From an uncultured bacterium (GTDB taxonomy: Bacteria; Hydrogenedentota; Hydrogenedentia; Hydrogenedentales; CAILVY01), in contig CALEDJ010000009.1 in NCBI GenBank assembly GCA_937951485.1, positions 62,001-126,000 on the forward strand: 64,000 bases of DNA, given 5' to 3'. The notes under the pieces are model-generated. The model had not been told where the DNA came from, searched no databases, and saw only the letters and a program-made list of their open reading frames with translations. A program made the translations under genes and the position numbers. Shown here one piece after another: positions 1 through 64,000 of the stretch (the stretch's first letter is position 1; each line of letters opens with the position of its first letter).

Positions 1-32
1 GTTCCCTTGGGCGAAGACTGGAGAAAATACCG

Positions 33-242
33 ATGATTCAACTGCTGCGCATCATGGGCATCGCCGCAATGCTCGGTTTCGCTGCCGCCGGCATGACGTG
101 GCTGGCATGGGATCTGGCAGGAGAGGTCGGCCGCGCCTGGAAGCGCCGACGCCTCCGGCGCAAACAGGCTGCCGACGCCACAGACCTTATGAAACAGACC
201 AGAGAACCCGCTGCTGAAGGCCCCCCCACAAGAAAACCATAA
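33..242 (+). CDS. small single-pass membrane protein, unknown function
   Basis: The frame encodes 69 residues and starts with ATG after a GGAGA ribosome site. Residues about 5-28 form a hydrophobic segment rich in Ala, Met, Gly and Trp. A strongly basic stretch (KRRRLRRKQ) follows, then a polar proline-rich tail. This fits a small inner-membrane protein with a cytoplasmic C-terminus. I recognise no family. It lies 29 bp upstream of the Cys-rich small protein at 272 and may be co-transcribed with it. Real coding status is likely but unproven because of its size. Confidence 0.5.
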   Translation: MIQLLRIMGIAAMLGFAAAGMTWLAWDLAGEVGRAWKRRRLRRKQAADATDLMKQTREPAAEGPPTRKP

Positions 243-271
243 AGACGACGTGACGGAGTCGAAACGACGCA

Positions 272-451
272 ATGCAACGCAAACCGCGCCCCTATATCGG
301 CATGCATTTCAAATGCTGCAACGCCTACCTGCGCATTTACCTGAACCGGGCGGGCACGGCGTTCGAAGGGCATTGTCCGAAGTGTCTGCGCCGCGTGCGG
401 GTGGCCGTGGCCAAGGGGGGCGCCAAAGCCCGGTTCTGGTCCGCAGAATAA
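272..451 (+). CDS. small conserved Cys-rich (zinc-ribbon-like) protein
   Basis: A 59-residue frame starts with ATG at 272 (MQRKPRPYIGMHFKCC) and ends with TAA at 449-451. It contains a CC pair near residues 15-16 and a CPKC pair at 35-38, spaced like a minimal zinc ribbon, followed by a basic VRVAV strand and an RFW near the end. From memory, short proteins with the pattern HFKCCN.Y.RIY...GTA..G.CP.C...VRV recur in Planctomycete-like genomes. The function is unknown; a structural zinc site is inferred. A longer overlapping frame (250-459) is a shadow with no such pattern. Confidence 0.7.
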   Translation: MQRKPRPYIGMHFKCCNAYLRIYLNRAGTAFEGHCPKCLRRVRVAVAKGGAKARFWSAE

Positions 452-634
452 GCGTCTGAGCGGGCTTTGCGTTGCCCGAAGGGCCAGATAAATCATCGTC
501 TGATGGAGACCTGCGGTCGTTGCTGTGGCAGGGTCCGACCTTTCCGGGACGCTATGAAGGACATGCAGGAGGCCGACTGCAGAAAAGAGGCCGCCCCTGG
601 TAAAGAATATCGCACAATTCAATAAATTTTACTG

Positions 635-663
635 TTGCGTATTGTCTTGATCTTCGGTATAAT
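635..663 (+). promoter_or_regulatory. sigma70-type promoter, TTGCGT-17-TATAAT
   Basis: TTGCGT at 635-640 and TATAAT at 658-663 are separated by 17 bp. Transcription would begin near 670, giving a leader of about 107 nt before the start at 777. The gap 452-776 otherwise shows nothing recognisable. Similar TTGCG(C/T) -35 boxes occur at 2855, 5179 and 15167. Confidence 0.7.
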
Positions 664-776
664 TGCGTTGCACGAAAGTTGAATTCGAAGCAAATGTGCT
701 CTTTGAGGGAAGGAGACATACGCGCAGGCACTTGCCAAGAACCGGCATATTGAAGATGCCGGAGGAGGCTGATGCC

Positions 777-1229
777 ATGATTTCAGGAGCCAGGAGTTCT
801 GATGCAGCGGTCATGTGTGCGTGCGGTTCGCGCATACGGGTGGCCGACCCGTGGCTGGTGGATTCCCTCACCTGCGGTAATTGCGGGAGAAAGGTGCATG
901 TGACGAAAGAAAACGTTTTTAAGGATGCAGAGAAGCCGCCCTCCGCGCTGCTGAAGATGGCGGAACGGGCCGCCATCGCGCAACGCCATGCCATGGCGAT
1001 TGATTTGGTGCGCGAAGGCAAATACGATCAGGCGATTGATGTGTACGAGAGCGTGATCGCGGAGAAACGCGACCACCGCGACGCTCTGTACGGACTGGGT
1101 TTTTGCCATTATAAGAAGGGCAATTATACCGAAAGTTACCGGCTGATCAGCATGGCGGCGGCGATGGGGCACACTTCCGCCGAACGGCTGCTTCCCAAAG
1201 TGCGCGAGAAGATGCAGCATTCCGAGTGA
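777..1229 (+). CDS. zinc-ribbon plus TPR protein
   Basis: The product has 150 residues. I choose the ATG at 777 because GGAGGAGG at 761-768 sits 8 nt before it; the frame is open further upstream. An N-terminal zinc-ribbon-like region has CACG and CGNC cysteine pairs about 20 residues apart. A central linker leads to at least one good tetratricopeptide repeat (DQAIDVYESVIAEKRDHRDA, then ALYGLGFCHYKKGNY). No signal peptide or catalytic motif is visible, so this is likely a cytoplasmic scaffold or adaptor. It is preceded by the promoter at 635-663 and appears monocistronic, since the next gene is on the other strand. Confidence 0.75.
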   Translation: MISGARSSDAAVMCACGSRIRVADPWLVDSLTCGNCGRKVHVTKENVFKDAEKPPSALLKMAERAAIAQRHAMAIDLVREGKYDQAIDVYESVIAEKRDHRDALYGLGFCHYKKGNYTESYRLISMAAAMGHTSAERLLPKVREKMQHSE

Positions 1230-1259
1230 ATTACGGCAGCCCTTCCCACAATGCCGACC

Positions 1260-2231
1260 TTACCGAAGCAGGCGGGCTTCAAGGAAAGTGACCAGCGCGT
1301 CCAGGTCAATTTCGTGTCCGCCGGGGTGCACATGTAATTGCACGTTTTCCGATGCGCCGAGGTCGGCATAGGCCGGTTCGATTTCCGCCAGGGCGCGTCG
1401 CGCAAGGGGGACGGTGAACTGGGTGTCCGGCTCTTGGAGGCCATTCTGGCATTGGAGGGGGCGCGGCGCGATGAGGGCGTAGATGTCGGGGAAATCCACC
1501 AGTTCGCGCAGACCGTCGAACTTCCAGCACATGCAGTGGTTCTGCTCCATCTGGTCCATCAGTGTGAGAAAGCCTGCGCTGACCGTTGCGGCGATGCGCG
1601 TGTCCATCGCGGCCAGCCACATGGCCATTTCGCCGCCGAGCGAAAGCCCCGCGCAGCCGATGCGCGCGGGATCGGCGTCGGGAAGCGACTGAAGATAATC
1701 CACGCACCGCATCAAATCCCACAGCCGCTCGCCCATGAGGGTGCGTCCCGCCTCACGCACCTCGTGCTGACCGACATCCGTGGAAATCACGATGAAACCA
1801 CGGCGTGCAAGCACCGCCCCGAATTGTTTGTATTGCTTCGCGGCGGGATCAAACGGCGTCATGCGATGGCTGCCGTGGCCATGGATGCACACCACCGACG
1901 GGAACGGGGGCCGCCCCTTTTCGGGCCGGGCGAGAACGACACTGATCATGCGCCCCTCAGTGGCGCGGATGCGGCCTTCTTGAATGAAATAGCCGGATTC
2001 CTGACGCGGCTCGCCGAATTCCGCTTCCAGCGGGATTTCCGATCCGGCCAGGTCTTCCACCCGCAGGATCGGACGCAACCGCTCCCGCAGATCATCCTGC
2101 CACACGCGTGCCGATGCTTCGTTTCCCGGTGCATACCGCATCGTCCGCATCCCATCATCCGATGCGCTGGCCATCGCCGCGCACAGCAGCACCGCGAGAC
2201 ATGCCAAGCACCCCAATGCTCTCCTTTGCAT
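1260..2231 (-). CDS. secreted alpha/beta hydrolase (acetyl-xylan-esterase-like)
   Basis: The product has 323 residues, with an ATG preceded by GGAGGATTCC. A signal peptide (LGCLACLAVLLCAAMASA) precedes the mature protein. The alpha/beta-hydrolase fold is shown by an oxyanion segment (VVCIHGHGSH), the nucleophile elbow GLSLGGE (Ser near residue 196) and a late HPGGHEID motif for the catalytic His. The acid is probably the Asp of PDIYALIAPRP or nearby. It resembles the dienelactone-hydrolase/acetyl-xylan-esterase branch seen in polysaccharide degraders. Substrate is not readable; periplasmic ester hydrolysis is inferred. It stands alone, convergent with the TPR gene at 777. Confidence 0.8.
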   Translation of the reverse strand: MQRRALGCLACLAVLLCAAMASASDDGMRTMRYAPGNEASARVWQDDLRERLRPILRVEDLAGSEIPLEAEFGEPRQESGYFIQEGRIRATEGRMISVVLARPEKGRPPFPSVVCIHGHGSHRMTPFDPAAKQYKQFGAVLARRGFIVISTDVGQHEVREAGRTLMGERLWDLMRCVDYLQSLPDADPARIGCAGLSLGGEMAMWLAAMDTRIAATVSAGFLTLMDQMEQNHCMCWKFDGLRELVDFPDIYALIAPRPLQCQNGLQEPDTQFTVPLARRALAEIEPAYADLGASENVQLHVHPGGHEIDLDALVTFLEARLLR

Positions 2232-2503
2232 TTCTGGAATCCTCCGCCCCTATTGTAGCCAAGCGGTGCGCGCCGTGCCACAGGATTCTCCGGCAAAAGG
2301 GTGTCTTCGTGATACATGCGTTAAATACATCAGCATCAGGGTTGTCCCAAATAGGTTGTTAAGAAAATGAAAGGCTATAGCCGAAACCGTTCGAAAATCC
2401 TGTTGAATCAAGATGATGTCGAGGGGCTTTTCCCGGGCGCAAACCTCTCTATGGGAGTTCCTGACACATCATAGCCCACAGTACCAAGGTGTCCGGTTTT
2501 GTT

Positions 2504-2661
2504 CCCCCTCACCCCACCCCTCTCCCGACGGGAGAGGGCGTTTACCGTAAAACCTATGGAATGCTGTTGCACCCTCTCCCGACGGCAGAGGGCGTTCAGG
2601 GAAAAGCCTGAGGAATGCCGTTGCGCCCTCTCCCGACGGCAGAGGGGTGGGGTGAGGGGAG
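2504..2661. repeat. clustered CCCTCTCCCGACGG palindromic repeats
   Basis: Three copies of a palindromic core (CCCTCTCCCGACGGSAGAGGG) are separated by 39-40-bp spacers that resemble each other. The outermost arms, CCCCTCACCCC on the left and GGGGTGAGGGG on the right, are inverted repeats, so the whole block can fold as one structure. Such CTCTCCC palindromes are widespread intergenic repeats in environmental bacteria. Apparent open frames through this block are repeat translation. The rest of 2232-2503 shows nothing recognisable. Confidence 0.8.
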
Positions 2662-2711
2662 GTTAATATAGACAGGAGGCTTTTCTCATCGCCCAGAATA
2701 TCTTGAATAGC

Positions 2712-2809
2712 AGGCATTTGCGAAATGGGCTGTTTCCGCGCTTAAGAGCGCGAAATATCCGGGATTTTTGATGGGGCTGAGTTCCGGAACGTCCATTTCG
2801 CAAATGCCT
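2712..2809. mobile_element. 98-bp MITE-like element with 17-bp inverted ends
   Basis: AGGCATTTGCGAAATGG at 2712-2728 is exactly the reverse complement of the sequence at 2793-2809. The interior has a second hairpin (CGCGCTTAAGAGCGCG). The flanks GAATAGC (2705-2711) and AAATAGC (2810-2816) share AATAGC, as expected for a 6-7-bp target-site duplication. It encodes no protein. A non-autonomous miniature element mobilised by a transposase elsewhere is the inferred explanation. Confidence 0.6.
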
Positions 2810-2854
2810 AAATAGCACTGATCAGAATATCACCCACAGTTCATGCGCTCCCGT

Positions 2855-2884
2855 TTGCGCGGTGTGACGTCAACATGATATAAT
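2855..2884 (+). promoter_or_regulatory. promoter for rpmE-prfA-prmC, TTGCGC-18-TATAAT
   Basis: TTGCGC at 2855-2860 and a perfect TATAAT at 2879-2884 are 18 bp apart. The predicted start near 2891 leaves a leader of about 130 nt before the GTG of rpmE, long enough for autoregulation, although no known leader structure was recognised. Confidence 0.65.
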
Positions 2885-3019
2885 TGCGCATTGACAGCAC
2901 CCGCCACGCATAAGGCCTCCGCGTGGGATTGGCTATGCCGATTCCGGGGGGCGTTCCGCTTGCGACAGAGCGATGCGGACAAGGCCGCACGGGCGGCTGG
3001 AAGACCAAGGAGAACATTC

Positions 3020-3238
3020 GTGAAAGAAGGCATTCACCCGGAATATGTGACGGCGACAGTCAAGTGCGCCTGTGGCAACACATTTGAGACGCGCGCCACC
3101 CAAGCCGCGATCAATGTGGAAATCTGCTCCAATTGCCATCCTTTCTACACCGGAAAGCAGAAGTTTGTGGACAGCGAAGGCCGGGTGGAGCGGTTCCAGA
3201 GGAAATACGCCAAGGCGTTGAGCGACCGCAAGTCCTGA
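3020..3238 (+). CDS. rpmE: 50S ribosomal protein L31
   Basis: The product is a 72-residue L31 of normal length. I choose the GTG at 3020, with AAGGAGA at 3006-3012, because it yields the canonical N-terminus (VKEGIHPEY); the longer upstream frame has no homologous sequence. It is the zinc-binding form, with CACG and CSNC cysteine pairs, and has the family signature HPFYTGKQ followed by [10 protein letters not shown]. It forms part of the large subunit, bridging toward the 30S. It is followed after 5 bp by prfA, the common rpmE-prfA-prmC translation operon. Confidence 0.95.
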
Positions 3239-3243
3239 ACCCC

Positions 3244-4323
3244 ATGGACACGCGTATGCGCGAGAAACTTCTCGCCATCGTCGAGAAGGCCGACCGCCTC
3301 ACGGCTGCCATGTCCACCCAGGAAGTGGCGTCCAACCCGGAGGCATATAAGAAACACGCCCAGGCCTATGCTGAAATCGAGGATATCGTAGGCTGTTTCC
3401 GGCGTTATGAACTGCTGGAGAAGAGCCTGGAAGAGGCGGAGCGCGCGCTTGCATGCGAGGAAGACCCGGATATCGTCGAGATTGCGCGCGAGGAGCGCGA
3501 CCGGCTGCGCGAAATCCTCGCCACGCTCGAACAGGAACTCCGAACACTCCTAGTGCCCAAAGACCCCAACGACGAGAAGAACATCATCGTTGAAATTCGG
3601 GCGGGCACCGGCGGCGAGGAGGCGGCCCTCTTTGTGGCGGACCTTTTCCGCATGTATTCACGTTTCGCCGAATTGCAGGGGTGGAAACTGGAGGTGCTCA
3701 ATTCGCATCCCACGGAACTGGGCGGATTCAAGGAAATCTGCTTTGAAATCGCGGGGGACAAGGTTTACAGCCTGATGAAATGGGAGGGCGGGGTTCACCG
3801 CGTCCAGCGCGTGCCAGACACCGAGGCCCAGGGCCGTATCCACACCTCCGCCGTCACTGTCGCCGTGCTGCCCGAAGCCGAGGATGTGGAAGTCCATATT
3901 GATCCCAACGATCTGCACATTGATGTCTATCGCTCCAGCGGCCATGGCGGACAGAACGTCAACACCACCGACTCCGCCGTGCGCATCACCCACAAGCCTA
4001 CGGGGCTGGTCGTCACCTGTCAGGACGAAAAATCGCAGCACAAGAACAAGGCGCAGGCGTTGCGGGTGTTGAGGGCGCGCCTTTATGACAAGAAATGCCA
4101 GGAGGAGGCGTTGGCGCGGTCGGAACACCGCCGCAGCCAGGTGGGGAGTGGCGACCGGAGCGAGCGCATCCGCACCTATAACTTCCCCCAGAACCGCCTG
4201 ACCGACCACCGCATCGGCCTGACTCTCTATAATCTCGACCGCGTGATGGAAGGCGAGTTGAAAGAGGTGGTCGAGGCCCTGAACGCCGCCGACCGCGCCG
4301 CCAAACTCGCCGCATCGGCATGA
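3244..4323 (+). CDS. prfA: peptide chain release factor 1
   Basis: The 359-residue product is full length for RF1, which recognises UAA and UAG and triggers peptidyl-tRNA hydrolysis. The ATG at 3244 gives MDTRMREKL, matching family starts; the frame is open further upstream but overlaps rpmE. Domain 1 helices (1-100) are followed by the codon-recognition domain. The catalytic GGQ lies at 235-237 in SSGHGGQNVN. The C-terminal RF1 signature SERIRTYNFPQNRLTDHRI is intact. It overlaps prmC by 4 bp (ATGA); PrmC methylates the Gln of this GGQ, so the pair is functionally coupled. Confidence 0.97.
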   Translation: MDTRMREKLLAIVEKADRLTAAMSTQEVASNPEAYKKHAQAYAEIEDIVGCFRRYELLEKSLEEAERALACEEDPDIVEIAREERDRLREILATLEQELRTLLVPKDPNDEKNIIVEIRAGTGGEEAALFVADLFRMYSRFAELQGWKLEVLNSHPTELGGFKEICFEIAGDKVYSLMKWEGGVHRVQRVPDTEAQGRIHTSAVTVAVLPEAEDVEVHIDPNDLHIDVYRSSGHGGQNVNTTDSAVRITHKPTGLVVTCQDEKSQHKNKAQALRVLRARLYDKKCQEEALARSEHRRSQVGSGDRSERIRTYNFPQNRLTDHRIGLTLYNLDRVMEGELKEVVEALNAADRAAKLAASA

Positions 4324-5168
4324 TCCCGACCGTCGCCCAGCGGCTCGCCGAGGCCGCCCAGTGCTTGAGACCCGTTACCGACACCCCCCGCCTCGATGCG
4401 GAAATCCTGCTCGCCCATGCCGCCGGTATGCCCCGCAGCGCACTCCTGGCGCGTCTGCACGAGGCACTGCCCGCACCCGGATTCGAGAAACTGCTGGAAC
4501 GTCGCCTGCAATACGAACCCATCGCCTACATCGTGGGGACTTGGGAGTTCTTTTCCCTGGAATTCATTGTGCGTCCGCCGATATTGACGCCGCGCCCGGA
4601 AACGGAACACCTCGTCGAAATGGCCCTGGAATATCTTCGGGGTCGCGGCGCAGCCGCTGGGCCGCCGCGCGTGCTGGACCTCGGCACGGGCGCGGGCTGT
4701 GTCGCCATCGCCACAGCACGCAACCTTCCCTGCGACATGACCGCCACGGACATCAACCCGGACGCCGTGGCGCTCGCGCGCGAGAACGCGGCGAAGCACG
4801 GGGTTTTCATCCAGGCTTGTACCGGTGATCTCTTCGATGCCCTGCCGCCTGCCGCGCCGCCCTTCGACTGCATCGTCTCCAACCCGCCCTACGTCGAAGA
4901 AGACGCCTGGCCCGGACTTTCCCCCGTCATCCGCCTGCACGAAGACCCCGTGGCGCTCCTTGCGGGCGCGGACGGCCTTGCGGTCATCCGGCGTATTATC
5001 GCCCGCGCACCAGCGCATCTGCGCCCCGGGGGCCTGCTCGCCCTTGAAATTGGCGAGAAACACTTCCACCGTGTCGCCCGCCTGATGCACGACGCCGGCT
5101 TCAGAGACATCGTGTGCCGCCCGGACCTCGCAGGAATCCCCAGAATCATCGGCGGCCTTCGGGGTTGA
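4320..5168 (+). CDS. prmC: release factor glutamine N5-methyltransferase
   Basis: This 282-residue protein is a typical PrmC/HemK. The N-terminal helical domain (1-80) binds the release factor. It is followed by a class I methyltransferase fold with SAM motif LDLGTGAGCVAIA near 120 and the catalytic NPPY at 188-191 (IVSNPPYVEE), which grips the target glutamine. It uses SAM to methylate the GGQ glutamine of RF1 and RF2. The start codon overlaps the prfA stop, implying translational coupling. Confidence 0.95.
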   Translation: MIPTVAQRLAEAAQCLRPVTDTPRLDAEILLAHAAGMPRSALLARLHEALPAPGFEKLLERRLQYEPIAYIVGTWEFFSLEFIVRPPILTPRPETEHLVEMALEYLRGRGAAAGPPRVLDLGTGAGCVAIATARNLPCDMTATDINPDAVALARENAAKHGVFIQACTGDLFDALPPAAPPFDCIVSNPPYVEEDAWPGLSPVIRLHEDPVALLAGADGLAVIRRIIARAPAHLRPGGLLALEIGEKHFHRVARLMHDAGFRDIVCRPDLAGIPRIIGGLRG

Positions 5169-5178
5169 TCCTGTCCGC

Positions 5179-5208
5179 TTGCGTCGTGCCCGCGCATGCG
5201 AATAGTAT
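5179..5208 (+). promoter_or_regulatory. candidate promoter for ispH, TTGCGT-18-TAGTAT
   Basis: TTGCGT at 5179-5184 and TAGTAT at 5203-5208 are 18 bp apart, upstream of ispH at 5277. The -10 box is imperfect. The -35 box matches those at 635, 2855 and 15167. Confidence 0.4.
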
Positions 5209-5276
5209 CGCATGGAGCGGTGTTTCGTAGACGGCGTCAGAGCGACGCTTTTCAACATCATCGGGAATAGACAAGA

Positions 5277-6197
5277 ATGGAAATCATCGTTGCGAAACCG
5301 CGCGGGTTCTGTGCGGGCGTGGAGCGGGCCATCAAGAGCGTGGAGGCGGCGCTGGAACGCTACGGCCCGCCGGTTTACGTGCTGAACCATATCGTGCATA
5401 ACGCGCATGTGGTCAATGAGTTACGGGAGAAAGGCGCAGTCTTTGTGCGGCATCTGGATGAAGTGCCGCGCGGCGCCCACCTGCTCTTCAGCGCCCACGG
5501 GGTCGGGCCGGACCGATGGGAGAAAGCGAAAACACTCGACCTCCAGGTTATTGACGCCACCTGCCCGCTGGTGGAAAAAGTGCATCACGAAGCGCGCCGC
5601 TTCGCGAGCAAGGATTTCACCATCATCCTTATCGGCGAACCCGGCCACGATGAGACGGTCGGCACCATGGGTTGGGCGCCGAAACATATCCGCCTCATTC
5701 AGACCAAGGAAGACGCGGAGCGAATCGAAGTCGAAAACCCCGAACACCTCGCTTACATCACCCAGACCACGCTGAGCGTCAGCGATTGCCAGGAAATTAT
5801 CGCCGTGCTGCACCGCCGCTTTCCGAGAATCCAGGGACCGCCGAAACAGGACATCTGCTATGCCACCTCCAATCGGCAAGCCGCCGTCAATGCCTTGGCG
5901 AAAGAGGCGGACCTCGTGCTGGTTGTGGGCGATGCGGAGAGCGCCAATTCCAACCGGCTTGCCAGCATCGCCCAAGGACACGGCAAACCGGCCCATCTCA
6001 TCTCCGATGCCGGGGCCATTGACCCGCAGTGGCTGCACGGGGTCCGGCGCGTGTTGCTGACTTCCGGCGCGTCGGTGCCCGAACGGCTGGTGCGCGGCGT
6101 CATCGAATACCTCCAGGGCATCGAACCCTGCACTGTCGAAGAACGGGAGATGGTCGAGGAAAACGTTCATTTCCGATTGCCGAAAGTGTTTTCATAG
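5277..6197 (+). CDS. ispH: 4-hydroxy-3-methylbut-2-enyl diphosphate reductase
   Basis: This 306-residue enzyme performs the last step of the MEP isoprenoid pathway, converting HMBPP to IPP and DMAPP with a [4Fe-4S] cluster. The three cluster cysteines are present at 12 (GFCAGV), 96 (ATCPLV) and 194 (DICYATSNRQ). Substrate-contact segments VLNHIVHN and GEPGHDETVGTMGW are intact. Length and start (MEIIVAKPRG) match the family. It stands alone between prmC and a convergent gene and shows the organism uses the MEP pathway. Confidence 0.97.
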   Translation: MEIIVAKPRGFCAGVERAIKSVEAALERYGPPVYVLNHIVHNAHVVNELREKGAVFVRHLDEVPRGAHLLFSAHGVGPDRWEKAKTLDLQVIDATCPLVEKVHHEARRFASKDFTIILIGEPGHDETVGTMGWAPKHIRLIQTKEDAERIEVENPEHLAYITQTTLSVSDCQEIIAVLHRRFPRIQGPPKQDICYATSNRQAAVNALAKEADLVLVVGDAESANSNRLASIAQGHGKPAHLISDAGAIDPQWLHGVRRVLLTSGASVPERLVRGVIEYLQGIEPCTVEEREMVEENVHFRLPKVFS

Positions 6198-6338
6198 CCG
6201 GCGGCCGCGGCAAAGGAACAACGGTCTCATGGTTCATGGCAGGGCGCCCGTCCCGATGGGAGCACGCCACGTGGTCCCCCGCACTTGCGGACAACCCCGT
6301 GGCCGATGCCGACCCCGGTCGCGCCCGGTCAGGGCGTC

Positions 6339-7556
6339 TCAGGCGGCCGCGACGCGGAAAGAGGCATACAGGGCCGGAAGGGCTTCATTCAGGGCCTCCT
6401 GCTGGCTTTGGGGGTCCGACCGGAAATATATCCATTTCTGGGCGGGTCCAGGAATTTCCCGCCAATCGAACTGCCCGTCCGGGCGAACGGAGATTTCGCA
6501 TGGAATCAGGGCTTCGGGCATGATGATATCTCCGGGGGCAATCTCTGAAGGCGCGAGAATGCGGCGCCGTCCCTCTGCTGTTCGCACCAGTTTCCGGCCC
6601 GTGATCTGCATCCATACGGCGGTTTCCCACACATTGTGCGGCCTCTGGGCCACACGCGCCACAGCCTCTTCCGGCGGGTCTTCTTCCATCGCGGCAAGAA
6701 AGTCCACGCGGTTGGCGCGGTCGAACGCAAACACGAGATAGCGCCGAAGCGCGGGGTCCATGTCACGGATCATGGCCAGGTTTGACAGGAGCCAGTATGT
6801 GTTGTACGGGCCAAGGTCAAAAGCACTGTGCTCCGTGGCGCAGGGGTAAACGGCCACGGGCAAATCAGAATCCAGCACCCGCACGAACGCATGCGGGTCA
6901 AGTTGGACGTTCCATTCAAGAAATCCGGCCGGCGAGGCCCCGGCGCAGAGATGCACCCGCCGTATTTTTTCACGAAGCACCGTCTGCGCCCGGTTCCACG
7001 CCACGGCCAATGGACGCGCCGACCCGAAACTCACCACCTCCACCGGTTCGGGACTTGCCTGCAAGGTGCGAATCAGCAGGTCCACCCCCTGCTGCTGGAA
7101 GGGTGGGGCGTCGGTCATCGGGTCATCGGGGTCGCGCATTGCCTCAAAAGGCCCTGTTGCGCAGGGTATCTCGCGGTTGAACACCGCATTCAATTGCCAG
7201 ACGGGGATAAACCCGGGGTCGCGCCCGCCGGCCGGATCGTCATACCGGGGGTCCGCCGGATTGACATAGGGTCGGCGGTACCGGTTTGTCACATCGAGAA
7301 TGACCGCCTTCAAATCCACCTCCGGCAGCGCGTATGCCGCGATGAGGTCCATATTGTCCCCGGGGTCCTGGGGCGGATGGTAGAGGTCGGTGATGTCAAT
7401 TACCGGAATTTTCCGCGCCGGGGGCGGCGCCGCAGCAGCAGCGGCGTTGCCTCCCATGGTCCACGCGGCCAGTGCTCCCGCTGTGCCCGCCGCGGTCCGT
7501 CGAAAAACCTCCCGACGTGTCATCCGTATGTCCGTCGCGCGATCCGCCTTGTTCAT
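6339..7556 (-). CDS. Tat-exported nucleoside-hydrolase-like protein
   Basis: The product has 405 residues. The ATG at 7556 is chosen because GGAGGAACC lies just upstream and it places the twin-arginine motif (MTRREVFRRTAAG) near the N-terminus, followed by an Ala-rich hydrophobic core. The mature part begins IPVIDITDLYHPPQDPGDN, resembling the Asp-rich calcium site of inosine-uridine-type hydrolases (DxDxxxDD), but with an altered aspartate pattern. The middle has VEVVSFGSARPLAVAW, like the hydrolase core. It may hydrolyse a ribosidic or glycosidic bond in the periplasm; activity is uncertain because the metal site is not canonical. Confidence 0.65.
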   Translation of the reverse strand: MNKADRATDIRMTRREVFRRTAAGTAGALAAWTMGGNAAAAAAPPPARKIPVIDITDLYHPPQDPGDNMDLIAAYALPEVDLKAVILDVTNRYRRPYVNPADPRYDDPAGGRDPGFIPVWQLNAVFNREIPCATGPFEAMRDPDDPMTDAPPFQQQGVDLLIRTLQASPEPVEVVSFGSARPLAVAWNRAQTVLREKIRRVHLCAGASPAGFLEWNVQLDPHAFVRVLDSDLPVAVYPCATEHSAFDLGPYNTYWLLSNLAMIRDMDPALRRYLVFAFDRANRVDFLAAMEEDPPEEAVARVAQRPHNVWETAVWMQITGRKLVRTAEGRRRILAPSEIAPGDIIMPEALIPCEISVRPDGQFDWREIPGPAQKWIYFRSDPQSQQEALNEALPALYASFRVAAA

Positions 7557-7742
7557 TTCTATGGTTCCTCCGCATCGTTTCATCGGACTGTTTTTGTGAC
7601 GGCGGCACCCTGCAGGGAACGGCACGGCATGTTGGATTCGCCGGAATCCTGCTTCAACATCCCCCGCCCGAGCGCCTGCCGGCGCGGCGCGCCCTGACGC
7701 ACAAGCAGCGGCCGCGTGTGCTGATCCGGGCGGAAAACCTGT

Positions 7743-8735
7743 TCAACGCAAGTCCCCCAGGAGTTCCACCAGTTTTCGGATGGCGGCGATGTCTTCGTCA
7801 CTGAGGCGGATATCGCCCGCGCGGGCGTTCTCTTCCACCTGCGCTTCATTGCGCGCGCCGGCGAGGGCCGTGGTAACGCCGGCCTGCGCCACCGTCCATG
7901 CCAGGAACAACTGGCCGAAGGTCGCATTGTATTTTTCCGCGATGGGCCGCGCCCTCTCCAGCATTTCGAGCACGCGCCGCCGGTTTTCCGGAGAGAACAT
8001 GGCCTTGCTGCTGCGCAGGTCGTTTTGCGGGAACACCCTGTCCGGGCCGACCTTGCCCGTAAGCAATCCCTGCGCGAGGGGGCTGTATGCCAGGATGCCG
8101 ATATCGTTGATGCGGCAAAACGGCAGCACATCCTTCTCAATGTCGCGCTCAAGCGCATTGTACTTGGGCTGATTGCTGGCGATACGGCCTTTCTTCATGC
8201 AACGGCGCATCAGGTCGGGCGTGAAATTGCTTACGCCGATTTCCCGTATTTTGCCTTCCCGCTGCAACGACAGCAGCGCGTCCATCGTGTCGTCAATCGG
8301 CGTGGTGGGGTCGGGCCAATGGCACTGGTAGAGGTCAATCACGTCCACGCCCAGCCGCATCAGGCTTTGTTCGCATTCATGGCGGATGGATTCGGGCCGG
8401 AGATTGCGGAAGATGCGGCGGGCTTTCCCCTCGTTGTCGGTCGTGTCGAAATAGTGCTGGCCTTCCTCCACATCCCAGCGGAGTCCGCATTTGGTCGCGA
8501 CGATGACCTGGTCACGGCGCCCGGCAACCGCGCGTCCCACGACGCGCTCGCTGTGGCCCATGCCGTACACCGGAGCCGTGTCAATGCAGGTGACACCGAG
8601 GTCTATGCCCCGCAGCATCGCGCGGACGGCCGCCTCATCATTCGGGCCGCCCCACAGCCAGCCGCCCACCGCCCACGCGCCGAAAGAAATCACCGGCACG
8701 CGCAGGTCACTCTTTCCAAGCGTCCTGTATTTCAT
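7743..8735 (-). CDS. aldo/keto reductase
   Basis: The product is a 330-residue NADPH-dependent reductase of the AKR superfamily. The ATG (MKYRTLGKSDLRVPVISFG) follows AGAGGAGGT; an upstream TTG is unlikely. The catalytic tetrad is visible: Asp and Tyr in DTAPVYGMGHSE, Lys in ATKCGL and His in YQCHWPD. The C-terminal cofactor region has SPLAQGLLTGK. It probably reduces a sugar or aldehyde. It sits between a XylA-like isomerase and a nucleoside-hydrolase-like gene, all on the minus strand with gaps of 93 and 186 bp, suggesting a carbohydrate-use cluster rather than a tight operon. Confidence 0.9.
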   Translation of the reverse strand: MKYRTLGKSDLRVPVISFGAWAVGGWLWGGPNDEAAVRAMLRGIDLGVTCIDTAPVYGMGHSERVVGRAVAGRRDQVIVATKCGLRWDVEEGQHYFDTTDNEGKARRIFRNLRPESIRHECEQSLMRLGVDVIDLYQCHWPDPTTPIDDTMDALLSLQREGKIREIGVSNFTPDLMRRCMKKGRIASNQPKYNALERDIEKDVLPFCRINDIGILAYSPLAQGLLTGKVGPDRVFPQNDLRSSKAMFSPENRRRVLEMLERARPIAEKYNATFGQLFLAWTVAQAGVTTALAGARNEAQVEENARAGDIRLSDEDIAAIRKLVELLGDLR

Positions 8736-8828
8736 ACGCAAACCTCCTCTAACACGTCACCTCCTGGACCGCTTGCAGCGGCCGTGAGGAAAACGACGGT
8801 CTTGTGCCTGCGTCGCCGCCCGTTTTCT

Positions 8829-9896
8829 TTAGTACTTGCGGCCCATGAGATGGCAGAGGATATAGCGATCCAGTTCCTCATAGTCACGGGCCTTGATCAA
8901 TTCCGCTTCGAGTTTCCTGTCCAGAGTGCGCACTTTTTCCAGCAGCGCCTTGAACGTGGCGAGGCTGTTGCTGAGATGTTTGGTGTTCACTGCCTGCTTC
9001 TGGGTGCGCATGGTCTTCACATCCAATCCGACCCACTCGCCTTTGCGGCCATAGCCGTATTCTTCGAGCACGCGCACCTGGTTAAATGCCCGGCGCAGGT
9101 TGTAGGAGCCGAAGGACTTGTCCTGGTCAAACTTCAGCCCTCCCTGGTCGTTCAGATGAACGCTTTTCAGTTTGTCGTGCGCGAGCGCGTAGGCCATGTC
9201 GTCGGAAGGGTCGAGGCCCGCGAGGATGCTGTGCGCCGTCTCGACGAGGCAGCAGACGCGGTCCGGATCTTTGGTCATGTATGCCAGGCCGACGGCGTGC
9301 CCGATCGTCGGGATGATTGCGCTGTCCACCGGCTCGTTCGGTTTCGGTTCGATGAGAATGACCATCTTGGGATCATGGTCAAGCATCACATTGATGGCGT
9401 CGCGAATCTGCAGCACGGCAAGCCGCGCGTTCTTGCTTTCGCGAATATACGTGCCTTCGCGCGCGAGCCACAGCACAATGGTTTTTGCGTCCAGCATGTT
9501 CGCGATGTCAATCGCGATCTTGCTGCGTTCGATGGCGTACGTGCGGCAGGCGGGATCATTGTTGGTGTATCCGCCGTCAATCGTTTTCGGCGAAAACCAC
9601 AGGCGCGGCGCAACGAATTCCGCCTTCAGGCCCGCATCGTCCAGCATCTTCTTGACCCGCCTCGCCTCCTTTTCGATGACCGCCGCCGACTTGTTGTCCA
9701 GGTCCGGCACGGCGTCATCGTCATGAAACTGCATCCCCTGAAAGCCCATGCGCTTCGCCGCCGCCATCTTGCGCGCCAGCGCCTCCGGCTTGCGCACCGG
9801 CGGCCCGAAAGGGTCCGCGCCCTCGTCAATGTTCCATGGTCCGAATGAAAACCGGTACACACCCGTGACCGCCGTTGTCGTCTGCTTGCCGGCCAT
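8829..9896 (-). CDS. xylose isomerase-like sugar isomerase
   Basis: This 355-residue TIM-barrel protein has the ATG at 9896 (MAGKQTTTAV) after GGGGAGGAC. Motifs recall class I xylose isomerase: FHDDDAVPD with the ring-opening His and Asp near residue 60, EPKPNEP with a metal-binding Glu, and HLNDQGGLKFDQDKSFG near the end. The usual WGGREG is replaced by LWLAREGTY. Aldose-ketose isomerisation using two divalent metals is likely, but the sugar may not be xylose. It is upstream of the aldo/keto reductase in the same direction. Confidence 0.75.
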   Translation of the reverse strand: MAGKQTTTAVTGVYRFSFGPWNIDEGADPFGPPVRKPEALARKMAAAKRMGFQGMQFHDDDAVPDLDNKSAAVIEKEARRVKKMLDDAGLKAEFVAPRLWFSPKTIDGGYTNNDPACRTYAIERSKIAIDIANMLDAKTIVLWLAREGTYIRESKNARLAVLQIRDAINVMLDHDPKMVILIEPKPNEPVDSAIIPTIGHAVGLAYMTKDPDRVCCLVETAHSILAGLDPSDDMAYALAHDKLKSVHLNDQGGLKFDQDKSFGSYNLRRAFNQVRVLEEYGYGRKGEWVGLDVKTMRTQKQAVNTKHLSNSLATFKALLEKVRTLDRKLEAELIKARDYEELDRYILCHLMGRKY

Positions 9897-10040
9897 TATT
9901 CTGTCCTCCCCGCGCTGCGCGCGCATTCTCCATTGTTTGCACTGCCATGCCCGGCGTCACATCACGCAGACTGCGTGGCATCCCTCATGCCGGGATTGGT
10001 CTAGCATACGATCCCAAACCTCCGCATGCAAGTGCACAAT

Positions 10041-10302
10041 GTTCTGGAGTACAGGCTTTAGCCTGAAAAAGTCTGGAAGAGTCCTGGGGTACAGGCTTCA
10101 GCCTGTTGAGAAGGGGACAATCTCCACAGGCTGAAGCCTGTACTCCAAGACATTTCCCCCTCGTTACACCGCTTCTGCGGTGTAACGCACCACCGCGACG
10201 CTCCCGCGTCGCCAAATCGTTGTGGCCGGTTTCCGGACCGCGCCACCCATCCGGCCGAAGGTCTCTAAAAAATCAGCAGGCTAAAGCCTGTACTCCGGAA
10301 CT
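10041..10302. repeat. cluster of dispersed palindromic repeats (four CAGGCTTNAGCCTG copies plus one GTTACACCGC copy)
   Basis: Four copies of TGGAGTACAGGCTTNAGCCTG occur: forward at 10041-10066 and 10084-10107, reverse at 10126-10149 and 10276-10302. Between them GTTACACCGC (10163-10172) pairs with GCGGTGTAAC (10177-10186) across a 4-nt loop; this second family recurs at 11863. The layout is like REP/BIME sequences. They fill most of the gap between the isomerase and the next gene; the remainder shows nothing else. Confidence 0.85.
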
Positions 10303-10366
10303 TGTTGGACTTTTCCCGGGCCATGCTGGCAGTCTGGGGGAGCAATCGAACGGGCGAGGAAGGCAC

Positions 10367-10525
10367 ATGAAGGGTGCCGCGCGCAAACGGCTGACCGCAG
10401 CATTGCTTCGATGGGAACGCTGCGCGCCGCATCTGGACGACACCGTCCGGACCGGCATTTCCTTCGCCCACTTCGCCGATTATCGCCGCCGCCTTGACGC
10501 AATGGTAGAATCCATGGTTGCGTAG
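10367..10525 (+). CDS. possible 52-residue small protein
   Basis: An ATG at 10367 follows GAGGAAG by 4 nt and opens a 52-residue frame (MKGAARKRLTAALLRWERC). It is basic, predicted helical, and has no recognisable motif. It ends 35 bp before the Tat-exported TIM-barrel gene. A good ribosome site and a start just downstream of the repeat cluster are the only support; it may equally be non-coding leader. Confidence 0.3.
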   Translation: MKGAARKRLTAALLRWERCAPHLDDTVRTGISFAHFADYRRRLDAMVESMVA

Positions 10526-10560
10526 GCGATGGTCTGAGAATCGCAAGGAGTTCAGGCAAT

Positions 10561-11835
10561 ATGACAACAGCGAACCCAAACGATGAAAACCGCGACGCGG
10601 CGATGCCGCGCCGGGCGTTTCTTGGCGCGGCGGGCGCGGCAGGACTGGCTGCGGCATGGTCCGCGCACGCGAATACACAGGACGCGGCGCAAGGCCCGCA
10701 GAAGGAGAGCAAGATGAAACCCTGCAAGTACTGGATGCACGGATTCGGCGGCGAAGACCCGAAGGCGACGGCCAGGGCGTTGCGCGAGACGGGCTTCGAC
10801 GTGGTGGTGGCGGGGGGTGACGCCGTGATTGCCGCCGTGCGCGAAGAAGGCATGGAATCCTGGCTGTGCGGCGGCGCATTCGGCGTGGGTGCCGACGAGA
10901 AGGCCCTTCAGGCGGAAGACCTGCGCGGCGAACGGCACGTCTGGTTCGGATCGGGCTGTCCCAACCAGCCGGAAATCCGCGAACGCAACCTGAAATCCTA
11001 CGCAAAGATGGCGGAAACCAAGGATATTCAGGGCATCCTCGTGGACGGGTGCCGCTTCGCTTCGCCCGCGTCCGGGCTGCACGCATTTTTCACCTGTTTC
11101 TGCGATGTCTGCCGCGACAAGGCCGCCACACTCGGCTGCGACTTCGCCGCGATGCGCCGCGACGCCGGCGCGCTGCTGGAACTCGTGGAATCGCTGGGCA
11201 AGGAGGCGCCGCGCGCGGCGGCGTGGCTGGGAACGGCGGCGGGCGCGACGGAGTTCCTGACGCAGTATCCGGGCCTGATCGAATGGCTGCGCTTCCGACG
11301 CCTGTGCGTCACCGAACACTTCCGCGCCATCGCGGCGATCCTCCGGGGGGCCGGGCTGCGCATGGGCGTGTACATCTTTACGCCGTCGCTCGCGCCGCTC
11401 GTCGGCCAGTCCTATGTGGACCTTGCGCTTTTCGTGGACGTCTTCGCCCCGATGATCTATCGCAACTATCCCGACCGGCCCGGCATCGCCTGCCTGAACT
11501 GGGAACTGACGCTGATCCCGGAGGAACTGGGCCTGATCGGGTCCCCGCAGGAGGACGCCGTCATGCGGATGATCCTTGCCTGGACCGGCTTGCACGATAC
11601 GCCCGCCATCCAGAAACTGCGCGCCGGGCTGGAACCCGCCGCCATCGGCCACGAAACCCGTATGGCCCGCGCCCAAATCAGCGACAAAGAACTGGCGCCC
11701 ATCATCTACATTGACGACCCGCGCATGGCCGAATCCGCCGACGCGGTCCGGAACAACGGCGCGGATGGCCTCAACTTCTTCGTCTTCAAGGAAAACTGGA
11801 AGGAAATGGTGCGCCCCGGCATGCCCGCCGTCTGA
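10561..11835 (+). CDS. Tat-exported TIM-barrel glycosidase-like protein
   Basis: The product has 424 residues. The N-terminus carries a twin-arginine-type leader (MPRRAFLGAAGAAGLAAAW) followed by a polar stretch. The mature region begins CKYWMHGFGGEDP and shows alternating beta/alpha segments (GFDVVVAGGD, IQGILVDGCRFASP, VFAPMIYRNYPD) typical of a glycoside-hydrolase-like TIM barrel. The pair FFTCFCDVC resembles a motif in putative glycosyl-hydrolase proteins where Cys residues flank the substrate face. No catalytic acid pair can be assigned with confidence. Periplasmic location is likely; substrate unknown. It lies among carbohydrate genes but on the opposite strand. Confidence 0.6.
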   Translation: MTTANPNDENRDAAMPRRAFLGAAGAAGLAAAWSAHANTQDAAQGPQKESKMKPCKYWMHGFGGEDPKATARALRETGFDVVVAGGDAVIAAVREEGMESWLCGGAFGVGADEKALQAEDLRGERHVWFGSGCPNQPEIRERNLKSYAKMAETKDIQGILVDGCRFASPASGLHAFFTCFCDVCRDKAATLGCDFAAMRRDAGALLELVESLGKEAPRAAAWLGTAAGATEFLTQYPGLIEWLRFRRLCVTEHFRAIAAILRGAGLRMGVYIFTPSLAPLVGQSYVDLALFVDVFAPMIYRNYPDRPGIACLNWELTLIPEELGLIGSPQEDAVMRMILAWTGLHDTPAIQKLRAGLEPAAIGHETRMARAQISDKELAPIIYIDDPRMAESADAVRNNGADGLNFFVFKENWKEMVRPGMPAV

Positions 11836-11860
11836 TGGCGGCGCAGAGCGCCGCGGTGGT

Positions 11861-11890
11861 GTGTTACACCGCGGGAGCGGTGTAACGAGG
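11861..11890. repeat. second copy of GTTACACCGC palindrome
   Basis: GTTACACCGC (11863-11872) and GCGGTGTAAC (11877-11886) form the same hairpin with a 4-nt loop as the copy at 10163-10186. The flanking GGTGGTGT and CGAGG also match the first copy in the other orientation. It lies 25 bp after the stop of the preceding gene and could act as a transcript-end hairpin. Confidence 0.75.
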
Positions 11891-12096
11891 CATACAGGCA
11901 TACCGTGGTCTTCGATTCCAGCGCGGCATGCCCCGTCCATCCGTTGTGCCGCAGGTGATATTCTGGCAATTTCTCTGCGGCGCATGCTATACTTTTGGCG
12001 TTGTTTTTTCTCCACGCGCGGGCGTTGCGCATGCCAGAGGCGCGCATTCACGGGGATGACTTTCTTCCAACCGGCATCAAGCGAGGTTCCAGAACC

Positions 12097-14634
12097 ATGA
12101 CGAAGCAATTGATGGTGCATCCAGACCAGGCGCGGGCGCGTTCGGTGATCGAACTGGGTTCGATCCCGGTCAACGCATACAATAAAAGCCTCCGCAAGGA
12201 ACTGGAATCGAAGTCCGGCATCACGCCGGAACGGTGCCTGCGCATCCTGCGCGATATGATGCTGATCCGCGAATTCGAGACGATGCTCGACAACATCAAG
12301 AAACTGGGCAGTTACCAGGGCATCGAATACAACCACGCGGGGCCGGCGCATCTCTCCATCGGCCAGGAAGGCGCGGCGGTCGGCGAGTGCGTGCATCTCA
12401 CGGTGGAGGACCACATTTTCGGCAGCCACCGCAGCCACGGAGAAATCATCGCCAAGGGCCTGCGTGCGGTCGAAGACCTGTGCGGCAAGGGCTTGACGGA
12501 GGTTATGGCGCAGTACTTCGATGGGGCGACGCTGCGCGTCGTGGAAACGCACGAGCCGAACTGGGAAGGGTTGACCCTGCGCGAAAAAGGGAAGCGCAAG
12601 GCGGTGCTGGCGACCACCGAGGAGGAGGAACTCGGCGTTGATTTCCTTCTCTATGGCCTGCTCGCGGAGATTTTCGGGCGACAGAACGGGTTCAACAAGG
12701 GCATGGGCGGCTCGATGCACGCCTTCTTCCCGCCGTTCGGCGCGTATCCCGCGAACGCGATTGTGGGCGGAAGCGCCGACATCGCGACGGGGTCCGCGCT
12801 GTACCGCAAGATCGCGCGGCGCGGCGGCGTGACCGTGGCGAATATCGGCGACGCGTCGGTGGCCTGCGGGCCGGTCTGGGAGGCGATGGGTTTCAGCGCG
12901 ATGGCGCAGTTCACAAAACTCTGGGAAAAGGAATGCCGGGGCGGCCTGCCCATCATCTACAATTTCATGGACAACTTCTACGGCATGGGCGGCCAGCCCA
13001 TCGGCGAGACGGCCGGCTTCGAACGGCTCGCCCGCGTCGGCGCGGGACTCAACCCGGATTGCATGCACGCCGAGGTCGTGGACGGCAACAACCCGCTTGC
13101 GCTGGCCGACGCCTACCGCCGAAAACTGGACATCATCAAGGCCGGGCGGGGGCCGGTGCTGCTGGATGTGGTCTGCTACCGCCAGTCGGGCCATTCGCCC
13201 AGCGATCAGTCGTCCTATCGCGAACGCGAGGAAATAGACCTGTGGCGCCAGGTGGACCCCATCACCGAGTTCTCCGGAAAACTCCTCGACGCGGGGCTGA
13301 TTACCGATGCGGACATCAAGACGTTGCAGGCTTACGCACAGCGTAAGGTCACGAAGGCGTGCCGCCTCGCGGTCAGCCTCGACATCTCGCCGCGCATGGC
13401 GCTTACGCCGTTCAAGGGCCTCGCGGAAATCATGTTCAGCAACCGGGAGGAAGAGAAACTGCCGGGGTTGGCGCGCCCCGAAGACGTACGGATGCCCTTG
13501 GAGGAGAATCCGCGCGTCAAGGCCATTGCGAAGAAGTCGCGCAGCGGCCTCGACGAGAACGGCGCGGTGCTCAAGAGCAACCGCGCGGTCACCTTCGGCG
13601 AAGCCATTTTCGAGGCCATCATCCACCATTTCTATCACGACTCGCGCGTCATCGCCTACGGCGAGGAAAACCGCGACTGGGGCGGCGCGTTCGCCGTGTA
13701 TCAGGGACTCACCGAGGCGCTGCCGTATTACCGGCTCTTCAATTCCCCCATTTCCGAGGCGGCCATCGTGGGTACGGCGGTCGGCGTGGCGATGGAGGGC
13801 GGCCGTCCTATCGCCGAACTGATGTACTGCGATTTTATGGGGCGCGCGGGCGACGAGGTCTTCAACCAGTTGCCGAAGTGGCAGGCGATGTCCGCCGGGT
13901 ATCTCAAAATGCCGGTGGTGCTGCGGGTCTCCGTGGGCGCGAAATACGGCGCGCAGCATTCGCAGGACTGGACCGCGCTCTGCGCGCATGTGCCGGGGCT
14001 GAAAGTCGTTTTCCCCGCCACGCCGTACAGCGCCAAGGGGCTGATGGCGTCGGCGCTCAGCGGCAACGACCCGGTGGTCTTTTTCGAGAGCCAGCGCCTC
14101 TACAATCAGGTCGAGATCATTCACAAGGGCGGCGTGCCCGCCGAATACTACAAACTGCCGATCGGCGAACCGGCCATCATCCGGGAGGGGTCCGACCTGA
14201 GCATCCTGACCTTCGGGGCCACGCTCTACCGCGCGCTGGACGCCGCCGCCCGTTTCGAGAAGGAATTCGGGATTTCCGTTGAACTCATTGACGGGCAGAC
14301 GCTTGTGCCGTTCAATTACGAACCGGTGGTCGCATCCATCAGGAAAACCGGCAAATTGATCGTGGCCAGCGACGCCTGCGAACGCGGCAGTTACCTGCAC
14401 ACCATTGCCGGGCAAATCAGCCAGATCGCCTTCGACGAACTCGACGCGCCGGTCTGCGTGGTGGGTTCGCCCAACTGGATCGTGCCGCCCGCAGAACTGG
14501 AGGAGCAGTATTTCCCGCAGTCCTTCAGTTTCCTCGACGCCTACCACCAGCAGATCGCGCCGCTTCCCGGCTATACGCCCGTAATCCCCCGTACCCCCGA
14601 CACATTCGTTGCGCTGAACCGCCTCGGCGTGTGA
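12097..14634 (+). CDS. fused E1 alpha-beta 2-oxo acid dehydrogenase, thiamine diphosphate-dependent
   Basis: An 845-residue single-chain fusion of the alpha and beta subunits of an E1 component. ATG at 12097 with GCGAGG upstream is preferred over a frame open further 5'. Alpha part (about 40-430): EGAAVGECVHL, GMGGSMHAFFPPFG, then the cofactor region GDASVACGPVWEAM near 250 followed by NFMDNFYGMGGQ. Beta part (about 480-845): TFGEAIFEAI, EENRDWGGAF, EAAIVGTAVG, ending with the transketolase C-terminal domain (LIDGQTLVPFN, EERGSYLH-like CERGSYLH). It would decarboxylate a branched-chain or other 2-oxo acid and pass the acyl group to an E2 not seen here. The usual GDG of the thiamine motif reads GDA. 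Confidence 0.88.
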   Translation: MTKQLMVHPDQARARSVIELGSIPVNAYNKSLRKELESKSGITPERCLRILRDMMLIREFETMLDNIKKLGSYQGIEYNHAGPAHLSIGQEGAAVGECVHLTVEDHIFGSHRSHGEIIAKGLRAVEDLCGKGLTEVMAQYFDGATLRVVETHEPNWEGLTLREKGKRKAVLATTEEEELGVDFLLYGLLAEIFGRQNGFNKGMGGSMHAFFPPFGAYPANAIVGGSADIATGSALYRKIARRGGVTVANIGDASVACGPVWEAMGFSAMAQFTKLWEKECRGGLPIIYNFMDNFYGMGGQPIGETAGFERLARVGAGLNPDCMHAEVVDGNNPLALADAYRRKLDIIKAGRGPVLLDVVCYRQSGHSPSDQSSYREREEIDLWRQVDPITEFSGKLLDAGLITDADIKTLQAYAQRKVTKACRLAVSLDISPRMALTPFKGLAEIMFSNREEEKLPGLARPEDVRMPLEENPRVKAIAKKSRSGLDENGAVLKSNRAVTFGEAIFEAIIHHFYHDSRVIAYGEENRDWGGAFAVYQGLTEALPYYRLFNSPISEAAIVGTAVGVAMEGGRPIAELMYCDFMGRAGDEVFNQLPKWQAMSAGYLKMPVVLRVSVGAKYGAQHSQDWTALCAHVPGLKVVFPATPYSAKGLMASALSGNDPVVFFESQRLYNQVEIIHKGGVPAEYYKLPIGEPAIIREGSDLSILTFGATLYRALDAAARFEKEFGISVELIDGQTLVPFNYEPVVASIRKTGKLIVASDACERGSYLHTIAGQISQIAFDELDAPVCVVGSPNWIVPPAELEEQYFPQSFSFLDAYHQQIAPLPGYTPVIPRTPDTFVALNRLGV

Positions 14635-14636
14635 TG

Positions 14637-14680
14637 GGAATGCGGAGTGCGGAGTGCGGAATGCGGAGTGTGGAATGGGG
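14637..14680 (+). repeat. heptamer array (CGGAGTG/CGGAATG), left arm
   Basis: About six heptamers of the CGGARTG type begin 2 nt after the dehydrogenase stop codon. The reverse complement of the same array lies at 15111-15159, so the two arrays are in inverted orientation around the four-helix-bundle pseudogene. Confidence 0.85.
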
Positions 14681-14736
14681 AATAGGGAATATGGGAAGAG
14701 TTGGGCAGGAATGCTACAAATCAATAGAATCCCTTC

Positions 14737-15087
14737 ATGAATGACAATAATCTAAAGAGCAGGACTAAACAGTTTGCCCTTCGTATCATTCGCGTTTGCG
14801 AATCTCTTCCCATAAATCGCACAACGGAAACTATTGCTCGACAACTGATGCGTTGCGGTACATCGGTCGGCGCGAATTATCGGTCAGCATGTCGTGCTGA
14901 ATCCAAGGCTGACTTTGTTGCAAAAATGGGGATTGTCGAAGAAGAATGCGACGAATGTCTTTAATGGATGGAACTACTCATCGAGGCCGGAATCTTGGAA
15001 AAGAGGTTGCTTGAAGACCTGATGGATGAAGCCAATCAGATAACGGCCATCGTTATTGCATCTATTCGAACAGCCCGAAAACAATAA
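14737..15087 (+). pseudogene. four-helix-bundle (S23/IVP-type) protein, interrupted by one in-frame stop
   Basis: The frame begins MNDNNLKSRTKQFALRIIRV and contains the family hallmarks RQLMRCGTSVGANYRSA and AESKADFVAKMGIVEEECDE. It meets TAA at 14962-14964, then continues in the same frame WMELLIEAGILEKRLLEDL to a second TAA at 15085-15087. Intact family members usually read DE..YWLELL at this point, so a Tyr codon (TAT or TAC) became TAA by one base change. Full length would be 116 residues with the stop counted, normal for the family. Related proteins include intervening-sequence proteins and the Avd subunit of diversity-generating retroelements. The base composition is AT-richer than its neighbours. 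Confidence 0.85.
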
Positions 15088-15110
15088 CGTTCTTGTTGTC
15101 TGTTATCCCA

Positions 15111-15159
15111 CACTCCACACTCCGCACTCCGCATTCCGCACTCCGCATTCCGCATTCGA
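15111..15159 (-). repeat. heptamer array (CACTCCG/CATTCCG), right arm
   Basis: Seven tandem heptamers, alternating CACTCCG and CATTCCG, end at the promoter of the structured RNA. They are the reverse complement of the array at 14637-14680. Confidence 0.85.
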
Positions 15160-15166
15160 AAGGGTC

Positions 15167-15195
15167 TTGCGCTTTTTTGGAATTCGTTGTATTGT
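15167..15195 (+). promoter_or_regulatory. promoter of structured RNA, TTGCGC-17-TATTGT
   Basis: TTGCGC at 15167-15172 and TATTGT at 15190-15195 are exactly 17 bp apart. Predicted initiation is near 15202, just before the first strong hairpin of the RNA. The -35 box is the same as that upstream of rpmE. Confidence 0.65.
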
Positions 15196-15201
15196 AGAGG
15201 C

Positions 15202-15525
15202 GCAGGAAAGACCTGCCGGTGGCGATGAAGACTCATGAGGAGACTTCGGGGAACATCGGTCAGGCGGAAAGGAGGTGGTCCATCGATGGGAAGTCGGGTA
15301 GAACCCGGCGGGAGTAGTTGGCTGCCCGCTCGCGGCGACGCAACATGCAACCTTCAGATGGGCCCGCTTGTGAGGGAAGCGGGTCGGAGGAGGCGGGGTC
15401 GCCGGTAGTGGGCGGCGCTCGATGGGCGAAAGGGTGCGCCCCTTTCGGCCTGACGTAACCGATACGGTACTTTGATTGGCGCGCCCTTTCCGCGGTTCTT
15501 CCGCGGGGAGGGCCGCCCTTTTTTT
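15202..15525 (+). ncRNA. putative structured non-coding RNA, about 325 nt, unrecognised class
   Basis: The interval has its own promoter and a strong terminator, and no homologous protein frame. Perfect or near-perfect stems include CCTGCCGGTG (15212-15221) with CATCGGTCAGG (15254-15264), GTCGGGT with ACCCGGC (15293-15309), GGCCCGCTT with AAGCGGGTC (15361-15385) and CGAAAGGG with CCCTTTCG (15427-15447). AAAGGAGGTG at 15268-15277 is fully complementary to the 16S rRNA 3' tail and is followed 8 nt later by ATG at 15286, opening a 40-residue Arg-rich frame to 15408. So it could be a regulatory RNA, a leader with a short peptide, or a dual-function RNA. It lacks the conserved boxes of RNase P, tmRNA and SRP RNA. 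Confidence 0.55.
15478..15525 (+). terminator. Rho-independent terminator of the structured RNA
   Basis: A stem of about 17 bp (GGCGCGCCCTTTCCGCGG at 15478-15495 with CCGCGGGGAGGGCCGCC at 15501-15517, some G-U pairs) is followed by seven T residues at 15519-15525. It separates the RNA from priA. Confidence 0.85.
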
Positions 15526-15574
15526 CGCTATTTGCCCGTTCTGTGTGATTCGCGTCGCTTCGCCGGGAGTGCTA

Positions 15575-15603
15575 TTGACCACGCCGCAGGCCGCGCCTAT
15601 ACT
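15575..15603 (+). promoter_or_regulatory. priA promoter, TTGACC-17-TATACT, giving a near-leaderless transcript
   Basis: TTGACC at 15575-15580 and TATACT at 15598-15603 are 17 bp apart. The ATG of priA is at 15614, so the 5' leader would be only about 4 nt; no Shine-Dalgarno sequence precedes that ATG. Confidence 0.6.
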
Positions 15604-15613
15604 TCATACCGCT

Positions 15614-18100
15614 ATGACGTCGCACGCGCCGCAAGAAACCGATTCCGACACGGTCCTCTATGCCGATCTCGCGATCCCCATTGCCCTGGACCGGCCGCTT
15701 ACCTATGCCGTTCCGGCGTCGTTACGCCATCGCGTCCAAGTGGGCATGCGGGCAGTGGCGCCGTTGAGGCGGCGCGTGGAGACGGGGTACATCGTCGCAT
15801 TGCGCGGGGAATGCGACCTCGAAGAGGTGCGCCCGTTGCTGGACCTGCCGGATGATGAGCCGGTCTTCTCCTCCGACATGCTCGAACTGTGCCGGTGGAT
15901 GGCCGAGTATTACTGTTGTTCCTGGGGCGAGGCGCTGCATTGCGCGGCTCCGGCGGGCATGCGCGCGGCGGCGGCCATGTGCTATCGCCTGCTCCCCGAC
16001 CAGATCAACTCGGGACGATTCACCGAGCGCCAACGCCGCGTGATTGCGGAATTGTATCGGCGCGGTCCGCTCACGGACCGGCAACTCGCAACAGTTGTGG
16101 GCCGCACTGCGTTGAGCAACACGCTCGGCGCGCTGGTGCGGCGCGGCGTGATTGCGGAAGAACAGGCGGCGTCGGATTCCGGCGCATCCATCCGGACGGA
16201 GACCTGGGCGCATCTGCGCGAAGACCGCGTCTTGTCCGCCGAGGCGGTGCTTGAATTGCAGCGCAAAGCGCCGAAACAGGCGATGGTCTATCTCGACCTG
16301 CTGCACGGCGCGCCGGAGCGCGCGGCCACGGAGTTGTACGCCAGACACCGCGTCACGGCGGAGGTCCTGCGCGCCTTGGAGAAAAAAGAATTGATTTCGC
16401 TGAGCGCGCGGGAGTTCTACCGCCGCCCGGATTTCTCCGCCGATGATCGCGCCGCGTTGAAGCACGCCCTGAACCCCGATCAGCGGGCCGCCTGCGACGC
16501 CATCGCGGCGGCGATGGCCGGCGGGCGTTTCCAGACCTTCCTGCTGCATGGCATCACCGGGTCCGGCAAAACCGAGGTCTATCTGCAGGTGATCGAACAT
16601 GCGCTGGCGCTGGGCCGCGACGCGATCATGCTGGTGCCGGAAATCTCGCTCACACCGCAGACCGTCGGCCGTTTCTACGCGCGGTTCCAGCAGCGCATCG
16701 CCGTATTGCACAGCGGCCTGAGCGCGGGCGAGCGCTTCGATGAGTGGCGCCGCGCACGGCGCGGCGAGGTGCGCATTGTGGTCGGCGCGCGCTCGGCGAT
16801 TTTCGCGCCGCTGCCCCGCGTGGGCGTCATCGTCGTGGATGAGGAACACGACCACTCCTACAAGCAGAACGAGACGCCGCGCTATCACGCGCGCGACGTC
16901 GCGATCATGCGGGCGAAGATGGCGGGCGCCGCGTGCGTGCTGGGGTCCGCGACGCCGTCCATCGAATCGGCCTACAACGCGGAGAAAGGCAAGTACGCCC
17001 GGCTGAGTCTGCTGCGCCGGGCGACCGCCGGGGTCCTGCCCGTCGTGCGCCTGATTGACATGCGCGAGGAGACCAAGGCCCGTGACGGCCAGGTGATCCT
17101 TTCGCGCGCCCTGGAAGACGCCGTGCAACAGCGCGTGGACGCCGGAGAACAGGCGATTCTGCTGTTGAACCGGCGGGGTTTTGCGCCGTTCGTACTGTGC
17201 CCCGTATGCGGGTGGGTGGCGCCGTGCGAAAACTGCCAGGTCAGCCTGACCTACCACAGCGCGGGCGGCGTGTTGCGCTGTCATTACTGCGGCGCACAGC
17301 GCCTGCGCCCGGAACGCTGCGATCAGTGCCAGTTCCACACGCTGATCTATCTCGGCACGGGCACGCAGAAGGCGGAGGATTACCTGATGCGGTCGTTTGC
17401 GGGGGCGCGCGTCGAGCGCATGGACGCCGACACCACGGCGGGCAAGGGCGGCCACGCGAAAATCCTCGGACGCTTCGCCCAGGGCGAGATTGACATCCTC
17501 ATCGGCACACAGATGCTCGCGAAGGGGCACGATTATCCCGGCGTGACGCTGGTGGGCGTAATCAATGCGGACACGAGCCTCTCGGTGCCGGATTTCCGCG
17601 CCGCGGAACAGACTTTCCAGTTGCTGACGCAGGTCGCGGGCCGCGCCGGACGCGGCGACCGGCCCGGCGAGGTGATCATCCAGACCTACCGGCCCCGCCA
17701 TTACGCCATCCAGGCCGCCGCCCAACATGATTACGCGGACTTCTACGAACAGGAGATGAAACATCGGCTCAGTGCGAAGTATCCGCCCTACCGCCGCATG
17801 GCCGGTTTCGCCATCGAGAGTGAAGACCCTCAACTCGCCGAACGCCACGCGATGCTGCTGTGCAGGTTGCTCCGCGAACAGCGCGATCGCCTCGGCCATC
17901 CCGCAGTGCAATTGCTCGGTCCCGCGCCGGCCGCCATCCGCCGCGTCAAGCGCAAGTACAGGTGGCACATGGCCGCGTTGTCGTCGGGCGCGGCCCCGTT
18001 GAATGCGCTGGTCCGCGCGGCGCGCGCCGCCTTCGAGGAACTGCGCGGCGGCGCGGAGGTCCAGTTGAAAGTGGATGTGGACCCTTATGGATTCTATTGA
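15614..18100 (+). CDS. priA: primosomal replication restart helicase PriA
   Basis: An 828-residue SF2 helicase that reloads the replisome at stalled forks. The N-terminal 3'-binding domain begins YADLAIPIALDRPLTYAVP. The Walker A is GITGSGKTEVY, the DEAH-type box VVDEEHDHSYKQ, and motif III GSATPSIES. The inserted zinc region has paired cysteines LCPVCGW, CENC, CHYC and CDQC. C-terminal motifs AKGHDYPGVTLVGV and QVAGRAGRGDRPGEV are intact. The ATG at 15614 gives MTSHAPQETDS; the frame is open upstream through the RNA terminator, which argues against a longer start. Length is somewhat above the E. coli protein (732). Confidence 0.96.
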   Translation: MTSHAPQETDSDTVLYADLAIPIALDRPLTYAVPASLRHRVQVGMRAVAPLRRRVETGYIVALRGECDLEEVRPLLDLPDDEPVFSSDMLELCRWMAEYYCCSWGEALHCAAPAGMRAAAAMCYRLLPDQINSGRFTERQRRVIAELYRRGPLTDRQLATVVGRTALSNTLGALVRRGVIAEEQAASDSGASIRTETWAHLREDRVLSAEAVLELQRKAPKQAMVYLDLLHGAPERAATELYARHRVTAEVLRALEKKELISLSAREFYRRPDFSADDRAALKHALNPDQRAACDAIAAAMAGGRFQTFLLHGITGSGKTEVYLQVIEHALALGRDAIMLVPEISLTPQTVGRFYARFQQRIAVLHSGLSAGERFDEWRRARRGEVRIVVGARSAIFAPLPRVGVIVVDEEHDHSYKQNETPRYHARDVAIMRAKMAGAACVLGSATPSIESAYNAEKGKYARLSLLRRATAGVLPVVRLIDMREETKARDGQVILSRALEDAVQQRVDAGEQAILLLNRRGFAPFVLCPVCGWVAPCENCQVSLTYHSAGGVLRCHYCGAQRLRPERCDQCQFHTLIYLGTGTQKAEDYLMRSFAGARVERMDADTTAGKGGHAKILGRFAQGEIDILIGTQMLAKGHDYPGVTLVGVINADTSLSVPDFRAAEQTFQLLTQVAGRAGRGDRPGEVIIQTYRPRHYAIQAAAQHDYADFYEQEMKHRLSAKYPPYRRMAGFAIESEDPQLAERHAMLLCRLLREQRDRLGHPAVQLLGPAPAAIRRVKRKYRWHMAALSSGAAPLNALVRAARAAFEELRGGAEVQLKVDVDPYGFY

Positions 18101-18206
18101 CCGTTGATTTTTCCGCACGGATGCAGATTATCGCGCCGTTGCCCATGTCGTTCGCCTGTATTTACGAGGTTTCGGGGATAGTCCCGCTTGAAACATCCTG
18201 AAAAAC

Positions 18207-18236
18207 TTGACTGCGACATATCCGATGGCCTATAGA
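18207..18236 (+). promoter_or_regulatory. promoter TTGACT-18-TATAGA
   Basis: TTGACT at 18207-18212 and TATAGA at 18231-18236 are 18 bp apart, about 70 bp upstream of the propeller gene at 18305. Confidence 0.5.
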
Positions 18237-18304
18237 GAGAAAGCGCAAATCACGGCATTTACGGACACCGCATCTCATCCGATGAAAATCATGACAAGGG
18301 ACCA

Positions 18305-19402
18305 ATGACTTTCCTTTTTGCCCTCATGACGGCGGCGCTATGCGCCGATCCCGGCGGCGCGATTGCCTATGTCGCCGGGACGAACCAGGAAAACCAGTGC
18401 GTGCATGTGCTGCATGTGGCGACGGGGGAGACGGTGCGCGTGGGACCGGGCCAGCGCGACGGCGCGCCGCGCTGGTCGCCCGACGGGCAGTGGCTGGCCT
18501 TTGAGACGGTGCACCCCGACGGCCTGGGGATTTGCGTGGCGCGCGCCGACGGGTCCGAGCGCCACATGCTCCGCCACGCGCGGAAATGGAATCGCGGGCC
18601 GCGCTGGTCAGGGGACGGACGCCGGCTGGTCTATGCCGCCGATGCTGAGATGGGCATGCAGCAAACGCTGATGGTCTATGACCTGGCTTCGGGCGCGGAG
18701 ACGCCCTGGGCGGGAGAGCGCGCCGGCATGATGCGGCCCGTGTGGCTGCCGCATCTTGGCCTTCTGCTTGCGCTGGACCCCGATGTCGAGGTTGTGCTGG
18801 AAGGCGTTGATTTTGAAGCATTCGTCAATGATGCCCTGATAGACGGCATGGGGCTTGCCATCGGGCTGGTGGGAGACCCCGGAAGCCTTTCGACGGAAGC
18901 TATGCTCACCACGCGCAATATGGCCGTGCCGTTTTTGCGCATGGTCACCAAGGACAGCCTCCGGCATGTGGAATGGGCGATTGAAATCAGTGCCAGGGGC
19001 GACGCCATCGCCTTTGAATCCAACGATGGCGGATTCAGGGATATCTTCGTGCTGAGTCGGCGCGGGCTCAACAACGTCAGCAACCACCACGCGGCGGATT
19101 GGAACCCGGTGTGGTCCAACGATGGCAGATGGGTCGCATTTGAATCGTTTCGCGGGGGGCGGCGTGGTATTTACCGCGTTTTCTATGAAACTGTGCGTAT
19201 TTTCCCCATCGCGGTCGGTAACGACCATGATTGCTGGAGCCCGACATGGGGTCCCGGGGACGAATGGATCGCGTTCGTTTCAGACGAAAACGGACGTCCG
19301 GAAATCCACGCCGTGCATGTTGAATCGGGCAGACGGCGCAAACTGACCGATTATCCCGGCTACTGTCTCGCGCCCGCGTGGTATGCGGAGCCGACGCCAT
19401 GA
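18305..19402 (+). CDS. secreted TolB-like beta-propeller protein (PD40 repeats)
   Basis: The product has 365 residues, with an ATG after AAGGGA. A short signal peptide (MTFLFALMTAALCADPGG) leads to repeated PD40/WD40-like blades with the pattern (P/A)RWSPDGQWLAFE, PRWSGDGRRLVYA, PVWSNDGRWVAFESF and PTWGPGDEWIAFVSDE. Such TolB-type propellers bind peptides or proteins in the periplasm and often accompany hydrolases. No catalytic residues are expected. The gene overlaps the metallophosphoesterase start by 4 bp (ATGA), so the two exported proteins are translationally coupled and may work together. Confidence 0.85.
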   Translation: MTFLFALMTAALCADPGGAIAYVAGTNQENQCVHVLHVATGETVRVGPGQRDGAPRWSPDGQWLAFETVHPDGLGICVARADGSERHMLRHARKWNRGPRWSGDGRRLVYAADAEMGMQQTLMVYDLASGAETPWAGERAGMMRPVWLPHLGLLLALDPDVEVVLEGVDFEAFVNDALIDGMGLAIGLVGDPGSLSTEAMLTTRNMAVPFLRMVTKDSLRHVEWAIEISARGDAIAFESNDGGFRDIFVLSRRGLNNVSNHHAADWNPVWSNDGRWVAFESFRGGRRGIYRVFYETVRIFPIAVGNDHDCWSPTWGPGDEWIAFVSDENGRPEIHAVHVESGRRRKLTDYPGYCLAPAWYAEPTP

Positions 19403-20493
19403 TCGCGCGCCGTATCAGAACAGCCGCCTGCATGGCGGCGCTAGGTCTCTTTGGAGTGCATTGGGCGCTGCCGGTGGCTGGTGCGCGCGAGGCGGACGGC
19501 ACGCTCGGCCTGATTCAACTGCCCAACAACGGCGTGCCGGTCATCATCGCACCCGGCGCGGCCTTTGACGCCGTCCTGACCGAACCCGCCGCGATGTTTC
19601 TGGAAGGCGGCGGCCAACAATACGCCCTCGAGGGCGCGTGGACGCCGCTGCCGGGAAACCGCGTGAAGGTGGCGTGCACCACGCCCGACACCATCCCTCC
19701 GGGCGCTTACACCATCGTCGCCGCAACCGGCGAGAAGACGGACCGCACCCCGCGCTCCGTCTATATCCGGGAATCGTTTCCCGAGATCTATTCCATCGCC
19801 CACGTCACCGACACGCACATAGGCAAAGACCGCCGTTATCCCCGCCGCTCCGACGATATCATCCGCGACGTCTTCCGCGCGGTCAACGAGGCCGACGTCG
19901 CGATGGCGCTGATTACCGGCGATCTCACCGAAGGCGGCGAAGAAAACGAGTTCCGGCGTTTTCTCGCGTTGCTCGATTTGTGCGCCACGCCCACCTTTGT
20001 GTGTCCCGGCAACCATGACCGCAAAGACAACAATTATGAGCGTTTCTTCGGCCCGCTTTATTACATGTTCACGTTCGGACAGGACGGATACCTTGTATTC
20101 GACACAAAGGACTATGTCACCGCCGATGATCTCGGCGCGCAGCCAGGCGCGCTCGAACGCTTCCGCCGCATCCTCAAGCCCTGTCGCTGGACGGTCGGCG
20201 TCACGCATCGCTATGAGCCGTCCATGGGCATGCGCGCACAGATATCGCTGTTCCTCGACAACCCCCTCGAATTTCTTGTGTTCGGGCATTGGCACCGCGA
20301 AAACACCGAACAGGAGAAGACCACCCCGTGGGGGCACACACGCATGATCGTGACCCCTGCCGCCATTGACGGGCGCATCCGCATCATTGACATGACCGCC
20401 CGCGGCATGCTGCCCCGCCCTGTGCAACAAGTCGCTGAAACCGGCGCCGCCCCCCAGCGCGAACAAGCGACGACGCCGGAGGATTCGGAATAG
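19399..20493 (+). CDS. secreted calcineurin-like metallophosphoesterase
   Basis: The product has 364 residues. ATG at 19399 overlaps the preceding stop; an upstream GTG is less plausible. A signal peptide (AACMAALGLFGVHWALPVAGA) precedes an Ig-like N-terminal domain (about 30-130) and then a metallophosphoesterase core: DTHIG, GDLTEGGEE, PGNHDR and GHWHREN supply the bimetal ligands Asp, His, Asp, Asn and three His. The substrate is unknown; periplasmic phosphodiester or phosphomonoester hydrolysis is expected. A Pro/Gln/Thr-rich polar tail follows residue 340. Confidence 0.88.
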   Translation: MIARRIRTAACMAALGLFGVHWALPVAGAREADGTLGLIQLPNNGVPVIIAPGAAFDAVLTEPAAMFLEGGGQQYALEGAWTPLPGNRVKVACTTPDTIPPGAYTIVAATGEKTDRTPRSVYIRESFPEIYSIAHVTDTHIGKDRRYPRRSDDIIRDVFRAVNEADVAMALITGDLTEGGEENEFRRFLALLDLCATPTFVCPGNHDRKDNNYERFFGPLYYMFTFGQDGYLVFDTKDYVTADDLGAQPGALERFRRILKPCRWTVGVTHRYEPSMGMRAQISLFLDNPLEFLVFGHWHRENTEQEKTTPWGHTRMIVTPAAIDGRIRIIDMTARGMLPRPVQQVAETGAAPQREQATTPEDSE

Positions 20494-20597
20494 CCGTCGG
20501 GCCACATGTCGGCCGACTGAAGCAATCACCACCCGTAGCCCCGACCAATGCGCGGATTCAAAGCAGACCCGCTGGAGTCCGGCCACAACGGCAAGGA

Positions 20598-22427
20598 TCA
20601 GGCGATGGGCAGGGGGATGTCGGGGAAATTGTCCATAACGCGGTCGCGGCGCATGGTCTGAAGGCATTCCAGCGCTTTTTCAAAGGGAACCGTGACCTGT
20701 TCTTTCACACAGTAGCGCCGCCAGGTGACAGAGCGGTTTGCCGCTTCTTTCCCGCCGATGATCCAGATGTTGGGAATCTTCCTGGTAACCGCGTTGCGAA
20801 TTTTTTTGTTGAAACTCTCGCCGGTGTCGTCCACTTCGGCGCGGAAAAGGCGGTCGCGGAGCGCCGACTCGAGTTCCCGAGCATAGGGCATCACCTCTTC
20901 GTTGACCGGCACGATCCGGGCCTGCACCGGCGCCATCCAGGTGGGGAATGCGCCGCCATAGAACTCAATCAGGAAGGAGATCATGCGCTCATGGGTGCTG
21001 AGCGGGGCGCGGTGGATGATGAAGGGACGCTTGAGCGCCCCGTCTTTGTCCACGTAGGCGAGGTCGAAGCGGTCGGCCATAACGAAGTCAAGTTGACAGG
21101 TGGACACGGTTTCCTCGCGGCCCATCAGGTTCTTCACCTGGATGTCCACCTTCGGCCCGTAAAACGCCGCTTCTCCAGTTTCCTCATCATATGCAACCCC
21201 CATGCGGTCGAGCACGTCGCGCACAATGGCCTCGCTACGCAGCCATTCCGCCTCGTTTGCGGCGTATTTCTCGCGCGCGTCGTGCAGCGAGAGCCGTACG
21301 CGGAAATTGCCCATGCGCAGGTGGGTGTAGTAATGGCTGTACATGCCGAGGATGGCGCGGAATTCCGATTCCACCTGGTCCGGCGTGCAGTAGATGTGCG
21401 CATCGTTCATGCACATGGCGCGCACGCGCAACAGCCCCGACAATGACCCGTGCTTTTCATAACGGTACACGTGGCCGTATTCCGCGAGGCGCAGCGGCAG
21501 ATCGCGGTAACTGCGCAGGCGCGCCGCGTAAATCTTGTGGTGATGCGGGCAGTTCATCGGCCGCAGGTAGTATTCGTCGTTCTCATCCACGGGCATCGGC
21601 GGATACATGCTGTCCGCGTAGTGCGGCAGATGGCCCGACCGGCGATACAAATCCCCTCGCGTGATGGCCGGCGTGGCGACGCGCTGATAGCCCGCCTTGA
21701 ATTCCTCCTCCCGGGCCCATGCCTCCAACTCGTCGCGTATCACCGCGCCGTTGGGCATCCACATCGGCAGCCCCACGCCCACTTCCTGATCCTGGATGAA
21801 CAGGTCCAGTTCCTCGCCCAACTTGCGGTGATCGCGTTCCATGGCCAGTTTGCGCCGCTCCAGAAAATCTTTGAGCGCATCCTGAGACTCGAAGGCCAGC
21901 CCGTAGATGCGGGTGAGCATCGGGCGTTTCTCGTCGCCCCGCCAGTAACTTCCGGAAATGCGGTCCAGTTTGAAGCAGCCTTTGGGCGCCTCGCCGGTGT
22001 GCGCCAGGTGGGGTCCCTCGCACATGTCAATGAACGGACCGCTGCTGAAGAACGACAGCCCCTGATCCCCTGCCCTGCCGGTGGCCGCCAATTCCCGCGC
22101 ATACTCGATTTTGTAGTCCTGATGCCGGGAGGCGAGGAATTGTTCCGCTTCTTCCGGCGGCATCCAGCGCTGTTCAAACGGCTGCTTCGCCTTGATGATC
22201 CGGCGCATACGGTTTTCCACGTCTTCGAGATCCGATTCCCCCAGCGGCGCGTCGCCGAAATCGAAGTCGTAGTAGAACCCGTTTTCAACCGGCGGGCCGA
22301 AGGCCAGTTTCGCGTTCGGGCGCAATTCCAACACCGCCTGCGCCATGATGTGCGCCAGTGAATGCCGCAACCGATACAAGAACTGATCCTCGTCGGACCC
22401 TTGGCCGCATACATCGTCCTGATTCAT
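20598..22427 (-). CDS. thrS: threonyl-tRNA synthetase, form without TGS domain
   Basis: The product has 609 residues. It charges tRNA-Thr. ATG at 22427 gives MNQDDVCGQGSDEDQFLYRL. The protein starts directly at the editing domain (HSLAHIMAQAVLE, later CEGPHLAHTGE); the usual N-terminal TGS domain of about 60 residues is absent. The catalytic core has the zinc ligands in RPMNCPHHHKIYA and HRAPLSTHERM and class II motif 2 near YEKHGSLSGLLRVR. The anticodon-binding domain closes with VPVNEEVMPYA and IWIIGGKEA. The frame is open upstream for 500 residues but that region has no synthetase sequence and overlaps the divergent gene at 22701. Confidence 0.95.
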   Translation of the reverse strand: MNQDDVCGQGSDEDQFLYRLRHSLAHIMAQAVLELRPNAKLAFGPPVENGFYYDFDFGDAPLGESDLEDVENRMRRIIKAKQPFEQRWMPPEEAEQFLASRHQDYKIEYARELAATGRAGDQGLSFFSSGPFIDMCEGPHLAHTGEAPKGCFKLDRISGSYWRGDEKRPMLTRIYGLAFESQDALKDFLERRKLAMERDHRKLGEELDLFIQDQEVGVGLPMWMPNGAVIRDELEAWAREEEFKAGYQRVATPAITRGDLYRRSGHLPHYADSMYPPMPVDENDEYYLRPMNCPHHHKIYAARLRSYRDLPLRLAEYGHVYRYEKHGSLSGLLRVRAMCMNDAHIYCTPDQVESEFRAILGMYSHYYTHLRMGNFRVRLSLHDAREKYAANEAEWLRSEAIVRDVLDRMGVAYDEETGEAAFYGPKVDIQVKNLMGREETVSTCQLDFVMADRFDLAYVDKDGALKRPFIIHRAPLSTHERMISFLIEFYGGAFPTWMAPVQARIVPVNEEVMPYARELESALRDRLFRAEVDDTGESFNKKIRNAVTRKIPNIWIIGGKEAANRSVTWRRYCVKEQVTVPFEKALECLQTMRRDRVMDNFPDIPLPIA

Positions 22428-22700
22428 GGTCTTTTGTCCTGTTGCAATTGTGAAGAAAGCCGGTTTCTTCAAAAACCCGGCCCTATGCATACCGGTGGTG
22501 AGAAGTTCCGAAAAGCCGCGCGCCGACATGGCGCGGGATGCCGCAAAGCATAGCAGGCAGCCCCGGGGAAAATCCATTTGCAGCGAAGCGCCGATGCTTA
22601 TTCCAAGTGCAACAACCGGATACAGCGGAGAGAATGGATGGCGTGAGAAGGCGTGGCGGTGTTTTGTATAATACGCCGCACGAATGACGAGGGACAGCGC

Positions 22701-23909
22701 ATGAAGGCGACCAACCAACAGGAACAGGGGACATCCTCTGCGACGCAAGGGCGATATATACGGCGTCGCCTGCGGTTGTGGCTTGCGGTGAGCATTTTGC
22801 CGGCCCTTGCGGCGGTGTGCATCGGCGCCGTCTTCGGATGGTGGCTGCTGCGCCCCAATACTGCGCGCATCAATCCCCGTCTGGCCATCGAGCACTGGCC
22901 GGTCGTCAGTGATGGCATGCACAATTCCAACACGGACCTGCTCTACTGGCGCGGACATTACTACCTCGTGCATGCCAGTTCGCCGTGGCATCTCGGCAGC
23001 ACGAAGTGCCAGTTGCTGCTCTGGCGGTCGCGCGACGCGCGGGACTGGGAATCGGTTCGAAGTTTCCATATCCCCCGCAGCGACATCCGGGACCCAAAGT
23101 TTGCCGTCATTCACGACCGACTGTTTCTTTATGTACTGGAGAACACCGGATTGATGGCCACGCCCTTTGGCACAAAGGCGGCCGTCAGCGACGATGGCGA
23201 ACAATGGACGGATTTCGTGGCCATCCATCCGGAGGGTTGGCTTTTCTGGCGGCCGAAAACATATGACGGCCACACCTGGTATGTGCCCGCATACTGGCGT
23301 GATCATGGAAAATCCATTCTGCTGCGGTCCGCCGACGGATGGACATGGGAGGAAGTCGGCGTCATTTACGAAGGCGACGGCAATGACGAGACGGCCATCG
23401 AGTTCTTTCCAGATGGACGCATGATCGCCACCGCGCGCCTGGAAATCAACGCGGACAGCGTTTTCGGCCATCGCGAGGCATGCACGTGGATAGGCACGGC
23501 GGACCCGCCCTACACGCGGTGGAATGGCGTGAAGTGTTTTGTGACCCGCCTGGATGGGCCGTGTCTTTTCGCCCATGGCGGGGCGGTGTACGCCGTAGGC
23601 CGCCACAATCCGCAGCCCGCGCGGTTTCCGGTGTATTACGGGAGCATTTTCGGAAAGAAACGCACTGCACTGTACAAAGTCCTGCCGGAAGGCCTGGTTC
23701 ACCTGACGGACCTGCCGAGTTCCGGCGACACCTCCTACGCAGGCGTCGTATTGCGCGGCAATGACCTGTATGTGTCTTACTACACCAGCGACATCCACAG
23801 GGATTATCCCTGGGGCATCGGCATGTTGGCCGCCACAGAAATCCGAATGGCAAAAATAGACCTTCAGGAGGTGGAGGAACTGGCGAGGGCCAGGGTTTCC
23901 GGGAACTGA
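22701..23909 (+). CDS. membrane-anchored beta-propeller (sialidase-like fold) protein
   Basis: The product has 402 residues. ATG at 22701 (MKATNQQEQGTS) lies 24 nt after a TATAAT at 22667-22672. An N-terminal membrane segment (LWLAVSILPALAAVCIGAVF, about 26-46) anchors a periplasmic domain built of blades such as DLLYWRGHYYLVHASS, LLLWRSRDARDWESV and GTKAAVSDDGEQWTDFV, with Asp-box-like SxDxxxW turns. This fits a five- or six-bladed sialidase or glycosidase propeller. Catalytic residues cannot be assigned. It is divergent from thrS and its last 46 bp overlap the convergent radical SAM gene. Confidence 0.7.
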   Translation: MKATNQQEQGTSSATQGRYIRRRLRLWLAVSILPALAAVCIGAVFGWWLLRPNTARINPRLAIEHWPVVSDGMHNSNTDLLYWRGHYYLVHASSPWHLGSTKCQLLLWRSRDARDWESVRSFHIPRSDIRDPKFAVIHDRLFLYVLENTGLMATPFGTKAAVSDDGEQWTDFVAIHPEGWLFWRPKTYDGHTWYVPAYWRDHGKSILLRSADGWTWEEVGVIYEGDGNDETAIEFFPDGRMIATARLEINADSVFGHREACTWIGTADPPYTRWNGVKCFVTRLDGPCLFAHGGAVYAVGRHNPQPARFPVYYGSIFGKKRTALYKVLPEGLVHLTDLPSSGDTSYAGVVLRGNDLYVSYYTSDIHRDYPWGIGMLAATEIRMAKIDLQEVEELARARVSGN

Positions 23910-24685
23910 GTCCATGTCGGCCCAGACGCGGCGCTGTCGCGCCGGCATTCGCTGCCGACGCACAGCCGGTCCCCCTCATACCAGAAGAAATCCACTGTGC
24001 GGGAGTGCTGCATGTCTTTGCGCTTGAACACCGCGTAGCCTTTCGCCGCCGCCTTCGCGTGCGCGCACGCCTTTTCATAAGTCGTCTCGCCGACCCGCAG
24101 GCGTGGCGCGTTCCGCGCGCCGCCGCGCCCCCGCGGGAGAAAACGATAGAGATGCCAAGCGTGCAGGCGGCCCCCCTCACGCGCATAGGCGTTGAGGAAA
24201 TGCGCCAGCGACTCCAGTTCTCCTAGATTCAACGCCGTCACCACCGTGGACACCGTGACGGACTTGTCCGCCTCGCGCAGGCAAGCGAGGCGTTCCACGA
24301 TGACCCGGTGGTGGCCGCCCGGATGATGCCGCAAGGCATCATGCGCCGACGCGGTTGCGCCATCGAGCGGCAGCACATAGCGGTCCACGGCTTCGGCGTG
24401 TTCGTAGTTCGGCGGCAACGCGACGCCGTTTGTGCCAATCTGCACGACAAAGCCCCGGCGCTTCGCCTCCCGCGCCAGGCGCATGGCGTCTGGAGGCCAC
24501 GCGAACGGCTCGCCGCCGCCCAGCACTACGTTCCCGATACGGCGGCGGACCGCCTCGTCAAGCACACCCAGCGCCTGTTCGTAGCGCATTGAGGACATGC
24601 TGTTCTCCGTTACGCAATACGAGCACGACATGTTGCAGCCCGGGTGCAGCATCAGCACGGCGATGGAACACGCATCCATGCGCAT
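23864..24685 (-). CDS. radical SAM protein
   Basis: A 273-residue protein with ATG at 24685 after AGGAGT. The [4Fe-4S] motif CNMSCSYC near residues 17-24 (CxxxCxxC) binds the cluster that cleaves SAM. Other family features are VLGGGEPF (GGE motif), VVQIGTNGVALP and LPLDGATASAHDALR. There is no SPASM-type Cys-rich C-terminus, although CVGSECRRDS near the end has two cysteines. The start is preceded by a CBM9-like gene 62 bp upstream in the same direction. The substrate is unknown. The 3' end overlaps the end of the convergent propeller gene by 46 bp. Confidence 0.85.
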   Translation of the reverse strand: MRMDACSIAVLMLHPGCNMSCSYCVTENSMSSMRYEQALGVLDEAVRRRIGNVVLGGGEPFAWPPDAMRLAREAKRRGFVVQIGTNGVALPPNYEHAEAVDRYVLPLDGATASAHDALRHHPGGHHRVIVERLACLREADKSVTVSTVVTALNLGELESLAHFLNAYAREGGRLHAWHLYRFLPRGRGGARNAPRLRVGETTYEKACAHAKAAAKGYAVFKRKDMQHSRTVDFFWYEGDRLCVGSECRRDSAASGPTWTQFPETLALASSSTS

Positions 24686-24747
24686 AAAACACTCCTGTCT
24701 GTGGTTTCCGCCGGGGTGAGTGCCGGAGTTTACGCGGTTCACGATAC

Positions 24748-25449
24748 TCAGGCAAAAAAAATCACCCCGAAGCGGTCCGGTTGGTGGAAATCGAGCCGGT
24801 CGCCAATCGGCGCCCATGCGGCCCAGTGCGGGTGGGAATTCTCCTCCGCGCACTTATAAAAATTTGCGCGCCATTGCCGCCCCGCAAGCGGACGCAAGGG
24901 CCCCAGATACGTTTCCAGCACCAGCACCGGTATGGTGAAGCGCAACCGCCACGTCACTGGTTTGACGATTTCTTCGGCAATCGGCCCTGAAAGCGATGTT
25001 TGGATGCGCGTCCGCGCCCCCAATTCCTGCGGGGCTTCTTCCTGCCGGGCAAACCCGCCGTCCGGCAGCCGCGTGGGATTCTCCACATAACGCAGCAACA
25101 AGGTTCCGCAGCAGTTCATCTCGAAATTCATGTGGCCCTTTTCCGGAAACGGCTTGAAAAAACATTCGATGCAAGCGTCCTTGTACACTGCGCTCTGATA
25201 GGTCATGTGCGTGCACCGGACATAGCGATCCCGAACCATGAAAACGCCGTGAAGCGCTTCGTCATCGTGCAGCAATCGGAACAGCGTTTCTGGACGGTGT
25301 GCGCTGCTCGCGGGGTGGAAATGACCGATGCGCGCCCAATCCGCCGCCGCCCAGACCGGATCATTCCAATCCCCGGAAGGAGCGCATGACACGCGATGAA
25401 CAATATAGTGCGGAAGGACCGCACCATGCGCTTGAATACTTCCCGGCAT
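24748..25449 (-). CDS. carbohydrate-binding (CBM9-like) family protein
   Basis: The product has 233 residues. ATG at 25449 after GGAGAAAG is chosen over a longer frame. It has no signal peptide. Segments DWNDPVWAAADWARIGHF, ALHGVFMVRDRYVRC and YKDACIECFFKP match the beta-sandwich pattern of CBM9-like proteins, which bind sugar ends. It closes with HPHWAAWAPIGDRLDFHQPDRFGVIFF, a typical closing strand of the family. Several unpaired Cys are present. A role in sensing or handling carbohydrate is inferred. It lies between an acyl-CoA synthetase and the radical SAM gene, all on the minus strand. Confidence 0.75.
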   Translation of the reverse strand: MPGSIQAHGAVLPHYIVHRVSCAPSGDWNDPVWAAADWARIGHFHPASSAHRPETLFRLLHDDEALHGVFMVRDRYVRCTHMTYQSAVYKDACIECFFKPFPEKGHMNFEMNCCGTLLLRYVENPTRLPDGGFARQEEAPQELGARTRIQTSLSGPIAEEIVKPVTWRLRFTIPVLVLETYLGPLRPLAGRQWRANFYKCAEENSHPHWAAWAPIGDRLDFHQPDRFGVIFFA

Positions 25450-25537
25450 CCTTTCTCCCCATATCGAACCCTGCAGCATGGGCGATCATAGCGCCGCATG
25501 AGAAAATACGTCAATTGCGCAAGGTTGTGCCCGGCGC

Positions 25538-27772
25538 CTATCCGCGTCTCGCAAACGCGCCGCGCGGCGCGCCCTGGAGGAATTCGTGGCGCTCGGCCAT
25601 ACGCGCGAGCGTACGCGCCGCATGGGCTGGACTGGAAAAGAGGTAGATGCCCAGCCGTTCAAGTTCGCGAATGGCGTTGTTGGGCGTTGCGCCATAGGCC
25701 AGGAGGGCCGTATCCGAGGCGGCGAGCAAAGGTTTTCCGTGTTCGGCGACGAAACGGGCAATGCGCTGGATATCCTGCACTTCCATATGGCTGCCCATTT
25801 CGGCCAGTTTGTCGAGGCCGTGTTCCTGGGCGCGGCGCGACTGCGCCAGGCGCGCGATGCTGCTGGAAATGTAGCCGACACCCAGCAGGATCACCGCATC
25901 TACGGCAGGGCAACGCATCACCGCTTCGACCGTGCGCGAAAGCATCGTGATGTCGGTGCCCGCTACCAAATCAATGGGGTTGCCCCGGTTCCACCACGCG
26001 GGCAGGAACGCGTCCAGTTCCGCCAGCGTTTCCTCCGGCAGCGCCGCCACGTCCAATCCCGCTTCGGCGCAGGCGTCCGCCGCGATGACGCCCCAACCGC
26101 CGCCCTGGGAGACTATCCCCACGCGTCGCCCCTTTGGCAGCGGCTGCACAGCAAAAACGCCCGCGGCTTCCATCGCCTCGTAGGTGTCGTTAATAACCGT
26201 CGCACCGGCCTGGCGGCACGCGGCCTGAAAGAGCCGCACTTCGCTCGCAAGCGCGCCGGTGTGCGACCGCGCCGCTTTCATGCCCGCCTGGCTGCGCCCG
26301 CCCTTGATCAGCACCACGGGCTTGCGCGCGGCCGCCGCGCGCAGCGCCTCAAAGAAGCGCCGCCCGTCCCGCGCGCCCTCCACATAACTGAGAATGGATT
26401 GGGTCTGGGCGTCCTGCGTGAAAAAGGAAAGATAGTCCTCGGTCTGCACCACCGCTTCGTTGCCGCTGCTGATGAAGCGGCCGATGCCCACCTGATGCAG
26501 CGCGGCCCAGGTCAGCGCTGTGCCGCCCACGTTGCCGCTCTGCGAAACGATGGACAGCGGCCCCGCGCCGGGATAGCGCGCGATCATGCCGCAATAAAGA
26601 TGCTTCGGTGCGGGACTGGCCACGCCCGCGCAGTTCGGCCCCACCACCAGCATGCCGCTTTCGCGCGCCACGCGGACCAGTTCCGCCTGCGCGTCCCGCG
26701 CCGCCGCGTCGTCCAGTTCGCCAAAGCCCGCGGTGATCACCAGCACGGCGCGCACGCCTCTCGCCGCGCATTCGCGCAGGCAGGCCAGCGCACCCTTGGG
26801 CGGCACGACAATGAGCGCCAGGTCCACCGCTTCTGGCAAGTCCGCCACGGTGGGAAAGCACGGCACGCCGAACAGTTCCTTGTGCTTCGGATTGACGCCG
26901 TACACGCGGCCATCATAGCCGCCTTCGAGGGTATTGAACAGAATCCGGAAGCCCCATTTTCCGGGAGAATCGGATGCGCCGACAATCGCCACGCTCTCCG
27001 GTTCGAACAATGCCCGGAACTGTTCGGGCGTCGGGCGCGATGCCTCCGGCGGTGCGGCCTCGTCGCCTTCGCGCAACGCGATGTGCGCATCCACGGCCAC
27101 GGGGCGGCCGTCTTCCAGTACGAGCGGATTTACGTCAATCTGCGCGATGCGCGGATGGTCCAGGAGAATTTGCCCCACAGCGCGGATGACGTGAACCAGC
27201 GCTTCCCGGTCTGCGGCGGCTTCGCCGCGAAATGCATCAAAAACCCTGCGCGCCCGCAACTCGTCCATCATTTCCAGGGCGTCCCGTTGGTCCAGCGGCG
27301 CCAGCCGGAACGACACATCGCCCAGCGCCTCCACCGCCACCCCGCCGACGCCCAGCATCACGCAGGGGCCGAACACCGCGTCGCGCAATCCGCCGACAAT
27401 CACCTCCCGGCGGCCGCGCGCCTGCCGCTGCACCAGGAATCCATCCAGCGCACCGTCGCGATAAACGCCCTGCATAGTCCGCGCCGCTGTCACTACCGCT
27501 TCGCGGTCATCCAGATGCAACGCCACCAGCCCGACATCGCTCTTGTGCGCCACGCCCGCCGCGCAGCCTTTCACCACCACGGGATAGCCCATGGACTCCG
27601 CCGCCGCTGCCGCCGCTTCGGGGTCACGCGCGAAAAATTCCTCGATGACCGGCGCGCCACAGGCCGCGAGTAATCGTTTTGCATCATGCTCCGCAATGGC
27701 GTCGCGGCCTTCCGCGAACGCCGCATCAATGATGCCCTTTGTCGTCTCAATCGCTTCCGAAGAAAACACCAT
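25538..27772 (-). CDS. ADP-forming acetate/acyl-CoA ligase, single-chain beta-alpha fusion
   Basis: The product has 744 residues. It interconverts acyl-CoA, ADP and phosphate with acid, CoA and ATP, generating ATP in fermentation or aiding acyl activation. Order is reversed relative to many homologues: an ATP-grasp domain first (about 1-235; YPVVVKGCAAGVAHKSDVG, DVNPLVLEDG), then a CoA-binding Rossmann domain (VAIVGASDSPGKWGF) and the succinyl-CoA-ligase-like domains. The phospho-histidine is in ARSHTGALA (about residue 515). AAGSGG-like IVSQSGNVGGTAL and GGGWG segments line the CoA site. All key residues appear intact. Confidence 0.92.
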   Translation of the reverse strand: MVFSSEAIETTKGIIDAAFAEGRDAIAEHDAKRLLAACGAPVIEEFFARDPEAAAAAAESMGYPVVVKGCAAGVAHKSDVGLVALHLDDREAVVTAARTMQGVYRDGALDGFLVQRQARGRREVIVGGLRDAVFGPCVMLGVGGVAVEALGDVSFRLAPLDQRDALEMMDELRARRVFDAFRGEAAADREALVHVIRAVGQILLDHPRIAQIDVNPLVLEDGRPVAVDAHIALREGDEAAPPEASRPTPEQFRALFEPESVAIVGASDSPGKWGFRILFNTLEGGYDGRVYGVNPKHKELFGVPCFPTVADLPEAVDLALIVVPPKGALACLRECAARGVRAVLVITAGFGELDDAAARDAQAELVRVARESGMLVVGPNCAGVASPAPKHLYCGMIARYPGAGPLSIVSQSGNVGGTALTWAALHQVGIGRFISSGNEAVVQTEDYLSFFTQDAQTQSILSYVEGARDGRRFFEALRAAAARKPVVLIKGGRSQAGMKAARSHTGALASEVRLFQAACRQAGATVINDTYEAMEAAGVFAVQPLPKGRRVGIVSQGGGWGVIAADACAEAGLDVAALPEETLAELDAFLPAWWNRGNPIDLVAGTDITMLSRTVEAVMRCPAVDAVILLGVGYISSSIARLAQSRRAQEHGLDKLAEMGSHMEVQDIQRIARFVAEHGKPLLAASDTALLAYGATPNNAIRELERLGIYLFSSPAHAARTLARMAERHEFLQGAPRGAFARRG

Positions 27773-27895
27773 CCAACCTTTCGTGTAGTAGAATCATAAT
27801 TCATCCATCAGGAATATGGACATCGCCTCACGGATCAGCACTATAATCACCGGCGCCGCCGCGAAGCAAACCACCACCGTATTCCGCATCTATTC

Positions 27896-28014
27896 GGACT
27901 GCGGCGGCGTGCCGCCGCTTTCATGCGGGCGGGCCTGCCTGGACGCCAAACGTAGCCGCGGCGTCCCGCCGCGTGCGATCCATCCGCAACCAACGCGGCA
28001 GGATGCCGCGTCTA
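27896..28014 (-). repeat. GC-rich dispersed repeat copy 1, overlapping the addA 3' end
   Basis: The block starts GGACTGCGGCGGCGTGCC, continues through GCCGCCGCTTT and CTGGACGCCAAA, and ends CCGCGTCTACT. The same order recurs at 31431-31525. The last bases include the addA stop codon (CTA on this strand) and, less exactly, a few preceding addA codons (GGAGACCT shared). The rest of 27773-27895 shows nothing recognisable. Confidence 0.75.
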
Positions 28015-31000
28015 CTGTGCATTGGAGACCTGCCAAAACGAGCGCACGATTTTGCGGACCGACTCAATCACGGCGGTCTCGTCCGCCTCGGACAGCCGCA
28101 CCCGCTTTACCACGCCCTCATCCACGTAAGCGATGATGCCGGCGGGCGGCTGAACACCCCGCAGGCGGCGCAGGGCCGCAGCATACAGCCGGATTTGCCA
28201 TGCATAGTGCTCATGGACGCGGTCGCTGTAATGCCCGGTCTTGTAGTCGAGGATCACCCCGTCGTCCAACACAGCATCCACCGTGCCGCTGATCACAGCG
28301 TCGTCCACGCACAGATGGAATGGCGCTTCGCGCTCCAGGCGTTCCTGGCGCGCGAGCAGCGCGCGCAGGTCGGATGCAGCGAAACGCTCCGCCATCGCGC
28401 GCAAATCCTCGGCCACCGCCGCTCGGCGCGACAGCCCCATCCCTGCTTCGGCGAGCATCGCCGCAAGTGGCGGCATATCCCGACGAAAATCCCAGCATTC
28501 GAACATGCGGTGCGCGAGTGTGCCACGCTGAAGCGCCCAGTGCCGCGCCCCGCCGGAGCGGCGCTCTGTGAGCGACTCAGCCTCCGCGGATTCCGCCATG
28601 TCTTTGTCTTCTTCCACGCCCATGTGGCGGAGCACGGCGGACACGGGAATCGTGCGGGACGGCGCGGCGGGCAGCGCGAGGGGCTGCACCTGGCGCGCCA
28701 GAATTTCCGGCGGCGGCGCCGCTTCCCGCGCGGCCGCGCGCGGCCCGGGTTCCGCCGCCTCCAGGCGACGGCGAATAGTCGCGCGCCAGCCATTGCCTCT
28801 TATGGTGGCTCGATGCGCCTGCGCAGCCACGGCGAACTCGTCGTCAATCGCCTCCAGCCAACTGCCGCTGTTTTTCCCTTCCAGCGATCCGCTCATCACC
28901 AGGTGGTCGCGTGCGCGCGTCAGCGCTACATACAACAGCCGGGCATGCTCGTTTTCCTCTTCTTCACGGATGCGCTGTTTGATCGCATCCACCATCGCAG
29001 ATGGCGCGCGCAGGCCGGTGTCATCATCCGTGCGCAGCGCAAGGCCCAGATCGCGGTGCATCAGCAGCGGGTCGTGGTGCGCGCCCTTCGGCGGACTGCC
29101 CATGTCCACGACAAAAACCACGGGGAATTCCAGGCCCTTGGCCTTGTGAATCGTCATCAGCGTGACCGCGCCCGCGCCCTGCGGTTGCAGGAGCGCCTCG
29201 CCCTCACGCAGTTCCTGCCGTCCCACCTCGCTCAGGTAGCGCACGAAGGCGCGCAGGCTCGGCGGCCGCCGCCGCGCGAAGTCCTCGGCCAAGTCAATCA
29301 ACTTGCGGACGTTCGACGCCTTCTGCAGACCGAGATGTCCCCCGAGCAGCACCGCCTCGCAGCCGGTCTTGTCCAGCACGGCGCGCAGGAAATCCGGGAG
29401 CGGCGCTTCCATGCGGTCGCGCAAATCGCGCATCATCGCGCGCGCGGCGCGCAAGGCCGCCGCATCGTCCGTGTTCTCCGGCAGCGCATCGCCCCAGAAC
29501 GCCGCCGACAGGCTCCTGTTGCGCCCCATGTGGTATACCGTCGCGTCGCTGACGGCGCAGAGGGGACCGCGGAGAAACGCGAGCGCCGCGACATCGTTGC
29601 GCGGGTCGGTCAGCAGTTCCAGCAGGGTGAGCACGTCCACGACTTCCCGCTGCGCGTAAAAACCTTTTCCAGCCACCAGGGCGTAGGGGATTTTCGCATC
29701 CCGCAGGGCCTGCTCGTACAGGTGCACCGACGTGAACGCGCGGAACAGGATGGCCACATCGCCGTAATGCGCGGGACGCGGTGTGTGCGTATCGGGATCG
29801 CTGATTTCGAGGGGATGGTTCGGATCGCACAGCGCCAGGATGCGTGCGGCGATCAGTTTCGCCTCGGCGCGCCGCCAGTCTTCGCTCAGCGGCTTTGCTC
29901 CCGTTTTCGTTTCCGGGGTTTCCGGCAAAATGAACTCGATGCGCGGTTGGTCCAGCGCGGGCCGATGCGCCGCCATCGGCGCGTAGGCTTCCACGGCATG
30001 CAGGCAGCCCGACGCCGCGAAAAAGTCGTTGACAAACGCCAGCACGTCCGGCAGCGAGCGAAAATTGCGGGCCATCCGCGTCACATGGGTGGCCGCCGCT
30101 TTCTCCTGCTGAAAGACCTCCACCTCCGCCCCGCGAAAGAGATAGATGGACTGTTTCGCGTCGCCCACAAAAAACAACGACGGACCCGCAACGCCGTCGC
30201 CGGGCTCCACGATCAAACGAATGATCTCCAATTGGGTCGCGTCGGTGTCCTGAAATTCATCCACCAGCAGGTGGCGCATGCCGCGCGCCAGTCGTCGCCG
30301 GAGTTCGGGAAAATCCCGCAGCGCATGCAGCGCCGCGTTGATGAGATCGTCGTAATCCATCGCGTGCGCCTGCGCCTTGGCCGCCTGATATGCGGCGGCC
30401 GCCGCCTGCGCCACCGCAAAGGCATCGCAACTCAGCCGCGCCGCGCGCGATTCGTCGCGGTTTTCCGCGAGTTCTCTCGATTGCAACGTTTCCTTCGCGA
30501 ATTTCTTGAGGGCATCCTGTAGTCTCGACAGGGCGTTGTACACCTCTTCCGACGGCCAGTTCTTTTTCGCACCGTGGGGCCATTTTTCCGTGAAGCGCGC
30601 CAGCGCGCGCTCGATCATTTCCGGATCAACCCCTCGCTGGATTTCCTCCAGCGTATCCATCATCATCCGACGGCGTGTTTCCCGTCCGTCCGATGCGCTG
30701 GTGCAAAGGCCGTCGAAACTACGGAGTCGGCACAGATAATGCCGGAGGATGCTGCGCCGTCCCAGGACGGCCAGCCGCCGACGGTATTCCGCCGCCGCGA
30801 TTTGCCGCCAATGCTTCAAGAGCGCCTCCGGATCGCGCAGCGGATGCGTCCCCTCCAGCCGTTCGAGCAACGCGGGTTTCTTCAACGCTTCGAGGATCAT
30901 CCGATGCAGCGTGTTCAGCGGATAAGCCACCGCCAGGCGCGTCGCGCCTGCGTCCGCCTGTTCCAGCAGGTCATGGACTGTCTGCCGCGCCACCTGGTCC

Positions 31001-31401
31001 AGCAGCAGCGCCGCCTCCGCTTCGGCCAGCACCGTGAAGTCGGGATTCAGTCCGATGAACAGCGCGTTTTCCCGCAGTATGGCGGCGCAGAAGGCGTGAA
31101 TGGTCGAAATCCGCGCCGCGTCAATACGCCGTTCCATATCCCGCCACCGGTTCATTTCCTGGGGATCGTCGCATGGCGCATTCCGGCGGAAGGTGCGCCG
31201 GAGGCGGTCCTTCATCTCCGCGGCCGCTTTGTCCGTGAACGTGATTGCGACGATCTCATCCAGGTCCGCGCGCCGCGTCTCAATCAGGTGCGCGATGCGG
31301 TCCACCAGCACGCGCGTTTTTCCGGACCCCGCGCCCGCATCCACGCACAATCGCGGTGTGATCGTCTCAATCGCTTCAATCTGTTGTGGCGTCCGCTTCA
31401 T
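28012..31401 (-). CDS. addA: ATP-dependent helicase/nuclease subunit AddA-like (UvrD-type plus RecB nuclease)
   Basis: The product has 1,129 residues. It processes double-strand breaks for RecA-mediated repair. ATG at 31401 (MKRTPQQIEAI) after AAGGGT is preferred; another in-frame ATG lies 24 nt upstream. Walker A GAGSGKT at 23-29, motif Ia IVAITFTDKAAAEM, motif II LLVDEFQDTDATQLEI, motif V LMTIHKAKGLEFPVVFV and motif VI LLYVALTRARDHL show a complete UvrD-like motor. The C-terminal RecB-type nuclease has GTVDAVLDDGVILDYKTG. AddB lies upstream in the same direction, separated by an island of gene fragments and a repeat. The last codons overlap a dispersed repeat. Confidence 0.9.
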   Translation of the reverse strand: MKRTPQQIEAIETITPRLCVDAGAGSGKTRVLVDRIAHLIETRRADLDEIVAITFTDKAAAEMKDRLRRTFRRNAPCDDPQEMNRWRDMERRIDAARISTIHAFCAAILRENALFIGLNPDFTVLAEAEAALLLDQVARQTVHDLLEQADAGATRLAVAYPLNTLHRMILEALKKPALLERLEGTHPLRDPEALLKHWRQIAAAEYRRRLAVLGRRSILRHYLCRLRSFDGLCTSASDGRETRRRMMMDTLEEIQRGVDPEMIERALARFTEKWPHGAKKNWPSEEVYNALSRLQDALKKFAKETLQSRELAENRDESRAARLSCDAFAVAQAAAAAYQAAKAQAHAMDYDDLINAALHALRDFPELRRRLARGMRHLLVDEFQDTDATQLEIIRLIVEPGDGVAGPSLFFVGDAKQSIYLFRGAEVEVFQQEKAAATHVTRMARNFRSLPDVLAFVNDFFAASGCLHAVEAYAPMAAHRPALDQPRIEFILPETPETKTGAKPLSEDWRRAEAKLIAARILALCDPNHPLEISDPDTHTPRPAHYGDVAILFRAFTSVHLYEQALRDAKIPYALVAGKGFYAQREVVDVLTLLELLTDPRNDVAALAFLRGPLCAVSDATVYHMGRNRSLSAAFWGDALPENTDDAAALRAARAMMRDLRDRMEAPLPDFLRAVLDKTGCEAVLLGGHLGLQKASNVRKLIDLAEDFARRRPPSLRAFVRYLSEVGRQELREGEALLQPQGAGAVTLMTIHKAKGLEFPVVFVVDMGSPPKGAHHDPLLMHRDLGLALRTDDDTGLRAPSAMVDAIKQRIREEEENEHARLLYVALTRARDHLVMSGSLEGKNSGSWLEAIDDEFAVAAQAHRATIRGNGWRATIRRRLEAAEPGPRAAAREAAPPPEILARQVQPLALPAAPSRTIPVSAVLRHMGVEEDKDMAESAEAESLTERRSGGARHWALQRGTLAHRMFECWDFRRDMPPLAAMLAEAGMGLSRRAAVAEDLRAMAERFAASDLRALLARQERLEREAPFHLCVDDAVISGTVDAVLDDGVILDYKTGHYSDRVHEHYAWQIRLYAAALRRLRGVQPPAGIIAYVDEGVVKRVRLSEADETAVIESVRKIVRSFWQVSNAQ

Positions 31402-31430
31402 CCCATTACCCTTGTCATGAATCATCTCTT

Positions 31431-31525
31431 TGAACTGCGGCGGCTTGCCGCCGCTTTATTGCGGCCGGGCTTGCCCGGACACCAAATGCAGACACGGCGC
31501 TCCGCGGCGTCTACTCTCGGGAGAC
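31431..31525 (-). repeat. GC-rich dispersed repeat copy 2
   Basis: TGCGGCGGCTTGCCGCCGCT is followed by a GGCCGGGCTTGCCCGG palindrome and ends CCGCGGCGTCTACT, then GGAGACCT, matching copy 1 at 27896-28014. The two copies bracket addA in the same orientation. Confidence 0.75.
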
Positions 31526-31589
31526 CTTCAGTCGCATGCCATGACGCCTTCGAGAGACCCGGATAACACGAATGCCTGCGTTCCCGTTA

Positions 31590-31826
31590 TCAATAAAAAC
31601 TGCGAACTCGAAATCGGGATTCCTCAACGGCAATCACCGCACCCACCTCCAGTTCGTTTGCGGCCTTTTGCACAACGTCGCTCAAACAATCTATCACATG
31701 TGTTACACGGGTGTTGTGCAGACGGAAAACAACGATACCAGTACCGCCTTCCCGGGAATGATCGGCAATTCCGCCAGAACCCAAGTCGAACGTCAGAAGA
31801 ATGCGGTTTTCCGAGTGTTTTCGCAT
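31590..31826 (-). pseudogene. C-terminal fragment of a DUF5615 PIN-like toxin
   Basis: The frame (78 codons) begins MRKHSENRILLTFDLGSG and continues GIVVFRLHNTRVTHVI and GAVIAVEESRFRVRSF. This matches the C-terminal two thirds of DUF5615 PIN-like proteins. The expected N-terminal third with the first active-site Asp (family pattern FLADENV) is missing, and no sequence upstream restores it. No DUF433 antitoxin partner is visible. It looks like a decayed toxin-antitoxin remnant within the AT-richer island between addB and addA. Confidence 0.65.
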
Positions 31827-31962
31827 TCTGGACCCCGTGAACGGTTACGGGAAAATGTTATTCGATCAAACATTTTGCATATACTCACAGTTTTTTTATC
31901 AAACTAATTCTATAATTATAGAGTGCAATAATCTTCTTGCGCCGATGTCTCTTCATGGTATA

Positions 31963-32088
31963 TCAAAGAATGCCACAGGACGCTTGAATGGACTCGATTT
32001 TCAGGTCGAATATGTCGTGAAGCACGCCAAAAAGACAGACAACGCCGCGTTCATTTACCGGAGCGCAAGCAAGGGATTTGAATTGCAT
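31963..32088 (-). pseudogene. short N-terminal fragment of an uncharacterised protein family
   Basis: A 41-codon frame reads MQFKSLACAPVNERGVV then CLFGVLHDIFDLKIESIQA and stops. From memory, proteins with the N-terminal pattern F..L..APVNE.GVV.LFG exist in Planctomycete-like genomes and run well over 100 residues, continuing with a FPDC segment that is absent here. The remainder of the island (31827-31962 and 32089-32177) is AT-rich with no open gene. Identity is tentative. Confidence 0.4.
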
Positions 32089-32177
32089 TCTATTCGTATA
32101 TATGCGTCTTCGCTTCCCGTCAGTCATAACTTGGCCCTTTATCCGCGTGATTGTGGGGTATCCGTTTCATGTGAGTC

Positions 32178-35100
32178 TTATTCTTCCCCATAGTCATTGG
32201 CTTCCTCGGCGGCCTCGCCGGGGGTGCGGCGGGGGCTTCCGGTTTTGTATTCGATGCGGGTCTGGTCGTAGCGGCATGCGCGACGGTAGTCGCAGTAGTT
32301 GCAGCCGTTTTTCGTTGGGTAGGGGGGAAACGCCCCTGCGCGGATGCCGCATACAGCCTCGGTGATGGCGCGCATGGCGTTGGCTTCACGGGGTTCCAAG
32401 AGCGCCTTGCTTCTTGCGGTATGGCCAAGCGCATCGCGGCGCTCAGCCTTGCCCACGCTGATATAGAGCGCTTCGGCGCGGGACGCCTCGGGGAAAAGGT
32501 GTCGTGTGAGCGCCCAGGCATAGACGGTAAGTTGAAGAGATTCGCCACTGATGATTTCGCCCGTTCCGGGGATGGCGCCGGCTTTGTAGTCCACAACACG
32601 CAGCGCATTTTCCTGCTGGTCCACGCGGTCCATGCGCCCGGAGAAATTTACGGGGCCGGCTTCGGTTTCCAGCACAAAGGGCGCATGACGACGCGCAACG
32701 GCGGCGTCTTCGCCGCCGGCCGGCCCGAACGCGAGTTCAAAATGCATCGCGCGCCAGGATTCGTCCAGCGTCGCTTCGCTCTGGATGTATCGCCGCAGCG
32801 CTTCGGCCATGCGTTCGCGCTCGACGGCGATCAATGCGCGGGATGCGGCGGCGTTGCGCCAGGCATGCGAATCAAAGGCGGCGTCCAGGGCCTGCATCAT
32901 GTTGGTCTCCGCATCCGTTGCCGTGAAAACCTCACGAAGCGGCACGCCCTTGAATCGTTCGTGAAAACGCTGTAAAGTCTCGTGCAGGATTAACCCTCGC
33001 AGCAAGGGGTCCAGCGCTTCGTCCGGGGCGTCCTCCTCCTCCACGCGCAGCAGCCGATCGGCGAAAAATCGGAAGGGACATTTGACGTAGCATTCGATCT
33101 GGTTCACGCTGAAGCAGTGCTCCGGCCCGAATTGCCGCGCGATCGCCGCGACGGTGGCGGGATCGTCCAGCATGCCGTCGAACGCATCGAACGGTTCTTT
33201 CCCATGGCGTCGCTGTTCGATCTGCAGTGCGCGGGCAGGAGCGGCGAATACGTCAGAGAACGCACCGCGGAGTTCCGGATCATACAGGAAGGCGGCGTTG
33301 CGCAAATCCCGCCAGGAGGCGGCATCGTGCGCACGCGGGACAAAACAATCCGAGAGCGGCATTGGTTCGGAAATTTCGCCGTGGCCGTAGAAGAGTTCCA
33401 GCAGTTCCGAAAGGAATTGACTGGATACTGTTTCACGACCGCCCGGCCGCAGCACCGGCCAGGAGAGGGTCACGCCCTTTTCGGCCGCCTGCAGCACATG
33501 GTGGAAGAGCATGCGTTCGCGGGCGCTGTGTTCGCGGCGGCCTTCCATCACGATGCCTGCATTCCTGAGGCGGACGCGGTCCGATTCGGGGTAAATCGCA
33601 TCGGCGGGGGCGGGCATCGGCACGATGCCCTCGACCAGCCCGCCGAAGAAGACGTAATCGAAGGAAAGGTTGCGGATGTGCAGGGGATCGCAGCACAGGA
33701 CGCCATTCGGAGGGTCGGGCCAGTCGAACGGGGTTTCGCGCATGCCCTGCTCCAGCCGACCCAGAAAGACCGGCCACTCCAGCGTTTCCCCGTCACAGGC
33801 ATCGGCCAGCGTAGCGATCAGACGGTCCAACGCTGTGCGTGCGTTGTATTGCGCTTCGCCAAAAACGCGGTCAACGAACGCTTCGGTGACGCGGTCCACG
33901 GCCAGGGTCAACAACAACGCATCCAATGCTTGGGCATAGGCGCGCTGGGCGCCCTTCGGCGCAAAGTGTTCGGCCAAATCCATTAGTTTGTGCGCCAGAA
34001 ATTCCACGCCGTGCAGCGCCTGCAAGGCGTCCGGCATGCGACGGAGCAGTGCGCGGTCGGCCTCGTCCCGGGGATTCTCAAGACGGATGCGCAGGATCTG
34101 GAGGCGTGTGTGCCACTCGTCACGGCCTGCGATAATTCGCGCCGCGCGCGACAGTTGCTCCAGCGCATCGCGGCCCAGCGCCACTTCCGGGGTCTGGTCT
34201 GCGCAAAACCACGGCGACGCCAGCGTCTCCACCACTGCATCGCGCTCCCAGTGCTGCATGGCGTCGAAGAGCCGCAGCAGAAACGCGCCGAGGGCGCTGT
34301 CAATGAGGCGCGGCGCACTGGTAACGCGCACGGGGACACCCGCCGCCCCGAAGATGGACCGCAGCAGCGGCGCCGTTTCCGCAAGGTTGCGGAAGACCAC
34401 GGCGATACGGTCCGGTGTCGTCGCCCCCGCCAGCAGCAGCCGCTTGACGCGCCGCGCAATGGTCTCGATTTCATGCTCCACATCCGCGCAGGGGACGACC
34501 GTGAGGTCCGCTTCCAACGATTCCGGGAAGATCGGCGGATCACGCCAGAACAGGACCGATGCGACGAATTCGCTGTATCGGCGCGGCGCAGCGGGGGCCA
34601 CCTCGACGGGCGTCACGCCGAAGTGCGCCGCGAGCCGGTCTGCGGCGGCCACGGAAAGTTCGTACAGATCGCGACGGCTGGGCCGCAGTTCACAGTTCAG
34701 GCCGATGACCAGTTCCTTGATATGCCGCGACAGGGATTTCAGCAGCCGAAACTCCGACGGGGTGAAGTCGTCGAAGCCGTCAAAAGCGACCAACTCCACG
34801 CCGGACAGCGCACGCGGCGGACCGGCTTCACAGCGTGTGACGGCTTCCCAGTAGAGACCGGGCACGTCATACACCCCGACATCGAGCAGTGCCTGCTGGT
34901 ACTCCGCATAGACCGCCGCGACCAGCGGGTCCAGCGGGGAACTTTCTTTGACCTGTGCCAATCGCTCACGGAATGTATCCGGCTCGATGGCCGCCTGCTT
35001 GAGTTGCGCGATGATGTGCAGGAGATGCGCGGCAAGACCGCTGTTCTCTGGAGAAATGGCCGCGCCGGCAAAATCCCCGCGCGTGATGACCCGGTGCAGG

Positions 35101-35381
35101 CATCGATCCATCAGCATGCGCCGTTCGGCGTCTGTAATGCGGCGCACGTGAACGCCCTCGCAGGTGAGCAGCCACGCCGCGAAGTCGCTGAAGGAACGCA
35201 CGGGCCTTCCCCACGCGCCCTGCAGGGCGCCACCAGACAACAGCGCGTCCCGGCGGTGCGTCGCGTATGCATGGGTCGGCGTGACCAGTAGCGCCCGGCC
35301 CCAGTGTTCCTTGAGCAGGGCGTCTATGCGCCCGGCGCGGGGCGACCGGCACGGGCCGCAGAATATCTGAATACGGGCCAT
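32178..35381 (-). CDS. addB: PD-(D/E)XK nuclease family protein, AddB-like subunit with Fe-S cluster
   Basis: The product has 1,067 residues. The N-terminus (IQIFCGPCRSPRAGRIDALL) occupies the Walker A position but lacks the GKT, as in helicase-inactive AddB-type proteins. The C-terminal nuclease has GRMDRVDQQENALRVVDYKAG. The iron-sulfur staple that clamps AddB-type nucleases is present: a Cys in CYVKCPFRFFADR near residue 770 and CNYCDYRRAC near 1040, exactly C-x2-C-x5-C. With AddA downstream it would form the break-resection complex. The start has only a weak GGAAAA ribosome site. The divergence of the middle region is typical of this fast-evolving family. Confidence 0.85.
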   Translation of the reverse strand: MARIQIFCGPCRSPRAGRIDALLKEHWGRALLVTPTHAYATHRRDALLSGGALQGAWGRPVRSFSDFAAWLLTCEGVHVRRITDAERRMLMDRCLHRVITRGDFAGAAISPENSGLAAHLLHIIAQLKQAAIEPDTFRERLAQVKESSPLDPLVAAVYAEYQQALLDVGVYDVPGLYWEAVTRCEAGPPRALSGVELVAFDGFDDFTPSEFRLLKSLSRHIKELVIGLNCELRPSRRDLYELSVAAADRLAAHFGVTPVEVAPAAPRRYSEFVASVLFWRDPPIFPESLEADLTVVPCADVEHEIETIARRVKRLLLAGATTPDRIAVVFRNLAETAPLLRSIFGAAGVPVRVTSAPRLIDSALGAFLLRLFDAMQHWERDAVVETLASPWFCADQTPEVALGRDALEQLSRAARIIAGRDEWHTRLQILRIRLENPRDEADRALLRRMPDALQALHGVEFLAHKLMDLAEHFAPKGAQRAYAQALDALLLTLAVDRVTEAFVDRVFGEAQYNARTALDRLIATLADACDGETLEWPVFLGRLEQGMRETPFDWPDPPNGVLCCDPLHIRNLSFDYVFFGGLVEGIVPMPAPADAIYPESDRVRLRNAGIVMEGRREHSARERMLFHHVLQAAEKGVTLSWPVLRPGGRETVSSQFLSELLELFYGHGEISEPMPLSDCFVPRAHDAASWRDLRNAAFLYDPELRGAFSDVFAAPARALQIEQRRHGKEPFDAFDGMLDDPATVAAIARQFGPEHCFSVNQIECYVKCPFRFFADRLLRVEEEDAPDEALDPLLRGLILHETLQRFHERFKGVPLREVFTATDAETNMMQALDAAFDSHAWRNAAASRALIAVERERMAEALRRYIQSEATLDESWRAMHFELAFGPAGGEDAAVARRHAPFVLETEAGPVNFSGRMDRVDQQENALRVVDYKAGAIPGTGEIISGESLQLTVYAWALTRHLFPEASRAEALYISVGKAERRDALGHTARSKALLEPREANAMRAITEAVCGIRAGAFPPYPTKNGCNYCDYRRACRYDQTRIEYKTGSPRRTPGEAAEEANDYGEE

Positions 35382-35411
35382 GTTTTCCGGCGTTTCCTTC
35401 GCTTATCCCTG

Positions 35412-35470
35412 GGACTGCGAACGTCACGCTCGCATTTCTTTTGCAGGCTGAAGCCTGTTCTCCAGAACTG
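35412..35470. repeat. two dispersed repeats: GGACNGCGAACGT and CAGGCTNAAGCCTG types
   Basis: GGACTGCGAACGTCACGCTC at 35412-35431 matches GGACCGCGAACGTAGCGCTC near 61100. Next to it GCAGGCTGAAGCCTG followed by TTCTCCAGAACT (35442-35470) is a reverse-oriented copy of the family seen at 10041. The same two families are neighbours again at 61025-61125. Confidence 0.8.
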
Positions 35471-35483
35471 TTTGCAGAGGCAT

Positions 35484-36848
35484 TCACACCGCATCAGAGA
35501 AACGGTGTTGCATGCCGTATTCCTTGAGTTTGTTACGCAGGGTGCGGACGGAAATTCCGAGCATGGCGGCGGCGCGGGTTCTGTTGTCGCCGCAGTGCGC
35601 GAGCGTCCGCAGAATGAGTCGCTTTTCCGCCTCGGCGACGGTCATGCCGGGGACAAGCCCGTTGTCCTGACGGCTTGCCGGCGACGCGTTCAACTGAAAG
35701 TGTTCCGGAGTCAGCATGGCATCCGTGCTGAGCACGACGGCGCGTTCGACGGCGTTCTGCAATTCGCGCACATTCCCCGGCCATTCGTAGTCCAGGAAGA
35801 GTTTGCGCGTTTCCTCGGTGAATCCCCGGACATTTCGACCGTTTTCCCGGTTGGACCGCGCGAGAAAATGATCCATCAACGCGGGAATATCCTCGCGGCG
35901 TTCGCGCAGCGGCGGGAGGGTGATCGTGATGACATGGAGGCGGAAGAAGAGGTCCTCGCGGAACACGCCCTTTTCCACGGCCTTTTCCAGGTCGCGGTTG
36001 GAGGTGGCGATGATGCGCGTGTCCACCGGGATGGTCTGGGTGCCGCCGACCCGCTCGAACTCGCGCTCCTGCAGGGCACGCAACAGTTTCGATTGCAGTT
36101 CCACGCCGATTTCGCTGACTTCATCGAGCATCAGCGATCCGCCGTCGGCCAGTTCGAAACGGCCGATTTTCCGCTCATGCGCACCGGTAAATGCGCCACG
36201 CTCGTGGCCGAAGAGTTCGCTTTCGAGAATGCCGGCGGAGAGCGCCGCGCAGTTGACCTTGATGAAGGGCTTGTCGCGCCGCGCGCCGGTCTGGTGGATG
36301 GCCTGGGCGGCCAATTCCTTGCCGGTGCCGGTTTCCCCGCGAATGAGCACCGTGGCGCGGCTGTCGGCAACCCGCTTGATCTGGGCAAAGACTTCTCGCA
36401 TCGGGGCGCTGTCGCCCACGAGCGTGCCGGCTTGGCCTGCGCGCAGTTCGTCGCGCAGAAAGCGGTTTTCCGCGGCCAGGCGACTGCGTTCGAGGGCGCG
36501 GCTCACCGCCACCTCGACGGCGTCCGGAGCGAATGGCTTGAGCAGGTAGTCGGCCGCGCCCTGTTTCAGCGCCGCCACCGCCGTCTCAATCGTTCCATAG
36601 GCCGTCATGATGATGACCAATGCGGCGGGGTCAATCGCCAGAACCCGGCGCAGCACCTCCAGTCCGTCCATCGGCGTCATGCGCAGATCAGTGATGACGA
36701 CATCATGGCGCTTCGCATCAAAGACCGCGACACCCTCTTCGCCGCCGCCCGCCATATCCACCCCATGGCCCGCGCGGACCATCGCCTCCTCCACGTACTC
36801 GCGCATCAACGGCTCATCGTCAATGACCAGGATTCGGTGCTTCGGCAT
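35484..36848 (-). CDS. sigma54-dependent response regulator (NtrC family)
   Basis: The product has 454 residues. The receiver domain (1-120) has the acidic pocket at 10-11, phospho-acceptor Asp54 (VITDLRMTPMDG) and Lys in YLLKPF. The AAA+ domain (about 140-370) has GETGTGKE, the sigma54-contact loop GAFTGA, DEVSEIG and an Arg finger region (DLFFRL). A Fis-type HTH (NRTRAAAMLGISVRTLRNKL) ends the protein. It activates sigma54 promoters after phosphorylation. ATG at 36848 follows GGGAGGGG at about 11 nt; the frame is open far upstream but without receiver homology. No histidine kinase is adjacent, so the sensor is elsewhere. Confidence 0.95.
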   Translation of the reverse strand: MPKHRILVIDDEPLMREYVEEAMVRAGHGVDMAGGGEEGVAVFDAKRHDVVITDLRMTPMDGLEVLRRVLAIDPAALVIIMTAYGTIETAVAALKQGAADYLLKPFAPDAVEVAVSRALERSRLAAENRFLRDELRAGQAGTLVGDSAPMREVFAQIKRVADSRATVLIRGETGTGKELAAQAIHQTGARRDKPFIKVNCAALSAGILESELFGHERGAFTGAHERKIGRFELADGGSLMLDEVSEIGVELQSKLLRALQEREFERVGGTQTIPVDTRIIATSNRDLEKAVEKGVFREDLFFRLHVITITLPPLRERREDIPALMDHFLARSNRENGRNVRGFTEETRKLFLDYEWPGNVRELQNAVERAVVLSTDAMLTPEHFQLNASPASRQDNGLVPGMTVAEAEKRLILRTLAHCGDNRTRAAAMLGISVRTLRNKLKEYGMQHRFSDAV

Positions 36849-37040
36849 ACGCTGGCAACCCCTCCCGACGCACAGCGCGAACCGGCAATTTGCTTCGGAC
36901 GCGCGCGTCGCAGATACTTGTCTTCGTGAACACCGCCCAACATACCGATTTCGATGGGATGCCGTCAACTGAGCACAACCCAACACAAACAAATTCACAT
37001 TGAATGCGGGATTGCAGCCTAGCCGTCTCGACAAGGGTGA

Positions 37041-37069
37041 TTGGCCCGGCTGCTGGAAAATGCTACAAT
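37041..37069 (+). promoter_or_regulatory. promoter TTGGCC-17-TACAAT
   Basis: TTGGCC at 37041-37046 and TACAAT at 37064-37069 are 17 bp apart. It precedes the small GspF-N-like gene at 37133 by about 57 nt of leader. Confidence 0.55.
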
Positions 37070-37132
37070 AATTGTGACAATCGGTCGCAGCGTGTGGAAG
37101 ATCCGCTGCAAAGACCGAAAAGAGAGGTTGCG

Positions 37133-37327
37133 ATGCCGACCTACGAGTATCATGCAATTCGGGCCGAAGGTGACGACGAGAAGTCTTTTGTGGGCGGCGT
37201 GGTCGTGGCCAAGGACCGCCATGACGCTAAGCAGAAACTGAGGGAGCAGGGTCTGAAAGCCACCATGTTGAAGCAGGCGCGCGGCGTCATGGCGGTCATC
37301 AAATGGCTCGACGCGGATATCCGCTGA
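37133..37327 (+). CDS. free-standing 64-residue domain resembling the GspF/PilC N-terminus
   Basis: ATG at 37133 follows GAGAGG. MPTYEYHAIRAEGDDEKSF followed by VVVAKDRHDAKQKLREQGL resembles the first 55 residues of type II secretion/type IV pilus inner-membrane protein GspF/PilC (pattern M..Y.Y.A.D..G, then A..AL..LR..GL). No transmembrane or T2SSF domains follow; the frame ends at 37327 with MAVIKWLDADIR. It could be an orphan regulator of the secretion system, a truncated gene, or coincidental small-domain similarity. The GT2 gene starts 95 bp downstream. Confidence 0.6.
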   Translation: MPTYEYHAIRAEGDDEKSFVGGVVVAKDRHDAKQKLREQGLKATMLKQARGVMAVIKWLDADIR

Positions 37328-37421
37328 TGCGATCCGGGATAAGCGGTTCCGATGTAACGACCGCAGGCATATCCCCGCCTGCGTTTCGCCCCCAACCCAA
37401 AGAATAGTATAGAATCGCCGC

Positions 37422-38339
37422 ATGAAGATTGTGTTTGTCATTCCCGTCTTCAACGAATGCAAAACGGTGGAAACGCTCGCAGAAGGCATCGCGCGGCACG
37501 CGCAAGGATTGGATTACCGTATCCTCTTCGTGGATGACGGCAGCACGGACGGTTCATCGGAAATTCTATCCCGCCTGTGTGAAGGCTCCGAGACGATTGG
37601 TCTCATCAAACTCAAGGGCAACCGTGGAAAGAGCCACGCACTGGCGGCGGGCTTCGCCCGCGCCGAAGGCGATATCGCGGTGATGATGGATGCCGACCTC
37701 CAGGACGACCCGGAGGAGATTCCGCGCATGCTCGCCAAACTCGATGAAGGCTACGACCTGGTCTGCGGCTGGAAGCAGACGCGCAACGACCCGTGGCACA
37801 AGACCATTCCCTCCAGAATCTACAATTGGGCGGTGTCGCGCGCCTTCGGCTTTTCGCTGCACGATATCAATACGGGTTTCAAAGCGATGCGGATGGAAGT
37901 GGCCAAACGCCTGCCGCTGGTGGGCGACATGCACCGGATGATCGCGGTGTTCGCGGCGGGGATGGGCTATCGCGTCACGGAGATTCCGGTGGTGCATCAT
38001 CCGCGCCGTTTCGGCCGCTCCAAATACGGTTTCAGCAGGTTTTATGGCGGGGCGGCGGATGCCATTGCCGTGTGGCTGATGCGCGGTGACGTGAAGCGTT
38101 ACGGACAGCGTCTTGAACGTATCAAGATGTTCGTCGGCGCATTTTGCCTCATGGCGGCTGCAGGCGCCATTGCCGCCGCTTTCTCGCGGCATCCGTTCAT
38201 CGCGCTTGGATGCGCCCTCGTATCCGCAGTATGCGCTGGGATTATGGCCTGCACCGAAAGCATTCTCGTTCGCCTCCGCAGACGCCCCCTTTCCGCCGCA
38301 GAGATAGACGCATCCATCGAATCAGCGACCGTCCGATAG
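37422..38339 (+). CDS. family 2 glycosyltransferase (DPM1/undecaprenyl-phosphate glycosyltransferase type)
   Basis: The product has 305 residues. The GT-A core starts KIVFVIPVFNECKTVETL and has VDDGSTDGS (nucleotide-sugar contact), DADLQDDPEEIP (DxD metal site) and GFKAMRMEVAKRLPL. Two C-terminal hydrophobic segments (about 232-278) anchor it. The pattern matches enzymes that load a sugar onto a polyprenyl phosphate carrier for envelope glycan or lipid A modification. No SD is obvious; TATAGA at 37409-37414 just upstream suggests a short leader. The lipid acceptor is inferred. Confidence 0.9.
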   Translation: MKIVFVIPVFNECKTVETLAEGIARHAQGLDYRILFVDDGSTDGSSEILSRLCEGSETIGLIKLKGNRGKSHALAAGFARAEGDIAVMMDADLQDDPEEIPRMLAKLDEGYDLVCGWKQTRNDPWHKTIPSRIYNWAVSRAFGFSLHDINTGFKAMRMEVAKRLPLVGDMHRMIAVFAAGMGYRVTEIPVVHHPRRFGRSKYGFSRFYGGAADAIAVWLMRGDVKRYGQRLERIKMFVGAFCLMAAAGAIAAAFSRHPFIALGCALVSAVCAGIMACTESILVRLRRRPLSAAEIDASIESATVR

Positions 38340-38482
38340 CGCAAGCGAATTTGGAATGTGGAATGCAGCATGAAGCGCAGGCGGAGGGCCTGCCTCATCG
38401 GGGGGCGGGAAGTTTGTCTTTCAGGGTTGCGTGTCTGCCACTGGAGTTGGCATGCCAGCAGTGACTTCGCATCTCGTGGTTC

Positions 38483-38523
38483 TGCCGCTGTCCCTGCCGT
38501 CCCTGCTGTCCCTGATGTCCCTT
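38483..38523. repeat. 9-bp tandem array (CTGTCCCTG type)
   Basis: About four and a half units of (C/A)(T/C)GTCCCTG follow one another. A similar 9-bp array with another core lies at 61563-61643. It sits between convergent genes; the rest of that 200-bp gap is unremarkable. Confidence 0.7.
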
Positions 38524-38543
38524 TTGCCGACGGGACGCCTGCG

Positions 38544-39200
38544 CTACGATGCCGTGTCAGCGCCCATAGCGGCGCGCAGCGCCGCAGCGGCGGCGCGGAC
38601 ATCAGGCGCGGCGGTCACTGCGGTCACCACAGCGACATGCCGTGCACCGCGTCGAAGCACCTCGGCGATGTTGTGGGCCTTGATGCCGCCCATGCAGGTG
38701 AAAGGGATGCGCAGCAGCGGCGCGACGCGCGTGATCATTTCCGGGCCGACCGGCCCGGCGGACGCGGCCTTGGTATCCGTGGCGAAAACAGGCCCGATAT
38801 TCACATAACTGGCGCCGGCGTCCTGTGCGGCGGTCGCTTGTTCCGGCGAATGCGTGGACGCGCCGATAATCAGGTCCGGCGCAATGCGACGCGCGGCGGC
38901 AATGGGCAAGTCCTGCCGGCCAAGATGCACGCCGTCCGCCCCCGCTGCAAGCGCCACATCCACCCGATCGTCAATGATGAGCACTGCGCCGGCCGCCGCG
39001 GTCATTTCCCGGAATTGCTCGGCGCGGCGGAACAATTCGCGGTCTTCGAGCGATTTCTCGCGCAACTGGACGAGACGCACGCCCGCATCGAGACACGCTG
39101 CGAGGATATCTGAGGCCGGGCGTCCAGCGCAGAACGCCTCGGTGATCACCACATAGAGGTCGCTCGCGTGGAACCGCGCCATGCGCGCCGCGTGGTCCAT
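38544..39200 (-). CDS. thiE: thiamine-phosphate synthase
   Basis: The product is a 218-residue TIM barrel joining HMP-PP and the thiazole phosphate to thiamine phosphate. Family motifs: VRLVQLREKSLEDREL, LIIDDRVDVALAAGADGVHLGRQDLP, IIGASTHSPEQA and YVNIGPVFATDTK, with a final phosphate-binding MGGIKAHN. ATG overlaps the thiS stop by 1 bp within ATGA, showing tight coupling. The C-terminus is Ala-rich. The thiazole-forming enzymes ThiG/ThiH are not in the window. Confidence 0.95.
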   Translation of the reverse strand: MDHAARMARFHASDLYVVITEAFCAGRPASDILAACLDAGVRLVQLREKSLEDRELFRRAEQFREMTAAAGAVLIIDDRVDVALAAGADGVHLGRQDLPIAAARRIAPDLIIGASTHSPEQATAAQDAGASYVNIGPVFATDTKAASAGPVGPEMITRVAPLLRIPFTCMGGIKAHNIAEVLRRGARHVAVVTAVTAAPDVRAAAAALRAAMGADTAS

Positions 39201-39400
39201 CAGCCGCCTCCGACAAAGCGCACGATTTCCACCTCGTCGCCGTCCGCCAAGCGCACCTCGTGAAACAATTCGCGCGGCACAATCTCGCCATTGCGCTGTG
39301 CAACGACGGTCTTGGGATTCAGCGCCAGTTGTTCAACCAGTTCGCCGACCGTCAGGTCGGCCGCGACATCTCTTGATTCGCCATTAACCGTCACCAACAT
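39200..39400 (-). CDS. thiS: sulfur carrier protein ThiS
   Basis: A 66-residue beta-grasp protein ending VRFVGGG; the C-terminal Gly-Gly is thiocarboxylated to donate sulfur for the thiazole of thiamine. The start MLVTVNGESRDV follows GGAAAGG. The segment TVGELVEQLALNPKTVVAQRNG is typical. It is coupled to thiE. Upstream on this strand a TATAAT at 39418-39423 could be the promoter; no TPP riboswitch box was found. Confidence 0.93.
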   Translation of the reverse strand: MLVTVNGESRDVAADLTVGELVEQLALNPKTVVAQRNGEIVPRELFHEVRLADGDEVEIVRFVGGG

Positions 39401-39464
39401 TTTCGCTGCCTTTCCGGATTATATTGATGTTTCAGCAGACTGAAGAAATCATTGCTTATACACC

Positions 39465-39674
39465 CGTCATTGCGAATCTCCCACCTCCCTCAGCGGCAAT
39501 TCGCTGAAGAAAGGAAACGCACTTTCCTGGCAATGCAACGATTTGAACCTGCCCGCCAATCCTGCATCCTCGTCTTCGCGAGCGAAGCGAAGCAATCTCG
39601 GACATCATGAGGCCGCCGTTATTTTCAAATTGCTTCGCTCAACGGCGCTGTGCGCCGCTTCGCTCGCAATGACG
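39465..39674. repeat. 210-bp repeat element with 11-bp inverted ends (CGTCATTGCGA)
   Basis: CGTCATTGCGA at 39465-39475 and its exact reverse complement TCGCAATGACG at 39664-39674 bound the block. Inside are GCGAGCGAAGCGAAGCAATC and the inverse TTGCTTCGCTCAACGGCGC. GTCATTGCGAGCGAAGCGAAGC repeats are well known in many phyla. A second short copy of the TTGCTTCGCTC...CGCCGCTTCGCTC part is at 55923. No gene lies in 39401-39749. Confidence 0.75.
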
Positions 39675-39749
39675 AATACAAAACTGGTACGACATTAGAC
39701 CCATCTCTTGCGCCAGGCAGTGAAAATCTTACAGTTGTTATGATGATCT

Positions 39750-41144
39750 TCACGGGCTGTAGTAATTGTACGTCATTTTTGCGCGGCGGTAGTGCTGCTG
39801 CCTCCACAGCCGGGGCTGATCCGGGCGGGGATTGGGTTCCGGGTTGTGGTAGATGCGCAATGTGTTGCCGCTGAGCACAATGATCTCTTCGCGCCAGTCG
39901 CCGGAGACATCGGCCACATAGAGCCGGTCCGCCTTTTCCGGGATGCGGTGCAGGAATTCTCCAGAGATGGGGTCGAACACCGCGACATGGCCGCTGGTGT
40001 GCCGCTCCTTGGCGGCCGCCAGTTGCTTCACTTCGCCTGTCCAGTCAATGGTGTTTATCACCTCGACCCCTGATCGCGTCCAGTCTTCCGGGGCCGCCTT
40101 CGTCATTTCATATTCGGCGATCAGGCGGCCTTCGGCGTCGAAAACGAAGGGTTTTTGATCTACGTTGTAGCGGCTTCGGCACCATATCTGAAGGCCGGGG
40201 CGTTCCGGATCAAAACGGCCGACAGCGGCGTTCTGCGGTTCCTGATTCCTGTGATGCGTTTCCCAGATCAACCCTTGGGCATTGTACAGGAAGACCCGCT
40301 GCGGGCCGCCTTCCTCCAGGGCGATGACCTCTAAACCGGGGAGGTCAGGGCGCACATTGGCGGCCATGATGGCGTCAATGTGGCCGCGCAGGGGAACCTT
40401 GAACAGCAAGTCGCCGTTTGGTCCGATAATGTCTCCGCCGAGCACCTCGTCTCGCCCGTCGCCCGTGATGTCTGCGACGCGTGCGCCGTTGTGCGCGCAA
40501 GCCAGGAAATCATTGCGTGTCCACAAAGGGTCCTTCCTGCCCTGGCGCAGGTCTTCCAGGCGGAATGCGGACAGCATGTGGCCCACCCGGTAGCCTTCTT
40601 TGTTGGTGGCTTGGAGGAGAATGTCGCGGTCGCCCTCGCCTCTGAAATTGGCAATCACCAGGTGCTCCCAGCGCTCTGCGATCTCCGGCGCTTCGATTAC
40701 GATGCGCCATTGTTCCTCGCCGGTCTTGCCGTCCACCGCGTGCAACGCCCCGTCCTTGGTCAGATACAGCACTTCGGGGCGTCCGTCGCCGTCAATGTCA
40801 CCCGCCACAACCCCCGGCCCGTGGTGCCCCGGCAGGCCATAAGTTTCAGAAGAACCCGTGACCTGCACGTCCACAGGATGCACCCACAGTTTCCGGCCAT
40901 CGTGCGCGTAACAGGCGACATGACCGGGGACCGTGACAAGGTAGTCAATGCGACCGTCGCCGGTCACGTCGGCGGCAACGATACCACCGGCACTCTCCTC
41001 CAGCGGGGAGATTGGCGGAATATCCAGAACGATTTCAAATGGGTTGCTGTCATACTGCGGCCAGTCTGCAGCAGCCGCGGGGGAAGCCGCCAGCGCAAAC
41101 ATCAGCGCCGGCAAACAGACATGGGAAAAAACGCAGCGTCGCAT
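39750..41144 (-). CDS. secreted FG-GAP/VCBS-type propeller protein (rhamnogalacturonan-lyase-like fold)
   Basis: The product has 464 residues. ATG at 41144 follows GGAGGA by 8 nt. Signal peptide LPALMFALAASPAAA. The mature protein contains calcium-loop repeats D.TGDGR.D: IVAADVTGDGRIDYLV, VVAGDIDGDGRPEVLY, VADITGDGRDEVLGG and VADVSGDWREEIIVLSG, each starting a propeller blade. The end, LWRQQHYRRAKMTYNYYSP, resembles the closing segment of family 11-type rhamnogalacturonan lyases. Calcium-stabilised surface or periplasmic glycan binding or cleavage is inferred; catalytic residues were not identified. Confidence 0.75.
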   Translation of the reverse strand: MRRCVFSHVCLPALMFALAASPAAAADWPQYDSNPFEIVLDIPPISPLEESAGGIVAADVTGDGRIDYLVTVPGHVACYAHDGRKLWVHPVDVQVTGSSETYGLPGHHGPGVVAGDIDGDGRPEVLYLTKDGALHAVDGKTGEEQWRIVIEAPEIAERWEHLVIANFRGEGDRDILLQATNKEGYRVGHMLSAFRLEDLRQGRKDPLWTRNDFLACAHNGARVADITGDGRDEVLGGDIIGPNGDLLFKVPLRGHIDAIMAANVRPDLPGLEVIALEEGGPQRVFLYNAQGLIWETHHRNQEPQNAAVGRFDPERPGLQIWCRSRYNVDQKPFVFDAEGRLIAEYEMTKAAPEDWTRSGVEVINTIDWTGEVKQLAAAKERHTSGHVAVFDPISGEFLHRIPEKADRLYVADVSGDWREEIIVLSGNTLRIYHNPEPNPRPDQPRLWRQQHYRRAKMTYNYYSP

Positions 41145-41243
41145 GGAGCCGGTCCTCCATTGGGCCGCACAAGTTCGGCGCATCGGGCGGCATCAGCGGG
41201 GGATGCGCCTGACGGCCGCTCCCGGCTCCGTTGTGAAAGCGAC

Positions 41244-41726
41244 CTAACGGCGCGCTACATAATCGAAGAAGTCGTCCGCGGCCCGTCGTTGTTTACTTTT
41301 CACCAAATCCAGTTTCGCCTGGGCGATGGCGGCCGCTCTGGAGCCGGGGTCCGCGTCCATCGCACGCCTCCAGTATAACATCGCCTCCTCCACCCGCGCG
41401 AGATGATACAGCGTATGCCCGAGATAGGCGTTGGCCCAGGCATCGTGGGGGTCGGACGCGAGCGCTTCGCGAAAGGACTGTTCCGCCTTTTCATAGTGAT
41501 GCGCGTTGAAATGGCGGCGTCCCTCTTCGACCTGTTCCCTGGCCTGCCGCACCCATTCATCGCTCAGCGTCCGCTTGCTCCGGAAGACATGGCGGAGTTT
41601 GGCAATGTCCCGGCCGGTCTTGACCCGAAACGTCGTCCACGTGACACGTTTCGCCCACAACCATCCAAGGTTCTTGGACAAGTTATGCGCAAAGGTCTTC
41701 AGCGAAGCCAGTGGAGTCTTTGCCAT
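41244..41726 (-). CDS. TPR protein
   Basis: The product has 160 residues. A basic N-terminal region (1-60) is followed by tandem tetratricopeptide repeats: NAHHYEKAEQSFREALASDP, AWANAYLGHTLYHLARVEEA and LYWRRAMDADPGSRAA. No signal peptide. It starts 15 bp after the stop of a Cys-rich gene, so the two form a small operon. Likely a protein-interaction adaptor. Confidence 0.75.
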   Translation of the reverse strand: MAKTPLASLKTFAHNLSKNLGWLWAKRVTWTTFRVKTGRDIAKLRHVFRSKRTLSDEWVRQAREQVEEGRRHFNAHHYEKAEQSFREALASDPHDAWANAYLGHTLYHLARVEEAMLYWRRAMDADPGSRAAAIAQAKLDLVKSKQRRAADDFFDYVARR

Positions 41727-41741
41727 ACTCGTTTATTCCGG

Positions 41742-42128
41742 TCAGTGCGCGACTGCCGCCGCTCTGAGAGGCACGACGGTATGCCCCACCAGCAGGTCCC
41801 GTTGTCCGTCATGCACCACCACCATCATTACCCGCGGGCGCTGGTCCAATTCCCGGCACACCCGCTCCGGCCGCTGGCAGTCGCAGACTGCCACACAAAC
41901 CATCCCATAGGGATGCTCTGGATTATAGCGCACACAAAGTCCGGAACACGAGGGACACCCCGTTTCGAGGCGTTTTGCCGCCGCCGCGAAACTGCCCGTC
42001 CAGTATTGGTCGCGTCCGCCTTCTTTGCTGCGCAAGAAAAGTTCGCATCGCGCCTTTGGAAAACGACGTTGAAAATCCATTTCAATCATCGCCGCCGCAT
42101 TGGAGTTCAAGGAAACCCTTTTCCACAT
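41742..42128 (-). CDS. Cys-rich protein of unknown function
   Basis: The product has 128 residues. ATG at 42128 (MWKRVSLNSNAAAMIEM) is chosen for GAGGAG about 8 nt upstream. Cysteines cluster as CPSCSGLC, then CVAVCDCQ and a later C, suggesting a metal-binding core between a basic N-terminus and a beta-rich C-terminus (VMMVVVHDGQRDLLVG). I do not recognise the family. It is followed by the TPR gene 15 bp away. Confidence 0.55.
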   Translation of the reverse strand: MWKRVSLNSNAAAMIEMDFQRRFPKARCELFLRSKEGGRDQYWTGSFAAAAKRLETGCPSCSGLCVRYNPEHPYGMVCVAVCDCQRPERVCRELDQRPRVMMVVVHDGQRDLLVGHTVVPLRAAAVAH

Positions 42129-42420
42129 CCGCCTCGCTCCTCTACGTGGCACCGCCTGAAAAGACCCCCTTTTCGGCCATGCCCCCATTGTTCTGCGTCT
42201 TTATGTTATCCGAACGCCTGATATGGAAGCAATTTTCTTGCCAACCGTGACTTTCCCGCACTATCTTCGCGGGGCATTGCGGCACAATGCTTTCTTTCGT
42301 CATTCTTTTCCAATGGGCGAATTTCCGCAGCATCCTATCATTCCTGTATTCCGAAATCCGGAATGGGATTTTCCGAAATTCAGAATCATTCGAGGCCCTT
42401 GCAAAACCCCCTGTCAGCCA

Positions 42421-42475
42421 ACGTGGCAAGGGCATCCTGCCCGTGTTTCTTGGACAGGACGCCATGCCACGACAG
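42421..42475. repeat. GGCATCCTGCCCGTG-type dispersed repeat
   Basis: ACGTGGCAAGGGCATCCTGC at the left and GGACAGGACGCCATGCCACG at the right form an imperfect palindrome. Repeats of this kind (translated as GRDAHAT-like strings) are widespread in environmental genomes. The rest of 42129-42509 shows only AT-rich sequence without a gene. Confidence 0.6.
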
Positions 42476-42509
42476 GTATTGCATGATCCTCGTTCCTGAA
42501 TTTTTTTCC

Positions 42510-42538
42510 TTGACGCTGCCTGGGCGGTTGCCTATACT
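42510..42538 (+). promoter_or_regulatory. promoter TTGACG-17-TATACT
   Basis: TTGACG at 42510-42515 and TATACT at 42533-42538 are 17 bp apart, about 50 nt before the TTG start at 42592. Confidence 0.65.
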
Positions 42539-42591
42539 AGCGATGGTTCTGGAAGGGAAAAGGTTTTATTCATTGCGATGGGGAGGTTGTC

Positions 42592-42822
42592 TTGAAAGAA
42601 GAAATCCGCGAAGGATACTACAAAGACCAGAACGGTGAATGGCAATTGGACCGCCGAAGCGGCAAAGACCGCCGGCATGGAAAGAAACAGAAACCGCTGG
42701 ACCACGAGCGGCGGTGTCTGTTTCGGCGGAAGGCGGACCGCGAACTCTTCGACAAAGATCACAAGACGATGATTGACGAAGCGTTGCAGGAGTTCGCGGA
42801 AGAGCATGGCGGCCATTTGTAG
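42592..42822 (+). CDS. small charged protein with RRSGKDRR motif
   Basis: The product has 76 residues. The start is TTG at 42592, supported by GGGGAGG 5-6 nt upstream and the promoter at 42510. It is very rich in charged residues: DRRSGKDRRHGKKQK, ERRCLFRRKADRELFDKDHK and a helical acidic tail EALQEFAEEHGGHL. No membrane segment or catalytic motif. The RR.G.DRR motif resembles nucleic-acid- or nucleotide-binding tails but no family is recognised. Confidence 0.7.
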   Translation: MKEEIREGYYKDQNGEWQLDRRSGKDRRHGKKQKPLDHERRCLFRRKADRELFDKDHKTMIDEALQEFAEEHGGHL

Positions 42823-42878
42823 GCGTGATGCGAATTGGCCGGCCTCACGCGCCGGGGGCGAATCGGTAAGAGAAAGTC

Positions 42879-44198
42879 TCAGTTGCGGGCCAACACGGCG
42901 TCGGCGGCGCGTTTAAGGTCGAGAGCGGCCTGGCGTCCCGGTTTGATGCGGGCAAGCACCTCCGTTTCCGCTTGCGCCACCAGATCGCGCACCTGCTGCC
43001 ACCCCGCGATGTTGGGCTCCGGCCTTGCGAAATGCAGGCAATCGTAAGCGGCGCGGTTGTATTCCCACTCCGACCAGAACTGCTGCATTTCCGGATGGTT
43101 CAGTGCGGATTTTCTGACGGGCATATAGCCGGTTCCCAACGCCCAACGCACGGATATTTCCGTAGAAGTAAAGAATCTGATGAATTCCCACGCGGTGCGC
43201 TGGTGTTCCGGAGTGGTGTTGAAAATCACGACATTGGGTCCGTAAAGCACCGTGACAGGTCGTGAAGGGTCGCCTTGCGGAATCCGGGTAAGTCCCCAGC
43301 GTGCAGGGTCATTCATCATCAGAGCGAGATTGGCGCGGCTGGAACTGCTGCGCAGTGTGAAGGCGACCAAGTCGTTTATCAACGCCACCTCATCGTCATA
43401 AGACCCCGGCGTTATCTGATAGGCAAGGTCTTCTTTTGCGAGCGTTTCAAGCAGTTCAAACACGCGGATGGATGCCGGGCTGTCGTAAAGGGTTTCACGG
43501 CCACGCAATACTTCGCCGCCGAGACTGAAGATCATCGCGTTGAACGTGGAACAGTCCACATTAACCGCATAGGCATGCTTACCGGTCTTCGCCTTTATCC
43601 GCCGGCATTGTTCCAGAAATTCGTCCCAAGTTTGCGGCGGCGCCGTGATGCCGGCGGCCTCAAGCACGCGCCGGTTGAAATACAGCATCAACACGCTTTT
43701 CGCAAAAGGAAATGAATACATTTTCCCGCCGAATTCGGAGAAGGTATTGGTTTCCAGGGCCACGGGGAAGAAATCTTCCAGGTCTTCGCGGATCAGCCCG
43801 ATTTCCGGGTCGTGGATGAAGGGATCGAGAGGCGCCACCGCGCCCGTCGGGATGTATTCGGCGGTCATGCTCTCGTAGGAGACCGCCATGGCCGGCAGGG
43901 TGCGCGCCCGGATGCTTGCGGACACCTTCCGGAAAATCTCGGCATAGCCGCCGCTGCGTTCCACCTTGATAGGAAGCCCTGCGCGGTTTTTGTTGAACTC
44001 ACCGGCCAATTGCTGCAACAGTGCTGCACTCTCCGTCGTCTGGCGGTCCCAGAACACGGCGTTGTCGGGATCAATCGGACGGAATTCGGCGTTCTGCGGC
44101 GCGCCGCCACAGCCCGCCGCAAGCAACGCAACAGAAATCGTCAGCACCACCGCGGCGACGACCGCGTGGTACGGTATTCCATGGTTTTGTTTTATCAT
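42879..44198 (-). CDS. sugar ABC transporter substrate-binding lipoprotein
   Basis: The product has 439 residues. A lipobox LLAAGCGG (Cys near 30) marks a membrane-anchored lipoprotein. The fold is that of extracellular solute-binding family 1: NAVFWDRQTTESAALLQQLA, TGAVAPLDPFI, GGKMYSFPFAKSVLMLYFN, PPQTWDEFLEQCRRI and PNVVIFNTTPEHQRTAWEFI. It captures a sugar or polyol for the two permeases encoded just upstream. GGAAAGC precedes the ATG. It is the last gene of the run waaA-permease-permease-binding protein; no ATPase is present. Confidence 0.92.
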   Translation of the reverse strand: MIKQNHGIPYHAVVAAVVLTISVALLAAGCGGAPQNAEFRPIDPDNAVFWDRQTTESAALLQQLAGEFNKNRAGLPIKVERSGGYAEIFRKVSASIRARTLPAMAVSYESMTAEYIPTGAVAPLDPFIHDPEIGLIREDLEDFFPVALETNTFSEFGGKMYSFPFAKSVLMLYFNRRVLEAAGITAPPQTWDEFLEQCRRIKAKTGKHAYAVNVDCSTFNAMIFSLGGEVLRGRETLYDSPASIRVFELLETLAKEDLAYQITPGSYDDEVALINDLVAFTLRSSSSRANLALMMNDPARWGLTRIPQGDPSRPVTVLYGPNVVIFNTTPEHQRTAWEFIRFFTSTEISVRWALGTGYMPVRKSALNHPEMQQFWSEWEYNRAAYDCLHFARPEPNIAGWQQVRDLVAQAETEVLARIKPGRQAALDLKRAADAVLARN

Positions 44199-44267
44199 CC
44201 GCTTTCCTTGCCATGCGGGCGCAGGCGAACACTGTTGTCTTGTTCGAGTCGGACGTTTTTTGCAGTC

Positions 44268-45077
44268 TCAACCTTTGATGCCGGCGCTCAGGGATTCCTC
44301 GACCACGTGGCGTTGCGCGGCGAAGTATAGCGCCACGGTCGGCAGAATCACAATGGCGGAAGCGCACATCAGCAGATTGAGACGGACGCCCGCGTCGCCG
44401 GAAAAGGCGGTCAGTCCGACCTGCACGACGCGCATGGCTTCGTCGGTGGTGACCACCAGCGGCCATAGCACCGCATTGTAACTGCCGAGAAAGGCGAAGA
44501 GGCCCACCGTCGCCAGCATGGGCTTCACCAGCGGCGCGGCGATGCGGAAAAGAAAGCGCAGATGGCCGCATCCGTCCACCTTGGCGGCGTCGAAAAAGTC
44601 TCCGGGCAAGCCCAGGAATGCCTGCCGCATGAGGAAAATAGAGAAGGCGCTGGCGCACCACGGCACGATGAGCGCCCAATAGGTGTTGTACCAGCCGAGT
44701 TTGCCAATCAATACGAAGTTGGGAATCAGCGTCACCTCGAAGGGCACCATCATGGTGGCGAGCACCAGGGCGAAGATCGCCGTTCTGCCGCGGAATTCAA
44801 GCCGGGCGAAAGCATAGCCCGCCATCAGTGAAGTCAACATCACCGCCGCCGATACAGAACCTGCGACGAAGAAGGAATTGAAGAAATAGCGCCCGAAGGG
44901 CGCGGCGCGGAAAGTATCTGCGATATTCCGCCATTGCCATTGCTGGGGAAAGAGGGTCAGGCCGGGCGTGGTGGCCTCCGGCAGGGTCTTGAAGGCCGTG
45001 CCGACCATCCAGAGAAACGGGTAGGCGCTCAGCGCCGCTCCCGCGCACAAGACCAGGTATAACGGCAGTTTCCTCAT
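44268..45077 (-). CDS. sugar ABC transporter permease (MalG type)
   Basis: The product has 269 residues. The ATG overlaps the stop of the first permease (ATGA). Six membrane segments begin LYLVLCAGAALSAYPFLWMV. The EAA loop that docks the ATPase reads DAAKVDGCGHLRFLFRIAAP near 185. The substrate is a carbohydrate by family. It ends with VVEESLSAGIKG, a normal MalG-type tail. Confidence 0.92.
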   Translation of the reverse strand: MRKLPLYLVLCAGAALSAYPFLWMVGTAFKTLPEATTPGLTLFPQQWQWRNIADTFRAAPFGRYFFNSFFVAGSVSAAVMLTSLMAGYAFARLEFRGRTAIFALVLATMMVPFEVTLIPNFVLIGKLGWYNTYWALIVPWCASAFSIFLMRQAFLGLPGDFFDAAKVDGCGHLRFLFRIAAPLVKPMLATVGLFAFLGSYNAVLWPLVVTTDEAMRVVQVGLTAFSGDAGVRLNLLMCASAIVILPTVALYFAAQRHVVEESLSAGIKG

Positions 45078-46072
45078 GAGTAGTGCACCCGCCGGCCGAT
45101 GATGCGCCATTGAATGACCGTCAGCGCGATGATGGCCGAACTGAGCAAAACGGCGACCGCCGCGCCATAGCCCCAATAGCCGTATTCGTAAAAATTGGAG
45201 TAGATATGAAGCACGAGGTTTTCCGTAGTGCCCAGGGTGCGACCGCCCTGTGTGAGCGCGTAAAAACTGTTGAAGGCCTGGAAGGCGCGGACAGCCCCCA
45301 CCACACCGAGAAAGAATATTGTCGGGGAGAGCAGCGGAATCACCACATGGCGCACGATGCGCAACCCGCCCGCCCCGTCCATGCGCGCGGCCTCTTCGAG
45401 TTCGCGGGGAATCGCCGCAAGCCCCGCGAGAAACACCACCACCATGAATCCGCTGCCATGCCATATGTCAAAGAGGATGATACAGCACAGGGCGAGGCTG
45501 GGGCCGAGTTCGGGGGGAACCCAACCGCCGGTGATCAGGTGCAAGACGCCCCGAGGCTCCAGCAGCCATTGCTGCGCGGGAAGCCCGATGCGCACAAACA
45601 GCACGTTGACGATGCCGGTCTGGGGGTTGAACAGGGCGCGCCATACCATCGCCGCGGCGACGGCGCTGGTCACATAAGGGAGGAAATACAGTGTGCGCAA
45701 CAGTCCGCGTCCGCGCACAATCCGGTGCAGCCCATAAGCAATCAGGAAACTCAGAAGCAAGGTTGTGGGCACGGTGCCCACCGCATAGTACACGGTCACC
45801 AGGAAACTGCGGCGAAATACGGGGCTTTGCAGCGCTTCCACATAATTTGCCAGTCCGACAAACGGCCCCATGCCATGCTTGCCGCCATAAAGGCTCATAT
45901 ACGCCGATACTACGAGCGGCGCCATGCCGAATACTACGAGAATTGTCAACGCCGGAAACAGCAGGAGGGCGGCGGTGGGCGCATCGCCCCTTCCCCGGCG
46001 ACGCAGCCGGTCCAGTCCGTTATCCAGATGCGCCAAAACGCCATCCACGGCATCCGCAATCAGTCCCAGCAT
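45074..46072 (-). CDS. sugar ABC transporter permease (MalF type)
   Basis: The product has 332 residues. A short cytoplasmic N-terminus is followed by membrane segments beginning ALLLFPALTILVVFGMAPLV; the EAA loop is ELEEAARMDGAGGLRIVRHV near 240. It starts 6 bp after the waaA stop and overlaps the second permease by 4 bp. It forms the heterodimeric channel with the MalG-type partner. Confidence 0.92.
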   Translation of the reverse strand: MLGLIADAVDGVLAHLDNGLDRLRRRGRGDAPTAALLLFPALTILVVFGMAPLVVSAYMSLYGGKHGMGPFVGLANYVEALQSPVFRRSFLVTVYYAVGTVPTTLLLSFLIAYGLHRIVRGRGLLRTLYFLPYVTSAVAAAMVWRALFNPQTGIVNVLFVRIGLPAQQWLLEPRGVLHLITGGWVPPELGPSLALCCIILFDIWHGSGFMVVVFLAGLAAIPRELEEAARMDGAGGLRIVRHVVIPLLSPTIFFLGVVGAVRAFQAFNSFYALTQGGRTLGTTENLVLHIYSNFYEYGYWGYGAAVAVLLSSAIIALTVIQWRIIGRRVHYS

Positions 46073-46078
46073 GCGCCC

Positions 46079-47347
46079 TCACTTTGCATGGTTGAGCACA
46101 TCGGCGATCAAGTCAATAGTACGCTGCACGGCGCCCTGCTTGTCCAAGACGGCTTTGCGGCCGCGCGTGCCAAGTTGCCGTTGCCGTGCGGGGTCGCGCA
46201 GCAGCGCGCGCAGGGTTTCGCAGAGTAATTCCGGACTGCGCAGTTGGATGGCGCCGTGAGCATCGGTCAGGGCGCGGGCGGGGTCGGTGAAATTGCTCAT
46301 GTAGGGGCCGAAAACCGTCGGGACGCCAAGCGCTGCCGGTTCCAGCGGGTTGTGTCCATTCACGCCGGGGAAGAAACTGCCCCCCACCACCGCCACGGAT
46401 GCGATGGCGTAGAATTGCACCAGTTCGCCGACCGTGTCGAGAAAGAAAACCCGCTCCCCTGCGGGCATCCTGCCCTGTTGCACTTCGGAACGCCGGAGTA
46501 TCGGGTCGTCAAACGGCGCCAGGGCCTCTTCCAGGCGGTCCAGGTGGCGCGGCGCCACCACGAGACGCAGCGAGGGGAACTCCTCGCGCAGGGCGCGCCA
46601 ACACTGCGCGGCGAGGGCCTCATCGCCCGGGCGTGTGCTGCCGAAAAGCAGGATAGGGTGGTCCGGGGGAAAACCGTTCTCGGCCTTGGTTCGGGTGCGC
46701 GTGCGCGGGTCAACGGATGTGATGACGCCGTCGAATTTTGTGTTGCCGGTCACCTTCACTGCAGCGGGGTCCGCTCCGACTTCAATAAAGCGACGCGCAT
46801 GGTCGTCGTTCTGCGCACCGACGGCGCTCAGTTGTCCAAATACGGGTGCAAAGAAAAGACGCCAGCGCCGGTAGCGGGCGATGTGCTTGTCACTCAGGCG
46901 TCCGTTGACTACGATGACCGGCGCGCCGAAGCGCCGCGTTTCCCGCACCACATTCGGCCAGATTTCCGTCTCAATGAGGATGAGCGCGCGTGGGTTCGCG
47001 GCCTCAACGAAGCGCTGCACCGACCTCTTCACATCGAACGGAAACCAGGTCAGGCGGGCGCCTGCGGCGTCCTTTTCGGCCAGTGCGCGGCCGGAGGCGG
47101 TGGAAACGCTCAGCAACACCGGGGTGTCGGGGAAACGTTCCCGGATGGCGCGGATGATGGAACGGGCGGTATTCACTTCGCCCACGCTGCAAGCATGCAC
47201 CCACAGGGGCGGCGCGCCGGATGGCGGCACATCGGGACGAAAGCGTTGCAGTAATTGCCGGTGCTTCGGATGGACACACAGCCACACCCGCCCCGCGACG
47301 GCGATGATCGGAACCACGCTGTTATACAGCCGGTAAGTCATAGGCAT
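46079..47347 (-). CDS. waaA: 3-deoxy-D-manno-octulosonic acid (Kdo) transferase
   Basis: The product has 422 residues. It transfers Kdo from CMP-Kdo to lipid IVA, committing the organism to a Gram-negative lipopolysaccharide. Signature segments: LWVHACSVGEVNTARSII, ILIETEIWPNVVRE, VVNGRLSDKHIARYRRW, VTGNTKFDGVI and the CMP-Kdo site SFFPGVNGHNPLEPAALG. An N-terminal hydrophobic stretch (VVPIIAVAGRVWLCV) anchors it to the inner membrane. It lies between the secretin gene and the ABC permeases, all on the minus strand. Confidence 0.95.
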   Translation of the reverse strand: MPMTYRLYNSVVPIIAVAGRVWLCVHPKHRQLLQRFRPDVPPSGAPPLWVHACSVGEVNTARSIIRAIRERFPDTPVLLSVSTASGRALAEKDAAGARLTWFPFDVKRSVQRFVEAANPRALILIETEIWPNVVRETRRFGAPVIVVNGRLSDKHIARYRRWRLFFAPVFGQLSAVGAQNDDHARRFIEVGADPAAVKVTGNTKFDGVITSVDPRTRTRTKAENGFPPDHPILLFGSTRPGDEALAAQCWRALREEFPSLRLVVAPRHLDRLEEALAPFDDPILRRSEVQQGRMPAGERVFFLDTVGELVQFYAIASVAVVGGSFFPGVNGHNPLEPAALGVPTVFGPYMSNFTDPARALTDAHGAIQLRSPELLCETLRALLRDPARQRQLGTRGRKAVLDKQGAVQRTIDLIADVLNHAK

Positions 47348-47354
47348 ACAAAGC

Positions 47355-47383
47355 GGGCGGCCGCCTGTGGTGCGGGGCCGCCC
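47355..47383 (-). terminator. hairpin between secretin and waaA, possible attenuator
   Basis: GGGCGGCC (47355-47362) and GGCCGCCC (47376-47383) form a perfect 8-bp stem with a 13-nt loop just after the secretin stop. On the minus strand it is followed only by a short CTTTG, so termination would be partial. Confidence 0.35.
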
Positions 47384-47419
47384 GGGGGTGTTCCCAATCG
47401 TTCCTTCACAGTAGCCGCA

Positions 47420-50227
47420 TCATCCTCCCGCGCCGATCGCGACCGGACGGCCACCTGATGAGGCAGTAATATCGAAGAAGCGCGCGCCGGTCGCGTCAAC
47501 AATGGTCGGCGTGACGAATATCAGCAGGCTGGACTGCTTCACCTCGCGCGACTTGCCCTTGAAGAAGAAGCCGATGACCGGGATGTCGGCGATATACGGC
47601 AACTTGTGCTGCGTGTGGCTGCTCTTGTCCTGCACCAGCCCGCCCAGCACCAGCGTGTCGCCGTCATGCACGATCACATTGGTCCACACCGCCTGCCAGG
47701 AGGTGCTGGGCAGGTTGATGACGCTTTCCACGGTGTTGTCATTCACAATGGATTTCTGTGTAAACGACTTTTCGCCGGTGCGCGTACGCACTTCGGGGTT
47801 CAGCCACAAACGCACCTGATCGTTGTCGCGGATTTGCGGCGTGACCGAGAAGGCGATGCCGAAATTGAAGGAGACCGGCGTGATATTCTGCACATAGGAG
47901 GTGACGGGCGTGCCGCCGAAGCCGGCTTCGCTGGTGAACACCTGTGTATTGATGCTTGCCACGAAGTATTCGGTGGCGAAGTCGGCAATCACGGCCGGTT
48001 TGCGGTTCATGGTGGTGACGCGCGGCGCGCTCAGCAACTCGGATTCTGTCAAGGCGTCCAGGAAGTCGAATGCCACGCCCAGGCTGTCGCCGTCGCGGTT
48101 TTGCAGAATCTTGCTCGCAAACTGGAAGGTGGGCAACGCCCCCGCGGCGGCCGGATTCACCAGTCCGGCCAAGGTGCCTTCCGTGATGGTGTTGCGGATT
48201 ACGTTGCTGCCGTCCGGCCGCGTATAGAAGGGCACCGGCTCATCAACCCCGTCGGCATTGATATCATAATCGTAAGTGTAATCCTGGAGGCCGGGGATTT
48301 GCCGTGTGCGGTTGTTGAGGTCGGACAGTTTTACGTTCCACTCAAAACCGATCTTGTCCAAATCATCCACACGCACTGTTACGAATTTCGCTTCGATGCT
48401 GACCTGTTTCGGCGTGACGTCCACCTCTGCCAGCATTTTTTCGAATTCATCCAGATTGCTCTTGGTGTTCTTGACAACCAGGACATTCGTGGCCGTATTG
48501 TAGAATTTGCTGGAAAGGACCTCGCCGGTGTATGGCTCATAGACATCCGGGAGCGATTGCAGCAGGATGTCGAGGCTGTCCAGAACGCTCATACCGGATT
48601 GCGTGGTAAACCCGCCCAATTGCTGCTGCTGTTGCTGCAGTTGTGCGGTCTGATAGCCCGCGCCCATCCCGCGGCTCTGCATTCCTGTGCCGCTATTGCT
48701 CAGACCGAGAGCGCCAATCGTCGCAGGGGATTCGCCCACCATCTGGTCCGGGATGGTCGTGAACAAATCGGAGATGTTGCTGATTGCGGTGACATCGCCG
48801 CCCATGCCGCCCATCATGCCGCCGCCGTAGCCGCCCATGCCGCCGCCCACAGCGCCGAAACGATTTCGCAGCACAATCTTAAACAGGGTTTCCGCGCCGG
48901 CGTTTCGCAGTTCGTAGTAACGTGTCTCAAGGGGCTCGAACGTCTCCTGGCGGATAATCTCCGGCTTACTGACCCAGATGAATCCCGGCTGCACGGAGTA
49001 GTCCAATCCAAGGGGACGCAGCAGCGCCTGCAGCGCCTCCGCCAAGGTCACATTCTTAAGATTGATATACGGCACGATGCCGTCGGACTTGAATCCATAA
49101 TAGACGTCTTGCGTCGCTCCCGACACCTGATATCCAGTCACTCCCGGCTGGGCGGGCGCGCCAAAGGGAGTAATTTGCTGTTGCTGCCCGATGCCCAGTC
49201 GCGGTTGCTGCTGTTGGAACTGCCCGGGGCGAAACTGACCCGGTGGCGCATACGGCGCCGCCTGGGGATAAGCCCCGGGCATTGGCGCGCCGGGCGCCGG
49301 CGGCGCACCGGGCGTCGCGACCGGCTGGGGTTTCCGTGGCGGTTCCACGGCTCGCAGGTCTATGACGATGTTGATGCCCCAACTGTCGGCGATGAATTCC
49401 ACGATATCGTTGATGTGGATATCTTCAAACTCGACGCTGACCGGCGATTCCAGGGTGCGTTCGATCTCCGACTTGATCACCGCGGGGGCATATTCTTCTT
49501 CAATTTCGGGCACCGCGAGCCGGTATTGCTTTATGCCGGTGGCATCGGCGCCTTCCGGCAACCGTTTCTGCTGCTCGATGAAATCGCGGATCATCGCGCG
49601 GTCTTCCTTCACCACCAATCGTGATTCCCGCATGGAATCCTCGCGCGCGCCCAAGGTGGCCTTGTGCAGCCCTTTCCGCGCTTCCTGATTGTTGGGATCA
49701 ATCAGCAATACGTTGCTGTAAATGCCGACAGCCTCCTGGAAACGGTCGGCTTCGAGGTAGCGCGCCGCATCCCGGAGAAGCACCTTCACCCGTTCGCGTT
49801 TGATTTCCTCCGCGCTCAGGGGCGGGGTTTCGCCGGGGCCGGGCAGCGACTCAGGATCGAAGGTTTCAAAAGTGGGGATTTCGGGCGGCCCCTCCTGGGC
49901 GGCGCTTAACTGAAGTTTTGCATTGCACTTTTCCTGGAATGCGCGCGCCTCTTCAAGCCCGGGATCAAGCGCCAGCGCCCGGTTGAATTCCGTCAGCGCT
50001 TCCCGATACAAGTCGCGTTTGTAGAGGGCCACGCCCCGCCGCAGATATTCCTGCGCATCGGCGACTGCCGGTGCGCCGAATCCGGTTTCGGCGGGCATGC
50101 CTTCTTCCGCGATCAGGGCGGAGACCGCCGCCGTTTCAGGCGTTTCTTGACCCGCCGCAAGTGGCGTCAAGAGCAAAAGAGCCGCCACCCATTGCGCGGT
50201 GACGCTTCGCAGGTAGCCGGTACGCAT
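47420..50227 (-). CDS. type II/IV secretin with N-terminal TPR (GspD/PilQ-like)
   Basis: The product has 935 residues. ATG at 50227 follows GGGAGGG; signal peptide WVAALLLLTPLAA. Residues about 50-200 hold TPR-like repeats (AVALYKRDLYREALTEFNRAL type and AVGIYSNVLLIDPNNQEA). N-domains include SVEFEDIHINDIVEFIADSW near 270 and a second ring domain. Long Pro/Gln-rich (about 310-390) and Gly/Met-rich (about 470-560) insertions separate them. The secretin domain ends VIVHDGDTLVLGGLVQDKS, LPYIADIPVIGFFFKG and LLIFVTPTIV, the outer-membrane pore signature. It would form the exit channel for the PilM-N-O-P-like platform encoded immediately upstream. Confidence 0.9.
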   Translation of the reverse strand: MRTGYLRSVTAQWVAALLLLTPLAAGQETPETAAVSALIAEEGMPAETGFGAPAVADAQEYLRRGVALYKRDLYREALTEFNRALALDPGLEEARAFQEKCNAKLQLSAAQEGPPEIPTFETFDPESLPGPGETPPLSAEEIKRERVKVLLRDAARYLEADRFQEAVGIYSNVLLIDPNNQEARKGLHKATLGAREDSMRESRLVVKEDRAMIRDFIEQQKRLPEGADATGIKQYRLAVPEIEEEYAPAVIKSEIERTLESPVSVEFEDIHINDIVEFIADSWGINIVIDLRAVEPPRKPQPVATPGAPPAPGAPMPGAYPQAAPYAPPGQFRPGQFQQQQPRLGIGQQQQITPFGAPAQPGVTGYQVSGATQDVYYGFKSDGIVPYINLKNVTLAEALQALLRPLGLDYSVQPGFIWVSKPEIIRQETFEPLETRYYELRNAGAETLFKIVLRNRFGAVGGGMGGYGGGMMGGMGGDVTAISNISDLFTTIPDQMVGESPATIGALGLSNSGTGMQSRGMGAGYQTAQLQQQQQQLGGFTTQSGMSVLDSLDILLQSLPDVYEPYTGEVLSSKFYNTATNVLVVKNTKSNLDEFEKMLAEVDVTPKQVSIEAKFVTVRVDDLDKIGFEWNVKLSDLNNRTRQIPGLQDYTYDYDINADGVDEPVPFYTRPDGSNVIRNTITEGTLAGLVNPAAAGALPTFQFASKILQNRDGDSLGVAFDFLDALTESELLSAPRVTTMNRKPAVIADFATEYFVASINTQVFTSEAGFGGTPVTSYVQNITPVSFNFGIAFSVTPQIRDNDQVRLWLNPEVRTRTGEKSFTQKSIVNDNTVESVINLPSTSWQAVWTNVIVHDGDTLVLGGLVQDKSSHTQHKLPYIADIPVIGFFFKGKSREVKQSSLLIFVTPTIVDATGARFFDITASSGGRPVAIGAGG

Positions 50228-50294
50228 TGGAGTGTTTCCCTCCCGGTGTTTTCGCGAACTATACCCAAATCGGCACACGTGACTCAAACTCCCC

Positions 50295-50813
50295 TTATTC
50301 TTTCGATAGGGTGAAGCGCCTCGCATAGCGCTCCGCATAGACCACTACAGTGTTGCTCTCCGGATCGATTTCCTGCAATTCATATTCCTCGAACTGCTCT
50401 CCTTCGTCATACCATCTTCTTTTGACGGACATCGTGCTCAGTTGCGCCCGAAGGCGTCCCCCCACCTCCCGTATTGCGTGCAGGCTCAATCCCAAATCTT
50501 TGGGCGTTATCTCCTTCTGCTGTTCGCCTCCCTGCGCTCTGGCATGGTACCAGAAAGGATTGCGATTGTATAGTCCCGCATAGGCGCCCGGCAAATCGCT
50601 CGGCATACGGGTGCGCGGCTGCGGCGGAACGAACGAGGGGTCCACGTCTTCCAGACTCTTCTTTGGAAACTCCAGCCGCTTTTCCGGCGGCGGCGGCGGC
50701 GGATAGAACACCTCGTAGGCCCGATAGCACAAAATGCAGAACATGGCCGCCAGCACCATGCGCTCCTTGGCGTTCCAAAGCCATTTTCCGATTTTCAGCA
50801 GTTTGTCAACCAA
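50295..50813 (-). CDS. PilP-like periplasmic linker protein of the pilus/secretion cluster
   Basis: The product has 172 residues. One N-terminal membrane segment (VLAAMFCILCYRAYEVF) is followed by a run of six prolines, a linker, and a C-terminal beta-rich domain (VGGRLRAQLSTMSVKRRWYDEG, EYELQEIDPESNTVVVYAE). The layout and location between the PilO-like and secretin genes fit the PilP/GspC role of linking the inner platform to the secretin. Sequence identity to known PilP is not evident, so the role rests mainly on context. Confidence 0.65.
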   Translation of the reverse strand: MVDKLLKIGKWLWNAKERMVLAAMFCILCYRAYEVFYPPPPPPEKRLEFPKKSLEDVDPSFVPPQPRTRMPSDLPGAYAGLYNRNPFWYHARAQGGEQQKEITPKDLGLSLHAIREVGGRLRAQLSTMSVKRRWYDEGEQFEEYELQEIDPESNTVVVYAERYARRFTLSKE

Positions 50814-50871
50814 GCGGAACTTCCTGCAACGCTGCGGCGCATCGCGCCGGCGTCTGCCCTAGTTGGTATAC

Positions 50872-51882
50872 CTAGTTGGTGTACAACACATAGCGTTTGA
50901 ACCATTTCCACATTTTACCAAAAAACCCCGGCTCTTGATACTGCTGCGCCCGGCGGCGTTCCCGCATCCCCTGGTCATCGAAGACCTGCGAAGCGCGCGG
51001 TTGCATCATGCCCGGCGGAGCCACGCCTATCATGCCCGGAACTCCCGGGGCGCCCTGCGCGGCGGCCAATTGTTCCGGCGCGGCCGGCGCCTGGCGCGGT
51101 TCATAGCGCGCCATCGTCAACAGCATTTCCACATTCAACTGCGGGTCCACGTTGTAGGCGATATACGGATAGGTGATGCGCAATCCATCAATCGTGAAAT
51201 AGCGGTCCGCTGTTCGCAGTTGTTCATCAATGAACCGGACCAGGTCCCGCGCACCCATGGAGAACGCCAAACCGACCGTCTGCTTGCGCAACAACTCGTC
51301 TTCGATGCGCTGGGGCCATATCGCCACGCGGCTGATGCGCGTGGCCTTTGCATCCAGCATCATTTCACACACGCGAATGCCGAAGGCCAACCGGCTGAGC
51401 GCCTCGGAGACCAAGGCTTCATTCACGTCAATCCCGGCCCAGTCGTCCACAGTGGGCACGCCCAGTTCCGCGCGGATGTCCGGCGGAAACAGGTCATAGC
51501 GTCCCATCCGCTCCACCACTTTCTGGTACAGCGCCAAAATCATTTTGTTGGATTGCTCGTCGTACCAGAACTTGAGGATGGGGCCTTCCTGGGGCGGCCG
51601 TTCATGGACAAACCATCCTGCGAAGTTGAAATAACGCCCGCGCTCCGTCACGGCGTCGGTCCAAGGCTGGATTTGTGCGCGCCATTCGCGCGTGAGCATA
51701 TCGGGATCCACCCCGGCAAAGGCCTGCCGCAACTCCTCGTAGGTGCGGTCCAGCATCTGCTTCAACTCTTCGTCCCGGCGGTAACTGGCCAGTTTTTCCC
51801 TGAAATAGAACTGATATACCGCGGCATATGCGCCCAACACGGCAAATAACACAGCCGCATATATAATACGTACTTTGGTCAT
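50872..51882 (-). CDS. PilO-like inner-membrane protein of the pilus/secretion cluster
   Basis: The product has 336 residues. Overlaps the PilM-N gene by 4 bp (ATGA). A single N-terminal membrane segment (IIYAAVLFAVLGAYAAVYQF) leads to a helical region and an alpha/beta periplasmic domain (ISRVAIWPQRIEDELLRKQT, AYNVDPQLNVEMLLTMA). The arrangement resembles PilO and the Akkermansia Amuc_1100-type protein. A Pro/Gly/Met-rich segment (260-300) precedes a basic C-terminus. It would pair with the PilN domain of the upstream fusion. Confidence 0.7.
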   Translation of the reverse strand: MTKVRIIYAAVLFAVLGAYAAVYQFYFREKLASYRRDEELKQMLDRTYEELRQAFAGVDPDMLTREWRAQIQPWTDAVTERGRYFNFAGWFVHERPPQEGPILKFWYDEQSNKMILALYQKVVERMGRYDLFPPDIRAELGVPTVDDWAGIDVNEALVSEALSRLAFGIRVCEMMLDAKATRISRVAIWPQRIEDELLRKQTVGLAFSMGARDLVRFIDEQLRTADRYFTIDGLRITYPYIAYNVDPQLNVEMLLTMARYEPRQAPAAPEQLAAAQGAPGVPGMIGVAPPGMMQPRASQVFDDQGMRERRRAQQYQEPGFFGKMWKWFKRYVLYTN

Positions 51883-54053
51883 TGTATGGGCAGGCTTCCC
51901 GGCGGCGCCGCCGGAGCGGGCGGCCTTGTTCTGTCTGCAAACTGCACGACGATGGTGAAGGAATACACGCTTCGATCATAAGCCGGATTGTACACGCCGC
52001 CCGTGTCTCGCGCAGTACGCGGACCCATGTCGTCCAGGGGCGCATCATACAGCGTTTCCCAGGGATAGCGTTGCACGCTCGCTTCACTGAACAGTACTTG
52101 AGTCACTTTCAAGACCTGCCCATTCGGAAAGGTCCGCTCGGCCTTGCGCAAAGCCGCCACAAAATCTTTGATGACCACGTCGGATTCCGAGAATCCGAAG
52201 ACTTTCAGCGCATTCGGTTTCGCAATGGGGGGGGCTTGTTGTGGATCCACGCCGCCCCTGCGGGCCGCCGCACGTCCGCCGAAACCTCCTGCGTCGCCGC
52301 CGGCCGGGCCGAACCCTCTGAAGCCGGCGCCGCCCGGCGCCGCGCCGCCAATGCCACCACGAGGATCCACCCCCGGAAACCCGCTGATGGGAACACCGAA
52401 GGCCCCAATGCCGCCACGGCCAATGCCGGCCTGGGGAGCAAGACTACCCCTGCCGAAACTGGCGCCCAGGCGGGGTCTTTCCTCATCCTGGAATTGAGGA
52501 ACGCTCATGGGTTGTTGGGGCATGCCCCCGAAGCGCTGTCCGGGCGCCTGTCCGGCATCTTCCTGGCCGACGCGGACGGTTTCAATGGAACTGAACCACA
52601 TTTGCGGGCCGGTGGTGGGGCGCAACTCATTGATCAAATCTATTTCATCCAGCCAGAACATGCGGCTCTCACGGGCGCGGTCGAGAATCTCCACATCGCG
52701 CTGCAGCGCGCGGATCACGCCCTGGGCTTCCATGAAACGCGCCCGGTACGCCGAATTCGGCGGGGACGTCATCTCGGGGCGGATGCGCTGGGCCATTTCC
52801 GGGTCGTATGCGCGGATAACCGTCTTCAACTGCTCAATACGCGCCTGCACCGCCTTGTTGTCATTGGCGCTGACCGGAATGATGGAGGCCATCACCACGG
52901 CCAACGCGGCCAGCGAAATCGCCCAATAGACCGCCTGTTGCTTGCGGCGCGCCATTTCCAAGACGCGCGGCGGGATGAGATTGAGTTCTATCGGGGGGGG
53001 CTCACAGGTGCGCAACGCCAGCCCCAGGACCACACACGCCTGTTCCGGTCGCTCACTTACCTGCTGCGCGGCGGGGGAGATGGCCAGGCCGGCGAGCGGT
53101 TGCGCGATACGCACTTCCACGCCCAGTTGCCGCTGCATGTAGGGGATGATGTTGCGCAGGCAGGCGCCGCCGCCGCAAAGGATCACCCGGTTCACCTGGC
53201 CGCCGCCGGGCAGCGACCGAAAATAGGAAAATGAACGCAGGATTTCCGAGACCATGCGCTGGAGCACATTGCCAATCACCTCGCCGCCCTTGCCGTCGCG
53301 CTTGGGGTCGCCCGTCGGGGCGAAGCCGCGCTCCCGCTTCAGTTTCTCGGCATCGCTGAAATTCACGCCCAGCGCCGAGGCCAGCGCCTGTGTGATGTCA
53401 TTGCCGCCGATATTCAACGGCCGGGTGAAACGAAACTGATTTTCCCGCTCGATCACAATGTCCGTGGTCGCCGCGCCCATGTCTATTAACGCGACGCAAT
53501 CCCCCTGGTCGCCGAATTCGCCCGTGGTCTTGAGCCAATTGTAGGCGGCAATAGGGCTTACATCCACCACGTCAATGCTGCACTTGGCCTCCAGGAGGAT
53601 GTCCATGTGCTTTTCAACCACATCCACCTTGATGGCGGCCATCATCACATCGTAGCCGCCCGCTTCGGTGCGGTCGAGCACCTGGTAGTCCATGGCGATC
53701 TGGTCCAGCGAGAAGGGGATTTGCTGCTGGATTTCGTAGCGGACGATCTGGTTGACCTTATATTCCGGAACAGGCGGCAGGGTGCGGCTGCGCGTGAAAA
53801 CCGACTGGCCGGGCACGCCGAATATCACCTTGCGCGTGCGTACCTTTGCCTCCTTGAGCAACTGCGCCAGGGCTTTGCGTTTCAGATTCTTGCGCACCTC
53901 CTCGTCCAGCGAGGGGTCCGCATTGAATTCCCGCTGATAGTATTTGGTGAGTTGATACCCGGACTTGGTCTGGGCCAACTCGCACAAGCGAATCGCGCTC
54001 GCGCCAATGTCCAACACCAGTCGCTTTTTACGGCTTCGCAACAGATTGGCCAT
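51879..54053 (-). CDS. pilM: PilM-PilN fusion protein
   Basis: The product has 724 residues. Residues 1-355 are a PilM actin-like ATPase: LDIGASAIRLCEL (phosphate 1), QQIPFSLDQIAMDYQVL, ALIDMGAATTDIVI (phosphate 2) and VILCGGGACLRNII (adenosine motif). The PilN motif IELNLIPPRV follows directly, then one membrane segment (AVYWAISLAALAVVMASI, about 376-398) and a coiled or alpha/beta periplasmic part with a long Gly-rich stretch (about 535-605). In most bacteria PilM and PilN are separate proteins joined by PilN's short N-terminal peptide; here they are one chain. The ATG follows AGG, downstream of a strong promoter at 54203-54231. Confidence 0.92.
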   Translation of the reverse strand: MANLLRSRKKRLVLDIGASAIRLCELAQTKSGYQLTKYYQREFNADPSLDEEVRKNLKRKALAQLLKEAKVRTRKVIFGVPGQSVFTRSRTLPPVPEYKVNQIVRYEIQQQIPFSLDQIAMDYQVLDRTEAGGYDVMMAAIKVDVVEKHMDILLEAKCSIDVVDVSPIAAYNWLKTTGEFGDQGDCVALIDMGAATTDIVIERENQFRFTRPLNIGGNDITQALASALGVNFSDAEKLKRERGFAPTGDPKRDGKGGEVIGNVLQRMVSEILRSFSYFRSLPGGGQVNRVILCGGGACLRNIIPYMQRQLGVEVRIAQPLAGLAISPAAQQVSERPEQACVVLGLALRTCEPPPIELNLIPPRVLEMARRKQQAVYWAISLAALAVVMASIIPVSANDNKAVQARIEQLKTVIRAYDPEMAQRIRPEMTSPPNSAYRARFMEAQGVIRALQRDVEILDRARESRMFWLDEIDLINELRPTTGPQMWFSSIETVRVGQEDAGQAPGQRFGGMPQQPMSVPQFQDEERPRLGASFGRGSLAPQAGIGRGGIGAFGVPISGFPGVDPRGGIGGAAPGGAGFRGFGPAGGDAGGFGGRAAARRGGVDPQQAPPIAKPNALKVFGFSESDVVIKDFVAALRKAERTFPNGQVLKVTQVLFSEASVQRYPWETLYDAPLDDMGPRTARDTGGVYNPAYDRSVYSFTIVVQFADRTRPPAPAAPPGSLPIQ

Positions 54054-54202
54054 GGCTTTACCTATCTATCCCTTCTTCTTCCCGGCGCACGCTCCACGTC
54101 CGGGAAAATCCGCTGCCTTGTCCGGTAACGATTCCTCTCTGGCAACATGGTGAATACTGTGAAGACGCTGATACTCCCCGGTTTCGTAAACCCTTGGAAA
54201 GT

Positions 54203-54231
54203 ATTGTAGTATAGAACAAAACCCTTGTCAA
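54203..54231 (-). promoter_or_regulatory. near-consensus promoter of the pilM-secretin operon, TTGACA-17-TACAAT
   Basis: On the minus strand TTGACA (54226-54231) and TACAAT (54203-54208) are separated by exactly 17 bp, the best sigma70 match in the window. The start would be near 54196, with a leader of about 143 nt before the pilM ATG at 54053. Confidence 0.8.
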
Positions 54232-54312
54232 GACTTAAAGTTGTTTGACAATAATTTCCCATTGCATGCATGGCCGCCCCGGTGCGGCGCAGAAGGTCCT
54301 TTCAAAAGGCTG

Positions 54313-55704
54313 CTATTTTTCCACATCCTTTACGCAACGGAAGCCATAGTCGGCGCGTTGCGCATCCATGCGATCGAAATGCCGTCGGGCGCAACGGGCG
54401 TGAAAGCGTCCGGTCATGTAGGAACCGCCGCGCAGCACGCGGTACACCTGCCCATAGTCCTTGGTGACGAGGGTGTTTCCGGGATAGGCTTCGTACCAGT
54501 CGGCCACCCATTCATAGACATTGCCCGCCATATCGAGGCAGCCGTAGGGCGAGGCACCGCCCACGAAGCGCCCCACCGTCGTCGGACCGCCGAGTTCCAG
54601 TTCTGTCGTGTTGCAGAGAGACTTGTCAAAATCAGCGCCCCACGGATATTCCCGCCCGTCTTCGCCGCGCGCCGCCTTTTCCCACTCCGCTTCGGTGGGA
54701 AGCCGTTTGCCCACGGCCTGTGCGTACTGCGTGGCCTGTGTCCACGAGACGCCCGCAACCGGAAATTGCTCCTTGCCCTTCGGGAAGGTGTGCCCGGGGA
54801 AAACCTTTTTGAACTGTTCGTTGGTCACTTCATGCCGGTCAATATAGAATGCGTCGAGGAAGACTTCACGCTTGGGGCTTTCATCGGGAGAACGTCCGTC
54901 TTCGCCCATCAGAAACAGACCGGCGGGAATCAGCACCATGCCGGGCGGCACTTCGCCCTGGCGCATGCGCAAGGTCACGGATTTTTCGGCATTCGGCTCC
55001 AAAACCACCCGCTCGTCTTCCTGGATGAAGCCCTTGGAATGCACGCTGACGAGATAGAGTCCCGGAGAGAGCCGGAAGCGCGCGGGCGTCTTGCGGTCCT
55101 GCAGTTGGTTATTCAGCCATATCCGGGCGCCCGTCGGCTGCGAAAGCACCGAGAGCGTCGCTTCCATGGGACGCAGCCGGTGCTTGAATTCATACTGAAA
55201 ATCCTCCTGGACACTCAGGGTTTCACGCACAGGGTGATGGTTCGCCAGACGCAATTCATACACATGTTCACCGATGGGCAGCGGGATGCGGAACATGGGC
55301 GTTCTCCCGACGATTTCCCCGTTCACCAGAATCTCCGCGCCGCTTGGTTCCGATTCCAGGGTGAGATGGCCCACCAGCGGATCCATTACCAATACAAAGG
55401 TTTCTTCCATCCCCTCCTTCACCAGAATACGCTCAGTGGCCCGCCGATAGTTCTCTTTCCGCACCAGGACATCCACCCAGCCCGCCCGCACCCCTTCGAT
55501 GGTCACCGGGGTCACGCCGCATTCGACGCCGTCCAGAAGCACGTGCGCGCCCTGTTCGGGCGCGCTGTCAATGGTGACGCGCGTTTTGGGAACATCCCGC
55601 CCGGGGCCGCCGCAAGCCGCCAGCACCGCAATCGCCAACACTACGGCCAGCCCCCTGCTGGCGCCGCGCGCCGGGATTGCGGTGTGCCCCGCTGCATATG
55701 CCAT
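54313..55704 (-). CDS. PEGA-domain/SUMF1-type lipoprotein
   Basis: The product has 463 residues. A lipobox LAIAVLAACGG anchors the protein. Three PEGA beta-domains follow (about 40-230; VTIDSAPEQGAHVLLDGVEC, LTLESEPSGAEILVNGEIVG, LSVLSQPTGARIWLNNQLQD), modules often attached to surface structures. The C-terminal half is a formylglycine-generating-enzyme-sulfatase-type domain: FYIDRHEVTNEQF, VAGVSWTQATQYAQAVGKRL, LPTEAEWEKAARG, GNVYEWVADWY and RVLRGGSY. The copper/cysteine site needed for sulfatase activation is not recognisable, so a binding or structural role is as likely. The ATG follows AAGGA. It ends 259 bp upstream of pilM, which has its own promoter. Confidence 0.85.
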   Translation of the reverse strand: MAYAAGHTAIPARGASRGLAVVLAIAVLAACGGPGRDVPKTRVTIDSAPEQGAHVLLDGVECGVTPVTIEGVRAGWVDVLVRKENYRRATERILVKEGMEETFVLVMDPLVGHLTLESEPSGAEILVNGEIVGRTPMFRIPLPIGEHVYELRLANHHPVRETLSVQEDFQYEFKHRLRPMEATLSVLSQPTGARIWLNNQLQDRKTPARFRLSPGLYLVSVHSKGFIQEDERVVLEPNAEKSVTLRMRQGEVPPGMVLIPAGLFLMGEDGRSPDESPKREVFLDAFYIDRHEVTNEQFKKVFPGHTFPKGKEQFPVAGVSWTQATQYAQAVGKRLPTEAEWEKAARGEDGREYPWGADFDKSLCNTTELELGGPTTVGRFVGGASPYGCLDMAGNVYEWVADWYEAYPGNTLVTKDYGQVYRVLRGGSYMTGRFHARCARRHFDRMDAQRADYGFRCVKDVEK

Positions 55705-55922
55705 GTCTGGCGTCCTTCCGTCGGCTCCGCCTCTCATGCGCGACAGGAGGCACGTATCGCCTCCCGCCCCTTGTTTGTATACACGTCACCCACTATTTAA
55801 CAACATGCTTTGTAAAAGCGCAACTGTGTGACATTTCAGCCGACTGAAGCGATCATGGCCCACAATGTATTCATTGCATGCGCAGCACAGCGCAGCGGTC
55901 CGGACAGACAGCCCGCCTCCCC

Positions 55923-55959
55923 TTGCTTCGCTCCACGGCGCAGTACGCCGCTTCGCTCC
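55923..55959. repeat. second copy of the TTGCTTCGCTC...CGCCGCTTCGCTC repeat
   Basis: The order TTGCTTCGCTC, ACGGCGC, CGCCGCTTCGCTC matches 39630-39666 with a few changes. It lies in the 339-bp gap before the giant secreted protein's stop; the rest of 55705-56043 shows no gene or clear promoter. Confidence 0.7.
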
Positions 55960-56043
55960 CCATGCCGAAAAGAAAGCGTTGTATGTATTGATTCCAATGG
56001 TTACGCCAGTCGGCTTAAATGTTATGCAACTGTTATTCCCCGG

Positions 56044-59000
56044 TCATTCTCTCATATAGACCTTGATGGGTTGTTCATCACGCAGGTCACCCGGCACAAA
56101 CACCGTGAATTGCACCGAAGCGGGCGTCTGATCCGCATAAAGCGGCACGACATCCGGGTTGAAAATGTCGGGTCTGTCATAATACGCGGCGCGCACATTA
56201 AACAAATAATGGACATCCCGCCGCCGGAATCGCTGGTCCGGCGCATCGCCCGGACACGGCGGATCAACCCCATACACGCCGCCGTCGTCACCCAGGCGGT
56301 CCTGCTTACAGCCGCAACGCCCCGGAGTTCGGTTCAGGAAATCGGCGCCGCCGGCGCGCAACCCGGTGAAATAATCCTCCAGGTTTTTGAGGGGCGTGTA
56401 GAGGCGCCCTTCCAGCATGAGAATATCATGGGGGATGCGCAACTTGACCACGTTGCGCCCGTCAGAGTGCCATGTCAGGCCCTCGGCCACCTTGCGGTTG
56501 TCCTCGTACAACTCCCACCAGGCGAGTATTTGGCGCGGGTCCAGGTCGCCGGCATGTTCCATGGCGATGGTGAACTCCGCTTCGATGCGTTCGTTGCAGT
56601 TTTCCGCCGGTACCAAAGGAATGCGCGTGCTTGCGCCGAAATCGCGCTCGCCGGGGTCAACGCTCAGGATGTTGCCCGGCTCAGGCAGGATTTTTCTCGG
56701 ATCACGGTTGTTGTACCAGAAGCGGGCCTGCACCGAGGTGTCGAGCCGCACCATCGAATCCGGCACATACCAGATGCGGCTGTCGAGTTGGAAGTAGGGA
56801 TCACTTTCAAGCACGAAACGATTGGGCAGGGTGTCGCCCGCGGCAACCGCGATGGGCTGCACATTGCCCGCCTCGTCCGCGCCTGCAATGGTGATCATCA
56901 GCAATTCGCCGCCGCGCAATTGGTTGCGCAGCACCTCGTCCAGTGTGGTTCGGTTATTGTAGCGGTCATAGACCGGCGACGAACGGTCAATGGTCGGACT
57001 CTTCGTCCAGGGGCTCCAGTTGGTCAACGCTTGCCACGGGGTGCCTTCAGGAGACTGCGGGTTGTCCGCGCGCCACACCCGGAATTGCGCGATCGGCTCG
57101 CACGGAAACGCATCCAGCGGCACCTCCGCCCCGGCACGGTCTAATGTCCAGGAAAACACCGGGTCCGCTGTCAATGTGCCTTCCGGCCCCGAAGTGAACA
57201 CCGCCTGGGGCAAATACTGCCACCAGAAGGAGAAAAGGTCGGTCTGCGCCACATTCCCCGCCAAATCCGCCATCTCAAAATACGTCGGCAGGTGCCAACT
57301 GCGACCGCCCTGCCAGGGTACGTCCGCCAGCAGCCATTGCGCTTGCGCACGAATGCCGCCCTCGAACCAGGGGAATACGGCTCCGACGATCGGCCCGAAA
57401 TCAAAAGCGTTCCCGCCCGTTCCGCGCACCCAGGCGCCCGTGCCCGGGGGATACGGCAACCCGGCATAGGAACCCAAAGCAGCGACCGTGCTTCCGATTG
57501 GGTAATAGTCGGCGGAATCCGGATACCGCCAGACGCCCGCACTCCGCACCGGCGTCAGCGTATTGGACCAGAATCCGGCGCGCATCACAGGGTACATCAT
57601 GCCGTCCGGGTCAACCGGCAACGGGTCCACGAAGGGAATGACCACCGTGAATTGAAGCGGGTTGGGCAGGTTCGGGTTGATGCTCGTGTTAAAGAACACC
57701 TGCGGACCTCTGGCGGCCATCGTGCTGTCGAGCGTACCCGCGCTCGACGGCCACCGCCCGACGCCGGGCCAGCCCGGCACGTAGGGTCCGCGGTCTGGCG
57801 GCGCACTATAGATATCCAGGTCGGTGCTGGAATCGAAAAGATACGCCGCGGCGCGGCTGTTCGCCGTCCACAGACTGCCCGTCAACCCCACATCCAGCAC
57901 CGGCGGCGTCGTATCAATTACAAAGTACGACGACTGCCGCGCCGCAGGCGTGGACGGCACATTCTCCACGGAGAATACCCGGTCGCCGAGAATCACCTGC
58001 ACCAGCGCCAATCCGTCCAGGCACCAATAGCCATTACCGACCGGGATGAAAGGCCCGGGCGTGGTGAACTGCGCCCGTAATCTTCCGGGCGGGCTGAATT
58101 CGGTATCGTCGGCAATAAACACCTCCGGCAATAACGTGGTGCCTCGCAGCCACTCCGGACGAAGCGCAAGTTGCGGAACTCCTGTGATTGCGCCCGCAAA
58201 ATCCACCTCCACATTAAATGTGCGGCCCACGCCGACGTATCGCCCGTCCGGCGGCCGGAAAATCACCGGGCTTGCCCGCACCCCGGTAATTGCCGAAATA
58301 TAACCGCCGCTGCCGCCGTCGTTCAGGCATATGTCATCCAAATGGAACTCCGTGCCATTAAACCGCGAAACGAGCGCGGCGGTGAAGCGTACCCACGCGT
58401 TGCCGGGCGTTGTAACGGTGCCGCGCAGATCAACATCCACCCGACTATACTCGCCGACAACAAAGAATGTCTTCCCTTCATTCGCGGCTTCATCCTGGTC
58501 AAACGTCGCGTTCTCCGAGAAGGACCAATGCTTCACGCCCGCGAAATAGAACTCGAAATCTTCAGCGTCCAGCGGATCGCCGGTAACTTTCAGATGGAAA
58601 GACAACGATACCGGGAACCGCACAGAAACCTCCTGGGACAAATCACCCCCGCCGGACATCAACAGCGGCTTGTCGCCAAATCGCGCAAAGCGGGTGGTGC
58701 CGCAGGCATCTGCATCGGGGTCATCCACGATGATTCTGACAGGAAGGTCTGCGGGGAACTCGTTCCAGCCCGCCCCCAGCGGTTCATCTTCGAAACCGCC
58801 GTTCTCGAAACCCTGCACGGTTCCCACGCCGGAAACCGTATCCAGCGTCACGTCATCGAGGATGAAAATCGCGCCTTCCGGTCCGCGGCGCGTGTGCGCC
58901 GTGAATTCGATTTCCTTGTCGCCCTGCGCCCACACGCCCGGAATGATGACCGTGACTTCGGTGCAGTCGTCAAAATTGCCGCCGATGGGAGCGCAGATAA

Positions 59001-60981
59001 CCCCACCGTCGGAATTACACACCACCGACCCGTCGCCCCATATGCGTATCAATTCATCGCCTGCGAGGTTCGCTGCCAGATAATCCGATGCATTCTCGCG
59101 CTCGATTTTCACTTGGAAAGTCAGTTGGACGGCGTCGCCGCTGAAGCGCGCCGAATTGGGTTCACTCACCACGCGGCCCGGGCCGTGCGGCCCGATGATC
59201 GGCGACCCGGCCGGAAGAGGCTCCCACATTGTAAGGTCCGGACCGTCGAAATCACCGTTCTGTACGTTGTTGACCAGCGGGCAACTGCCGCGCGCGGCAT
59301 AGCAGACATCGTCCACGTAGAACACCGTGCCGCCGGAACTGCGCGAAATAAACTGAACCCTTGTGGTTCGCGCAGGCGTGGGTGGCACGCCAAGATGCAG
59401 GCGCACCTCCCGGAATTCGGGACCATACACGGTCCCGGCGTCCATGTCGGGCGTAGTCCAGGGCGCCAAAGACGCCCATGTGCCGTCCGGATTCACCAGG
59501 AAGACCGGCTGACCGTAAATCCATGCAGTGAACCCATCGCCGGGAACGGCAGCGGGATTCTCGATCATCAGCGAGAAGACCAGTTCCGTCGGCATGGGCG
59601 CCGCCGTGAAACGCGCCACCCAGTCGCCCGCTATCGCATCGGGGTCCTCGCGGATGATGTGCGAAACCATGCGGTCATCTTCGTCATGGAACCAGCCCGT
59701 CGGTCCCGCCTCGAAGCCGCCATTGTCCACAGCCTCACCCGTCAGTCCTGTGATGCTCACACTGTCCACATGGAATGTGGTATGCACCGGCAACGCCGGG
59801 TTGTACTGGTAGGAAAACTTGATTTCATACTGTTTGCCGCCGAATGATCCCGGCAAATTCCATACAAATTCCATGTCGGTGTCCGGAAGAATCAGCGGGG
59901 GAAAACTGGTCGGCGGCGGACCTGACAGCGGGATCGGCGCACCTGTGCTCGGTATTTCCAGGCGTATCACATAAGAGCCGTCTTCAATCAAATCAAAGCG
60001 GAGTGCTTCACCCGCCACAGGGTCCTTGACTTTGACATGGAACCGGAGTTCATATTCGTACTCATCCTGACGCGGCAGGCCGAAGCGGATCGCACGGTTG
60101 TAGGGCGGGTCATAGGGGATGATCAAGTCGGTGCGGCCCTTCCAGCCGCCGAGGTTTTCGTCCGCCAGCAGGTTGGCGCCGCCGCTTTCCACATCCGCGA
60201 CAATGAAGCGCGTGCCGCCCGGCGCGGACGCCTCAAACTCAATCTGCTCCGTGCCAACGGGCAACGGGATCGTTGGCTGAACGTTGTTGAGAGGCGGTGG
60301 CAGAAAATATGTGCTGTCTGCTCCGCCGAAGGTTCTCAAAGGAGGCCCAAGCGGATTCCCATCCCTGTCCTGCGCCCACACCTGCAAGGTATCTCCCGGC
60401 GCCGGGGTCGGGGGATCGCCGGGGCGGTCAATGCCCAGTTTGAAATCCAGGTTCGACCCCAGCGGTGCGGTATTTTTGCCCGGCTCCAAGGGGGGATCCT
60501 TTTCCGAGAATGCCATGAAACCGTCGGGACTGAGTTTCATCGGCCCCGTGTTGTAGCGCAATTCCTGCGGCCACTCGTCGCCCCCGCCGGGTACAGCCAG
60601 AAAAACCTGCTGTCTCAGGTAAATCTCATCCATCCCCATGCCCGGCACGGGCACATTCCGCTGTTGGAGCGCTTGCGTGGGGTCCAGCCCCATGACAGAG
60701 AAACCCTGCGCTATGGTCTCGTCGAGGTCCTCCACGGGGCGGCCGCGGAAACGGCCATACCATTCGCCGTCGCGTGCATTGGCGGCATCCTGCGTGATGA
60801 TTCCATCCGCCGGATCCTCCACCCACGCTTCATGGCCTTCTTCAAAATCGGGATTCTCCAGCACGCATGGATTGCCCTGCGCCCCGGCGAAGCCCGCCAG
60901 CAGCATCAGCCCAAGACTTACGCACCATCCGATGACCCGCGCGAATGCGGAATGCGGCGTTCCGAATGCGGCATGCGGCAT
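56044..60981 (-). CDS. giant secreted modular protein of the pilus/secretion cluster
   Basis: The product has 1,645 residues. The only in-frame ATG near the signal peptide is at 60981 inside a heptamer array, so the first residues (MPHAAFGTPHSAFARV) are repeat-derived, followed by a hydrophobic core LGLMLLAGFAGA. At least four similar beta-sandwich modules follow, starting NPDFEEGHEAWVED (about 37), NGGFEAGPTGWFHDED (424), NGDFDGPDLTMWE (573) and NGGFEDEPLGAGW (727). Each closes with a strand like FHVDSVSI, FYVDDVCY, FILDDVTL or FHLDDICL. This is the pattern of CBM-like or MAM-like jelly rolls. The C-terminal half (900-1645) has Asn/Pro-rich beta regions without a recognised domain. It may be a surface adhesin or glycan-binding protein exported by the adjacent system. 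Confidence 0.75.
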   Translation of the reverse strand: MPHAAFGTPHSAFARVIGWCVSLGLMLLAGFAGAQGNPCVLENPDFEEGHEAWVEDPADGIITQDAANARDGEWYGRFRGRPVEDLDETIAQGFSVMGLDPTQALQQRNVPVPGMGMDEIYLRQQVFLAVPGGGDEWPQELRYNTGPMKLSPDGFMAFSEKDPPLEPGKNTAPLGSNLDFKLGIDRPGDPPTPAPGDTLQVWAQDRDGNPLGPPLRTFGGADSTYFLPPPLNNVQPTIPLPVGTEQIEFEASAPGGTRFIVADVESGGANLLADENLGGWKGRTDLIIPYDPPYNRAIRFGLPRQDEYEYELRFHVKVKDPVAGEALRFDLIEDGSYVIRLEIPSTGAPIPLSGPPPTSFPPLILPDTDMEFVWNLPGSFGGKQYEIKFSYQYNPALPVHTTFHVDSVSITGLTGEAVDNGGFEAGPTGWFHDEDDRMVSHIIREDPDAIAGDWVARFTAAPMPTELVFSLMIENPAAVPGDGFTAWIYGQPVFLVNPDGTWASLAPWTTPDMDAGTVYGPEFREVRLHLGVPPTPARTTRVQFISRSSGGTVFYVDDVCYAARGSCPLVNNVQNGDFDGPDLTMWEPLPAGSPIIGPHGPGRVVSEPNSARFSGDAVQLTFQVKIERENASDYLAANLAGDELIRIWGDGSVVCNSDGGVICAPIGGNFDDCTEVTVIIPGVWAQGDKEIEFTAHTRRGPEGAIFILDDVTLDTVSGVGTVQGFENGGFEDEPLGAGWNEFPADLPVRIIVDDPDADACGTTRFARFGDKPLLMSGGGDLSQEVSVRFPVSLSFHLKVTGDPLDAEDFEFYFAGVKHWSFSENATFDQDEAANEGKTFFVVGEYSRVDVDLRGTVTTPGNAWVRFTAALVSRFNGTEFHLDDICLNDGGSGGYISAITGVRASPVIFRPPDGRYVGVGRTFNVEVDFAGAITGVPQLALRPEWLRGTTLLPEVFIADDTEFSPPGRLRAQFTTPGPFIPVGNGYWCLDGLALVQVILGDRVFSVENVPSTPAARQSSYFVIDTTPPVLDVGLTGSLWTANSRAAAYLFDSSTDLDIYSAPPDRGPYVPGWPGVGRWPSSAGTLDSTMAARGPQVFFNTSINPNLPNPLQFTVVIPFVDPLPVDPDGMMYPVMRAGFWSNTLTPVRSAGVWRYPDSADYYPIGSTVAALGSYAGLPYPPGTGAWVRGTGGNAFDFGPIVGAVFPWFEGGIRAQAQWLLADVPWQGGRSWHLPTYFEMADLAGNVAQTDLFSFWWQYLPQAVFTSGPEGTLTADPVFSWTLDRAGAEVPLDAFPCEPIAQFRVWRADNPQSPEGTPWQALTNWSPWTKSPTIDRSSPVYDRYNNRTTLDEVLRNQLRGGELLMITIAGADEAGNVQPIAVAAGDTLPNRFVLESDPYFQLDSRIWYVPDSMVRLDTSVQARFWYNNRDPRKILPEPGNILSVDPGERDFGASTRIPLVPAENCNERIEAEFTIAMEHAGDLDPRQILAWWELYEDNRKVAEGLTWHSDGRNVVKLRIPHDILMLEGRLYTPLKNLEDYFTGLRAGGADFLNRTPGRCGCKQDRLGDDGGVYGVDPPCPGDAPDQRFRRRDVHYLFNVRAAYYDRPDIFNPDVVPLYADQTPASVQFTVFVPGDLRDEQPIKVYMRE

Positions 60982-60997
60982 GCGGCATGCGGCATGA
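60943..60997. repeat. short heptamer array (CGGAATG/CGGCATG) covering the start of the giant gene
   Basis: Roughly seven units of (A/C)ATGCGG type lie here, in the same family as 14637-14680. On the minus strand they encode the repeat Pro-His-Ala/Ser-Ala-Phe, forming the first residues of the protein starting at 60981. Confidence 0.7.
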
Positions 60998-61024
60998 CGG
61001 CGCGGTGGTTTGTTGCCTGCGCCG

Positions 61025-61125
61025 GACAGGCTGAAGCCTGTACTCCAGAACTTCCGCAGGCAAGAGCCTGTACTCCGGAACTCCGATCCTGGCGATCCCG
61101 GGACCGCGAACGTAGCGCTCGCAAG
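61025..61125. repeat. two CAGGCTNAAGCCTG copies and one GGACCGCGAACGT copy
   Basis: Reverse-oriented copies occur at 61025-61053 (ACAGGCTGAAGCCTGTACTC) and 61054-61083 (a degenerate GCAGGCAAGAGCCTGTACTC). GGACCGCGAACGTAGCGCTC follows near 61100. The same pairing of families is at 35412-35470. Confidence 0.8.
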
Positions 61126-61506
61126 CGGCGCAGGCGTCCCGCCTGCGCCGGCGACACAAGTGGCCCGCTTGCGCCGCGCTATGTTTCTGCCCTGCATGAT
61201 ACTACCTCCTCCTCATCGGCACGCGACGAAACCCGGCGACGCGGCCGCCCCCGGCCGTTGCGTCGCAGACAGCCCCCTGCGCAGCGCATCGCGCCGGATG
61301 ATGCCGGCAATGCCCCAAGTGCCGCTTCGCAGGTCGGTTCCGCCGCGTTTCCCTCATGAAAACCTCCATACCATTCATTGTCACAGGCAGTATATATTAA
61401 TGCAATCCTGCATCGCGTGTCGTCCGCTGTCACCCTCACCTGATTGTATCTTTTTTGGCCGTTCTTTGCGTCCTTGCTGTCCTTATGTACGCGAGCCTGC
61501 GCTCCG

Positions 61507-61533
61507 GTTCTGGAGTACAGGCTTCAGCCTGTC
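61507..61533 (+). repeat. CAGGCTTCAGCCTG repeat, forward copy
   Basis: TTCTGGAGTACAGGCTTCAG then CCTGTC matches the forward copies at 10041 and 10084. It is the last member in the window. Confidence 0.8.
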
Positions 61534-61562
61534 CCATGCAGGAGTGTCGCCTTCGCTATATC

Positions 61563-61643
61563 GTCGGACCAGTCGGACCGGTCGGACCGGTCGGACATGT
61601 CGGACCAGTCGGACGTGTCGGACGTGTCGGATATGTCGGGCCA
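61563..61643. repeat. 9-bp tandem array (GTCGGACNN), nine units
   Basis: Nine consecutive units of GTCGGACNN occur, with the last two bases varying among CA, CG, AT and GT and the last units slightly degenerate. Together with the adjacent heptamer array it fills most of 61198-61820, which has no gene. Confidence 0.85.
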
Positions 61644-61675
61644 TTGTCTTCGGCAATACTTCCAAATCAACTTCT

Positions 61676-61820
61676 ACACTCCGCATTCCGCGTTCCACAC
61701 TCCGCGTTCCGCGTTGCGCGTTGCGCATTCCGCATTCCGCGTTCCGCGTTCCACATTCCGCGTTCCGCACTCCGCGTTCCGCGTTCCGCGTTCCGCGTTC
61801 CGCATTCCGCATTCCGCATT
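61676..61820. repeat. long heptamer array (CATTCCG/CGTTCCG/CACTCCG), about 20 units
   Basis: About twenty heptamers run without interruption up to the stop codon of the GspK-like gene (61821-61823). Same family as 14637, 15111 and 60943, in the orientation of 15111. Confidence 0.85.
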
Positions 61821-64000
61821 CTACCTCATGGCTGCTTCGTCGGCGCGGGCAGCGGGCGCGCGACGCTCGTAAACGAGCCGTGTTTTCGTTTCGGCCGTGG
61901 TGATGAACTCCTCGTTGCTGCGGTAATTGATGAATCCATCGCCGTTGAGGTCCACGCCGTAGCCGGCCTGGACGGTGGCGATAATCTCAAAAACGTCCGA
62001 CCGCACGGTGATGAGGTTGACGATTTGGCTGAATCGGCGCAGCACCTGGTCAAAGCGTTCCCGCGGGTCATCTTCGTTGCTCAATGGGTAGATCGGGCTG
62101 ATGCCGCCTTCGGGAATGAATCCGTTTTCGCTCAGCAGTTCGGTGACGCTTTTGTAATAGCGCCCATCAGGATGCTCCGGACGGCCCGCCATGATCTGCG
62201 CCGCAAGCCGCATCGCCGCAATGCCGGTGTCTCCTGGATCGGCCAGTAGGTCCAGGAATTCCGTTGTATTGCGCGTGGGCGGCACGGCTCGGCCACCAAC
62301 GAATGCCGACGGCGGCGGCAGCGGGGTGGTCACCGGCCCACTGGGCAAACCGATGTCGTCGGTCGGGCCGATGGCGCCGCCGATGATATTGCCCGTTCTC
62401 GGGTCGCGGACCGATTCCAGCGCGCGTACGACGCCCGGCAAGCCCATGATCGGGTTGAAAAACTGATATCGCGCACCCACTTCCACCAGGTGGTTTTCGG
62501 CGGTGTTGATGTTGATTTTACCGGGAACGCGCTTGCGCGGGGTGAGGACGATATGGGTCAGCACGGCGACGTCGCCGGGAAGACCCACATTGCGCACGCG
62601 CAGCGCCAGGAAATTGTTTGTGACGCGGACGGTGCGCGGAAGCCAGGTTCCGGACCCGGTGTCGCCGTAGGGGATCAGCCCGTCCGGGCGCGGCTCGTAA
62701 CGAAGCGGCGGCATCCAGAGCGGGGGCGGCGTCAGCCCCGCCACGCTGCCGGCCCCGCCCAGGCCCTGCGCCTGTGTCGGGTCGGTGATCACTTCCAGCG
62801 CAAGCGCCGGGCGGAACGGCCCGGCGGGACTGTCGCTCTTCAACAATCCCCGGATCACAAAATCGGCATCGCCCTGCCACAACATGGAAGAAACCTGCTG
62901 CAACTGTTCGCGCATTTTCGGGATAAATGTGCCGACGTAGAGGTAGTAATCGCCGTTTTCGAGTCCGGTTTCCGCGTCCCACGTGAACAGCGCCTCCGGC
63001 GCGACAGGCTCATTGGGCCGCCCTTCCACGCCGATGCGCGCCTCGCTCACATACATCGCCGCGCGCCGCGCCAGCGGCCACCTCTCCGCCAATTGCGCGG
63101 GGGTCAATGGCCCAAACAGGCGCACAGTGTTGAAAAGGTAATCGGTGTCGAACAGATAGCGGCGGTCGAAGATGACCCCCGGCAGTGAAAAACCGTCGGG
63201 GAACGGGGGCAGCCCCACCTGGTTGACATCGCCCGGCAATTCAAAGAGATAGACCGGCGCCCACAGCGCCGGCGCGCGCCAGACCCCGCTTTCACGACGC
63301 CATTGCAACAATTCGTTCAGGCTTGGGGAAGAAGCAACATAACGCGGGTCGGGCCGGATCGGGATGTATCTTGCCTCGGCCACGGTCAGCACCACGGAAT
63401 CCTGGGTGGCGGATCCGGTCAGTGTTTGCCACACCGCATCCGGCATCGGGTCGCTCTGACGCGCCATCAGCGCCCCGCGCAGGGGCGTCGCCTGGAACGC
63501 CAGCGGCGTGTTGCTCGATTCATCATAGCCCCCCTGGACGAAGGCCATATTCGGATTCCACCCTGTTTGCAGGAAACGACGTTCCTGCAAAAACCCCGCC
63601 GCGAAGGTATTGAACAGGGTGTGTTTGTGCGAGAAGAGCGGCAGGCGCGCAATGTCACCCGTTTCGATCGGCGCGTTGGGGAACAATACCCGCGCAATCG
63701 CCCAGTCCTGATTCGGGTGGGACTGCGTTTGGCGATTCGGCGTTTCCGTCGGATACTCGAATCTGAACCAGGGATTGTCATAAGCGTCGAATTGGCCATA
63801 AGGCCGATCGGACGGACGCCCCGGCAGGTCCACCCTCAGTTCCGGCCCGACCACCCGCGCCAGGTCGGGCGGATTTTCCGCAACGCGCGCGGCGAAATTC
63901 ATGCGCAGCGGAGAAGCAAAGAACGCATGCCGCTGCAGTCTGTTTACGTCACGGGACAATCTCGCTTCAAAACTCGTGAAGCGGTTGAAATTGCCGATCT
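61821..64000 (-). CDS. GspK-like type II secretion/pilus assembly protein, 5' end outside the window
   Basis: The open frame runs to the window edge without a convincing start; residues before the TTG at 63959 continue in frame (IGNFNRFTSFEARLSRDV), so the gene begins beyond 64000. At least 726 residues are visible. Near the C-terminal third KININTAENHLVEVGARY resembles the helix-hairpin-helix NINTA element of GspK, the pseudopilus-tip protein, and a later DLNGDGFINYRSNEEF is a calcium-loop-like sequence. The visible N-terminal two thirds is beta-rich with many Pro and Arg and is not GspK-like, so this may be a GspK-type protein with a large insertion. It is the first gene seen in the cluster leading to pilM and the secretin. 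Confidence 0.6.
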   Translation of the reverse strand, partial: IGNFNRFTSFEARLSRDVNRLQRHAFFASPLRMNFAARVAENPPDLARVVGPELRVDLPGRPSDRPYGQFDAYDNPWFRFEYPTETPNRQTQSHPNQDWAIARVLFPNAPIETGDIARLPLFSHKHTLFNTFAAGFLQERRFLQTGWNPNMAFVQGGYDESSNTPLAFQATPLRGALMARQSDPMPDAVWQTLTGSATQDSVVLTVAEARYIPIRPDPRYVASSPSLNELLQWRRESGVWRAPALWAPVYLFELPGDVNQVGLPPFPDGFSLPGVIFDRRYLFDTDYLFNTVRLFGPLTPAQLAERWPLARRAAMYVSEARIGVEGRPNEPVAPEALFTWDAETGLENGDYYLYVGTFIPKMREQLQQVSSMLWQGDADFVIRGLLKSDSPAGPFRPALALEVITDPTQAQGLGGAGSVAGLTPPPLWMPPLRYEPRPDGLIPYGDTGSGTWLPRTVRVTNNFLALRVRNVGLPGDVAVLTHIVLTPRKRVPGKININTAENHLVEVGARYQFFNPIMGLPGVVRALESVRDPRTGNIIGGAIGPTDDIGLPSGPVTTPLPPPSAFVGGRAVPPTRNTTEFLDLLADPGDTGIAAMRLAAQIMAGRPEHPDGRYYKSVTELLSENGFIPEGGISPIYPLSNEDDPRERFDQVLRRFSQIVNLITVRSDVFEIIATVQAGYGVDLNGDGFINYRSNEEFITTAETKTRLVYERRAPAARADEAAMR

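Follow-up and report, generated by a model that had tools for sequence, protein, structure and literature searches.

The RNA encoded at positions 15202-15525 (+) of the window, the 64,000-nt stretch of DNA analyzed here, is, as judged from sequence, a member of a conserved and mostly single-copy RNA family of Hydrogenedentota, a phylum known here from metagenome-assembled genomes only. The databases and the literature that we searched support the view that this family is undescribed. The RNA extends from its predicted start to the T tract of a terminator, and its predicted fold is markedly more stable than those of shuffled versions of the sequence (z = -6.4), with 0 of 100 shuffles being as stable. 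We favor its interpretation as a stand-alone regulatory RNA that acts through engagement of the ribosome and for which the encoded peptide is dispensable, a reading to which we give a little less than an even chance.

Both transcription signals of the original prediction are present at the locus. The promoter (15167-15195, +) consists of the -35 hexamer TTGCGC (15167-15172) and the -10 hexamer TATTGT (15190-15195), separated by a 17-nt spacer. These hexamers score 7/12 against the consensus, which is below the listing level of a strict promoter scan; the same box recurs at the same place in the homologs, the best promoter-like boxes of which read TTGCG-17-TATAGT. The predicted strong terminator is of the intrinsic type (15483-15525, +), with a stem at 15483-15513 followed by the T tract, and terminator-like hairpins are found shortly 3' of the stop codon in most homologs as well. 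A second sigma-70-like promoter, TTGACC-17-TATACT (15575-15603, +; 10/12), lies between the terminator of the RNA and priA and probably belongs to priA itself.

DNA similarity revealed matches in 18 of 60 genomes, counting the window's own 4.55-Mb genome, and a covariance model was positive in 31 of the 68 genomes examined from the phylum, with a single copy in each except for one genome with two. As the homologs are kin to one another, counts across them, here and below, do not represent independent events. The two copies in the exceptional genome, G046 (L009 and L019), share 95% identity over the ORF and can be attributed either to a duplication or to a mixture of strains in the assembly. 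A refined covariance model applied to the remaining Hydrogenedentota returned marginal matches only, and those inspected do not carry the 16S complement described below. About half of the phylum, including all f10 and f7 genomes, is without a detectable copy, indicating that the RNA is not essential to all members. A pattern scan of GTDB contigs, which relies on an exact pattern and would overlook diverged relatives in other phyla, identified 19 stretches, 17 of them labelled Hydrogenedentota. The other two are labelled "uncultured bacterium" and Nitrospiraceae, and their loci match genomes placed in Hydrogenedentota by the phylum search. A phage element was ruled out, with 0 matches to the exact pattern among viral contigs.

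The expectation that this is a conserved structured RNA outside the described classes, housekeeping RNAs included, agrees with the searches for known RNAs. No family of Rfam release 15 reached its gathering threshold in the window, where the best sub-threshold matches have E values of 1.9-7.2, and the single match across 20 homologous loci, Acido-Lenti-1, is located ~1 kb away from the RNA. As its helices also covary (see below), the prediction of an undescribed conserved RNA has passed both computational checks that were set for it. Like tmRNA, RNase P RNA and 6S RNA, the family consists of single-copy structured RNAs of 180-400 nt, but the genome has all three of these housekeeping RNAs at other loci, which rules out such an identity. 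ARAGORN detected no tmRNA within the window, and the tmRNA of the genome is found on another contig. A further likeness is offered by the Caulobacter sRNA CC2171 (RF01867), the consensus of which contains GAAAGGAGGUGAUCCA, the same 16S complement; however, the alignment extends mainly over the GAAAGGAGGUGAUCCA stretch and the remainder does not fit. The CC2171 covariance model scores 11.8 bits against a gathering threshold of 75 (E 4.6). The open-access literature that we searched holds no account of such an RNA.

The complement of 16S rRNA proved longer than the 10 nt originally predicted. It forms an extended Shine-Dalgarno (SD) sequence, GAAAGGAGGTGGTCC (15267-15281, +), which is nearly invariant in the homologs, complements the full 16S 3' tail and matches the antisense of the 16S 3' end of its own genome with one G.U pair. 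The complement of the whole tail, 14-15 nt, is represented by AAAGGAGGTG. Within the genome, AAAGGAGGTGRTC is found twice, once at the RNA locus and once on the strand antisense to the 16S 3' end (5'-GAAAGGAGGTGATCCAGCCG), and therefore the match spans the whole single-stranded tail. The near-invariant consensus of the homologs reads GAAAGGAGGTG[A/G]TC[C/T]. Its two variable sites within the 16S match (A/G and C/T) still pair with 16S rRNA by G.U, and the first A of the complementary stretch is replaced by G in a few homologs.

Duplex energies, which take in 16S bases bordering helix 45 and assume the mature 16S end, amount to -27.9 kcal/mol for the SD of the window and to -25 to -29 kcal/mol across the family. 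The same energy for 266 long ORFs of the genome, drawn from 464 kb of it with the first ATG as the guessed start codon, has a mean of -7.3 and a minimum of -17.9 kcal/mol. The distance between SD and ATG is constant throughout the family, being one base longer in two homologs. GGAGG and AUG are 10 nt apart, a spacing longer than the optimum that may make initiation less efficient and thus speaks against the favored reading.

The extended SD is followed by a 40-codon open reading frame running from ATG to TAG (15286-15408, +). This frame is open in all 29 complete homologs, in which it measures 27-43 codons. Over the first 27 codons the true frame is open in 29/29 sequences and the shifted frames in 6/29 and 1/29; over 38 codons of the long-ORF group, the respective numbers are 20/20 for the true frame and 1 and 0 for the shifted ones. 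In close pairs of homologs lone gaps are 3 nt long and substitutions favor none of codon positions 1, 2 and 3, so that no selection on the peptide is visible. From these comparisons the frame looks selected and the peptide appears to be without sign of selection. The peptides differ beyond about residue 10, and their net charge ranges from -4 to +7. Of the 40-residue Arg-rich frame that had been predicted, the frame is thus conserved and the Arg-richness is not, and the comparison lends no support to an Arg-rich peptide as the conserved function. A programmed frameshift at the stop codon was ruled out, the extensions in other frames ranging between 1 and 330 codons and following no shared pattern.

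These features bear on the alternative of a compact mRNA, one that would use a very strong ribosome-binding site to make a small protein of 27-43 residues and would have its RNA structures only to tune expression. The fixed spacing between SD and ATG and the conserved frame would agree with such an mRNA, as would an N-terminal MxSPG motif that is common to many homologs. However, the codons of MxSP are mostly AGT CCG, third positions included, and overlap an RNA hairpin. The even distribution of substitutions over codon positions and the divergence of the peptides in sequence and charge also speak against a selected protein product, and the 40-residue frame has no Pfam or NCBIfam match above cut-off. 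We therefore regard a small-protein mRNA as unlikely.

The structure of the RNA offers a second layer of conservation. The original prediction of at least four perfect 7-9-bp stems is borne out in part. Conservation is seen for P1, the hairpin in the ORF and the long closing stem; the GCAGG/CCTGC hairpin at 15202-15216 is absent from the homologs. P1, a conserved 5' stem with an internal loop (15217-15258, +) located 5' of the SD, has 11 of its 12 pairs supported by two-sided changes, with 89% of cells paired versus 34-52% in slid controls. Covariation extends to P_C, a hairpin within the ORF (15361-15385, +), where two-sided changes are found in 7 of 9 pairs (16 sequences). Just 3' of the start codon, the GTCGGGTAGAACCCGGC hairpin (15293-15309, +) is retained in long-ORF homologs and is mostly invariant, and is therefore without covariation support. 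The closing stem joins early codons of the ORF (5' strand, 15320-15339, +) to the stop region (3' strand, 15398-15416, +, including the stop codon). Its 3' strand is also seen in the fold, and support for the stem comes from cognate pairing energies, the alignment there being too inexact for pair-by-pair counting (cognate -36.9 versus non-cognate -29.8 kcal/mol mean; 0/20000 permutations).

Further downstream, a 3' element (CGATGGGC ... CCTTTCGGCCTGA; 15420-15453, +) is predicted to serve as an anti-initiator that either pairs with the start site or folds locally. For the window, pairing between this element and the start site is computed at -44.0 kcal/mol versus -27.5 kcal/mol when the 3' region is a non-cognate one, and the alternative local hairpin at -17.4 kcal/mol. 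Clear sequestration of the start site by the 3' element is restricted to the window's family and to L014, and SD sequestration was rejected as a general trait of the homologs. The 3' element of L014 holds GATCACCTCACTTTCG, a near-copy of the 16S 3' end; it can pair with the SD of the same RNA and, judging from this modeled pairing, might represent an internal mimic of the anti-SD.

A second SD-like motif, GGAGGAGG (15386-15393, +), precedes the stop codon. One of the motifs GGAG, GAGG and AGGA occurs in the 30 nt that precede the stop codon in 29/29 complete homologs, versus 15.3 expected from shuffles, and mostly at a distance of 12-17 nt from it. When the stop codon occupies the A site, the second motif lies ~6 nt from the P-site codon, which is the usual SD spacing, and it could therefore re-pair with a terminating ribosome.

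A more specific form of the favored ribosome-engaging RNA can be sketched from these elements. Tentatively, and with more doubt than confidence, we propose a new class of trans-acting RNA that captures and parks ribosomes: its 16S-tail complement would load the 30S subunit, its mini-ORF would be independent of the product, and its second SD-like site would hold the terminating ribosome. Under the favored reading in general, the extended SD would pair with the entire single-stranded 16S 3' tail and so capture a 30S subunit, which would initiate at the fixed AUG and read 27-43 codons. Translation would open the long closing stem between the ORF and the stop region. The second SD-like motif, placed as far from the last sense codon as an SD usually is from a start codon, might then re-pair with the terminating ribosome, leaving it held. 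What counts would be that ribosomes are loaded and that this changes the structure of the RNA or the number of free 30S subunits. The 3' element that can sequester the start site in the window's family would add an on/off switch. The comparison of homologs itself shows a family with a conserved architecture, the match to 16S rRNA, a frame kept without its peptide, and freedom from the neighboring genes. The steps from transcription through 30S capture and translation to parking at the stop codon and any effect in trans are all inferred from sequence. If true, the RNA would conserve the act of translation and not its product, and ribosome engagement would be separated from coding.

The genomic surroundings agree with a free-standing gene. 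An all-against-all comparison of flanking ORFs found no neighbor kept family-wide at a common position, consistent sharing being limited to close relatives. The downstream genes encode PriA, a GFO/IDH/MocA oxidoreductase, a response regulator, a glycosyltransferase, a methyltransferase or an esterase, and are found on either strand. Non-conserved neighbors, together with a promoter-like box and a terminator of its own, would also suit a dual-function small RNA that pairs in trans with target mRNAs, the ORF giving a secondary product. RNAIII and SgrS are dual-function sRNAs that combine a conserved peptide with pairing to mRNAs. The present RNA resembles them as a stand-alone structured RNA with a short, putatively translated ORF; unlike in RNAIII and SgrS, the peptide is not conserved and 16S rRNA is the only clear pairing partner. 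No conserved single-stranded stretch for pairing with targets was seen besides the 16S complement, and we consider a dual-function sRNA of this kind quite unlikely.

The proposed regulation by an exceptionally strong SD has a counterpart in Flavobacteriales, where rpsU stands out by an extended SD with an energy below -13 kcal/mol, which is used for autoregulation (PMC9976891). The SD:ASD pairing of the RNA described here, at -25 to -29 kcal/mol, passes this threshold, although the energy methods may differ. As in the rpsU (bS21) mRNA of Bacteroidota (PMC9976891), the SD is exceptionally long relative to the 16S tail and is confined to one standout gene per genome. Unlike the rpsU mRNA, this is a structured stand-alone RNA with a non-conserved mini-peptide ORF; the rpsU of the window's genome lies elsewhere with an ordinary SD, and the 40-residue frame is not bS21 (no Pfam match). 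The likeness raises the alternative of a ribosome-state sensor as in bS21 autoregulation, with an extended SD read mainly by 30S subunits that have an exposed 16S tail, e.g., those without bS21. The extended SD of Flavobacterium rpsU is indeed translated selectively by bS21-less ribosomes (PMC9976891), bS21 is encoded in 59 of 68 Hydrogenedentota genomes, and the rpsU of the window's genome has no extended SD. However, occlusion of the 16S tail in Hydrogenedentota ribosomes is unsupported and the ORF does not code for a ribosomal protein, and we consider such a sensor very unlikely. For the favored ribosome-engaging regulatory RNA, the extended SD would provide a natural test of strong SD pairing as a means of regulation outside Bacteroidota.

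Leader-peptide attenuators consist of a short ORF, alternative stems and a terminator, all of which are present here, but the conserved downstream gene of such attenuators is absent. That the RNA acts in cis, as a leader whose ribosome-controlled terminator regulates the gene downstream, is accordingly the least probable reading, and a very improbable one: the ORF followed by closing stem and terminator is attenuator-like and priA lies downstream in the same direction, but relatives carry unrelated genes downstream, often in opposite orientation, and the promoter-like site at 15575-15603 separates terminator and priA. The non-conserved neighbors, found in both orientations, thus lend no support to a leader peptide for priA.

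On the upstream side of the RNA, an ORF at 14737-15087 (+) matches PF05635, the 23S rRNA-intervening-sequence (four-helix-bundle) protein family. This ORF looks broken, because an in-frame TAA is found at 14962-14964 and the same frame resumes after it. It is flanked by 54-nt inverted repeats (14638-14691 and 15104-15157) made of GGAATGCGGAGTGC-like units. The right arm of the repeat stops ~9 nt 5' of the -35 box of the RNA, so that an insertion may directly adjoin the promoter on its upstream side.
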